A stretch of 40,524 nt of DNA from Chloroflexota bacterium (GCA_030609055.1 JAUWCZ010000007.1:1-40524); one strand, 5' to 3'. Counted from the first letter of the stretch, positions 1 to 40,524 are shown. The notes: generated by a model from the letters alone, not told the origin. Made by a program: numbers and translations.

Positions 1-1473
1 CTATACCGGAAAGTAGAAGGTCCAGTAATTGTTGAAGACTTTGTAGTGAATGAGAAGAGATCCGGATCCGACGCTGAAGCGGGTTTACCCGTGGATGCGC
101 TTTTCCGGAAAAACCCGGAATTCTTTGACCTGACAAAACCCTACTTTGTTGGACAGGATGCTCTGGAAATTGAGGTACCTGCTGTCCAGCGGGGAAAATG
201 GGTTTGGAAGGAAAAAGAGTCTGCATTAAAGAAGACGGAACTGAATGGGGTACATCAACAAATGGGAGCAAAATTGGTTTCATTTGCCGGCTGGGAAATG
301 CCCGTTCGCTATTCCTCTATACTGGAAGAACACCGGGCAGTCCGGGAAGGAGCCGGCTTATTTGATGTCTCCCATATGGGTGTATTTGAGGTGTCCGGAC
401 CAAATGCCACCACTTTCCTGGATACAGTATTTTCTAATTATGCTGCCTGGCTTGAGGATGGGCAATCCATGTATGGTTACTTCCTGGAACCGGATGGGAA
501 TGTTGTGGATGACGGGATTATTTATCGGATTCGGTCGGATTATTATTACATTGTGATCAATGCCGATAATGAAGAGAAGGATTGGGATTGGTTAAATGCG
601 GTCAATGACGGGGATGTGATTATTGATCAGGATCGTCCCTGGGTCCAGGTGGAAGCACCGGCGGTATTGAAAAATCTCAAGGATCCGAAAAGCGGGAAAT
701 CTCAGAAACGGGATATCGCCCTGCAGGGACCGGCATCGATTAAAATCCTTCAGGCAATGACAGATGACCCGTTGTTGAAGTCTGAATTAGTCCGCATCCG
801 GCGGACAGAGTTGATTTCCTGTGAATTGCAGGGAATGTCTCTGGTGATCGCCCGGACAGGGTACACCGGAGAATCCTGGGGATATGAGATCCTGGTCCAC
901 CCGAAGGAGATGGAAAAACTCTGGAATATAATTCTGAAGATGGGGGAGCCATATGGCGTAAAACCTGCCGGATTAGCATGCCGGGACTCGACCCGGATTG
1001 AAGCTGGATTACCACTTTATGGACATGAGTTAGCTGGACCGTATTCCATCTCACCTGTGGAAGCAGGTTTTCCCGGTTATGTTAAATACCACAAACCCTT
1101 TTTTATTGGACGGGATGTGCTATTGTCTCAAGAAGAAAATCGTCAGCGGGAGATTATTCGCTTCCGCTGCAATCAGAAACGCAGTCGGCGTCCGAATATG
1201 GGAGATCCGGTTGTGGATGAGAAAGGATTTCAAGTAGGGAAAGTCACCAGCTGTTCAGTAGATGTAGAAGGCTTCCTGCTGGGCTTAGCGCTGGTGGACA
1301 TTCGTTGTATTACGCCAGGAACATCCCTCAGTATTTTCCCCTTGCGTGGTAAATCTCTCCAGGAGGGATTGCTGCAGGAAACAAAAGTCGCTCTACCGAT
1401 CGAGGTGACGGTATTATCCAGATTCCCGGAAAAAGGGGATTATAGACCGGTCTGGATGACCGGAGAGGACTGA
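1..1473 (+). CDS. gcvT: Aminomethyltransferase (glycine cleavage T-protein family), 5' end missing
   Basis: GcvT-family proteins transfer the C1 unit from the H-protein aminomethyl group to tetrahydrofolate. The frame stays open to base 1, so the true start lies outside the window; the first in-window start-like codon is a GTG at 46. From the GTG, the recognisable GcvT core begins near residue 65 (LNGVHQQMGAKLVSFAGWEMP). It contains the VVDDGIIYR segment with the family's catalytic Asp, the ARTGYTGE folate-site motif, and CRDSTRIEAGLPLYGHEL. Near residue 200 there is an extra charged stretch of about 25 residues before DIALQGPAS. The preceding part carries DLTKPYFVGQDAL, which resembles the KPFFIGRDVL motif of this protein's own C-terminal region. 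The N-terminus may therefore be the end of another GcvT-like unit. True GcvT versus a related folate-dependent methyltransferase cannot be settled without the rest of the gene. Confidence 0.85.
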   Translation, partial: LYRKVEGPVIVEDFVVNEKRSGSDAEAGLPVDALFRKNPEFFDLTKPYFVGQDALEIEVPAVQRGKWVWKEKESALKKTELNGVHQQMGAKLVSFAGWEMPVRYSSILEEHRAVREGAGLFDVSHMGVFEVSGPNATTFLDTVFSNYAAWLEDGQSMYGYFLEPDGNVVDDGIIYRIRSDYYYIVINADNEEKDWDWLNAVNDGDVIIDQDRPWVQVEAPAVLKNLKDPKSGKSQKRDIALQGPASIKILQAMTDDPLLKSELVRIRRTELISCELQGMSLVIARTGYTGESWGYEILVHPKEMEKLWNIILKMGEPYGVKPAGLACRDSTRIEAGLPLYGHELAGPYSISPVEAGFPGYVKYHKPFFIGRDVLLSQEENRQREIIRFRCNQKRSRRPNMGDPVVDEKGFQVGKVTSCSVDVEGFLLGLALVDIRCITPGTSLSIFPLRGKSLQEGLLQETKVALPIEVTVLSRFPEKGDYRPVWMTGED

Positions 1474-1574
1474 ACACGAATTATCGCCCCCTTACCAGCG
1501 AATTATAGCCCGGTAAGATAACCGAGGATGATGTATTCCAGGAAGTGAAGGTTTTATTATTTCAGGAGGATAAA

Positions 1575-2456
1575 ATGGATCCAATTATTTTTACAATTCC
1601 GGGTACCAATATTTCACTGCATTGGTATGGCTTAATTATGGCCGTTGGGATTATCCTGGCCGGGATGGTTGCGGAATGGGGTGTCCGGCAGCGGGGCGAG
1701 GATGGTGAACATATCTGGGAACTGTTGGTATGGGCGGCTCCTGCTGGTATTGTAGGTGCCAGGTTATGGTACGTATTGAATGATATTCTTGGAGGTGGGC
1801 AGTATTATCTCGACCATCCCTTAAGTATTATCAACCTTCCTGAAGGCGGCTTGCATTTTTACGGAGCTGTCTTGTTTGGTGCTCTTGGAGCATTCGCCTA
1901 CGTGAAAAGAAAGGGACTGGATTTCAGAATTTTTCTTGACGCTGCAGCACCGGCACTTCTGATTGGACAGGCACTTGTTAGACCAGCAAATTTTATCAAC
2001 CAGGAACTTTATGGTCCACCGACAGATCTGCCCTGGGGAATTGCCATAGACGCCTTCCATCGCATCCCGCCCTGGACAAATTTAACCCTCTATCCAGTGG
2101 AAAGCACACGATTCCATCCAGCATTTGCCTATGAAATGTTGTGGAATTTTCTGGCGACCGGTATCCTGTTATGGATCTTCCTGGAATTGAAAGATAGAAT
2201 CAAACCGGCTTCGCTTTTCGCTGGTTGGCTTGTTTTGGAAGGAATTGGCAGAGAGATCATTGAATTCTTCCGTCCTGATCAACCCCGTGTGCCCGGAACG
2301 GATATCAGCTATTCTCGCATCGTTGCGGGGGTGATGATTCTGGTGGGTATTTTCTGGCTGCTGATTAAGTATGAGATCATCAAGCTTCCTTTCCTTGAGG
2401 CAGGACCAGAAAAATATATAATATCTCCTGCTGCTAAGAAAGGTAAGCGAAAATAA
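1575..2456 (+). CDS. lgt: Prolipoprotein diacylglyceryl transferase
   Basis: Lgt is a polytopic membrane enzyme that moves diacylglycerol from phosphatidylglycerol to the lipobox cysteine of prelipoproteins. The protein starts MDPIIFTIPG and has ISLHWYGLIMAVG, the Lgt-typical N-terminal segment with the conserved His and Tyr. A glycine-rich segment containing GARLWYV, then LPEGGLHFYG, follow. A later stretch RPANFINQELYGPPTDLPWG matches the Lgt signature (R-x-[GA]-N-F-x-N-x-E-x-x-G). Several hydrophobic helices are visible and the 293-aa length is normal. An ATG 30 bases upstream is in frame, but AGGAGG at 1565-1570 sits correctly for the 1575 ATG. Two lipoproteins in this window (the convergent neighbour and the flavin-transporter binding protein) would be substrates, as would the lipoprotein in the ccm cluster. 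Confidence 0.95.
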   Translation: MDPIIFTIPGTNISLHWYGLIMAVGIILAGMVAEWGVRQRGEDGEHIWELLVWAAPAGIVGARLWYVLNDILGGGQYYLDHPLSIINLPEGGLHFYGAVLFGALGAFAYVKRKGLDFRIFLDAAAPALLIGQALVRPANFINQELYGPPTDLPWGIAIDAFHRIPPWTNLTLYPVESTRFHPAFAYEMLWNFLATGILLWIFLELKDRIKPASLFAGWLVLEGIGREIIEFFRPDQPRVPGTDISYSRIVAGVMILVGIFWLLIKYEIIKLPFLEAGPEKYIISPAAKKGKRK

Positions 2457-2480
2457 CCTGGAACGGGTAATCCAGATAGA

Positions 2481-2514
2481 AAAGGAGCAGTTGATAAGAC
2501 TGCTCCTTTTTTTT
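2481..2514. terminator. Intrinsic terminator between convergent genes
   Basis: A 10-bp perfect stem (AAAGGAGCAG at 2481-2490 with CTGCTCCTTT at 2500-2509) has a 9-base loop and a run of eight T on the plus strand. It lies 24 bases after lgt. The A-rich left flank makes it partly usable for the convergent lipoprotein gene on the minus strand as well. Confidence 0.9.
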
Positions 2515-2535
2515 GTGGCTCTCACCTGATTCTAA

Positions 2536-5136
2536 TTATGGGCACTCACAGAAGTATTTATCGGTATTCCAGGTACCCCCAGCCTTCTTGCATTTATTTT
2601 CTGGTAAATTCATTGTACATGGAATTAGAGTAGGAGTTTTGGTTGGTTCAGGCTTTGGCATTGGAGGATCTTTTTCCGTTTCTAACGTATCGTCATCCAC
2701 ATCTCCACAATTTAGTAAATTCTTGGACATCCAACCCTTAATCCCATCACCATCGATGACTTTGTACCAGATCGGTTTTCCAGGCTCAGAGCGGGCGAGA
2801 AGTTCAACAATGTGTCCTTTTAGGAATCCCGTAATTGTGGGGTATTCTGTGCTTGGCCCATAACGTAAGAACGCATCCTGGAGCACGATGCATGGTGTCA
2901 TGGGTATGGGCAGGAACTTGTAATCCCACCCGAAGTTGACATTAACCAGATCCTCGTTGGCAGCGATGGTGATTTCGGCTTCTGCCGGAGAAGCATCCCT
3001 GACAGGGGCAGTCCAGCTACCAGGAAGGAGGATTGTATCGTTGGGGGGTGACAAGGCATCTACCGTTATACAGTATGTTGCTTCTCCAAACAGGAATGCG
3101 AAACTGAATTCACCGTCCACGTTGGTTGGGACTTCAGTCAGAATCAAGCTGATTGGGCATGGTCCAGTGCCAATCCTTACCAAGAGACCTGGGATGCCCG
3201 GCTCTGCTGGATCATAGATGCCGTCCGCTCCCAAATCGCCTCCAGGGAGTTCGATACAGCCGGGAGGTGGAGTAGCTGGCATGATATATGGAACGGCGCA
3301 GAGATCGTGCCATACTATTCCACTGGCGGATGCATCTGGCACAGCTAATAGGTAGCGGAAGTTGATATCTTCCAGTATATCCCCAGCAGCAATAGGGAGA
3401 TCATAATTTTCAGGATCCAGCGTTTGCTGGATTGGAGAAGTTGCCAGGCAGTAGTCTCCCGGGTCAATTTCAAGGATTTCATAAAATCCTGCGCTGTCGG
3501 ATTCCACGGTGATGATATCGCTCACCCCCGGACAGGATCCTTCTTTTAAGGTCAGCATAGCACCGGTAACAGATCCTTCTCCTGGATCCCGGATGGAATT
3601 GTTATTATCATCGATATAGGTCCAGCCGCGGATGATCCCCTTAGTACTTACATTTTCATGAGCGCCCCGATCGCAGGCGGCACCCTGCGGTCTGGAGGTT
3701 CCATGTTGATCGTGGGCCACGCAGCGGTCAGGATCTCCGGAATCGATCGCCGGACTGCCGATCCCCAGGGCATGACTCGGCGCCATGCCAGAATATGTCG
3801 CTAGGGGTTCCAAAATAGGATCTACGCTGGGAAGATCATCAATCCCTGCTAGACTGCAGGATCCATCGCTGTCAATGTTATATCCCTGAGAATCCAGCGG
3901 AAGTCCTGCACAGTTTCCTCCCAGGTTATCTGCCAGGGCAGAACTGCGGATCTTAGTCTCCAGGCCGCCATCAACCCGGATTCCTTCGGGGCTGTTATCA
4001 GCCGCTGTGATGAATTCAAGCTGCAGGTTGCCGGTATTGTAAATCCCAGCCCCACCAAGTCCACCTCCAGCTGCGGTATTAGCGCTGATAGTGGTATTGC
4101 GGAGAAGTAAACCTCCACCAGGACCTACATTGTATGCCCCTCCTCCAGCGCCGCCTGTTGCATCGTTTGCGGACATACCACTCTGGTAGAGATGGAGCAT
4201 GCCCTCATCATTGTAAACAGCTCCCCCTAGATCCGCACTATTAAGGGTGAACCAGGTATTTGTGAGGGCGGCTTGACCGCCGGTCCAGTTGAAAAATCCA
4301 CCACCATACCCTAAGGCATGATTATCCTCAAAATAAAAATCAGTTCCGTTGACAGATCCGTTATTCCAGATGCCCGCCCCACTTAAACCGGCTTCATTCA
4401 TTCTAAATTCAGCGCCATTGATATCTACTGTTGAATTAAGACCGACCCAGATTGCTCCGCCGTGATCATCAGCCTCATTGCCAATAAAATTAGCGTTCTC
4501 AATGGTAAGAGTGGCATTTTCATGGTTATATATCGCACCACCGTATTCCGCTGTATTGGCCAGGAATTGAGCTCCCAAGATTGTGAGATCACCGGTATTA
4601 AAGATGCATCCTCCCCGGGCATCCCCCATAGCGTCAGGAGGGATCTCTACGCTGTTGTAATTACAGGTGAAAGCACTTAAAGTAAGCTCACTTTCATTAA
4701 GCAATCCTCCCCCGATGATTGCATTACCATCCGCCAGCCAGATGTGATCAAAGGTAACTACTGCTGGACTTTGAATATGAAACGCCCGATCAATATTTCC
4801 GTGGATAGAGGGTGCGCCAGTTCCGATGATGACCAGGTCCTTGGTGATGTCCAGATCGCCGGTCTTGCCTAGGTCCTCATCCGTTCCGGGGATGGTCAGT
4901 GTATACCCTCCTGCTGGCAGGTTAATCCAGTGGGGTCCAGAGCAGGCATTTGCGTTTAACACGGCTTCCCTCAAGGAGCAGTCCAGTGTACTGCATACGC
5001 CATCGTTGGTATCGTCTGTTTTTGTGACGTTATAAGTCACAACGCAGACTGGAGCCGGGTCCCAGGTACATGCAGAAAAGAGGGTCAGAAAACACCCAAT
5101 TAGGATAAGCACCAACCACTTCGCGTGAGGTTTCAT
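2536..5136 (-). CDS. Large surface lipoprotein: CSLREA motif, beta-helix repeats, SdrD-B-like and SH3b domains
   Basis: The 866-aa protein begins with a lipoprotein signal (hydrophobic helix, lipobox FSAC, Cys23), so it should be anchored on the outer face of the membrane. Residues 48-59 hold CSTLDCSLREAV, the CSLREA motif common at the start of large secreted Chloroflexota proteins. About residues 80-490 form short Gly/Asn-rich repeats of the NxGxLxIxxxxFxxNxA type, as in right-handed beta-helix or polymorphic outer-membrane-type repeats. Two SdrD-B-like modules follow (DDNNNSIRDPGEG near 510; DGIYDPAEPGIPG near 640). A bacterial SH3 domain comes next (about 750-815, FLRYGPSTEY and GIKGWMSK), then a Pro/Lys-rich linker and a Cys-rich tail. 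GGAGG lies 8 bases before the ATG. The ligand is unknown. Binding to cell-wall or other glycans is a guess based on the SH3b and beta-helix folds. Confidence 0.85.
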   Translation of the reverse strand: MKPHAKWLVLILIGCFLTLFSACTWDPAPVCVVTYNVTKTDDTNDGVCSTLDCSLREAVLNANACSGPHWINLPAGGYTLTIPGTDEDLGKTGDLDITKDLVIIGTGAPSIHGNIDRAFHIQSPAVVTFDHIWLADGNAIIGGGLLNESELTLSAFTCNYNSVEIPPDAMGDARGGCIFNTGDLTILGAQFLANTAEYGGAIYNHENATLTIENANFIGNEADDHGGAIWVGLNSTVDINGAEFRMNEAGLSGAGIWNNGSVNGTDFYFEDNHALGYGGGFFNWTGGQAALTNTWFTLNSADLGGAVYNDEGMLHLYQSGMSANDATGGAGGGAYNVGPGGGLLLRNTTISANTAAGGGLGGAGIYNTGNLQLEFITAADNSPEGIRVDGGLETKIRSSALADNLGGNCAGLPLDSQGYNIDSDGSCSLAGIDDLPSVDPILEPLATYSGMAPSHALGIGSPAIDSGDPDRCVAHDQHGTSRPQGAACDRGAHENVSTKGIIRGWTYIDDNNNSIRDPGEGSVTGAMLTLKEGSCPGVSDIITVESDSAGFYEILEIDPGDYCLATSPIQQTLDPENYDLPIAAGDILEDINFRYLLAVPDASASGIVWHDLCAVPYIMPATPPPGCIELPGGDLGADGIYDPAEPGIPGLLVRIGTGPCPISLILTEVPTNVDGEFSFAFLFGEATYCITVDALSPPNDTILLPGSWTAPVRDASPAEAEITIAANEDLVNVNFGWDYKFLPIPMTPCIVLQDAFLRYGPSTEYPTITGFLKGHIVELLARSEPGKPIWYKVIDGDGIKGWMSKNLLNCGDVDDDTLETEKDPPMPKPEPTKTPTLIPCTMNLPENKCKKAGGTWNTDKYFCECP

Positions 5137-5336
5137 TTTTCAGCCTCCTTCGGCTTCAGAATGCAACTTCAAGATATTAAGGGTTTTAGCAACTTATATT
5201 AGATATTTACGTATAAAATAAGGGAAGACAATAGATCTGATCTACATTCTACCAAACTTCCTCCTGGCAGGAGAAGTTTTGGATCTTTGTTTATATAATA
5301 ATAGGGTTGTTTGCTGTATTTAATAATTGTTTTGTA

Positions 5337-5366
5337 CTGACTTTCAATACAACGTGTTACGATAAT
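5337..5366 (+). promoter_or_regulatory. Candidate promoter for the DUF5668-like gene pair
   Basis: CTGACT at 5337-5342 (4 of 6 to TTGACA), an 18-base spacer and GATAAT at 5361-5366 (5 of 6) lie about 50 bases before the start at 5415. The rest of the 278-base intergenic region 5137-5414 is AT-rich, with no other feature I can support. Confidence 0.45.
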
Positions 5367-5414
5367 ATTATAGTGGAGTATTGTAATTTATTATTCATAT
5401 TAAGGAGAAACACG

Positions 5415-5930
5415 ATGGATAAACAACGACGGACAAGTATCATCGGGGGCGCTATATTGATAATAATTGGTGGTTTATTATTTGCTGCCCAAATCCTGCC
5501 GAACTTTTTACCGAATTTTTGGGACATTGTCTCGTGGCCCTGGATCATCATCGGGGTAGGATTATTCCTGTTTGCGTTGGGGGTAGCCCTTGGTGAACCG
5601 GGAATGGCGGTGCCGGCTAGTATCGTTGGCGGAATTGGCGGCATCTTGGCATACCAGAATTACACCGGGTACTGGGAAAGTTGGTCCTATATGTGGACCT
5701 TGATACCCGGATTTGTAGGCTTTGGTATTGTATTGATGAACATTTTAGGTGGAAAAGAGGAAGGATCTTCTTTTAAAGATGGCGGTACCCTGATCCTGAT
5801 CAGTTTTATCCTCCTGGCAGTGTTTGGTTCATTCTTCGGCGCCATTGGTTTGGCTGGAAGATATTGGCCTGTCCTGTTGATCCTACTCGGCTTGGTTCTG
5901 ATGGGGCGGACTTTGTTCACAAAAAAATAG
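5415..5930 (+). CDS. Small polytopic membrane protein, DUF5668/LiaI-like
   Basis: This 171-aa protein is almost entirely membrane helices: an N-terminal IIGGAILIIIGGLLF helix, a Trp-rich WDIVSWPWIIIGVGLFLFALG segment, a Gly-rich helix, and two C-terminal helices ending YWPVLLILLGLVLMGRTLF. The pattern of short helix pairs joined by a W-P turn is that of DUF5668/LiaI-LiaF transmembrane regions, which occur in envelope-stress modules. I start it at 5415, not at the in-frame codon 108 bases upstream, because AAGGAG precedes 5415 and the extension looks non-coding. It is followed 43 bases later by a LiaF-like gene, so the two are probably co-transcribed. The function is not known. Confidence 0.7.
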   Translation: MDKQRRTSIIGGAILIIIGGLLFAAQILPNFLPNFWDIVSWPWIIIGVGLFLFALGVALGEPGMAVPASIVGGIGGILAYQNYTGYWESWSYMWTLIPGFVGFGIVLMNILGGKEEGSSFKDGGTLILISFILLAVFGSFFGAIGLAGRYWPVLLILLGLVLMGRTLFTKK

Positions 5931-5973
5931 ATCCATTAAATGGAATTAATCGATCAGGTAGGAGGAATAATCT

Positions 5974-6798
5974 ATGCGTACAAATCGGATGTTTTGGGCA
6001 ATCTTACTGGTGGGGTTGGGATTTTTATTTCTCGCCAATAATTTAGGTTTGATGAGTATAAATGTTTGGAGTATGATTTGGCCGGTGTTCTTAATCCTGC
6101 TGGGCATCTCGTTCCTGTTGGGTTCCTCTAGGGGTTCGACTGAAATGGTGCTCGAAGAAGGAACCGTCCCTCTTGATGGAGCAGAGGGAGCGAAAGTGAT
6201 TGTAAAACACGGCGCGGGAAAACTGACCGTGGACAGCAGTGCAGAGAGCGGCGCCCTGGCATCAGGGACTTTTGCCAATGGGTTAGATGCCCGCGTAAAG
6301 CGGGATGGAAATAAGCTTGATGTGGTGATGAAACCGAAGAGCCCGATTTTCCCGGATGTCATGTTTCCCTGGAATTGGACAACTGGAGGGGGTCTCCAAT
6401 GGGATTTTGGTTTTACCCGGGATATACCCCTCAACCTTGTCTTTGAAACTGGAGCAGTTGAGGCTTATCTGGACCTGACAGATCTGCAGGTGAAAGAACT
6501 GATATTAAAAACAGGAGCCAGTTCAACCAACCTAACAATGCCTGTGGGTGCAGGTTTTACCAGAGTAAAAATTGAAGGTGGAGCGGCTTCCGTAAAAATC
6601 CATATCCCCGAGGGTGTTGCAGCCCGGGTGGAGGCTGAGCCAGGTGCTGAGATAGGTTTAACTTTAGCTTCTTTTTCTGTTGATCAAAACCGATTTCCTA
6701 AGGTTAATGGATATTACCAATCTACTGAGTATGATAGCGCAGAAAACAAGGTAGAAATCCGAATCGAATTCGGGTTGGGATCAATTGAGATTCACTAG
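5974..6798 (+). CDS. LiaF-like protein: two-helix membrane anchor plus adhesin-like beta domain
   Basis: This 274-aa protein has two N-terminal membrane helices (about 8-27 and 32-50: FWAILLVGLGFLFLANNLG, then IWPVFLILLGISFLL). An extracytoplasmic-type domain rich in short beta repeats follows (LDLTDLQVKELILKTGASS, then VKIEGGAASVKIHIPEG), characteristic of the DUF4097/LiaF C-terminal beta-solenoid fold. AGGAGG at 5960-5965 lies 8 bases before the start. In Firmicutes, LiaF-type proteins tune cell-envelope stress sensors. No adjacent two-component pair is present here, so a regulatory role is only a possibility. The helix arrangement parallels the upstream gene, which suggests an old duplication of the membrane part. 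Confidence 0.7.
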   Translation: MRTNRMFWAILLVGLGFLFLANNLGLMSINVWSMIWPVFLILLGISFLLGSSRGSTEMVLEEGTVPLDGAEGAKVIVKHGAGKLTVDSSAESGALASGTFANGLDARVKRDGNKLDVVMKPKSPIFPDVMFPWNWTTGGGLQWDFGFTRDIPLNLVFETGAVEAYLDLTDLQVKELILKTGASSTNLTMPVGAGFTRVKIEGGAASVKIHIPEGVAARVEAEPGAEIGLTLASFSVDQNRFPKVNGYYQSTEYDSAENKVEIRIEFGLGSIEIH

Positions 6799-6986
6799 CT
6801 GGCTTTCGGAACAGGTAAAGTAGATCTAAGGTCACGGTTTGTTAGCCGAGAGGGAAGTGGTTTCTATAAACAAACACCAATATCGGGGTGGGGGTGGATC
6901 AAGTCCATTATCCCGTTGGGTGAATTTGAGCCAATTGTTGACGCTACCAGGATTATCAAGATCAATTATGAGAGAGGAACTATAGT

Positions 6987-7148
6987 ATGGTCGAGTTCAT
7001 GGAAGAACCCAGATGTGCTAATTGCCCAATACGTCAAAAAGCAGAGCTGAAACCAAAATCACTGCTGGGGAGGTTCTGGCGCTGGCACACAACCTGGTGC
7101 CCGGGTTGGAAGACTTATCAGGAGTACCTGGCCCAGCAGGAAGACTAA
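6987..7148 (+). CDS. 53-aa Cys/Trp-rich small protein
   Basis: A short open frame reads MVEFMEEPRCANCPIRQKAE, then a KPKSLLGRFWRWHTTWCPGW segment and a Gln-rich tail. It has Cys10 and Cys13 as a CxxC pair, a third Cys and a His in the WRWHTTWCPGW segment, and many basic residues. GAGAGG lies about 10 bases before the ATG, and a clean terminator follows 22 bases after the stop, so it looks like a complete one-gene unit. The composition and motif pattern suggest a small metal-binding (zinc or Fe-S) protein. I believe similar short proteins with a KPKSLLGR-(F/I)W-W-H-CPGWK core occur in other bacteria, but cannot confirm this here. An in-frame ATG at 6999 is an alternative start. Confidence 0.65.
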   Translation: MVEFMEEPRCANCPIRQKAELKPKSLLGRFWRWHTTWCPGWKTYQEYLAQQED

Positions 7149-7170
7149 ATCCCGGATTTTGTATAATAAT

Positions 7171-7200
7171 AAGACCAGAGCTAATCTGGTCTTTTATTTT
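7171..7200 (+). terminator. Intrinsic terminator after the 53-aa gene
   Basis: A 9-bp stem AAGACCAGA (7171-7179) with TCTGGTCTT (7185-7193) and a 5-base loop is followed by TTATTTT. It ends the small-protein transcript. Confidence 0.85.
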
Positions 7201-7297
7201 TATTCTTGTCTTCGGACCAATTATTGCACTAGCAGAAATACGCCTAAATCGTTTAATTTTAAACTATTTTGATTCATACAATTAGTTAATGTCCGCT

Positions 7298-7306
7298 TGT
7301 TATAAT
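7298..7306 (+). promoter_or_regulatory. Candidate extended -10 promoter for clpC
   Basis: TGT directly precedes a perfect TATAAT (7301-7306), giving the extended -10 form TGnTATAAT, with no convincing -35. It would give a leader of about 125 bases before clpC. No CIRCE (TTAGCACTC-N9-GAGTGCTAA) element and no CtsR-type heptamer repeat was seen. The rest of 7201-7437 holds nothing else I can support. Confidence 0.5.
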
Positions 7307-7437
7307 ATTTGCATTGATGAGAACGATCTTGTGTTTCTACAAAATTATTACTCCTGGTGATTTATCTCAACAACTACCGGGGTTAAATTGCAGAAAAACA
7401 GCAAGTAATAAGACCAAATGACCAAGGATGGTGTTTG

Positions 7438-9879
7438 ATGATGCGATTTGACCGTTTTACGGAACGGGCACAGGAAGCAGCCCAACGTGCTGCTGAGATC
7501 ATCCAGCGTTATGGGCACAACATGATTGATACAGAACACATACTTCTAGCGTTAATTGAACAACCTGAAGGAGCGATTTCACATATCTTACAGAACCTCA
7601 ATATCCAGAGATTGCCGTTGAGTGACCGGCTGGATCATATTCTGAGAAATTCCCAAAGAGCGAGTATTTTCGGTGACCGCGGTGCAGGTCAGGTTTTTAT
7701 CACTCCCCAGGTTAAACGGATTGTGGACGTGGCCAATGAGGAGGCTAACCGCTTAAAGGATGAGTTTATTTCCACCGAACATCTTTTTTTAGCAATTCTG
7801 GATGAGAAGAATACTCCGGCAGCTCGATTATTGGACACCGAAGGGGTTACAAAGGACCGGGTCTATCAGGCGATTGAACAGATTCGAGGTGGACAGCGGG
7901 TGACGGATCCAAAGGCGGAAAGCCACTATAAAGCATTGGAAAAATTTTCTCTTGATATGACCAAACTAGCCCGGGAAGGCAAACTCGATCCAGTGATTGG
8001 ACGCGATGCTGAAATCCTCCGTGTGATCCAGATCCTGTCCCGTAGAACTAAGAACAACCCGGTGATGATTGGTGAAGCAGGTGTGGGAAAAACTGCCATT
8101 GTAGAGGGATTGGCGCAAAAGATTGCCACTAATGACGTACCTGAGATCCTTTCCGGTAAGCGGGTTGTAGCGCTTGACATGGGCGCGATGATTGCCGGAT
8201 CCCGCTTCCGGGGTGAATTTGAAGAGCGTTTAAAGGCTGCCATTGATGATGTAAAAAAAGCGGAAGGGGAAGTGATCCTTTTTATTGATGAGCTTCACAC
8301 AGTGGTTGGTGCAGGTGCTGCCCAGGGTGCGATGGATGCATCCAATATGCTAAAACCTGCCCTGGCTCGGGGTGAGCTCCAATGTGTGGGGGCAACAACT
8401 CTTGATGAGTACCATAAATACATCGAGAAGGACAGTGCCCTGGAACGCCGTTTTGCCCCGGTATATATTGAAGAACCCTCGGTTGAAGAAACTATTCAGA
8501 TGCTGGAAGGTTTACGGGGCCGGTACGAGGCTCATCACAAGGTCAGATTCTCCGATGAAGCCCTTCATACAGCAGCTACTCTGGCGGACCGGTATGTAAC
8601 TGGCAGGTTTATGCCGGACAAAGCTATTGACCTGATGGATGAAGCCGCTGCCAAGTTACGGGTTGCCCTGTACTCCTTGCCGCAGGAATTGAAAGAAAAA
8701 CAGGCTGAAATTGAGCAACTTAAGAATGAGGAAGAGGTTGCCGGACATGACAAGGATTACGAACGGGCAGCCACTATGCAGACTCAGCGTATACGTTTAG
8801 AAGAGGAATTCTTTAAAGAAAGGGATGCCTGGGAATCGGAACACGAGCTTGATGAGGTTGTGGAAGCTAGTGATGTTGCCGAGGTTGTCTCACAGTGGAC
8901 TGGGATTCCCATGACCCAGATGCTGGAAGCCGAAGCGGAAAAACTGTTGCAAATGGAAGAAAGAATCCATGAACGGATTATTGGCCAGGATGAAGCTATC
9001 ACGGTTATTTCGGATGCTATCCGCCGGGCTAGATCCGGGCTTAAAGATCCCACCCGACCGATAGGTTCCTTTATCTTTATTGGTCCATCCGGTGTCGGTA
9101 AAACAGAAGTGGCTAAAGCATTAGCTGAATTCATGTTCGATGATGAAGATGCACTGCTCCGCCTGGATATGAGTGAGTATCGGGAACAGCATACAGCATC
9201 CCGGCTCTTCGGTGCACCTCCTGGATATATCGGATATGAAGAAGGTGGGCAACTGACCGAAGCAGTTCGCAGACGACCGTATAGGGTGATCCTGTTTGAT
9301 GAAATTGAAAAAGCTCATCCAGAAGTCTGGAACACGTTGCTTCAGATCATGGATAATGGGCGATTGACTGATGGTCAGGGACGGCAGGTTGATTTCCGCA
9401 ACACTGTCCTGATCATGACCAGCAATCTGGGGACAGAATATATCAGCCGCTCTGGCAGCCTGGGATTCCTTGACAGTGCAACCAGTGATAAAGATGTTGA
9501 AGCCAGAGATAAGATCGATAAAGCCCTCAAGGATGCCTTCCGGCCTGAATTTTTAAACCGGATCGATGAGATTATTACTTTCTCGCCACTTACCAAGGAA
9601 CATATGGTGCAGATTGTAGATCTGCAGTTGAAGGAAGTGGAACAACGATTAGCGGAGAATGGATTGAAGGTCTCCTTAACTAAAAAAGCCCGCGTTTGGC
9701 TGGCAGAAAATGGGTATTCTCCTGATTTTGGTGCCAGACCTCTTACTCGGGCTCTCCAAAAATATATCGAGAGTCCGCTATCGAAGAAGCTTCTGGCTGG
9801 TGAGTATGAGCAGGGGGATGTTGTTGCGGTTGACGTGGATCCTGATGATGAGAAACAGTTGACCTTTAAGAAAAAATAA
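7438..9879 (+). CDS. clpC: ATP-dependent Clp protease ATP-binding subunit ClpC
   Basis: ClpC is a cytoplasmic hexameric AAA+ unfoldase that feeds damaged or tagged proteins to ClpP. The order is the ClpC one: two N-terminal Clp_N repeats ([17 protein letters not shown] to about residue 145); D1 with Walker A GEAGVGKT (from about 212) and Walker [11 protein letters not shown]; a middle region with a UVR-like helix pair (about 415-460); D2 with Walker A GPSGVGKT (from about 549), Walker [13 protein letters not shown] and sensor region; and a C-terminal D2-small domain with [14 protein letters not shown]. The 813-aa length is normal. The ATG at 7438 fits AAGGA at 7424-7428 best; TTG 7435 and ATG 7441 are alternatives. 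The ctsR-mcsA-mcsB genes that accompany clpC in Firmicutes are absent, so control must differ. Confidence 0.96.
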
Positions 9880-9908
9880 ACCTCTAATTGGATTTGAACC
9901 TTAAAAAC

Positions 9909-9943
9909 AACGATCCGTAATCCTCCAAGGATTACGGATCGTT
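9909..9943. terminator. 15-bp hairpin downstream of clpC
   Basis: A perfect 15-bp inverted repeat (AACGATCCGTAATCC, loop TCCAA, then its complement) lies 30 bases after the clpC stop. The plus-strand tail is GTTCATTT, so the T-tract is poor; the A-run on its left would give a better tail on the minus strand. It is a likely terminator or 3'-end stabiliser. Confidence 0.65.
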
Positions 9944-10030
9944 CATTTAACGGCAGGTTGCCATTCTGATTATTTTGCGCTACACTCATTATATTAGTCA
10001 GGTTTTATCGCCAAACATCAAGGGCACCCC

Positions 10031-10801
10031 ATGTTATTTAAAGATATGGTCTTCATCGGTATTGACCCTCCCTCGGGTGAGACTTCCCTTACCTACGCAG
10101 CGCTGGATCAGGAATTAAACCTGATCGCATTATCCCGGGGGGATATCAGTGCGGTATCTGCCTTCGCCGGAGGGCAGAAGGCAGCCTTTGTAGCTGTAAA
10201 TGCCCCCAGAAGATTGAATCAGGGATTAATGAAAAAAGATTCGATTCGAGATGCCCTGATACCTCAACCGAACCCCGGAAGGTGGGTCTCATTTCGTGTG
10301 GCTGAATACACTTTATTTCAGAAGAATATTCGCATCACCAATACACCAGATACCGTTGATTCTTGTCCAGGATGGATGAGAACCGGGTTTAAGCTGTACC
10401 GCAGACTTCAAGACCTTGGATTCCGTGATTTTCCGATAGATAATCATCAGCAGCAGGTGCTTGAAGTTTATCCTCATGCTGCCTACACGGTATTGTTGAA
10501 AAAAATTCCTTTTCTGAAAAAAACCTTTGAGGGTCGGCTCCAGCGTCAGCTGATTCTGCACTCCCTCTCAGTGGATATACCTGATCCAATGCGGATATTT
10601 GAGGAATTTACCCGCTATAAGATTCTTCAGGGACAGTCACCGTTGGAAGGATTATTATCTGTAGAAGAGTTGGAGGCGTTGATTGCTGCCTATACCGCCT
10701 GGAAGGCTGCTATCGAACCGGATGAAATCACTCGGGTGGGGGAACCAAAAGAAGGTGAAATTATTTTACCGAGTGCTGAACTAAAACCCAAATATTTTTA
10801 A
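10031..10801 (+). CDS. DUF429 family protein (predicted RNase H-fold nuclease)
   Basis: The 256-aa protein starts with VFIGIDPPSG and continues with a strand-rich segment, then AFVAVNAPRRLNQG. Acidic residue D(12) followed later by a 'VNAP' strand is the arrangement of DUF429 proteins, which are predicted to have an RNase H-like fold. A middle motif TPDTVDSCPGWMRTGFKLYRRL and LEVYPHAAYTVLL, followed by a C-terminal EELEALIAAYTAWKA helix with a conserved-looking Asp/Glu pattern, also fit that family. In canonical members the 'D-x-P' segment usually reads DAPL; here it is NAP, which may weaken catalysis. Its function is unknown. It lies upstream of a lipid kinase gene but 80 bases away, so operon membership is uncertain. 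Confidence 0.65.
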   Translation: MLFKDMVFIGIDPPSGETSLTYAALDQELNLIALSRGDISAVSAFAGGQKAAFVAVNAPRRLNQGLMKKDSIRDALIPQPNPGRWVSFRVAEYTLFQKNIRITNTPDTVDSCPGWMRTGFKLYRRLQDLGFRDFPIDNHQQQVLEVYPHAAYTVLLKKIPFLKKTFEGRLQRQLILHSLSVDIPDPMRIFEEFTRYKILQGQSPLEGLLSVEELEALIAAYTAWKAAIEPDEITRVGEPKEGEIILPSAELKPKYF

Positions 10802-10881
10802 AAACGAAACTGCAAGGCAACTTGATTGTTTCATTTACTGAGTCTGTGTGTCAGATAGACATCAGATAATAGCGAGGTGTG

Positions 10882-11802
10882 ATGAATAAATCTAAAGTGA
10901 TTTTCATTATCAATCCCAATGCAAATATGGGCCAGGCTTGGAGACAAGCGGCGGATCTAAGACCAATTATGCAGGAATTTGGCGGTGCAGATTGGGCTGG
11001 TTCTGTGTATCCAACTCACGCTATTGAGCTCACACAGAAGGCAGTTGAGGATGGATATGAGTTGATTATTGCCGGAGGAGGGGATGGTACGGTCCATGAG
11101 GTAGTTAATGGCATCATGTCGTTCCCGGAAGAGAAAAGACCTGCTTTGGGGGTTGTACCGCTTGGATCCGGAAATGACTTTTCATATTCGATTGGCATGG
11201 AGTCAGAACCCTGGAAAGCCTTACGGCAAATCTTCAATGGGCAAGAACGCAGGATAGATATCGGTGAGATTGAGGATGATACTGGTCGTAGGGAATATTT
11301 CGATAATACGATTGGAATCGGTTTTGATGCCATTGTCACGATTCATTCCCATCAAATGCCGATTGTACGTGGATTCCTGATGTATCTTTTGGCGGTGTTG
11401 AAAACCATCTTCATCAATCACAATCCAATTGGAATGGATATCACCATTGACGGTCAAACAAACTGGCAGGATCAGTTGCTGATGCTTACGCTCTGCAATG
11501 GCGGACGGGAGGGCGGTGGCTTTTTGATTTATCCTCCCGCGGAATTGGGGGATGGGCTGCTGCACTATGTTGCAGTTCAGAATGTATCACGTTTGATAAT
11601 GCTCCGCCTGCTGCCCGCATTTATGCAGGGATCTCATCTATCTCACCCGAAAATCAAAACAGGGGATTTTAAAACCATTTCCATAGATGCTGATAGATCT
11701 CTTTTCATCCATTTAGATGGTGAAGTCTTTTCAGGTTTTGCCTCCAATTTGAAAAAAATAACGGTAAAACTTCACCCTAGTGCGCTCCGCGTTTATTCCT
11801 GA
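10882..11802 (+). CDS. YegS/DagK-family lipid kinase
   Basis: Members phosphorylate diacylglycerol or related lipids in the cytoplasm and at the membrane face. The sequence shows the N-terminal IFIINPNANMGQ strand, the nucleotide-binding IIAGGGDGTVHEVVNGIM motif (about residues 60-77), and LGVVPLGSGNDFSYSIG (about 90-106), all diagnostic for the diacylglycerol kinase catalytic domain. The C-terminal beta-sandwich ends with FIHLDGEVF. The 306-aa length is typical. I chose ATG 10882, preceded by GAGGTG, over the GTG one codon earlier. The next gene starts 11 bases after the stop, so the two are likely co-transcribed. Undecaprenol or diacylglycerol recycling would fit the envelope-lipid theme of this window, but the substrate is not shown by the sequence. 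Confidence 0.88.
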   Translation: MNKSKVIFIINPNANMGQAWRQAADLRPIMQEFGGADWAGSVYPTHAIELTQKAVEDGYELIIAGGGDGTVHEVVNGIMSFPEEKRPALGVVPLGSGNDFSYSIGMESEPWKALRQIFNGQERRIDIGEIEDDTGRREYFDNTIGIGFDAIVTIHSHQMPIVRGFLMYLLAVLKTIFINHNPIGMDITIDGQTNWQDQLLMLTLCNGGREGGGFLIYPPAELGDGLLHYVAVQNVSRLIMLRLLPAFMQGSHLSHPKIKTGDFKTISIDADRSLFIHLDGEVFSGFASNLKKITVKLHPSALRVYS

Positions 11803-11813
11803 GTGAAACAGTC

Positions 11814-13457
11814 ATGCCGAATCTGAGACACAGCCTTTCCCGGATGGATTTTAACCATCTTAAAATTGTGGCGGAAAAATGGAGGTTGCCTTTTTCTGCA
11901 CCGGATGCTCGGGAAGGATTAAATCAGCTGGTTGACCAGATGCTGAACCCCGATCTCCATCAGAGGATTCGCGAAGTACTTTCCTCTCAAGAGTTAGAGG
12001 CGTTAAAATGGCTTGATGCGCAGGGTGGAAGGGAACAATGGTCTCACTATATCCGACGTTTTGGAGATCTAAGGGATATGGGAGCCGGAAGACTGGATCG
12101 CGAGCGGCCGGATCAGGATCCAATTTCGCCAGTCGAAGGTTTATGGTATCGGGCGCTTGTTGCCCGGGGATTTTTTGAAACAGACACAGGTCCTTTGGAG
12201 TTTGCATATATCCCAGACGATATACGGGATATCGTGATGCGCGTTTTACAGTCAGAGATCAATTCTCCTCAGCATCGGGAATTCCAATGCAGAAAAGCTA
12301 CCACGCGAGAAAAGAAGCATCTTCAACGTGCTTCCGGAATTTGCTTGGATCATATCTGCACTCTTCTAGCCGCTTTGCGGATGAACCTGGATCCCGATGT
12401 CCAATTGTCTGATGTACCGCTAGATGAGACTGATTTCTATCTGACTCTTTTTCCAACCATGGATTTATTGGGAGAAAATGGAACTCCCGCCCCGGAGAAA
12501 ATACGGGAATACTTTGATCACCCCATTGCAGAGGCGTTGTTAGAGCTCTGGCAGTCCTGGCGAACGAGTGAATCAAATCCTGACCTTGCTCTCATTCAGG
12601 ATCTCCAGATTGAGGGAAACCCGGAATTGTATCCAAGGAGAGTTCGGGAGTTTGTGATTGACCTTCTAAGTTGCCTGGATCCTGATACCTGGTGGAGCAT
12701 TGAATCGTTTATATCCCAGATTAAGGATCAATACCCGGATTTCCAGCGTCCCGGAGGTGATTACGATTCCTGGTTCATAAAGCGTCAGACCACTGGAGAG
12801 TATTTAAGAGGGTATCATCACTGGGATGAAGTAGAAGGCGCCTTAATAAGGTATTTACTTTCTGGACCACTGCATTGGTTGGGATTGCTTGATCTGGGGC
12901 TACCAAAAAAGGATGCCGAACCGGCGGCTTTCCGGTATTCTTCCTTTGCCGCTGATTTATTAGAAAATCAACCTCCTCCTTTACCATCCAGGGCAATTGA
13001 GCAGGTTCAGATTCGTGCCAAAGGGGAAATCCGGATGACCCTGGATGTGCCGCATAAAGTCCGCTACCAGGTTGCCAGATTTTGCGAATGGCAGCCCGTG
13101 AAGGGGGAAGCCTATCTATACACAATTTCTCCGGCATCATTACGCGGGGCGGAAAAACAAGGATTGCGAGTGGCTCATTTATTATCTCTGCTGAAACTTC
13201 ATACTGACTCCATACCACCGAATATTCTCGCAGCCCTGGAACGGTGGGAGAAACAAGGTGTTCAGGCGTCAATCGGGAATAAACCAATTTTGAGATTGGG
13301 GTCCCCCGCAGTATTGAAGTCTCTCAACAAAACGAGGGCAAGCCGGTTTATTCTGGAACAGCTTGGACCCACGGCAGTGATTATCCGCGAAGGTAGCGAA
13401 GATAAGATTAAAGAAGTACTGGTTGAATTAGGATTCTTTTTGGAACTTGAGGATTAG
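11814..13457 (+). CDS. Helicase-associated-domain protein (Helicase_C_3/XPB-like type), no motor
   Basis: This 547-aa protein has no Walker motifs and no signal peptide. Its N-terminus (LSRMDFNHLKIVAEKWRLP, then QELEALKWLDAQGG) is a winged-helix-like domain. The C-terminal part, IEQVQIRAKGEIRMTLDVP onward and especially SIGNKPILRLGSPAVLKSL through LEQLGPTAVIIREGS to the end, matches the layout of the 'helicase conserved C-terminal' (Helicase_C_3) proteins of Actinobacteria and Chloroflexota. There it is seen beside XPB/Ssl2-like helicases. The role is unknown; a DNA-binding accessory function is the usual guess. It follows the lipid kinase gene by 11 bases and overlaps the end of the convergent methyltransferase gene by 4 bases. 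Confidence 0.6.
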   Translation: MPNLRHSLSRMDFNHLKIVAEKWRLPFSAPDAREGLNQLVDQMLNPDLHQRIREVLSSQELEALKWLDAQGGREQWSHYIRRFGDLRDMGAGRLDRERPDQDPISPVEGLWYRALVARGFFETDTGPLEFAYIPDDIRDIVMRVLQSEINSPQHREFQCRKATTREKKHLQRASGICLDHICTLLAALRMNLDPDVQLSDVPLDETDFYLTLFPTMDLLGENGTPAPEKIREYFDHPIAEALLELWQSWRTSESNPDLALIQDLQIEGNPELYPRRVREFVIDLLSCLDPDTWWSIESFISQIKDQYPDFQRPGGDYDSWFIKRQTTGEYLRGYHHWDEVEGALIRYLLSGPLHWLGLLDLGLPKKDAEPAAFRYSSFAADLLENQPPPLPSRAIEQVQIRAKGEIRMTLDVPHKVRYQVARFCEWQPVKGEAYLYTISPASLRGAEKQGLRVAHLLSLLKLHTDSIPPNILAALERWEKQGVQASIGNKPILRLGSPAVLKSLNKTRASRFILEQLGPTAVIIREGSEDKIKEVLVELGFFLELED

Positions 13458-14176
13458 ACAGGTTCCCAAACCTGATAGAGACTTAAATCTCCTTCTTTCC
13501 CATCTGAATAAAAAGAATCCTTGATACGAAATCCTGTTTGATCAGCCAATTGGGATAGTTCCTCAGGTGAAAAATGATGAACATAGCGGATACCTTTCCC
13601 ACCTCGCTTCCAATCAAGCAGGTAATCACCCTCTTCAAGGGCATTTTCGGAAATACCAGCTTCACTCCAGGGGATAATTTTGCGCTTTAGTCGCTCACTT
13701 TTCAAAAACTGCCAATTTGAGTGATAAAATATCCCCCGGTCGGAGATCAGATGGCGGATATTTCTACAAACCTTTAATCGCCCTTGACTACCAGGAATAT
13801 GATGAAGTACGGCAAGTGATAGGACAATATCAAAGGGAGTTTCCGGTAAAATACGCTGCCAGGAAGGTTCTAATAAATCTAGCTGGATAAACTCTGCCGG
13901 GAAATCCCCAGGAATATCAAGGGTTGCTTTTTGAAGAAGATTGGAGCTGAAATCTGTCCCAAGATATGTGCCGGGAAATCCCTTTCTAGCCAATTCACGA
14001 GCTAGTCCTCCGTTGCCGCAACCTAAATCCAGGATGCTGCTCTCAGGTTGGAAGAGGTCGAGTAGGCGCAGAACCCCAGGTTGAAGACGCTGCCTGGTTT
14101 CAGAAAAATCTTCCGCGAAGTTTTGGTAAAATTGATAATTGAGGTCCTGAATCTTATCAGCCGTCTCAGAGTCCAT
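13454..14176 (-). CDS. Trm9/ALKBH8-like class I SAM methyltransferase (probable tRNA wobble-uridine methyltransferase)
   Basis: The 240-aa protein carries SAM motif I ILDLGCGNGGLA (about residues 48-59), an acidic residue at the end of strand 2 (GTDFS), and a motif IV/V region VLSLAVLHHIPGSQGRL. The N-terminal helix YQNFAEDFSETRQRLQPGV matches the 'Y..IA..FS.TR....P.V' start of Trm9 and the ALKBH8 methyltransferase domain. The 'AVLHH' motif and the late RYVHHFSPEEL (Trm9: RY.H.F..GEL) strengthen this. Trm9 methylates cm5U34 in tRNA to mcm5U34. The next gene, divergent and 81 bases away, is Elp3, whose activity generates cm5U34, so the context supports the call. A generic ubiquinone- or small-molecule-type methyltransferase remains possible. 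A perfect -10 box just upstream suggests a leaderless mRNA. Confidence 0.75.
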   Translation of the reverse strand: MDSETADKIQDLNYQFYQNFAEDFSETRQRLQPGVLRLLDLFQPESSILDLGCGNGGLARELARKGFPGTYLGTDFSSNLLQKATLDIPGDFPAEFIQLDLLEPSWQRILPETPFDIVLSLAVLHHIPGSQGRLKVCRNIRHLISDRGIFYHSNWQFLKSERLKRKIIPWSEAGISENALEEGDYLLDWKRGGKGIRYVHHFSPEELSQLADQTGFRIKDSFYSDGKEGDLSLYQVWEPV

Positions 14177-14183
14177 GGATAAT

Positions 14184-14189
14184 ATTATA
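14184..14189 (-). promoter_or_regulatory. -10 box of a probably leaderless methyltransferase promoter
   Basis: On the minus strand a perfect TATAAT ends 7 bases before the ATG at 14176, with no Shine-Dalgarno sequence between them. Transcription would start at or next to the ATG. The -35 region is weak (no good TTGACA match at 16-18 bases). Confidence 0.5.
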
Positions 14190-14257
14190 CGCTATGGGCC
14201 TGAGCACAGTACGGTGGCCAATCGATCGGTTAACCATTTTCCTGGTGGATAGATGGT

Positions 14258-15874
14258 ATGAAAAATAAAAAGAGTGACGGAAATTCTACAGGAATACCCC
14301 TTTACAGTGAGGTCGAATTGTATCTGGCGGAACTTACGTTAAGGGAGATTGAGGCTGGGAAAGATGTGTTCCAGGCAATTCGTGGTCATCCGCTGCCAGA
14401 TGGAGATGGATTTTTAAGTAAACATACCCTGATCACTGCCTACCGCAACCAGGTGAGAGATGGAATCCGCCAAGAAGATCGTAATTTGCTGAAAAAGATC
14501 CGCCTAAAACCAATGCGGACATTATCCGGTGTGACAACGGTGACAGTTCTTACCAAACCATATCCTTGTCCGGGGCAATGTATCTTTTGCCCGGATTATG
14601 AAGAGATGCCGGTTAGTTATTTGCCTGATGAACCGGGGGCAATGCGGGCTCTCTTCCATCAGTATGATCCATTCACGCAGGTGACATCCCGGATTGAAGC
14701 GCTGCATGAAATAGGTCATCCCACTGATAAAATTGAACTCCTTGTGCTGGGAGGTTCTTGGACCGCGTATCAGGATGAGTATCAGTCCTGGTTCATCAAA
14801 CGCTGCTTTGATGCCATGAATGGTACGGAAGCAGAGACATTGGCACAGGCTCAGAGTTTAAACGAGCAAGCACAACATAAAAATGTTGGCTTGGTACTGG
14901 AAACCCGTCCGGATTTAATTTCCCGAGATGAATTAGCTCGAATGAGAATATTAGGTGTGACAAAAGTCCAGCTTGGTATCCAGAGTCTTGATAATAAAAT
15001 CTTGGAACTCAATCACCGAGGACATACCGTTGAAGAAGCCCGGCACGGTGTTGCTTTACTGCGAGCAGCTGGTTATAAAATAGTTTTACATTGGATGCCC
15101 AATCTACTGGGAGCGACACTGGACTCTGACCGGGAGGATTTCAACCGTTTGTGGGATGATATCGCGCCGGATGAAATCAAGATTTATCCTACACAGCTCC
15201 TCAAGGATACCCAGCTGTATGATAAATGGAAGCGGGGGGAGTATAAACCTTATTCGACGGAAGAATTAATTCAACTCATCACCGATATAAAACCCACCAT
15301 TCCCCGCTACTGCCGTGTAAACCGGGTGGTGCGCGATATTCCTTCCCAGAATGTTGTGGCAGGGAACAAACGGACAAGTTTACGCCAGGATATCCAGGTT
15401 GAGTTAAAAAGCAGAGGGGAAATTTGTTTATGCATTCGCTGCCGGGAAGTACGTGATCAGGAAATTGAGATCAAATCCCTGGTGTTGAATGATCTTATTT
15501 ACACCAGCACTGGTTGTGAAGAACATTTCCTTTCCTTTAACACACCTGATGATCACCTGGCTGGCTTTTTACGTCTTTCCCTGCCGGGTTCAAATGCAAT
15601 TGATACTGGAATAAAGGATCTGGATCATGCGGCGATTATCCGGGAGGTTCATATTTATGGCCAATCTCTCCCTGTTGGGCAGGAAAGAGATGGTGCTGCC
15701 CAACATGCAGGTTTAGGAACAGCACTGCTGGCAGAAGGGGAAAGAATTGCTGCAGAAAAGGGTTTCCATCGAATCGCTGTCATTTCCGCAGTAGGCACCC
15801 GCCAATATTATCTTGACCGAGGGTATAAACGAGGGGACCTTTACATGGTGAAAGAAAACCTGAACAGATCCTGA
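14258..15874 (+). CDS. elp3: Elp3-like tRNA uridine-34 acetyltransferase (radical SAM + GNAT)
   Basis: Elp3 uses acetyl-CoA and a SAM-dependent radical to make cm5U at tRNA wobble position 34. Order: a helical N-terminus, then a radical SAM core with C104, C108 and C111 in PCPGQCIFCPDY. Next comes the Elp3-typical segment LPDEPGAMRALFHQYDPF and VLGGSWTAYQDEYQSWFIKRCFDAMNG, then the barrel with TRPDLISRDELARM and KVQLGIQSLD. The C-terminal GNAT domain (about 400-538) contains QHAGLGTALLAEGERIAAEKG and ISAVGTRQYYLDRGYKR, the acetyl-CoA site and the YY near the active centre. The 538-aa length matches bacterial and archaeal Elp3. The divergent neighbour is a Trm9-like methyltransferase. No other Elongator subunits are present, as expected for prokaryotic Elp3. 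Confidence 0.93.
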   Translation: MKNKKSDGNSTGIPLYSEVELYLAELTLREIEAGKDVFQAIRGHPLPDGDGFLSKHTLITAYRNQVRDGIRQEDRNLLKKIRLKPMRTLSGVTTVTVLTKPYPCPGQCIFCPDYEEMPVSYLPDEPGAMRALFHQYDPFTQVTSRIEALHEIGHPTDKIELLVLGGSWTAYQDEYQSWFIKRCFDAMNGTEAETLAQAQSLNEQAQHKNVGLVLETRPDLISRDELARMRILGVTKVQLGIQSLDNKILELNHRGHTVEEARHGVALLRAAGYKIVLHWMPNLLGATLDSDREDFNRLWDDIAPDEIKIYPTQLLKDTQLYDKWKRGEYKPYSTEELIQLITDIKPTIPRYCRVNRVVRDIPSQNVVAGNKRTSLRQDIQVELKSRGEICLCIRCREVRDQEIEIKSLVLNDLIYTSTGCEEHFLSFNTPDDHLAGFLRLSLPGSNAIDTGIKDLDHAAIIREVHIYGQSLPVGQERDGAAQHAGLGTALLAEGERIAAEKGFHRIAVISAVGTRQYYLDRGYKRGDLYMVKENLNRS

Positions 15875-15946
15875 CCTCATTCCGTCCAACGACAGTTTCT
15901 CAGTGTTCGAAAATTAGGGTTTTAATCTTCATTTCGGGGTATTTTA

Positions 15947-18166
15947 GTGATTGAAAAAGGGTTATTTTTTTTACTTGGCGGTTTGACCGCTCTTATCATC
16001 CTGATCTTATTAAGACGGAGATCCGATAGTACAAGTGGTGATAAAAGAATGAGACGGGAATCTATCCAGGCCTCAAATAAAACCTCACGGTCTCTGTCAG
16101 TATCAGCTGACGATCGGCTCAGGATTGAGGAGGACCAAAACATCTCAGCCGCCAGCCTGCAAGTCTTGTATGATCTGAACAAATCACTCAGCTCTACTCT
16201 GGATACATACCTCATTATTGATCAGGCATTATCATCAGCAATTTCAATATTAGGGGGAGAAAAGGCAGATTACTACGGGATTATCCCTGAAACCCAGGAA
16301 CTCAATCTTGTCAGATCGATAGGCAGGGATTTAAGCGAGATCGCTGCAATAAACCAACTTCTTTCCAGGGGGGAAATAAAAAAAGATCTCAAATGGATTC
16401 AAAAACATAAGAAACTGTTCCTGAACAAAGGTACTGGAAAAGATTTCCTCGGGGAGAAGGGAAGTGTTATTGATGAGGAAATCTCAACCATACTTTCTGT
16501 TCCAGTTCTAATTGATCAGGAACTAGCCGGAATAATTTCCCTTTTGCATACTGATGAAAATGCTTATTCGCTAGAGCAGGAAGAATTGTTATCCGCAATC
16601 GCGCATCAAGCAGGATTAGCGATAAACAACTCCCAACGTTTTGTGGAAGTGGCATTTCTGTTAAATTCTTTAAAGGCAAAACAGGAACTGCAGGATAAGC
16701 TGTTTGAACATTTACCAGTCGGTGTTTTGTTGTTGGATAACAAGTTTCAAATCTTATCTGGTAATCAGCTAGGGTATGAAATTGTAAATGTTCTTCATCC
16801 CGATTTTAATCAGATAGTTGTTTCCCGATTGGGAAATAAAACGATTCAAGAATTGGCTGATCTTTCTATGGAGCCTCTGCCGATAGAAGTGCAAAATGAG
16901 GAGGATCCGCGGGAGGTTTTTGAGGTCCAATTACGGAGAGCCCAAACGATTGAAGGGGGATACTGGATATTAATGATTGCCGATGTGACTGAGGAACGGG
17001 GAATTAAAAATCGGATCCGGGTTCAAGAGAGGCTGGCTACTTTAGGACAATTTGCCGCCGGCATTACACATGATTTTAACAATATCCTATCTGCCATACT
17101 GGTTTATTCAGAAGTGATTCTCAGGGATTCACAACTTTCTGAGGAGAATAGATCCAGGATGAATGCCGTCCGGGAACAATTGCAACGGGCAACAGATTTA
17201 ATCAATCGGATTCTTGATTTCAGCCGAGATCAACCGGTGGAATACAAGCCCTTTGATCTAATTCCATTTTTAGAGCAAACCCGTGATCTCTTGATCCGAA
17301 TCATACCTGAAGACATCCAGGTCAACCTGGATAAAAAATATTCCCCAGAGACCTTACCGATGCGCGGAGATCCTGCCCGATTGCAACAGATGATCTTAAA
17401 TTTAGCGTTGAATGCCCGGGATGCGATGCCGGAGGGTGGAACCCTGGGAATTCAGGTTGAAATTATTGAAGACACTGGAGAGAGCAACGCCATATTCCCC
17501 GGGATGGATCCAGGCAATTGGATTTTGTTTCAGGTTAAAGATACTGGAATAGGCATTGATCCTCAAGATCAACCAAGGATTTTTGAACCTTTCTTTACCA
17601 CCAAAGCTGCCCAGGGTGGAACGGGTTTGGGTCTGGCGCAGGTGTATGGGATTGTAAAACAACATCAGGGTTTTATAGACCTGGAGACTGCTCCAGGGGT
17701 CGGAACCACCTTTAAGATCTACTTCCCACTAATTACAGAAGAAGTTAGTGAAATCCAGGAATCTGCACCAGAACTGGAGTTGGATGGCAAAGGAGATTTA
17801 ATCCTGGTTGTGGAAGATGATGAAAACCTTCAAAAAGCTCTCTGGAATTTACTTGAGGATTATAATTATCAGGTCATTCTGGCAGAAAACGGCGAAAAAG
17901 GTTTCGATATTATTGAGCAAATCGGGGAGAAAATTTCCCTGGTGATCACAGATGTTGTAATGCCTAAGATGGGGGGAGTTGAAATGTATCACAAAACCCG
18001 GGATATCTATCCTGAAAAGATCTTTATTTTCATCACCGGTCACCCCTCAAAGATTAAGGACAAATCAATTGCTGAGGATCCGTTTTCCCGGTTGTTATTA
18101 AAGCCATTCTCGATGGCAGAAATTTTGCTGCTTACGAAAGAGATCAGATCAATCTCAGAAAAATAA
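15947..18166 (+). CDS. Membrane-anchored GAF/PAS hybrid histidine kinase with C-terminal receiver
   Basis: Order in this 739-aa protein: one N-terminal membrane helix (about 5-22), a basic linker, a GAF-like domain (about 65-230), and a PAS-like domain (about 245-350: HLPVGVLLLDNKFQILSGN). The HisKA H-box is FAAGITHDFNNIL with phospho-accepting His375. HATPase_c follows with the N box NLALNARDAMPEGG, the G1 box DTGIGI and the G2 box GGTGLGLAQVYGIV. A receiver domain ends the protein (about 625-735: LILVVEDDE, phospho-accepting Asp669 in TDVVMPKMGG, and Lys in LLLKPFS). It would autophosphorylate and pass phosphate to its own receiver. The start is a GTG after a GGGGT stretch. No response regulator or DNA-binding partner gene is adjacent, so it is an orphan; the signal and the output are unknown. 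Confidence 0.9.
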   Translation: MIEKGLFFLLGGLTALIILILLRRRSDSTSGDKRMRRESIQASNKTSRSLSVSADDRLRIEEDQNISAASLQVLYDLNKSLSSTLDTYLIIDQALSSAISILGGEKADYYGIIPETQELNLVRSIGRDLSEIAAINQLLSRGEIKKDLKWIQKHKKLFLNKGTGKDFLGEKGSVIDEEISTILSVPVLIDQELAGIISLLHTDENAYSLEQEELLSAIAHQAGLAINNSQRFVEVAFLLNSLKAKQELQDKLFEHLPVGVLLLDNKFQILSGNQLGYEIVNVLHPDFNQIVVSRLGNKTIQELADLSMEPLPIEVQNEEDPREVFEVQLRRAQTIEGGYWILMIADVTEERGIKNRIRVQERLATLGQFAAGITHDFNNILSAILVYSEVILRDSQLSEENRSRMNAVREQLQRATDLINRILDFSRDQPVEYKPFDLIPFLEQTRDLLIRIIPEDIQVNLDKKYSPETLPMRGDPARLQQMILNLALNARDAMPEGGTLGIQVEIIEDTGESNAIFPGMDPGNWILFQVKDTGIGIDPQDQPRIFEPFFTTKAAQGGTGLGLAQVYGIVKQHQGFIDLETAPGVGTTFKIYFPLITEEVSEIQESAPELELDGKGDLILVVEDDENLQKALWNLLEDYNYQVILAENGEKGFDIIEQIGEKISLVITDVVMPKMGGVEMYHKTRDIYPEKIFIFITGHPSKIKDKSIAEDPFSRLLLKPFSMAEILLLTKEIRSISEK

Positions 18167-18209
18167 ACCCCATTCAAAAAACACATACCATCATGGCGAG
18201 TAAGCCGGA

Positions 18210-19196
18210 TCAATATTCAATTTCACTTATCGGATTTAACTTCTCAATATTATGTTTTGCATAAATCCACCGGACTGTGCCTGTTTTTCCCCTGATGACC
18301 AGACTATGGGTTTCCGCACCCTGTCCGGTGTATCTTACTCCGTCAAGTAACTCCCCATCGGTAATACCGGTAGCTGCGAAGAAGACATCATCAGACGAGA
18401 CCAGATCATCCATCGTAATAACTTTGTCAAGGGAATAGCCCATTTCCAGACCAAGTTTTTTCTCCTGCTCATTCCTGATATGCAGTTTTCCTTGCAGTTC
18501 TCCACCCATCGCCCGAATCGCACAGGCTGCTAAAATGCCTTCGGGTGTGCCACCGATTCCTAACAGTGCATCGATGCCAGATTCGGGAAGGCAGGTCATT
18601 AATGCCCCAGCGACATCTCCATCCGGTATCAACCTGATCCGGGAACCAATTTTCCGGACCTCCTGAATGAGTTTTTCATGCCTTGGACGTTGAAGTATGA
18701 CGACGGTAAGGTCGTTTAAGGATTTATTTTCTGAGCGGGCTATTTTCTCCAAATTGTCCTTTAACGGCGCTTCAATATCTATTAACCCTTTCGCCAGAGG
18801 ACCCACAGCGATTTTATCCATATAAACAAAAGGGCCGGGATTAAACATAGTGTCCCGGGGTGCGATCGCTACAGTTGCGATGGAATTCAGGAATCCATCT
18901 GCCAGCGGTCTGGTACCGTCAATTGGATCCACAGCGAGGTCAACTTGAGGAGGTTTTCCGGATCCTACTTTCTCCCCATTAAAAAGCATCGGTGCTTCAT
19001 CTTTCTCACCTTCTCCAATCACAATCACCGCATCCATATCGATAGTATTCAAGACCAGACGCATGGCATCCACAGCAGCCTTATCGGCAACTTCCTTTTG
19101 CCCCCGTCCCATAAATCTGCCCGCTGATAAAGCGGCAGATTCAGTAACCCGGACGAGTTCTAAAGCCAGGTTTCTAGTTGGTTTTTGGGTCTTCAT
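18210..19196 (-). CDS. glpX: Fructose-1,6-bisphosphatase class II
   Basis: GlpX hydrolyses fructose-1,6-bisphosphate to fructose-6-phosphate in gluconeogenesis. The sequence has LVRVTESAALSAGRFMGRGQK, the metal/phosphate-binding IGEGEKDEAPML, AVDPIDGTRPLADG and IGIGGTPEGILAACAIRAMGGELQGKL, all characteristic of the class II (GlpX) fold, with the usual length of about 328 aa. An in-frame codon 24 bases upstream exists, but GAGGTGG directly precedes the ATG at 19196 (MKTQKPTRN). This start lies 7 bases after the cdsA stop, so glpX is the last gene of the frr-uppS-cdsA-glpX transcript. The reason for linking gluconeogenesis to the lipid genes is not obvious. Confidence 0.93.
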   Translation of the reverse strand: MKTQKPTRNLALELVRVTESAALSAGRFMGRGQKEVADKAAVDAMRLVLNTIDMDAVIVIGEGEKDEAPMLFNGEKVGSGKPPQVDLAVDPIDGTRPLADGFLNSIATVAIAPRDTMFNPGPFVYMDKIAVGPLAKGLIDIEAPLKDNLEKIARSENKSLNDLTVVILQRPRHEKLIQEVRKIGSRIRLIPDGDVAGALMTCLPESGIDALLGIGGTPEGILAACAIRAMGGELQGKLHIRNEQEKKLGLEMGYSLDKVITMDDLVSSDDVFFAATGITDGELLDGVRYTGQGAETHSLVIRGKTGTVRWIYAKHNIEKLNPISEIEY

Positions 19197-19203
19197 AGCC
19201 ACC

Positions 19204-20025
19204 TCACTGGAGAATTGCATGGAGAATTAGGTAATATCCGATTGGTGCGGCCCAGAAGAGAGAGTCAATCCTGTCAAATACCCCTCCGTGTCCCGGAAAC
19301 AAATTACCGGAGTCTTTGCAGGATGCTTGTCTTTTGATCATGCTCTCGGTTAAATCTCCCAGAGGTATAGCTGCGGAAATAATAAATCCAAGTATAGCTC
19401 CTTCAATGGGAGTTATATTTATCCCGGAATCAAAAACCCGCACAAACAGAAGCGGTAATCCAATCCCCCCTAAAGTCCCAGTCAGGATTCCGGCAAAATA
19501 TCCCTCCCAGGTTTTATGGGGACTAGTTTTAGGAGCAAGTTTGTGTTTCCCGAAAGCGGTACCTACCAGAAACGCTCCTGTATCGGCTATCCAGACAATC
19601 GGCAGGACCAGGAATGTCCACCACTTACCATCTGGAAGAGCCCGCAAGGAGATCAGGTACGGTCCCAGAAAACCAATGTAAAGTAAAACACTGAGGGTAG
19701 CGCCAAAATTAGTTGCCGGATTTCCGATATCCCGCTCATGCTGGAAGATGTGATAGGCTGCTGACCCAAATAACAGTAGGGTGAGGAGAACTGAGTTATA
19801 GGAGAATTGGAAAAACGTTCGGCTCAAAGCCAAAATAAGAACGCCGATTAATACCAGCGGTAGGGCGGGTTTTTGGTTAATTTTTCCCAGTAGTTTGGTA
19901 TATTCCCAGGCGGATAAAACCAGCAGGGTGATGATAGCTAACTGGTATGCATATCCCCCGAGGTGGATTAAAAATAACCCACTCGGAGTAAGAATCGCAG
20001 CGACAATATATCGTTGGCGCAGCAT
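19204..20025 (-). CDS. cdsA: Phosphatidate cytidylyltransferase
   Basis: CdsA makes CDP-diacylglycerol from phosphatidic acid and CTP, the branch point of phospholipid synthesis. The protein is polytopic with about seven hydrophobic helices. Near the C-terminus it carries the family signature, from SMIKRQASCKDSG to PGHGGVFDRIDS (S-x3-KR-x4-KD-S, then HGG-x-x-DR). The 273-aa length is typical. The start is an ATG at 20025, 6 bases after the uppS stop. uppS-cdsA adjacency is a very widespread arrangement and supports both calls. Confidence 0.95.
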   Translation of the reverse strand: MLRQRYIVAAILTPSGLFLIHLGGYAYQLAIITLLVLSAWEYTKLLGKINQKPALPLVLIGVLILALSRTFFQFSYNSVLLTLLLFGSAAYHIFQHERDIGNPATNFGATLSVLLYIGFLGPYLISLRALPDGKWWTFLVLPIVWIADTGAFLVGTAFGKHKLAPKTSPHKTWEGYFAGILTGTLGGIGLPLLFVRVFDSGINITPIEGAILGFIISAAIPLGDLTESMIKRQASCKDSGNLFPGHGGVFDRIDSLFWAAPIGYYLILHAILQ

Positions 20026-20031
20026 ACTGGA

Positions 20032-20763
20032 TTATCTTTCCTTTTCTTGTTTTACTTCACCATACCGTCGTTCACGTTGGTTGTATACTATCAATGCTTG
20101 ACGGAGTTCTTCTTTATTAAAATCAGGCCAATAAGTGGGAGTGAAGTACCACTCAGCATAGGCGCTCTGCCAGATCAAGAAATTGCTGCACCGATATTCC
20201 CCCGAAGTACGAATAATCAGGTCTGGATCAGGGCTTTCTGAAGTATAGAGGTACTTTGCAAACTGTTCATCATCAATATCATCAACTGAATGACCGGCCG
20301 AGATAATATTTTTCACTGCCTGAAGAATTTCGTCTCTACCACCATAGTTGAAGGCAACGTTCAGGATCAAGGTTTTATTATCTTTTGTAAGTTCAATTGC
20401 TTCCCGGACTTTTTTCTGTAATTCCTTATCAATTTGATCTAATCGGCCAAGATGTCGTAGCTGAACTCCATTTTCATGCAGATTTTGAAGTTCCCTGTCC
20501 AACATGGTTTTAAATATTCTCATTAACCCTTGGATTTCTTCCTTAGGACGTTTCCAATTCTCAGTCGAAAAAGCGTAGATCGTGAGATATTTAATCCCAA
20601 ACTCTGCGCAGGCTTCGATGACTTCTCGCAAATTCTCTGTGCCTGCTCTGTGTCCGGAAAGCCGTGGAAGGCCTTTTTCAAGTGCCCAGCGCCCATTCCC
20701 ATCCATGATGATAGCGACGTGATTGGGTATATTCTGAAGGGATTCCTGGGTTTCCTTGTTCAT
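20032..20763 (-). CDS. uppS: Isoprenyl transferase (undecaprenyl diphosphate synthase)
   Basis: UppS condenses isopentenyl diphosphate units onto farnesyl diphosphate to make the lipid carrier for peptidoglycan and other glycans. Visible motifs are HVAIIMDGNGRWA with the catalytic Asp, RLSGHRAGTENLREV, YLTIYAFSTENWKRP, LNVAFNYGGRDEI and PDLIIRTSGEYRCSNFLIWQSAYAE. The open frame extends upstream to a TTG at 20853 just after frr. The ATG at 20763 gives the usual 14-residue lead to HVAII and a normal 243-aa length, so I prefer it, although no strong ribosome-binding site precedes it. The longer TTG form (273 aa), coupled to frr, cannot be excluded. Confidence 0.93.
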   Translation of the reverse strand: MNKETQESLQNIPNHVAIIMDGNGRWALEKGLPRLSGHRAGTENLREVIEACAEFGIKYLTIYAFSTENWKRPKEEIQGLMRIFKTMLDRELQNLHENGVQLRHLGRLDQIDKELQKKVREAIELTKDNKTLILNVAFNYGGRDEILQAVKNIISAGHSVDDIDDEQFAKYLYTSESPDPDLIIRTSGEYRCSNFLIWQSAYAEWYFTPTYWPDFNKEELRQALIVYNQRERRYGEVKQEKER

Positions 20764-20861
20764 GGATGATGGCTGGTTTTTTCTAGTATTAGATTGATCC
20801 GGTAATTTGAAACTCAATAATTGGGCTCTAACGTGGGTCCTAATGGAATTCAAAATCTGAA

Positions 20862-21419
20862 TTAAACTTCCATGATTTCTTCTTCTTTTCTTTCACAAAT
20901 GGTGTCTATTTTTTGGGTGTAGGTATCAATGATTTCCTGGACCTTTTCCTCCCCCCGGTGCAGGTCATCTTCTGGGATCATTTTCTCATCCTCAAAATCA
21001 CGTAAGTTGCGTATGCTTTCCCGGCGAATATTGCGAATGGCAATCCGGGAATCTTCAGCTTTTATACTAACTACTTTTACGAGTTCCAGCCTTCTTTCTT
21101 CTGTTGGTGTGGGTAAAACCAGGCGAATATTTTCCCCATCATTATTTGGCATCAATCCCAGGTCTGATTTTAGGATTGCTTTTTCAATATTCTTTAGGGA
21201 AGAAGCATCGTAAGGTCGAATAAGCAGCGAGCGGGATTCCGGTACACTGATGCTGGCTAATTCTTGAAGTGGGGTTTGTGTCCCGTAATACTCAATCGGC
21301 AGTAACTCTACGAGGGAAGGATTTGCGCGTCCAGTCCGGATCGTATTCAGTTCCTGGACCAAAATATTGATCGCTTTATCCATCCGTTCTTCAGTTTCTT
21401 GATAAACATCCGATAGCAT
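20862..21419 (-). CDS. frr: Ribosome recycling factor
   Basis: RRF releases the post-termination ribosome from mRNA together with EF-G. The 185-aa protein has the standard start-to-end pattern: ETEERMDKAINILVQELNTIRTGRANPSLVE, PLQELASISVPESRSLLIRPYD, NDGENIRLVLPTPTEERR, and a C-terminal acidic/basic helix DEKMIPEDDLHRGEEKVQEIIDTY. A strong AGGAGG lies 5 bases before the ATG. It heads the transcript that continues into uppS-cdsA-glpX. Confidence 0.97.
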   Translation of the reverse strand: MLSDVYQETEERMDKAINILVQELNTIRTGRANPSLVELLPIEYYGTQTPLQELASISVPESRSLLIRPYDASSLKNIEKAILKSDLGLMPNNDGENIRLVLPTPTEERRLELVKVVSIKAEDSRIAIRNIRRESIRNLRDFEDEKMIPEDDLHRGEEKVQEIIDTYTQKIDTICERKEEEIMEV

Positions 21420-21508
21420 TTTGACCTCCTCAGCAAACCACGGTGTTTAGATAGAATCTCAAGCATAATCTATGAACCAGGAACGGTGAGATACCAGCGC
21501 TTCTTAAT

Positions 21509-21537
21509 ACTATACTCGATTAATCGTTCCTGATAAA
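21509..21537 (-). promoter_or_regulatory. frr: Candidate promoter for frr-uppS-cdsA-glpX
   Basis: On the minus strand TATAGT (21514-21509; 5 of 6 to TATAAT) has a 17-base spacer to TTTATC (21537-21532), a weak -35. It would give a leader of about 80 bases before frr. Confidence 0.35.
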
Positions 21538-21658
21538 GGCAGAGTTTCCCGTAGGAATTAGGGATTGTTTTAATTCTAATCATTCTGAGTTTCCTGCCTG
21601 CCGATTCCCCTCTAGCAGCGGAGATTTAAACAAATCCTTTGAGTATGAATCAAAATCC

Positions 21659-21689
21659 TTCCGCTGGGCATATTACATGAGAAGCGGAA
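21659..21689 (-). terminator. Weak hairpin after pyrH
   Basis: TTCCGCT and AGCGGAA form a 7-bp stem with a 17-base loop, 22 bases after the pyrH stop on the minus strand. It is followed by GGATTTTG, not a U-run, so terminator function is doubtful. Confidence 0.3.
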
Positions 21690-21710
21690 TAGTTGACGTG
21701 TGAAGGAAAG

Positions 21711-22442
<732 letters not shown>

Positions 22443-22481
22443 TTATCCTTTTGCTCAACTCTTCTGGTCTATATTATATAA

Positions 22482-22511
22482 GAAAAAAGCCAACCTGCTG
22501 GTTGGCCTTTT
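22482..22511 (-). terminator. Intrinsic terminator of rpsB-tsf
   Basis: On the minus strand GGCCAACC, loop AGCA, then GGTTGGC and TTTTTTCTT form a classic hairpin-U-tract right after the tsf stop. A short A-T extension with one mismatch lengthens the stem. Confidence 0.85.
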
Positions 22512-22514
22512 TAT

Positions 22515-23117
22515 TTAATCAATGGTTTCTCCCCGTTCCCACCTCTCAAAACGGCGGATGACAATATTTTCTCCTATCGAGGAAATCTTTTCATGTAAAA
22601 GCTCTTGAATTATGAGTTCCTCGTCACGGATATATTCCTGTAGTAACAGACAGTTTTCCGCTTTAAATTTATCCACCATGCCTTCTAGAATTCGGTCAAT
22701 GATGTTATCAGGTTTTCCTTCTTCCTGGTATCGGGTACGAGCGATTTCCTTTTCGTGCTCAATCACAGCTTCAGGAATCTGGTCTTCTTTGATCCATTTA
22801 GGAGCTGCAGCAGCTATTTGCAGAGCGATTTCATGGACAAATTTCCGGAATTCATCCGACCGGGCTACAAAATCAGTCTCACAGTTGATTTCAACCATCA
22901 CGCCTACCCGGCCATCACCATGCGAGTATAGTTCAATGATACCCTCGGAAGCATCCCGGTCAGATCGTTTGGCAGCTTTAGCCAGTCCTTTTTGCCGCAG
23001 GAAATCGACGGCTTTGTCAAAATCCCCTTCCGCGTTCTGTAGCGCTTCCTTTACATCCAGGACACCGGATCCGGTCGCGTCACGCAATTTTTTGATCTGT
23101 TCAACAGAAATTTCCAT
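22515..23117 (-). CDS. tsf: Translation elongation factor Ts (short form)
   Basis: EF-Ts is the guanine-nucleotide exchange factor for EF-Tu. The N-terminal UBA-like domain reads IKKLRDATGSGVLDVKEALQNAEGDFDKAVDFLRQKGLAKA. The core contains the EF-Tu-contacting NCETDFVAR and FVHEIALQIAAAAPKW. At 200 aa it is the short, single-core form known from Thermus, rather than the 280-300 aa Escherichia form. A C-terminal helix with EELIIQELLHEKISSIGENI completes the fold. It starts 5 bases after the rpsB stop, in the same transcript. Confidence 0.96.
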   Translation of the reverse strand: MEISVEQIKKLRDATGSGVLDVKEALQNAEGDFDKAVDFLRQKGLAKAAKRSDRDASEGIIELYSHGDGRVGVMVEINCETDFVARSDEFRKFVHEIALQIAAAAPKWIKEDQIPEAVIEHEKEIARTRYQEEGKPDNIIDRILEGMVDKFKAENCLLLQEYIRDEELIIQELLHEKISSIGENIVIRRFERWERGETID

Positions 23118-23122
23118 TGGAT

Positions 23123-24019
23123 TTACGCCTTCTTTGTAGCAGCTTTACTTTCTTCATCGGAAGTGTCGTCAGATTTATCCGAGTCGATTTCCTTCTCAGA
23201 TTCCTGCCCTGTTTCCTGTTTCATTTTGGCCAGGGTGGAAGCGCCCAGCAAATCCTCGTCACTCAACTCATCCCTGAGTTCTTCTGGTAGTTGGGCTTCT
23301 GCTTCAGCTGCTTCTAGATCTGCTTGGTAGTCCTTCCGCATATTGATGCCTTCACTGACAGCTTGCGCGATAATCGAGACAATCAACTGAATGCCCCGAA
23401 TAGCATCATCGTTGGCAGGAATAACATAATCAATATTTTTAGGATTGCAGTTGGTATCAACCATTGCAACAACCGGGATCTTTAATAAGTTTGCTTCATG
23501 AACTGGTATTTCTTCCCGGGAAACATCTACCGCAAATAACAAGTTGGGTAGCCCATCCATTTCGCGGATACCGCCCAGGCGGCTTTCCAGACGTTCAATT
23601 TCCCTGGTCATTCCCAGAGCTTCTTTTTTCGTCCGGAGTTCAAATTCACCCCGGTCTCGCATCCCTTCCAAGCGCTCTAATTCGTGAATCCGCTCCCGGA
23701 TTGTCTGCCAGTTTGTGAGTGTGCCCCCCAACCAGCGCCCGATTACATAGGGCATTCCGACTTTTTCGGCATTCTTTTTAATAATGTCCTGTGCCTGGCG
23801 TTTTGTGCCCACGAACAATACCGATCCACCGCTAGCGACGGTTTCCCGAACAACCGCGAAGGCTTCTTCCAGGGCCTGAGCAGTTTGCTGGAGGTCAATG
23901 ATATGGATATCGTTCCTAGCAGCAAATATGTATGACTCCATGTAGGGGTTCCACTTCTGAGTCCGATGACCAAAATGTACTCCGCTTTCCAACAGGTCTT
24001 TCATGTTTACAATAGGCAT
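23123..24019 (-). CDS. rpsB: 30S ribosomal protein S2
   Basis: The N-terminus [22 protein letters not shown] and the segments [39 protein letters not shown] and [21 protein letters not shown] are the S2 hallmarks. The 298-aa protein has a C-terminal tail of about 50 residues rich in Glu, Asp, Ser and Lys, longer than in Escherichia. AAGGAG precedes the ATG. A promoter and structured leader lie upstream, and tsf follows 5 bases after the stop. Confidence 0.97.
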
Positions 24020-24147
24020 AATTCATCTCCTTGCGTTAAGCCTCCGTTTCTGTCTTTCCTTCTGGCACCGGGGGGTTACCTCCGGCACGCACCATCGGGT
24101 CGAGAAACGTGTGTGATACAAAATTTGTCCCGCAAGATTGCGGGATC
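24020..24147 (-). ncRNA. Structured 5' leader of rpsB, candidate ribosomal-protein leader
   Basis: The leader predicted from the promoter at 24154-24182 is about 128 bases. On the minus strand it starts with a GC-rich hairpin (CCCGCA, loop ATCT, TGCGGG; 24129-24144). It then has a second hairpin with a 7-bp outer stem containing two G-U pairs and a 2-bp inner stem (24065-24088). No open frame is present. Ribosomal-protein leaders that bind their own product are common for rpsB-type operons; whether S2 binds here is unknown. Confidence 0.4.
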
Positions 24148-24153
24148 GAAAGC

Positions 24154-24182
24154 AGTATATCATGCGAGATGGGTTTCGTCTA
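24154..24182 (-). promoter_or_regulatory. rpsB: Promoter for rpsB-tsf
   Basis: On the minus strand TAGACG (24182-24177, 4 of 6), a 17-base spacer and TATACT (24159-24154, 5 of 6) form a good sigma-70-type promoter, with a start point near 24147. Confidence 0.65.
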
Positions 24183-24300
24183 GATGATGGGAATTCTATT
24201 CAAATTAAGAACACCCAATCAAGAGAGGAATCATATCCTGTGTTATGCTATGTATAGGAACCCTAGAGAGAAAAAGCAGATTGAATTTAAGGAGTTGCCC

Positions 24301-24558
24301 ATGTCCGAAGAAAATGTGAGGAGAGAAGAGTTTAAAGTCAGCGGAGAAGCTCTGGTCGATAAAATCAAGGAACTGGCTCACGAAGGCAACATCCGCCGGA
24401 TTATCATTAAAGATAAATCGGACCACATCCTGATTGATGTACCTCTTACGATTGGCGTTATCGGGGCGCTGCTTGCTCCTCAGCTGGCAGCTATCGGAGC
24501 CATCGCAGCGCTGGTCTCCAATGCAACCATCGTGGTTGAGATTGTGGAAGAAAACTAG
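24301..24558 (+). CDS. DUF4342 family small protein
   Basis: The 85-aa protein reads FKVSGEALVDKIKELAHEGNIRRIIIKD, then SDHILIDVPLTIGVIGALLAPQLAAIGAIAALVSNATIVVE. A DNA- or protein-binding-like N-terminal helix-strand part is followed by a hydrophobic Gly/Ala-rich hairpin that could lie in or on the membrane. This is the DUF4342 pattern. AAGGAG at 24289-24294 supports the ATG at 24301; the open frame extends 117 bases further upstream, but that part is not protein-like. It sits alone between rpsB (divergent) and the flavin-uptake operon. Its function is unknown. Confidence 0.8.
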   Translation: MSEENVRREEFKVSGEALVDKIKELAHEGNIRRIIIKDKSDHILIDVPLTIGVIGALLAPQLAAIGAIAALVSNATIVVEIVEEN

Positions 24559-24564
24559 TGATAA

Positions 24565-24597
24565 AGGGACCAGGTCCTTTTAAAGGACCTGGTCCCT
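24565..24597. terminator. 16-bp perfect inverted repeat after the DUF4342 gene
   Basis: AGGGACCAGGTCCTTT (24565-24580) and its exact complement (24582-24597) are separated by one base, giving a very stable stem. There is no T-tract on the plus strand. It ends 13 bases before the -35 box of the flavin operon, so it may separate the two transcripts. Confidence 0.65.
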
Positions 24598-24610
24598 AAT
24601 ACTCTAGAAG

Positions 24611-24639
24611 TTGACGCTGGAATGAGAGAGTAGTATACT
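24611..24639 (+). promoter_or_regulatory. Strong sigma-70-type promoter of the FMN-riboswitch operon
   Basis: TTGACG at 24611-24616 (5 of 6), a 17-base spacer and TATACT at 24634-24639 (5 of 6) place the start near 24646, about 15 bases before the riboswitch. Confidence 0.85.
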
Positions 24640-24661
24640 TTGGTGTGAAAATTGAATAAAA

Positions 24662-24782
24662 ACCTTCGGGGCAGGGTGAGCGAAAGCAATTCCCAATCGG
24701 CGGTAAAGCCCGCGAGCGCCTGATTTGGCGCAGGATCCGGTGAGACTCCGGGGCCGACGGTATAGTCCGGATAGGAGAAGGT
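24662..24782 (+). ncRNA. FMN riboswitch (RFN element)
   Basis: All conserved blocks of the RFN element are present in order: CTTCGGGGCAGGGTG, then ATTCCC-AATCGGCGGTA, AAAGCCCGCGAGCGC, a variable stem, GATCCGGTGAGACTCCGGGGCC, GACGGTATAGTCCGGAT, and GGAGAAGGT. Stem P1 is ACCTTC (24662-24667) with GAAGGT (24777-24782). FMN binding normally shuts down downstream expression. The promoter lies just before it, and two intrinsic terminators plus an ABC importer follow, so this is a transcription-attenuation switch for flavin uptake. Confidence 0.97.
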
Positions 24783-24820
24783 AAACCAGGTTTTGTTTAA
24801 CCTATTGGGTTAACTGAAAG

Positions 24821-24853
24821 CCCCGAAAGCAATCGCTTTCGGGGAATTTTTTT
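24821..24853 (+). terminator. Riboswitch expression platform: first intrinsic terminator
   Basis: CCCCGAAAGC (24821-24830), loop AATC and GCTTTCGGGG (24835-24844) form a perfect 10-bp stem followed by AATTTTTTT. The left arm CCCCGAA is complementary to TTCGGGG at 24665-24671 in the riboswitch 5' strand, which offers a possible antiterminator pairing. Confidence 0.9.
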
Positions 24854-24881
24854 CAGGGAACCAATTCCTTATTTATGCGCC

Positions 24882-24905
24882 CCGCCACAATTGGCGGTTT
24901 TTTTA
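24882..24905 (+). terminator. Second tandem intrinsic terminator before the importer genes
   Basis: CCGCCA (24882-24887), loop CAAT and TGGCGG (24892-24897) are followed by eight T. It sits 29 bases after the end of the first terminator and 20 bases before the permease start, next to the ribosome-binding site. Confidence 0.75.
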
Positions 24906-24925
24906 TTCATGGGAGTGTACTTTGT

Positions 24926-25705
24926 ATGAAGGAACTTTGGGAGATTCTCAAAAGAATCGGATTTATCCTGATCTCTGTCCTGATTGGATTATGGCTCTGG
25001 CGGATATTTACAGCATATAGTGATATCCCCTCTTTTATTTTTCCAGCTCCTGATGAAGTGTGGCTGAAATTCCTCTCAGTAATCCGCGATGGATCTTTGT
25101 TCTATCACACAATGGTCACATTGCAGGAAGTACTGTGGGGTTTGTTTCTTGGCCTGGGAGCTGCAATCCTGATAGGATATTTCCTAGCCAAATCGCGTCT
25201 TATCGAACGAGTTCTTTCCCCGTATATTGTTGCCAGCCAATCGATTCCCATTGTGGCGATTGCGCCCTTATTGGTTATCTGGCTTGGCCCTGGTATATTT
25301 TCCAAAATCCTTACCAGCGCATTGATCGTCTTTTTCCCGGTGCTGGTCAATACTATAGTGGGTTTGCGTTCTGTGCCGAGGGAATTGTATGACCTGATGA
25401 AATCCCTTCAAGCAAGCCCTTGGCAGCGGATTATTAAATTAGAAATCCCTGCCGCCATGCCAGTTTTTCTGGGTGGTTTACGTATTGGCGCGACTCTAGC
25501 GGTTATCGGCGCTGTGGTGGGTGAATTTGTAGGTGCTGATAAAGGTTTGGGATTTTTAGTGAATGTCGGCCGGGGCTTGTATGATACATCACTGGTTTTT
25601 GTATCTGTTTTTACGTTGGTATTTCTGGCACTGGGACTGTATGGATCAGTCGTATTTCTGGAGAGCCGGGTGCTTTCCTGGCAAAAAAAGAATAATGGTC
25701 ACTAA
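24926..25705 (+). CDS. ribX: ABC transporter permease, RibX-type (predicted flavin importer)
   Basis: The 259-aa permease has five to six membrane helices and the BPD_transp_1 EAA loop, seen as EIPAAMPVFLGGLRIGATLAVIGAVVGEFVGADKGLGF. It is closest in type to permeases of the SsuC/ThiX/TauC group. An FMN riboswitch directly upstream implies the cargo is riboflavin or a related flavin; riboswitch-linked RibXY systems were predicted by comparative genomics in Chloroflexus relatives. The open frame begins at 24875, but that start would lie inside the second terminator; ATG 24926 with GGGAG at 24911-24915 fits better. The binding-protein gene follows after 22 bases. Confidence 0.85.
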   Translation: MKELWEILKRIGFILISVLIGLWLWRIFTAYSDIPSFIFPAPDEVWLKFLSVIRDGSLFYHTMVTLQEVLWGLFLGLGAAILIGYFLAKSRLIERVLSPYIVASQSIPIVAIAPLLVIWLGPGIFSKILTSALIVFFPVLVNTIVGLRSVPRELYDLMKSLQASPWQRIIKLEIPAAMPVFLGGLRIGATLAVIGAVVGEFVGADKGLGFLVNVGRGLYDTSLVFVSVFTLVFLALGLYGSVVFLESRVLSWQKKNNGH

Positions 25706-25727
25706 CTATGCCTCAGGGAGAATAAAG

Positions 25728-26711
25728 ATGAAAACGAAAATTTGTATATATTTGATTCTTCTGATCCTTATCTTATCAGCCTGCAGCGGAACCAAACCAC
25801 CTCAATCCTCCCCGGATGGGCTGACACATATTCGACTGCCGATGGGCTATATCCCGAACGTGCAGTACGCCCCCTTTTATGCTGCGGTGGAAATGGGATT
25901 TTTTGCTGAAGTAGGGATCGAACTGGAGTTTGATTACCTCTATGAAACCGATGGAGTGGCCCTGGTTGGTGCAAATGAACTCCAGTTTTCAATTGTATCC
26001 GGAGAGCAGGTGCCAATCGCCCGCGCACAAGGGCTACCGATTGTCTATGTCATGGCCTGGTATGAAAAATATCCCGTTGCCATCATCTCTGAGACTGAAC
26101 AGAATATCCAGAAACCTGAGGACCTGGCCGGGAAACGTGTGGGACTGCCGGGATTGTTCGGGGCAAGTTATGTTGGTTTACGGGCTTTACTAGGCGAGGT
26201 CAATCTCAAGGAAAGTGATCTAACTCTGGATTCGATCGGCTTTAATCAGGTGGAAATCCTGGCAGCTGGCACGGATGATGCCGTGGTAGTCTACGTTGCC
26301 AATGAACCGGTTCAATTGAAGGCCCAGGGATATGATCTCAACATCATTCTGGTAGCAGACTACCTGGATCTGGTGTCCAATGGGTTGATCACCAATCAAA
26401 TCACGATTTCTGATAATCCTGATCTGGTGGGCAGAATGGTTTCAGCAACTCTGAAAGGGATCAAGTATACGGTTGAAAACCCGGAAGAAGCCTATGAATT
26501 CTGTAAAAAATATGTCGAAGGATTGGAGGATGCGGATCAAGCAGTTCAAATGGAAGTATTAAGGTCATCCATTGACCTCTACCAGACTGATCCCTATGGG
26601 TACAGTCATCCATCAGCCTGGTCGAATATGCAGGATGTATTGATCAAGATGGAATTAATGAAAAGCGAAATCAACCTGGAAGAAGCCTACACAAATGAAT
26701 TCAGCCAATAA
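25728..26711 (+). CDS. ribY: THI5/NMT1-like substrate-binding lipoprotein, RibY-type
   Basis: The precursor begins MKTKICIYLILLILILSACSG: a lipoprotein signal with lipobox LSAC, so Lgt substrate and extracytoplasmic. The mature part starts IRLPMGYIPNVQYAPFYAAVEMGFFAEVGIELEFDY, the start of the NMT1/THI5-like (SBP_bac_11-type) fold used for thiamine-pyrimidine, riboflavin, sulfonate and similar ligands. KVGLPG-like GKRVGLPGLFGASYVGLRALL and the central strand-helix pattern fit too. I start at ATG 25728, preceded by CAGGGAG; the frame extends further but overlaps the permease. The FMN riboswitch upstream points to a flavin ligand. The 327-aa length is normal. The last 17 bases overlap the ATPase gene. 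Confidence 0.85.
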   Translation: MKTKICIYLILLILILSACSGTKPPQSSPDGLTHIRLPMGYIPNVQYAPFYAAVEMGFFAEVGIELEFDYLYETDGVALVGANELQFSIVSGEQVPIARAQGLPIVYVMAWYEKYPVAIISETEQNIQKPEDLAGKRVGLPGLFGASYVGLRALLGEVNLKESDLTLDSIGFNQVEILAAGTDDAVVVYVANEPVQLKAQGYDLNIILVADYLDLVSNGLITNQITISDNPDLVGRMVSATLKGIKYTVENPEEAYEFCKKYVEGLEDADQAVQMEVLRSSIDLYQTDPYGYSHPSAWSNMQDVLIKMELMKSEINLEEAYTNEFSQ

Positions 26712-27465
26712 TCAGCAACCATTGCTCGAAGTAAAAAAACTAGGGGTTACCTTTACGGATGAGAAAGGCTCTCTTCAAGCTATAAACGAATTTAGTTTTT
26801 CTGTGGAGAGAGAGCAATTCATCTGTGTTGTTGGACCTTCCGCCAGTGGAAAAAGCACATTAATTCGTGTCCTGGCTGGGTTGCTACCCCCAACCACCGG
26901 TGAAGTTTATCTGCATGGAACCTTTTTATCACAACCCCGCCAGGGAGTCGGCATTGTTTTTCAGAAAGCCAACTTGATGCCCTGGAGGACTGTGCTCCGG
27001 AACATAACTCTTCCCCTGGAAATTATGCACATCCCGGAAGCCGAAGCCCAAACCAGAGCAAGGGATTTAATCGATTTGGTAGGATTAGTTGGATTTGAAG
27101 ACTGGCTCCCTCATGATTTATCTGGAGGAATGCTGCAACGAGTAGCTATAGCCAGGAGTCTTGTTCAGGATCCAGAGCTATTACTCCTGGATGAACCCTT
27201 TGGCGCACTGGATGCGTTAACCCGCGAAAAGATGGGAACAGAATTATTGCGTATCTGGCGGGCCCGGAAAAAAACAGTCCTCATGATTACACATGACATA
27301 TCCGAAGCGGTATTTCTGGCAGATCGCGTTCTGGCGATCAGTCCTCAGCCTGGAAATATCAGATTGGATTTAACCATAAATTTACCGCGACCGCGTCGGG
27401 AAGAAGACCGTTTTACCACGGAGTTTGTGAAGTTCACCCAGCAACTAAGAAAAGCAATCGAATAA
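26695..27465 (+). CDS. ABC transporter ATPase subunit of the predicted flavin importer
   Basis: The 256-aa ATPase shows Walker A GPSASGKST (about 44-52), Q-loop VFQKANLMPWRTVL, signature LSGGMLQRVAIAR, Walker B LLLLDEPFGALD and the switch His in MITHDISEAVFLADRV. It is of the SsuB/TauB/ThiZ type, which pairs with NMT1-type binding proteins. It overlaps the end of the binding-protein gene, so the three genes form one translationally coupled unit. In some reported RibXY systems the ATPase is not encoded nearby; here it is. Confidence 0.88.
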   Translation: MNSANNQQPLLEVKKLGVTFTDEKGSLQAINEFSFSVEREQFICVVGPSASGKSTLIRVLAGLLPPTTGEVYLHGTFLSQPRQGVGIVFQKANLMPWRTVLRNITLPLEIMHIPEAEAQTRARDLIDLVGLVGFEDWLPHDLSGGMLQRVAIARSLVQDPELLLLDEPFGALDALTREKMGTELLRIWRARKKTVLMITHDISEAVFLADRVLAISPQPGNIRLDLTINLPRPRREEDRFTTEFVKFTQQLRKAIE

Positions 27466-27576
27466 CCTCCCCGAAGGTTTGCAGGGATGGGGAAATTTGG
27501 TCTACACATTTAATATTTTCGTGATAGGATTTATGTGTTGTTTTTTATTAGTAATTTGAGCAGCGGAGAGTGAAAA

Positions 27577-28107
27577 ATGGAAGAACTGCAGCCGATTGAA
27601 GCTCTGCCCAGGAGTGGCAATAAGATTAAATTTGTCATCGGAGGAGTAATTATTGTTGCGGCAATCGTATATTTAATTGCCTCATCTTTATCAGCCAATG
27701 TTCAATATTTCTTAACGGTTGAGGAAACATTGGAAAAACAGCTGGTGGGGGAATTGGCAGGTCGTAATATCCGGGTCTCCGGTGCTGTACTGGGAGATTC
27801 CATTGAATACAATATGGATACCCTGGATTTGAAATTCACTATCGCCCATGTGCCGGCGGATAATAACCTCTTGGAACAAGAAGGTGGTTTAGCCGGTGCC
27901 CTCCACAACGCCGTAATCGATTCACAGCGATCACATTTAGATGTTATTTATAACGGACCAGTCCCAGACCTATTGCAAAATGAAGCCCAGGCGATTATCA
28001 CCGGAGAGGTGCTTGATAATGGAACAATTATGGCTGATGAGATTCTGTTAAAATGCCCTACAAAATATGAAGGATCGGTTCCGGATCAAATTGAATTGGA
28101 AGGATAA
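27577..28107 (+). CDS. ccmE: Cytochrome c maturation heme chaperone CcmE, CXXXY variant
   Basis: CcmE carries heme covalently between CcmABCD and CcmF on the outer face of the membrane. The 176-aa protein has an N-terminal membrane helix (about 17-37) and the OB-fold region, with IRVSGAVLGDSI, DLKFTIAHVPADN, VIYNGPVPDLL, and AIITGEVLDNGTIMADEIL. The heme-binding motif is Cys160-x-x-x-Tyr164 (LLKCPTKYEG) where the common form has His (HDENY). A CXXXY type of CcmE is known from some archaea and sulfate reducers. Compared with the usual form, about 25 residues are inserted between the FTV-like strand and the VxYxGxxPDL motif (about 95-122). It heads the ccm cluster; ccmF starts 35 bases after its stop. 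Confidence 0.9.
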   Translation: MEELQPIEALPRSGNKIKFVIGGVIIVAAIVYLIASSLSANVQYFLTVEETLEKQLVGELAGRNIRVSGAVLGDSIEYNMDTLDLKFTIAHVPADNNLLEQEGGLAGALHNAVIDSQRSHLDVIYNGPVPDLLQNEAQAIITGEVLDNGTIMADEILLKCPTKYEGSVPDQIELEG

Positions 28108-28142
28108 TAAGAAGCTAAATATTATTGGTATGGAGAATGTAA

Positions 28143-30185
28143 ATGGTAGCTGATATTGGTTTTGGATCCCTTATAATCACCCTGATAGTATCAATCTATG
28201 GCATCGGTGCAGCAGTAACCGGTGAGGTGGAAAAGAAAAAAGCATATATTCTCAGTGCACAACAGGCGATGCGACTGGTATTTCCACTTCTTACAATCTC
28301 GATTATTTCTCTCCTGTATCTAATGGTGTCCGACCAGTTTGAAGTAGCATATGTCTCGGAAGTTTCCAGTCGAAGCATGCCGGTATATCTTAAAGTCACG
28401 GCCTTGTGGGGTGGGCAGGCAGGTTCCTTGCTTTTTTGGTCCTGGCTGCTGGCCGGATTTACTTCCGCAGTTACGCTCCGAAAATGGGATCGGGACCAGG
28501 ATTTAATACCCTGGGTGATTGCCGTCAGTCTGGCGACATTGGCATTTTTTATTGTATTAAATGTCTTTTTTGAGAATCCCTTTAACAGAATTTGGCAGAC
28601 TCCAGGGGGATTTGTAACCGCGTTCTCCCGTCCTTCTGGAGGTATACAAATATTTCCTAGCGATGGGAGTGGCTTAAATGCTTTGTTAAGACATCCGGGA
28701 ATGATCATCCATCCTCCCATGCAGTATCTGGGATTTGTTTCCTTTACCATTCCCTATGCATTTGCCATGGCTTCACTGATCAAAGGGCGGACAGATGATC
28801 GCTGGATTCGGATAACCCGCCCCTGGACGTTATGGGCTTGGCTGTTTCTCTCAATGGGATTGATATTGGGAGCCCGCTGGGCTTATGATGTTCTGGGATG
28901 GGGTGGTTATTGGGGGTGGGATCCTGTTGAGATAGCTGCTCTGATGCCCTGGTTGTCCGGGACGGCTTATTTGCATGCAGTTCTAATCCAGGAAAAACGG
29001 GGTATGTTTAAACAATTAACAATGGTTTTAATCATCCTGACTCATAACCTGGTGATGATTGGGACGTTCTTAACCCGGACTGGTTTCTTATCATCAGTAC
29101 ACTCCTTCGCCCAAAGCACCATTGGACCGATATTTCTTGCCTTCATTGCCTTGACCCTAATTAGTTCCCTGGGATTACTGATTTACCGCTGGAATACCCT
29201 TAAATCTCGACAGGAAATGACATCATTTTTCTCGAAAGAAGCTTTAATTATCATAGCTGTGGTGCTCTTATTGGGGATGCTAGTAACTTCCTTCTGGGGT
29301 GTTATGTTCCCGAAAATATCTGAATTGGTAACTGGACAGAAAGTCACAGTTGGACCACCTTTTTATGAACGGGTTGCAGCACCTATCCTGGGCGGATTGT
29401 TAATCATTATGGTGATCTGCCCCTTGGCTGTTTGGAGTTATGCCTCATTTAAACATTTAGGGCGTTTGTTATGGAAACCGTTTATTGTATCTTTAGCGGG
29501 AATCGCCCTTCCATTGTACGCTGGGATGACCCTTTGGCCAGCGGTAATCGCCTTCTGGTTAGTGGCTTTTGTGATGGCTGTGAATGCCAATGAATTTATC
29601 CGGCGCACGCGAATACGCAGAAAAGATCAAAAAGAATCCTGGTGGAGTGCGTTTATCAAGGTCTTCAAGAGGAATCGCCGGGCATACAGCGCAATGATCA
29701 TACACATTGGGGTTGTCATGATGGCTCTGGGAATAATCGGGATTGAATTCTTTCAATCTGAAACCCAGGGAACGATTCCTGAAGGGGGATCTCTTAACTT
29801 AGCTTCCTACACCATGGTCTTTGAGAAACTGGATGTCTTTGATACACCTGATGCAAGGAATGTTGCCCGGGCAGTTGTCACCGTGAACAAAGATGGTAAG
29901 GTTATTGATGAATTGAATCCCCGGCGAGATTTCTATTATGATTCGGGGCAACCTATGACTATTCCCGGTGTCCGCAGCACACTGGTAGATGATTTTTATG
30001 TGATCCTGGTGGACTGGAAAGTAGTTTCTGCGGAGGGAGCGACTTTTAAGGTATATCACAACCCATTGGTAAAATGGCTCTGGATTGGGGCCTGGGTTTT
30101 CATTCTCGGTGTAGTGGTAGCAACCTGGCCGGATAAGAAAACCAAATTAGTTCCAGCCAATTCAAGAATATCAGTGAGGACTTGA
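28143..30185 (+). CDS. ccmF: Heme lyase subunit CcmF
   Basis: CcmF receives heme from CcmE and attaches it to apocytochrome c together with CcmH. The 680-aa protein has about 14-15 membrane helices. It carries HPPMQYLGF, the WWD-domain segment WGGYWGWDPVEIAALMPWL (about 252-270) and HNLVMIGTFLTRTGFLSSVHSFA, with the His residues expected for the CcmF heme sites. A large C-terminal extracytoplasmic region (about 560-650) and a final helix follow. It is followed immediately by ccmH, whose ATG shares the A of the ccmF TGA. Confidence 0.96.
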   Translation: MVADIGFGSLIITLIVSIYGIGAAVTGEVEKKKAYILSAQQAMRLVFPLLTISIISLLYLMVSDQFEVAYVSEVSSRSMPVYLKVTALWGGQAGSLLFWSWLLAGFTSAVTLRKWDRDQDLIPWVIAVSLATLAFFIVLNVFFENPFNRIWQTPGGFVTAFSRPSGGIQIFPSDGSGLNALLRHPGMIIHPPMQYLGFVSFTIPYAFAMASLIKGRTDDRWIRITRPWTLWAWLFLSMGLILGARWAYDVLGWGGYWGWDPVEIAALMPWLSGTAYLHAVLIQEKRGMFKQLTMVLIILTHNLVMIGTFLTRTGFLSSVHSFAQSTIGPIFLAFIALTLISSLGLLIYRWNTLKSRQEMTSFFSKEALIIIAVVLLLGMLVTSFWGVMFPKISELVTGQKVTVGPPFYERVAAPILGGLLIIMVICPLAVWSYASFKHLGRLLWKPFIVSLAGIALPLYAGMTLWPAVIAFWLVAFVMAVNANEFIRRTRIRRKDQKESWWSAFIKVFKRNRRAYSAMIIHIGVVMMALGIIGIEFFQSETQGTIPEGGSLNLASYTMVFEKLDVFDTPDARNVARAVVTVNKDGKVIDELNPRRDFYYDSGQPMTIPGVRSTLVDDFYVILVDWKVVSAEGATFKVYHNPLVKWLWIGAWVFILGVVVATWPDKKTKLVPANSRISVRT

Positions 30186-30697
30186 TGAAAAATCAACTAA
30201 AACGTTCTCGATGGTTATTTACCTCTCTTATTTTGCTGATCGCAATTTTGCCGGGATCAGCAGCAGCTCAGGGCTCAGATCCAACTGATGATGACGTAAA
30301 TGCTATCGCCAAGCAGCTGTACTGCCCGGTATGTGAAAATATACCCCTGGATGCCTGTGGTACAACCGCTTGTGAACAGTGGAGGGGCATTATACGGGAT
30401 AAACTCAGTGAAGGGTGGACCGAAGAGCAGATTAAGACATACTTTGTGGACCAGTACGGCGACCGGGTTTTGGCGGAACCTCCCAGACGTGGTTTTAACT
30501 GGTTAGTTTATATTGTCCCGCTGGTGATATTCGCTGGAGGAGGGGTTTTGCTCTATCGAGGTTTTCAACAATGGCGAACAGTAAAACCAGAAAATAATTC
30601 TCGGAAAGTATCCAAACCTTCAGCCAAATCCGACAAGCCTATGGATGAGTACATCAACCGAGTGGAAGAAGAGTTGAGGAAAAGGTCCAAGGGATAG
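30185..30697 (+). CDS. ccmH: Cytochrome c maturation protein CcmH (thiol-disulfide type)
   Basis: CcmH binds the apocytochrome CXXCH thiols and presents them to CcmF. The 170-aa protein has a signal peptide ending near AAAQG. Its redox motif is LYCPVC (Cys47, Cys50), as in the usual LRCPVC, but a second pair (Cys58, Cys63 in LDACGTTACEQW) follows, which standard CcmH lacks. IRDKLSEGWTEEQIKTYFVDQYGDRVLAEPP matches the CcmH/NrfF domain. A C-terminal membrane helix (about 106-124) anchors it. A TTG one codon earlier is in frame, but ATG 30185 is the likely start. Confidence 0.95.
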   Translation: MKNQLKRSRWLFTSLILLIAILPGSAAAQGSDPTDDDVNAIAKQLYCPVCENIPLDACGTTACEQWRGIIRDKLSEGWTEEQIKTYFVDQYGDRVLAEPPRRGFNWLVYIVPLVIFAGGGVLLYRGFQQWRTVKPENNSRKVSKPSAKSDKPMDEYINRVEEELRKRSKG

Positions 30698-30699
30698 TT

Positions 30700-31224
30700 A
30701 TGAAAAAATTATTGACCTGGGTAGGATTATTTGGGGGATTGGTTTTACTTTTATTGGTTCTGGGAGTTGGATTGAGACGATCCCAACAGGGACAGGTCGG
30801 TATAGGAGAAATGGCACCTGATTTTGAGCTGGTAACATTCTCTGGTGAAACCTACCGATTATCTGATTATCAGGGTAGTGTAGTCCTGGTGAATTTTTGG
30901 GCTTCCTGGTGTGATGCTTGTAAACCTGAGGCAAGAGACCTGGAGGCGGCCCATAAATATTACCAACCACGGGGAGATGTATTATTCCTGGGGGTAGACT
31001 ATGTTGATACCGAACCAGAAGCCCTGGCATACCTGGAAGAGTTTCAGATCACCTATCCAAATGGACCTGATTTGCGAACAAAAATCTCCCAGGCTTTCCG
31101 GATTCGTGGTGTTCCAGAGACATTTGTCATCGATCAGGAGGGGATTATTACCCATGTCCAGATCGGTCCCTTCAGTTCACTGGAAGACATTAAATCAACT
31201 ATAGATCCTTTATTAGATCTCTAA
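30700..31224 (+). CDS. Membrane-anchored thioredoxin-like protein, CcmG/ResA/TlpA type
   Basis: The 174-aa protein has an N-terminal anchor helix (about 8-25) and a thioredoxin fold with FWASWCDACKPEA (active-site Cys71 and Cys74) and the cis-Pro loop IRGVPETFVIDQEG. It probably reduces the apocytochrome or CcmH disulfide in the extracytoplasmic space, the job of CcmG in System I. It starts 2 bases after ccmH. CDAC differs from the WCxPC of most CcmG; ResA/TlpA-type proteins vary here, so the exact subfamily is open. Confidence 0.9.
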   Translation: MKKLLTWVGLFGGLVLLLLVLGVGLRRSQQGQVGIGEMAPDFELVTFSGETYRLSDYQGSVVLVNFWASWCDACKPEARDLEAAHKYYQPRGDVLFLGVDYVDTEPEALAYLEEFQITYPNGPDLRTKISQAFRIRGVPETFVIDQEGIITHVQIGPFSSLEDIKSTIDPLLDL

Positions 31225-31244
31225 TCTAACGGTGGGTGGTATTT

Positions 31245-31700
31245 ATGGCTTTTGGTTCTTTGATTATTATCTTAGCTATCTTTGTCTTGTCAGGGGTTGT
31301 CATCATCCGGCCATTTTGGGTGGAGCTTGATACCAGAAAAGTCCCCCATCCAGGGAAATATGATTCTCTTCTGGCAGAAAGAGAACGTTTATTGTCCTCT
31401 ATTGAGGATCTAGATCTGGAATATGATCTGAAAAAGATTTCCTCTCAAGAACATACCCGGAACCGGGACATTCTCCTTGCTCAGGCAGCAGAGGTTTTAA
31501 TGGAGCTGGATAAATTGGGGATCCCTTCCAAGAACAAGCAGCAACTTGCGACACCCCCAGTTGTTGAAGATGATTTGGAAAAAATGATCGCAGCCCGCCG
31601 CCGCGAGTTACAACAGGAAAAATCCAATTTCTGCTCCAGCTGCGGCAAAGCTGTCAAGGCTGGAGATCAGTACTGTGGCCATTGTGGAGCGGAATTGTGA
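31245..31700 (+). CDS. CcmI-like membrane protein with C-terminal zinc ribbon
   Basis: The 151-aa protein has one N-terminal helix (IIILAIFVLSGVVIIRPFW), then a charged coiled-coil-like segment. This segment (LLAERERLLSSIEDLDLEYDLKKISSQEH, with LAQAAEVLMELDKLG) resembles the N-terminal region of CcmI-type cytochrome c biogenesis proteins. The C-terminus is a zinc-ribbon with two CxxC knuckles (FCSSCGKA, YCGHCGAEL). ATG 31245 fits GTGGGTGG upstream. It overlaps the next gene by 4 bases. The zinc ribbon is not part of canonical CcmI, which instead has a TPR region binding apocytochrome. Function is inferred from position only. Confidence 0.6.
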   Translation: MAFGSLIIILAIFVLSGVVIIRPFWVELDTRKVPHPGKYDSLLAERERLLSSIEDLDLEYDLKKISSQEHTRNRDILLAQAAEVLMELDKLGIPSKNKQQLATPPVVEDDLEKMIAARRRELQQEKSNFCSSCGKAVKAGDQYCGHCGAEL

Positions 31701-32992
31701 CCCGGCGAGAATTCCCTTCCCCCTCAATATCTTTTATCATTCTCGCGGTTAGTCTGGTCCTTTCAGGCTGTTTGAATCTGGCAGCGGATGTAACACCTCC
31801 ACCGGGAATACCTCAGTCTTCTCCGGTTGTAATTACACCGGTTCCAACAAAAGAGCCAACACAGGAACAGCCCCAATCCTCAGATAATGAGTTAGATGAT
31901 CCTACGGTGGGAGTTATCACTGTCGAGGTATTAGATCAAACCGGTGGTTTCCTGCTGGATCAGAACCTTGATGTCCATTTGGAAGGGTTTGATCATTTTG
32001 AACCCGTCTATCAGGAAACTTTACCATTACCATCTTCGGGGACTGTAAATTTTGGAGATGTTCCTTTTCTGGAGGGTAGAGTTTTCTTCGCATCTGTTCC
32101 ATATGGGGGCGCTATCTACCGATCAGAAATTACAGAATTCGGTCCTGGCGCTTCCTCATTATCCTTGTCAGTGCAAATCTTTGATACCACCACAGATGAT
32201 GCAGGATTGATTATTGACCGCCTGCATATATTTATTGATTTTCCCCAGCCTGATCTGGCGCAAATCGCTGAAATATACATCTTTTCCAATCTTGGAAATT
32301 CGACTTTAGTTGCTGAAGCTCCAGACCAAGCAACTGTTTTGTTTCCCCTCCCAAGTGAGGCATCAGGGATTGATTTTGAGGATGGTGTCCTTGGTCAGAG
32401 ATATCTCAAAACTCAAGATGGTTTTGGTGATACAGTGAGTATTCCCCCTGGTATGGGGGTTTATCAAGTGGTGGTGTATTACACACTCCCCTATCAGAGG
32501 AATAAACTTGATTTTATTCAAACCACAAATTACCCAGTTGGGGCGGTTGTGGTGATGACTCCTGATAGTCAAGTCAAAGTGAAAGGGTCTTACCTGGAGG
32601 ATCTAGGTGTCCAGGCGATGCCCGATGGTAATGTTCAGGTGTATTCCGGTGATGTGCTCGGGCGGGGAGAGGAATTACAGTTTCAACTTTCTGGAAAACC
32701 GGAAATTGCCCTTAACCAAGCTGATCCATCCGGTCGCCCATTCCAGGGCTACGTAATAGCCTTTGGCGTTCTGGGTGCGGTGATATTACTGACGGGTATA
32801 TACTTGTTTCTACGCAATCGCAAGACAGAAGTCCTTGAAGATGAAAGGGTAGATGGAGGGGAGGATCGGGACCAGATTCTTGATTCCATTATTGCTCTGG
32901 AAGATTTGTTCAACACGGGAGAAATCCCAGAAAAGACCTTCCTGGAAAAAAGAGATCAGCTTAAAAAGAAATTCACCGATTTGAAGCAATAA
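31697..32992 (+). CDS. Uncharacterised lipoprotein with C-terminal membrane helix, inside the ccm cluster
   Basis: The precursor has the lipobox SLVLSGC (Cys near residue 26), a Pro/Thr/Gln-rich spacer, and a long beta-rich extracytoplasmic domain. Repeats such as GVITVEVLDQTGGFLLDQNLDVHLEGF suggest an Ig-like or transthyretin-like fold. A helix near the C-terminus (GYVIAFGVLGAVILLTGIYLFLRNR) leads to a charged cytoplasmic tail. The tail ends LDSIIALEDLFNTGEIPEKTFLEKRDQLKKKF, similar to the tail of SHOCT-type proteins. The start is a GTG at 31697 overlapping the TGA of the previous gene. The topology (lipid anchor outside, helix, cytoplasmic tail) is unusual. I do not recognise the family; it may help present apocytochrome, but nothing in the sequence proves that. 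Confidence 0.75.
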   Translation: MTRREFPSPSISFIILAVSLVLSGCLNLAADVTPPPGIPQSSPVVITPVPTKEPTQEQPQSSDNELDDPTVGVITVEVLDQTGGFLLDQNLDVHLEGFDHFEPVYQETLPLPSSGTVNFGDVPFLEGRVFFASVPYGGAIYRSEITEFGPGASSLSLSVQIFDTTTDDAGLIIDRLHIFIDFPQPDLAQIAEIYIFSNLGNSTLVAEAPDQATVLFPLPSEASGIDFEDGVLGQRYLKTQDGFGDTVSIPPGMGVYQVVVYYTLPYQRNKLDFIQTTNYPVGAVVVMTPDSQVKVKGSYLEDLGVQAMPDGNVQVYSGDVLGRGEELQFQLSGKPEIALNQADPSGRPFQGYVIAFGVLGAVILLTGIYLFLRNRKTEVLEDERVDGGEDRDQILDSIIALEDLFNTGEIPEKTFLEKRDQLKKKFTDLKQ

Positions 32993-33006
32993 TAGATTTT
33001 AACCTT

Positions 33007-33714
33007 ATGATCATAGTTAAAAAACTGGTTAAGAGATTTGGCCCCATAACTGTATTAAGGGACCTTGATTTTGAGGTCAGCCCGGGAGAATTTGTGGCTT
33101 TGCTTGGTCCCAATGGGGCTGGGAAGACCACATTTCTGAGGATTCTGGCTTCATTGACCAAACCAACCTCTGGATTGGTTCAGGTGGCTTCATTTCGGCT
33201 GCCCGAACAGGCTGTGTCTGTCCGGGCTCAACTGGGAGTTGTTTCCCATCTTCCGCTTATTTACGGGGATCTTAATGCAGAGGAAAATTTGTCCTTTTAT
33301 GCCAGACTGTATGGTGTAAAGCAACCCCGCATTAGGGAGGTACTGGACCTGATAGGTCTAACTGACCGTAAAGGTGACCTGGTGCGAACATTCTCGCGGG
33401 GAATGCAGCAGCGGCTGGCAATTGGCCGGGCAATCTTACACAGCCCCCGGATTCTGTTACTGGATGAACCACATACTGGTCTTGACCAGGAAGCGGGTGA
33501 AATCCTGGACGAGGTACTGCGGGAAATTGCCTTACAGGGTCGGACGGTGGTGATGACCTCACACGACTTGGTCCGGGCTGCTGAGCTCGCCACCAGACTG
33601 GATATCCTATCCAGGGGGCGGATAAGGGCTTCTGCTTCAGAAGGGGAGTTTGGATCTACTGATTTAGTTGATTTTTACCGGGCTGCTCTACAAGGGAAGG
33701 GGGAAGCGGCATGA
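33007..33714 (+). CDS. ccmA: Heme exporter ATPase CcmA
   Basis: CcmA powers the release of holo-CcmE by CcmABCD. The 235-aa ATPase has Walker A LGPNGAGKTTFLRILASL, signature TFSRGMQQRLAIGRAIL, Walker B RILLLDEPHTGLD and the switch His in MTSHDLVRAAELA. An unusual Arg (SRGM instead of SGGQ) is in the signature. It overlaps ccmB by 4 bases (ATGA), and the ccmA-B-C-D order identifies it among ABC ATPases. Confidence 0.93.
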   Translation: MIIVKKLVKRFGPITVLRDLDFEVSPGEFVALLGPNGAGKTTFLRILASLTKPTSGLVQVASFRLPEQAVSVRAQLGVVSHLPLIYGDLNAEENLSFYARLYGVKQPRIREVLDLIGLTDRKGDLVRTFSRGMQQRLAIGRAILHSPRILLLDEPHTGLDQEAGEILDEVLREIALQGRTVVMTSHDLVRAAELATRLDILSRGRIRASASEGEFGSTDLVDFYRAALQGKGEAA

Positions 33715-34385
33715 AATCTTATCTGGGCGCTATCCGGGCGATCATCTGGAAGGATCTCACCGCCGAATGGAGAACCCGCGAGAGTCTAACCTCAATGCTG
33801 GTATTTGCACTACTGGTAGTCTTAATTTTTAATTTTGCTCTTGAATTGGATATTCAAGCCCAGGAATCCCTCTCTGCAGGCGTACTCTGGACAACTTTTG
33901 TTTTTGCGGGAACTATTGGACTAAACCGATCTATGGCTCTTGAAAAAGACCGCGGCTGTCTGGATGGATTGTTGCTGGCACCCGTGGATCGAAGTGTGAT
34001 TTATTTTGGGAAAGTGATCGGCAATTTAATCTTTATGCTTTTGGTCGAGATAATTGTACTGCCGGTGTACAGCTTTTTATATGGAGTGCCGGTTTTTCAA
34101 CCCGGATTTTTTTTGGTTGTATTATTGGGCTCGATTGGATATGTTGCGGTAGGGACGCTGTTGGCGACCATGGTTGTTCAGGTCAGAACTCGAGATATCC
34201 TGCTGCCTATTTTACTATTTCCATTAACCCTACCGGTGATTATTGCTGCTGTTAAAGCCAGCCAGGGATTTCTGCAAATGATTCCATTTGATGAATTTTC
34301 CTCCTGGTTGAATATACTGATCGTTTACGATTTGATTTTTACCGCTGTGGCATTTATGGTATTTGATTATGTTGTGGAGGAGTAG
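33711..34385 (+). CDS. ccmB: Heme exporter permease CcmB
   Basis: The 224-aa membrane protein has six helices and begins with the CcmB-typical IRAIIWKDLTAEWRTRESLTSMLVFALLVVLIFNFAL. The segment GVLWTTFVFAGTIGLNRSMALEKDRGCLDGLLLAPVDRSVIYFGKVIGNL is highly characteristic of CcmB. It forms the membrane part of the ABC complex with CcmA and associates with CcmC and CcmD. Confidence 0.95.
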   Translation: MKSYLGAIRAIIWKDLTAEWRTRESLTSMLVFALLVVLIFNFALELDIQAQESLSAGVLWTTFVFAGTIGLNRSMALEKDRGCLDGLLLAPVDRSVIYFGKVIGNLIFMLLVEIIVLPVYSFLYGVPVFQPGFFLVVLLGSIGYVAVGTLLATMVVQVRTRDILLPILLFPLTLPVIIAAVKASQGFLQMIPFDEFSSWLNILIVYDLIFTAVAFMVFDYVVEE

Positions 34386-34388
34386 ATT

Positions 34389-35096
34389 ATGATCAAGAAA
34401 CCTCGCTTACTTTCAGTTCTCGATGTACTTTCCGGGATGATGATCCTGGCAGCTGCCGGACTGGTGTTTTTCTATGCCCCGGTTGAGCAGATGATGGGTC
34501 TAGTCCAGAAGGTATTTTATTTCCATGTCGCAACCGCCTGGGTGGGTATGCTGGGATTTATCGTTGCAGCAGTGGCGGGCATATTTTATCTGGCCAAAAG
34601 GACGGAGCAGTGGGATATCACCGGTTTTGCTGCGGTTGAAATCAGCCTGATATTTTTCCTGACGGCGATAATTTTGGGTTCGATCTGGGCTAAGCCTGCC
34701 TGGAATACCTGGTGGACCTGGGAACCCAGACTGACAACTGCTGCCATTGTAGAATTGATCTATGCAGCCTATCTGCTATTAAGACAGGGAGTGGATGATC
34801 CGGAACGACGGGCACGTTTTTCAGCGATTTATGCCATCTTTGGATCTATCAGTATACCGCTGACCTTTGTTTCCATCCGGTTTCTAAGGACCATTCACCC
34901 GGTAGTAATCGGTACTGCTGAAACTGCTGGCAAGGGCGGATTCAACATGGATTCCCCGATGAAATTGACCTTCTTTTTCAGTCTGGCGGCTTTTACGGTC
35001 TTTTTTGTTGATTTATTGTGGCACCGGATTCGGTTGGGCAAACTGCAGGCTGAGGTTGAAAAGCTGCGGATTGATACCTATTCAAATGGGATGTGA
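34389..35096 (+). CDS. ccmC: Heme-handling protein CcmC
   Basis: CcmC loads heme onto CcmE using its WWD motif. The 235-aa, six-helix protein has KVFYFHVATAWVGM (conserved axial His), IWAKPAWNTWWTWEPRLTT (WWD-type Trp-rich loop) and RTIHPVV (second conserved His). The Trp-rich motif is intact. The start follows ccmB by 3 bases. Confidence 0.95.
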   Translation: MIKKPRLLSVLDVLSGMMILAAAGLVFFYAPVEQMMGLVQKVFYFHVATAWVGMLGFIVAAVAGIFYLAKRTEQWDITGFAAVEISLIFFLTAIILGSIWAKPAWNTWWTWEPRLTTAAIVELIYAAYLLLRQGVDDPERRARFSAIYAIFGSISIPLTFVSIRFLRTIHPVVIGTAETAGKGGFNMDSPMKLTFFFSLAAFTVFFVDLLWHRIRLGKLQAEVEKLRIDTYSNGM

Positions 35097-35099
35097 AAT

Positions 35100-35264
35100 A
35101 TGCTTTCAAGATTATTTGTTCCCGATACAATAAACTACATGATCGCCGGTTACGTGGTGGTTGTGGTGATGACATTTGGCTATATTGGCAGTTTAATCCT
35201 CCGCTGGAGAAGATTGCAGGGGGAGTATCAGCGGTTTGAGACTCTCCGCAAGGATCAAGATTAA
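35100..35264 (+). CDS. ccmD: Small cytochrome c maturation protein CcmD
   Basis: A 54-aa frame starts 3 bases after the ccmC stop: MLSRLFVPDTINYMIAGYVV, a continuing hydrophobic helix through GYIGSLIL, then RWRRLQGEYQRFETLRKDQD. The layout (Tyr-containing helix, basic RWRR stretch, charged Glu/Gln/Arg tail) is that of CcmD, which stabilises holo-CcmE in the CcmABC complex. It ends the cluster; a weak GC hairpin without a T-run (ACCCC/GGGGT, 35271-35285) follows. Confidence 0.85.
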   Translation: MLSRLFVPDTINYMIAGYVVVVVMTFGYIGSLILRWRRLQGEYQRFETLRKDQD

Positions 35265-35417
35265 TATAACACCCCCTCAAGGGGTAATTCTATAAATCAT
35301 ATTTGATACTCTACGGATAAGAAATCCTGCCAGGCAGGTATAAAATCATATCAATAGTTCTTGTTGATATATTCGAAGTCTTTATACTCTGGGGCAAAGT
35401 TCACCTTTTGGATCCTC

Positions 35418-35789
35418 TCAACGTTTTGTTCTGACGACCGCAAAACGTTCTTTGATTTTTAAGAAGGGGGTCTCAAACCGCCGATATGTTATCAGCGATA
35501 ACCCAATAGTCAGAAAAATCGACCCAGAATATAATAACAAACTATATCCTGGGTCTTCAGGTATGCCTAAGGTATTTAGGGATAGGATGGTTAAATAGAT
35601 GATTGGGTAGTGATAAAGATAGACACCATAACTGACTCGCCTGAGAGAATTCAAGACCTCATTTTCAATAATTACCATCCCTCCGGATTTGCTGCAATAT
35701 TGAGTAATAACACCATAAACAGGAGGGAAGTCATATACAGCTAGAAAAATTATATTAAGAATTCCTATTAATTGTCCAATGCCACTCAA
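35418..35789 (-). pseudogene. C-terminal remnant of an acyltransferase-3 family (OafA-like) protein
   Basis: The 123-aa frame has three to four hydrophobic helices with LRRVSYGVYLYHYPIIYLTI and LLITYRRFETPFLKIK-type ending, the last helices of acyltransferase-3 enzymes (SYxxYLxHxPI, RxxExP). Family members run about 350-400 aa, and a TAG lies directly in frame before this one, so it lacks the front two thirds including the catalytic His. With no start or ribosome-binding site, it is read as a degraded gene left by a rearrangement. The flanks 35285-35417 and 35790-35844 hold no other coding sequence. Confidence 0.65.
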
Positions 35790-35844
35790 CTAGATTATAA
35801 ATAGCTTTCTACTACCAACTGAAAATCAAGAATCGAAGTCCTTA

Positions 35845-36888
35845 TTATAAATTTGCCCTTTCAAAATCGAGCAACCATTTTTTGCGTCGTAATCCTCCCC
35901 CATAACCAGTTAAACTTCCATCTGAGCCGATAACTCTATGGCAAGGGATTATTATTGCTATTCTATTTTGTCCGTTAGCTGATGCTACAGCCCTGGTTGC
36001 TTTAGGATTTCCCAGGGTAATAGCTTGCTGTTTGTAAGAACGCGTTTCTCCGTATGGAATTGTTATAAGACTCTTCCAGGCAGAATTCTGAAATTTAGTG
36101 CCAGGAGTATGCAATGGAACAGTGAACTTCTTTCTACTTCCATTGAAGTATTCTTGAATTTCTGTCTGAACTTGGTTTAGGTGGGAGTTGGCACCCGGCA
36201 GAATGGTAACATTCAATCTCACCCGTAAATTATTAAATTCTGTTTCCAACATTCTGCGATCCGTAAACTCCAGCAAACACAAACCTTTACTGTTTGCACA
36301 GGCAAACATAGGTCCAATTGTTGTTGTGAAGCGAATTATATTCAGGACATTTTTTTTACCTGCACCCGTCGGAGGTTCTCCAAAAATGGTTCGGTAGCTC
36401 TCATTAAAGCCACTTAATGACTCGAATCCACTCTCGAAGGCTGAGTTTATTATGGTTTCTCCTCTGTTTATGCTGTTATATGCTGTGTTGATACGCAACA
36501 TTCTTTGGTAAGCATGAAAAGTCATGCTATGATGTTTTTTGAACCATCTTCTTATTTTGCTTGGCATGATACCCCTATCCCTCAGATCCTGATCTTTGAT
36601 TCGCAGGTATGGATTTTGGAGAAGCTCATCAATGATTTCAGTAATGTAATCTGGGGTCTCAGCTAACTTTTCCATTGGTTTACAAACTTTACAAGGTCTG
36701 TATCCATGTTGAATGGCTATTTTCGCTGTGTCGAAGAAGGTAACATTCTCGGATTTTGGTTTTCTTGCCCTACATGATGGACGACAAAAAATCCCAGTCG
36801 TTTTGACAGCAGTTACAAAAATGCCCTCATAGGAAGAATCCTGGCTTCCTATTACTTTGTACTTGTCTTGAAAAGATAATTTAGTCAT
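35845..36888 (-). CDS. ada: Bifunctional DNA repair protein/transcriptional regulator Ada
   Basis: Ada removes methyl groups from DNA phosphotriesters and O6-methylguanine and activates repair genes after self-methylation. Three parts are visible in 347 aa. N-Ada has the zinc cysteines Cys35, Cys39, Cys66 and Cys69 (IFCRPSCRARKP, PCKVCKP). An AraC-type helix-turn-helix lies at about 80-185 (MTFHAYQRMLRINTA, FESGFESLSGFNESYRTIFG). The C-terminal O6-alkylguanine-DNA methyltransferase domain has the active-site IPCHRVIGSDGSLTGYGGGL. The length and order match Escherichia Ada. GAGGAAAG precedes the ATG. No alkA or alkB gene is adjacent. Confidence 0.95.
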   Translation of the reverse strand: MTKLSFQDKYKVIGSQDSSYEGIFVTAVKTTGIFCRPSCRARKPKSENVTFFDTAKIAIQHGYRPCKVCKPMEKLAETPDYITEIIDELLQNPYLRIKDQDLRDRGIMPSKIRRWFKKHHSMTFHAYQRMLRINTAYNSINRGETIINSAFESGFESLSGFNESYRTIFGEPPTGAGKKNVLNIIRFTTTIGPMFACANSKGLCLLEFTDRRMLETEFNNLRVRLNVTILPGANSHLNQVQTEIQEYFNGSRKKFTVPLHTPGTKFQNSAWKSLITIPYGETRSYKQQAITLGNPKATRAVASANGQNRIAIIIPCHRVIGSDGSLTGYGGGLRRKKWLLDFERANL

Positions 36889-37154
36889 AGGTTAACTTTC
36901 CTCAGTACCATTAATATATCTCCGCAAACGCTATGATCAATAATTTATCATTGATGAAATTATTTAGCTACCGAAAACTTGACAAGTATATTATTCTCTT
37001 TCTTAAGAGACAAGAAGGATTACTACAAAAGATAAAGTCCTTATACAGATGAAATTATCCCCCCCATTCACCCCCGGAAATAGGGAATAAGAAAACGATG
37101 ATAGATGATCGTGGAGTCGCAAGTTTAAGTACAGAGTTATAGCTTAGTTCTTGA
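36889..37154. other. 266-base AT-rich intergenic region
   Basis: The region contains the ada ribosome-binding site and start area and the 3' side of the nitrilase gene. A lone TTGACA at 36979-36984 has no good -10 partner on the plus strand. I see nothing further that I can support. Confidence 0.6.
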
Positions 37155-38132
37155 TTATTGATCACCTTCATTAACAGTACTGAGAATGGTTTGACGTTCA
37201 TGGTTAACAATCAGACGAGTCACGTCCGGCCGGGCATAGTGACCAGCTGGATCAAAGTTTTGGCGCTCAGCTCTTACTTGCCTGTGATCAATTTCTGCTA
37301 TCAGTAATCTTTCTTCTTCCACCACTGGTTCGATTACCCATTCACCATCTGGTCCAGCAAGACAAGACCCACCATTGGCGAGGAAATCTTGACTATTGTT
37401 GATGATTTCCTCAGCATGGGGGAGATCCTTTGAAATATCACCTTTTCTCATCAGCCCTGATACAGAAATTACATAGGATCGGGATTCCTTGGCGATGAAC
37501 TTTGTGATGTCGAAAGTACTGCGTTTGCTGCCCGGCCAGACCGCGATGTGTAGATCCTCACCCAGGGCATATAACGCAGTGCGTGATAAGGGCATCCAGT
37601 TTTCCCAGCAATTCAGACCTCCTAAAGTAAAGGCACCTAGCTGATGCACTTGCAGCCCTTGCCCATCGCCTATTGACCAAACCAGCCGTTCTTCATAGGT
37701 CGGCATTAACTTACGATGCACGGATTGAATGATCCCTTTAGAATCGATATAGATCAGAGAACAATACAGGCTGTGACCTCCCCTGTCCATTGGGCGTTCA
37801 ATTGTGCCCACATAAACAGCGATTTGATTCTTTGAGGCGGCATCACAGAGTGGTTTTAAATGGTCGGATTCGATTTGAACCGCCTGGTCCAGATAGTGGG
37901 CATGAATCTCTTTTTGTATCGGGGAATTGAATCGAGCTCCATTGGTACGCTCTACCCAAAATGGATAACCGGGCACCAGCGCCTCACCAAACACAACCAG
38001 TTGGCAGCCTTCATCCGCAGCTTGATTGATATAATTCTCAATTTTGGCAACGGTTTTATCACGGTTGAGCCATACTGGAGCGATTTGGGCGATCCCAACC
38101 TTGAGTATGTCAGAATTTTTCTTAGATTTCAT
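37155..38132 (-). CDS. Nitrilase-family carbon-nitrogen hydrolase
   Basis: The 325-aa protein carries the Glu-Lys-Cys catalytic triad of the nitrilase superfamily: Glu50 in VVFGEALVPGYPFW, Lys141 in HRKLMPTYEERLVW, and Cys175 in GGLNCWENWMPL. The GYPFW and CWENW contexts are those of true nitrilases and cyanide hydratases (branch 1), not amidases or NAD-synthetase domains. It probably hydrolyses a nitrile to a carboxylic acid and ammonia. GAGGAC precedes the ATG. No nitrile-related transporter or amidase is next to it. The substrate is unknown. Confidence 0.88.
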   Translation of the reverse strand: MKSKKNSDILKVGIAQIAPVWLNRDKTVAKIENYINQAADEGCQLVVFGEALVPGYPFWVERTNGARFNSPIQKEIHAHYLDQAVQIESDHLKPLCDAASKNQIAVYVGTIERPMDRGGHSLYCSLIYIDSKGIIQSVHRKLMPTYEERLVWSIGDGQGLQVHQLGAFTLGGLNCWENWMPLSRTALYALGEDLHIAVWPGSKRSTFDITKFIAKESRSYVISVSGLMRKGDISKDLPHAEEIINNSQDFLANGGSCLAGPDGEWVIEPVVEEERLLIAEIDHRQVRAERQNFDPAGHYARPDVTRLIVNHERQTILSTVNEGDQ

Positions 38133-38287
38133 TATTTATTTGTCCTCAGGCAATTATCAATCTTTGCACCTCTTATCAATTGGACTTTTCACAACCCGCA
38201 TAGTCCTCGATACTACTATAATCCCGTTGCTCCCCCCCTTCAATCCTCCACCCTGGACTAAAAGACAGAACCGCTTTGCCACAGTTA

Positions 38288-38758
38288 TTAAAACGTACAA
38301 AAAGCCTGCCGGATCTCCCCAAGATGATAAGCCGTATGAACCAGGATCCCCATAGAACCTCCCATGGCATCATTCAATCCCCAGTCCTGGATATTCCCTA
38401 GTCTATCTTTGAGTCGATCATAAGCATTCTTCAATCTCTTTTTGAGGTCATTCCATTCCGGAGTAGTTACTCCGCTGACTCGACTCCAGATCGCTTCCCA
38501 ATCTACATCACCAACCTCTTCCCCAGTAATATGCTGTCCCAGAATCTTCAGATATAAAATCACATGCTCAACCTGGGCTGCAATTGTGGCGCATTTAGAT
38601 CCAATTGGGACAGAAGCGTCTTCCGCGCTAATCTGATCTAAGGTATCAAACAATGATGTACCCTTGTCAAGATAAACTCCGTGGTGGATATCAAAAGTCT
38701 CCTCCAGGATATCAAGAAGCTCTTTATAAAAGAATTCTTGGGATATAGTCTTATCCAT
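38288..38758 (-). CDS. DinB-like four-helix protein of unknown function
   Basis: The 156-aa protein is all-alpha: FFYKELLDILEETFDIHHG, ATIAAQVEHVILYLKIL with a His, a middle helix pair, and a C-terminal GGSMGILVHTAYHLGEIRQAF. The late H-x3-H element (HTAYHLGEI) and an earlier His are the metal-ligand pattern of DinB/YfiT-type four-helix-bundle proteins. AAGGAG sits 6 bases before ATG 38758; the in-frame GTG codons just upstream are less likely. The first His position is not certain, so metal binding is inferred. The neighbours (nitrilase, HD protein) give no functional clue. Confidence 0.55.
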   Translation of the reverse strand: MDKTISQEFFYKELLDILEETFDIHHGVYLDKGTSLFDTLDQISAEDASVPIGSKCATIAAQVEHVILYLKILGQHITGEEVGDVDWEAIWSRVSGVTTPEWNDLKKRLKNAYDRLKDRLGNIQDWGLNDAMGGSMGILVHTAYHLGEIRQAFCTF

Positions 38759-38977
38759 CACCACTCCTTAGTAGATACCAAGTCTTTATTTTTCAAAATC
38801 TCCCCCACCTGACGGATTGCTGATCAGGAATTCTGTTCCACATGGATTAGTGAAATAATCTATTAATATTGAAGAATTTTATCTTTTTCCCACTGGGTGG
38901 TAATCAGGATACCCAGCGAATCGGCGCCAGCAATTTTGATTTTGCTATCGAAAGGTTAGAATCCAATTCTGAAGAAT

Positions 38978-39670
38978 TTATTCCTTCCATTCTGGCAGAT
39001 CACATTCCATAACTTCCTCTTTCAACCGGGCAAGATATTCGTTGAAGAAATCATAGCGGTGTTGTGCCATTTTCTTCCCGGAAACCGTCCAGAAATAGTC
39101 CTTGAAGAAGGTTGCTCTTTCATAAGCCAGGCCATTGAACAATTCGCGATTAGCTTCAAAGTTCAGTTTCTTTTGATCACCAAGATACAGAAGGGCGCTG
39201 GTAACGGCACTCGCCCCAAGCTTATCAAGAATATCTGCTTCCACTAAAATCTTTCCTGCCCATGAAAATTGTTTACCTTGTTCCTCAGGGGGAAGATCTC
39301 CAAAATCTGTCCCGTGCTCGGCTACTGCCTGCGTAACTGTCTGGATGAAGCTTTTATCAAAGCCTTTATTCTCCAGGTAATCCGCTGCAATATCTGCAGT
39401 CACCTGACCATGAACAGCATGATCACAAGTAAACATTGAAACATCATGAAGTAAGGCGGCAGCCCTAACTATGCTCCAATCTTCATCAGTTGCGCCTTCG
39501 CCTTCCAGGATCTGCTCAGCATTGGCTACAACGTTCAGTGTATGCTGCCACCTGTGCTCAGCTGCCCGGGGATTTGATTTTAGCCACTCCTGATCACTTG
39601 TCTCGGCAGTTTCAAACAAGTAGTTTTTCACAAACTTAGCAATCTCATCTAGTTGGTTATGACTTATCAT
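38978..39670 (-). CDS. HD-domain phosphohydrolase family protein
   Basis: The 230-aa protein contains the HD metal-binding pattern: RWQHTLNVVANAEQI (first His), RAAALLHDVSMF (His-Asp), AVAEHGTDFG, and VEADILDKLGA (last Asp). These match the H...HD...H...D layout of HD hydrolases that cleave phosphate esters of nucleotides or other metabolites. GGGAG precedes the ATG. The flanking 213 bases (38765-38977) and 216 bases (39671-39886) contain no other gene I can support. The substrate is unknown. Confidence 0.8.
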   Translation of the reverse strand: MISHNQLDEIAKFVKNYLFETAETSDQEWLKSNPRAAEHRWQHTLNVVANAEQILEGEGATDEDWSIVRAAALLHDVSMFTCDHAVHGQVTADIAADYLENKGFDKSFIQTVTQAVAEHGTDFGDLPPEEQGKQFSWAGKILVEADILDKLGASAVTSALLYLGDQKKLNFEANRELFNGLAYERATFFKDYFWTVSGKKMAQHRYDFFNEYLARLKEEVMECDLPEWKE

Positions 39671-39886
39671 TTACTACTCCCGGGATTTATCTCTATCCAG
39701 GTGCGTGGTAGTTTAATCTTTACCATTGTCAATCTCCCTACGGAGATCTAACACAAATCTGTCAAATACCGTTTGCTAAATCGATGAATCAGGGACAAGG
39801 CAAAGACGCTGATAACCATGGTAACTGTTTCATAGAGCGAGAAACCACTGATGTTAATACCTGGGGCAGTCCCTGTGTTAAAGTAA

Positions 39887-40524
39887 TTACGGTATCGGTG
39901 TTCCTATTTCGGAGATAATATTCGAAAATACATTCCCTACTGCTGGACCAATTAATGCTAACAAGAAAAAAGTTAAGCAGGCACCAATTAGAAACAAGAT
40001 ACCGGGAATAATTAATATCGATCCTATCGCACGACCAATACTGAGATTGTGGACTACCATAGTAGACCGAACTGACAGGATGGAGTGATATATCAGAATA
40101 CCCAACCCAACAATTCCTATGATGCACCCGCCCGCATATGGTATTACTCCCAGCAGAGATAATACTGATGAGATCATCAACAAGGGGACATAATAAAGCG
40201 AGTTCAAATAAGCCTGAGTTGTATAATCACCCTACCCACCGAAAATTCTTGCTCCGAGCAAGGTTATCCCATTACTGAGGTAAAAGTTTACCGGGGTGAT
40301 GATTAATGCACAGCAAAATTGAAAAATCGTCATTCCTCCGGCAAAGGCAAAGAAATCTAACCCTTGAAGCTCCTCTTGTAGACCTAAATCACTCAAAGTT
40401 CCAGTGAACATAGTTGTAATTGAGGAAAAAATCGCTATCACACCAGTGAGAATCAATACACCAATAAGTGTATTTGAAGCACTCACATGAACCATTTCCT
40501 CCCTAAAAAAATCGCCTGTCATCT
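39887..40524 (-). pseudogene. Yip1-family membrane protein interrupted by an in-frame TAG; right end at window edge
   Basis: Two frames that read straight into each other, in the same reading frame, encode one polytopic protein. The first (from about 40522, possibly starting outside the window) ends with LLGARIFGG and then TAG at 40234-40232. Reading on gives GDYTTQAYLNSLYYVPL and the remaining helices with GVIPYAGGCIIGIVGLGILIYHS. The joined length of about 211 aa and the 'GGQG.(Y/F)' and IPYAG segments suit a Yip1-domain protein, in which a Gln is expected at the stop; CAG to TAG is a one-base change. The downstream half could restart at TTG 40207. It is either a real nonsense mutation or a sequence error. 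Function is unknown. Confidence 0.65.

Follow-up and report, generated by a model that had tools for sequence, protein, structure and literature searches.

The present analysis identified, in a 40,524-nucleotide stretch of DNA from a Chloroflexota bacterium (the window), a gene pair that probably encodes a bacterial, Elongator-free route from cm5U34 to mcm5U34, made of two enzymes and standing in for MnmE/MnmG. The pair consists of elp3 and of a gene encoding a Trm9-like methyltransferase:

13454..14176, minus strand: Trm9-like SAM-dependent methyltransferase (240 aa), predicted cm5U34 carboxyl methyltransferase
14177..14257, no strand: divergent intergenic region between the start codons of the methyltransferase gene and elp3 (81 bp)
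14258..15874, plus strand: Elp3 (538 aa), radical SAM and KAT/GNAT, predicted cm5U34 synthase

In the proposed pathway, Elp3 alone, without other Elongator subunits, would carboxymethylate C5 of U34 to cm5U34 by SAM radical chemistry with acetyl-CoA. The Trm9-like methyltransferase would then esterify the carboxylate of cm5U34 with SAM, yielding mcm5U34. With the thiolase MnmA, mcm5s2U34 would be formed in tRNA-Lys, -Glu and -Gln, and this route would take the place of MnmE/MnmG. We infer the enzymatic activity, the substrate, the product (mcm5U) and the tRNAs concerned by analogy, the first step (cm5U34) resting on archaeal and eukaryotic biochemistry and the second (esterification) on yeast Trm9 and ALKBH8. 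The earlier note on this DNA, which had proposed a candidate bacterial mcm5U34 pathway, is supported by the pairing and by the profile and tree placement, with mcm5U as the expected product. Its description of mcm5U as a mainly eukaryotic modification has to be corrected, since this base is also assigned to archaea (PMC7694415, PMC6367351). The open-licence literature, searched for Elp3 with Patescibacteria, Chloroflexi and CPR, contains no description of the pair in bacteria; it may have been described elsewhere.

Both ORFs have the positions and strands initially proposed and are divergent, with 81 bp between their start codons. By its sequence, the protein encoded at 14258-15874 is unambiguously a standard Elp3: it reaches 506.9 bits to TIGR01211 (curated cut-off 350) and matches the crystallised Elp3 of Dehalococcoides (DmcElp3) with an E-value of 7.5e-116. 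Its CX3CX2C cluster is intact (C104/C108/C111), and its GNAT domain, which lies under the cut-off of Pfam, nevertheless aligns fully to DmcElp3; both features had been named in the earlier note. Residues K77, K193, E386 and Y441 of DmcElp3 and its three zinc cysteines (C390/C392/C395 in the window Elp3) are all present. Its predicted role as a cm5U34 synthase acting on tRNA is drawn from archaeal Elp3 (PMC13315578). A promoter scan of the intergenic region (14177..14257) gave matches at chance level. On its other side, the methyltransferase gene is convergent with, and overlaps by 4 bp, a gene (11814-13457, plus strand) whose 547-aa product contains a weak Helicase_C_3/XPB-like segment; most relatives from the same family have a homolog of this protein at that position, whereas none was found there in the other families of the class that were sampled.

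The second protein is a class I SAM methyltransferase for which Pfam and NCBIfam give generic methyltransferase matches only. It falls far under the cut-offs of the NCBIfam equivalogs UbiG (34.7 vs 103), BioC (28.5 vs 185) and CmoM (17.9 vs 366). The Trm9 motifs previously pointed out in it, i.e. the FSxTR N-terminus, AVLHH and RYVHHF, are indeed present and are kept in its orthologs. AVLHH alone is weak evidence because it is common in many class I methyltransferases; the informative Trm9 motifs are FSxTR, the DYLLDW block and RYxH. Identity of the family to Trm9 is only about 20-30%, and the result of PDB searches depended on the breadth of the query. With the single window sequence, Trm9 was retrieved with an E-value of 5.6e-4 and several generic enzymes ranked higher; with a profile of 20 close orthologs, Trm9 was ninth. 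With a profile of 32 diverse orthologs, YlTrm9 (5cm2) was first among 177,635 PDB sequences (E-value 8.9e-14), its alignment spanning positions 25-221 whereas the other matches listed mostly cover the SAM-binding core. Trm9 was thus singled out by the broader profile only. In hhalign comparisons, the ortholog profile matched Trm9/ALKBH8 with an E-value of 1.6e-22 over columns 6-226, compared to 8.8e-10 over columns 30-152 only for CmoM of Escherichia coli. The sequences of ScTrm9 and human ALKBH8 that were used are approximate, the yeast version matching YlTrm9 at 247 bits.

An independent scan of genomes of 85,000 species was seeded with eukaryotic Trm9/ALKBH8 only and used two strict peptide patterns. 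Its top two matches, the bacterial loci L079 and L080, are also the top scorers for the profile of the window family; elp3 lies divergently alongside in L080, and on another contig of the same genome for L079. The yield of this contig scan otherwise consisted mostly of generic methyltransferases and, with these two strict patterns, contained no archaeal Trm9 ortholog. A Trm9-only profile built on three sequences gave 29-57 bits to members of the class to which the window belongs (Anaerolineae), compared to up to 48 bits for generic methyltransferases, and thus scores the former about as the latter. Judging from the sequences, the link with Trm9 is clearest through Patescibacteria and Dehalococcoidia. 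The names Anaerolineae and Dehalococcoidia are used here by inference from the placement of DmcElp3.

Phylogenetic analyses point in the same direction. In a first tree, Trm9/ALKBH8 grouped with the window family (95 SH-aLRT), leaving BioC, UbiG, UbiE and CmoM outside; the grouping with UbiE/BioC-type enzymes that would have contradicted the initial proposal was thus not observed. In a more careful tree, Trm9 and the window family were separated from generic methyltransferases and CmoM/BioC with a support of 94/93, which became 91/88 after addition of Dehalococcoidia, one long-branched generic row (L100) then falling inside the family. UbiG and UbiE were omitted from the careful trees because of their long branches. 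Overall, the trees give moderate support to a family that includes Trm9 and excludes generic enzymes. With a p-AU of 0.787, a placement of Trm9 outside the bacterial family could not be rejected; therefore, eukaryotic Trm9 may be either nested in this family or sister to it.

Yeast Trm9 provides a reference for the active site, since its affinity for tRNA and its catalysis are strongly affected by mutation of R29, H115, R241, Y243 or N271 (PMC5372719). In the window methyltransferase, R28 corresponds to R29, H125/H126 to H115/H116, D184..W189 to the QDVxVPW block and R197-Y198 to R241-Y242, whereas V199 replaces Y243 and a serine replaces N271. R241, Y243 and N271 were placed by motif because the ScTrm9 sequence used is two residues short of the published numbering, and the N271 position was judged by eye from the C-termini. 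Among sequences of the window's class, R29 (32/32), H115 (31/32) and R241 (32/32) are conserved; Y243 is usually a valine, and N271 is mostly replaced by serine, glycine or alanine, the deep-branching L047 and L048 having an asparagine. Patescibacteria keep R29 and R241 (31/31 each), a tyrosine at Y243 in 15 of 31 sequences and the C-terminal asparagine motif (N271) in 29 of 30. Dehalococcoidia keep R29, H115, R241 and Y243 in all 21 sequences and, in all but one, have an RNIC motif where Trm9 has DNWW, at the N271 position. This distribution indicates that, out of the five residues making up a fuller Trm9 site, two were lost in the lineage of the window; therefore, the geometry or the substrate may differ in the window protein and in most Anaerolineae. 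The methyltransferases of the class also share a conserved SDG...Y tail, which is a feature of their own.

An AlphaFold model of the window methyltransferase, built from a three-sequence alignment (mean pLDDT 80), predicts with good pLDDT two strands (184-188 and 196-200) matching the two-stranded lid of YlTrm9 as described in PMC5372719, which is supportive. A Foldseek search of the PDB with this model ranked 5cm2 (Trm9) third; since the fold is common, this rank is supportive rather than discriminating. Two peculiarities were noticed in members of the family. The Trm9-like proteins of Dehalococcoidia (L049-L069, e.g. L054:792-1472, minus strand), which nonetheless keep the Trm9 active-site residues, have an asparagine instead of D50, the first aspartate of SAM motif I, in 21/21 cases. 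The ortholog L032 (G129:C1:3883008-3883709) has a reported in-frame TGA.

The elp3/methyltransferase neighbourhood is conserved in relatives, namely in Anaerolineae, Dehalococcoidia and Patescibacteria, so that the pair is by no means special to this genome. In the same family as the window, the methyltransferase gene was found in 20 of 21 genomes, each time next to a divergent elp3, a pairing far beyond chance. Among the 301 Chloroflexota genomes sampled, those of the window's class comprise 28 with both genes, one with Elp3 only, none with the methyltransferase only and 10 with neither; all 24 adjacent pairs are divergent, and the two genes are unlinked in the assemblies of four genomes. The sole genome of the class with Elp3 and no detectable Trm9-like methyltransferase alongside (G209; L070, L207) has an Elp3 of the same subclade. 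All 21 Elp3 loci examined in Dehalococcoidia carry a divergent homolog (87-106 bits to a mixed profile), which led us to reject the idea that Elp3 outside the class occurs without the methyltransferase. These homologs had been missed in a first survey because of its cut-off (E<=1e-20 with the A1 profile). The Elp3s of two of these loci, L054 and L060, are within a few percent of DmcElp3. Of 240 Patescibacteria, 68 encode the methyltransferase (with bimodal scores), 89 Elp3 and 65 both, with 57 adjacent pairs that are all divergent and have a median gap of 133 bp. For this co-occurrence, a nominal Fisher p of 2e-34 was obtained, shared descent being ignored. Altogether, 49 of the 52 Elp3-positive genomes sampled in Chloroflexota and 65 of the 240 Patescibacteria possess the pair.

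No further partner gene is consistently found beside the pair. The window's genome encodes a Trm112-family protein (G000:C97); Trm112, the eukaryotic activator, is equally present in genomes devoid of the pair and does not track the methyltransferase. In the Elp3 tree, the window's class joins Patescibacteria (100 SH-aLRT), apart from Dehalococcoidia, although these belong to the same phylum. The same split is seen in the methyltransferase tree, Anaerolineae grouping with Patescibacteria away from Dehalococcoidia, and the patescibacterial genome L173 encodes close relatives of both the Elp3 and the methyltransferase of the class type. Taken as a whole, these phylogenies suggest that the pair probably travelled, or was retained, as a unit.

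The distribution of Elp3 also relates to that of the usual bacterial U34 enzymes. MnmG was above cut-off in none of the Elp3-positive genomes tested, nor was MnmE in any Elp3-positive Chloroflexota tested; MnmE matches below cut-off were discounted since they cover the GTPase region only. Among 53 Chloroflexota genomes, MnmE and MnmG were both above cut-off in only two, both devoid of Elp3, and among the 240 Patescibacteria, the six that carry MnmG have neither Elp3 nor the methyltransferase. However, exclusion is only part of the picture because many genomes have neither Elp3 nor MnmE/MnmG above cut-off: eight of the class (G054, G145, G169, G225, G275, G289, G296 and G317) and most of 148 Patescibacteria. 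MnmA is encoded by the window's genome and by 24 of the 25 genomes tested; C2 thiolation is therefore expected and the final base would probably be mcm5s2U. From gene identities, conserved residues, divergent pairing and co-occurrence to the exclusion of MnmG and the presence of MnmA, these observations are all made at the sequence level.

Other functions of the methyltransferase can be envisaged. It might act on the product of Elp3 and make something other than a simple methyl ester. The replacement of Y243 and N271 in the Anaerolineae core would then mark a changed substrate, for instance a cm5U that is hydroxylated or extended in another way. The class-own SDG...Y tail would also fit such a change, as would the distribution of the two residues, Dehalococcoidia keeping both and Patescibacteria keeping Y243 partly and N271 mostly. 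However, R29, H115/H116, R241 and the D....W / RY lid block show little or no variation, and the lack of a consistent further partner gene beside the pair also speaks against this reading, which we consider unlikely. A generic small-molecule or protein methyltransferase merely adjoining elp3 would account for the exclusively generic Pfam and NCBIfam matches and for the enzymes ranked above Trm9 by the single-sequence PDB search. It appears slightly less probable still, given the divergent pairing in three bacterial groups, the co-occurrence of the two genes even where they are unlinked, the Trm9-specific lid motifs and the profile and tree placement. Finally, the pairing alone leaves the substrate unnamed, so that the methyl group could go to Elp3 or to another protein of translation instead of tRNA. 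This is very improbable, as the methyltransferase retains residues that influence the binding of tRNA by yeast Trm9 and as the expected product of Elp3 bears exactly the carboxylate that Trm9 esterifies. Esterification of cm5U34 by the Trm9-like enzyme is thus our preferred reading.

In Patescibacteria that have Elp3 only, a stand-alone asparagine-synthetase-like PP-loop protein adjoins elp3 in 5 of 19 cases:

L200:954-1805, minus strand: asparagine-synthetase-like protein by elp3
L201, about 1641-2433, plus strand: asparagine-synthetase-like protein by elp3
L203:425-867, plus strand: asparagine-synthetase-like protein by elp3
L206:319-1134, plus strand: asparagine-synthetase-like protein by elp3
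L213:1536-2324, minus strand: asparagine-synthetase-like protein by elp3

Four of these genes are divergent from elp3 and one is codirectional; the three proteins that were scanned match PF00733 at 102-128 bits. Among the elp3 loci examined that are linked to the methyltransferase gene, none carried such a gene. A carboxylate is the group that asparagine synthetase adenylates and amidates. Since such a reaction is needed for the conversion of cm5U to ncm5U, the asparagine-synthetase-like protein is a candidate for this step, whose enzyme has been called unknown (PMC7694415). It can tentatively be proposed that, in bacteria devoid of MnmE/MnmG, the partner of elp3 decides the fate of cm5U34: mcm5U with the Trm9-like enzyme (Anaerolineae, Dehalococcoidia and many Patescibacteria) or ncm5U with the asparagine-synthetase-like enzyme (some Patescibacteria lacking the methyltransferase). 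If this rather doubtful scheme were true, the amidating step that is missing from the cm5U pathway would be carried out by this PP-loop enzyme.

About a hundred of the genomes surveyed, belonging to two bacterial phyla, carry the elp3/methyltransferase pair, which seems to substitute for the pathway usual in bacteria. As a prediction, this pair would extend the ester-type wobble base to two large bacterial groups and would supply a functional partner for the crystallised Elp3 of Dehalococcoides. It would also amount to a compact pathway of two proteins, compared to the 15 or more that are involved in yeast.

Compared to known systems, the pair would share with MnmE/MnmG the C5 modification of U34, by an unrelated chemistry (aminomethyl series for the latter); MnmG and Elp3 occurred together in no genome tested. 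CmoM, the cmo5U34 carboxyl methyltransferase of E. coli, is likewise a class I enzyme of bacterial origin, forming a methyl ester on a C5 carboxylate of U34, but its likeness to the window family is limited to the SAM core and it is separate in trees. DmcElp3 from Dehalococcoides mccartyi (PDB 5l7j, 6ia6) belongs to the same family as the window Elp3, which keeps all its key residues, and a divergent Trm9-like gene is likewise present at the loci of its very close relatives. However, the window Elp3 belongs to another subclade, and the open-licence papers on DmcElp3 describe Elp3 alone. The archaeal sets of Sulfolobus and Haloferax (HVO_1032/HVO_2888), likened here by description rather than by sequence, similarly combine a stand-alone Elp3 and a Trm9 homolog, using a Tuc1/Ncs6-type thiolase whereas the window's genome has MnmA. 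The genes of Elp3 and Trm9 are clustered in S. solfataricus (PMC2584109), and (m)cm5U34 has been reported in H. volcanii (PMC2584109, PMC5372719). The closest enzymes would be yeast Trm9-Trm112 and the methyltransferase domain of ALKBH8, both known as tRNA cm5U34 carboxyl methyltransferases. They differ from the window enzyme, which is bacterial, is a divergent partner of elp3, has no long insert and, like the Anaerolineae core, has Y243 and N271 replaced. They share with it the class I fold, the FSxTR N-terminus, R29, H115 and R241, the HH after strand 4, the W after strand 5, the D....W then RY.H lid hairpin and, if our reading holds, a position downstream of Elp3.
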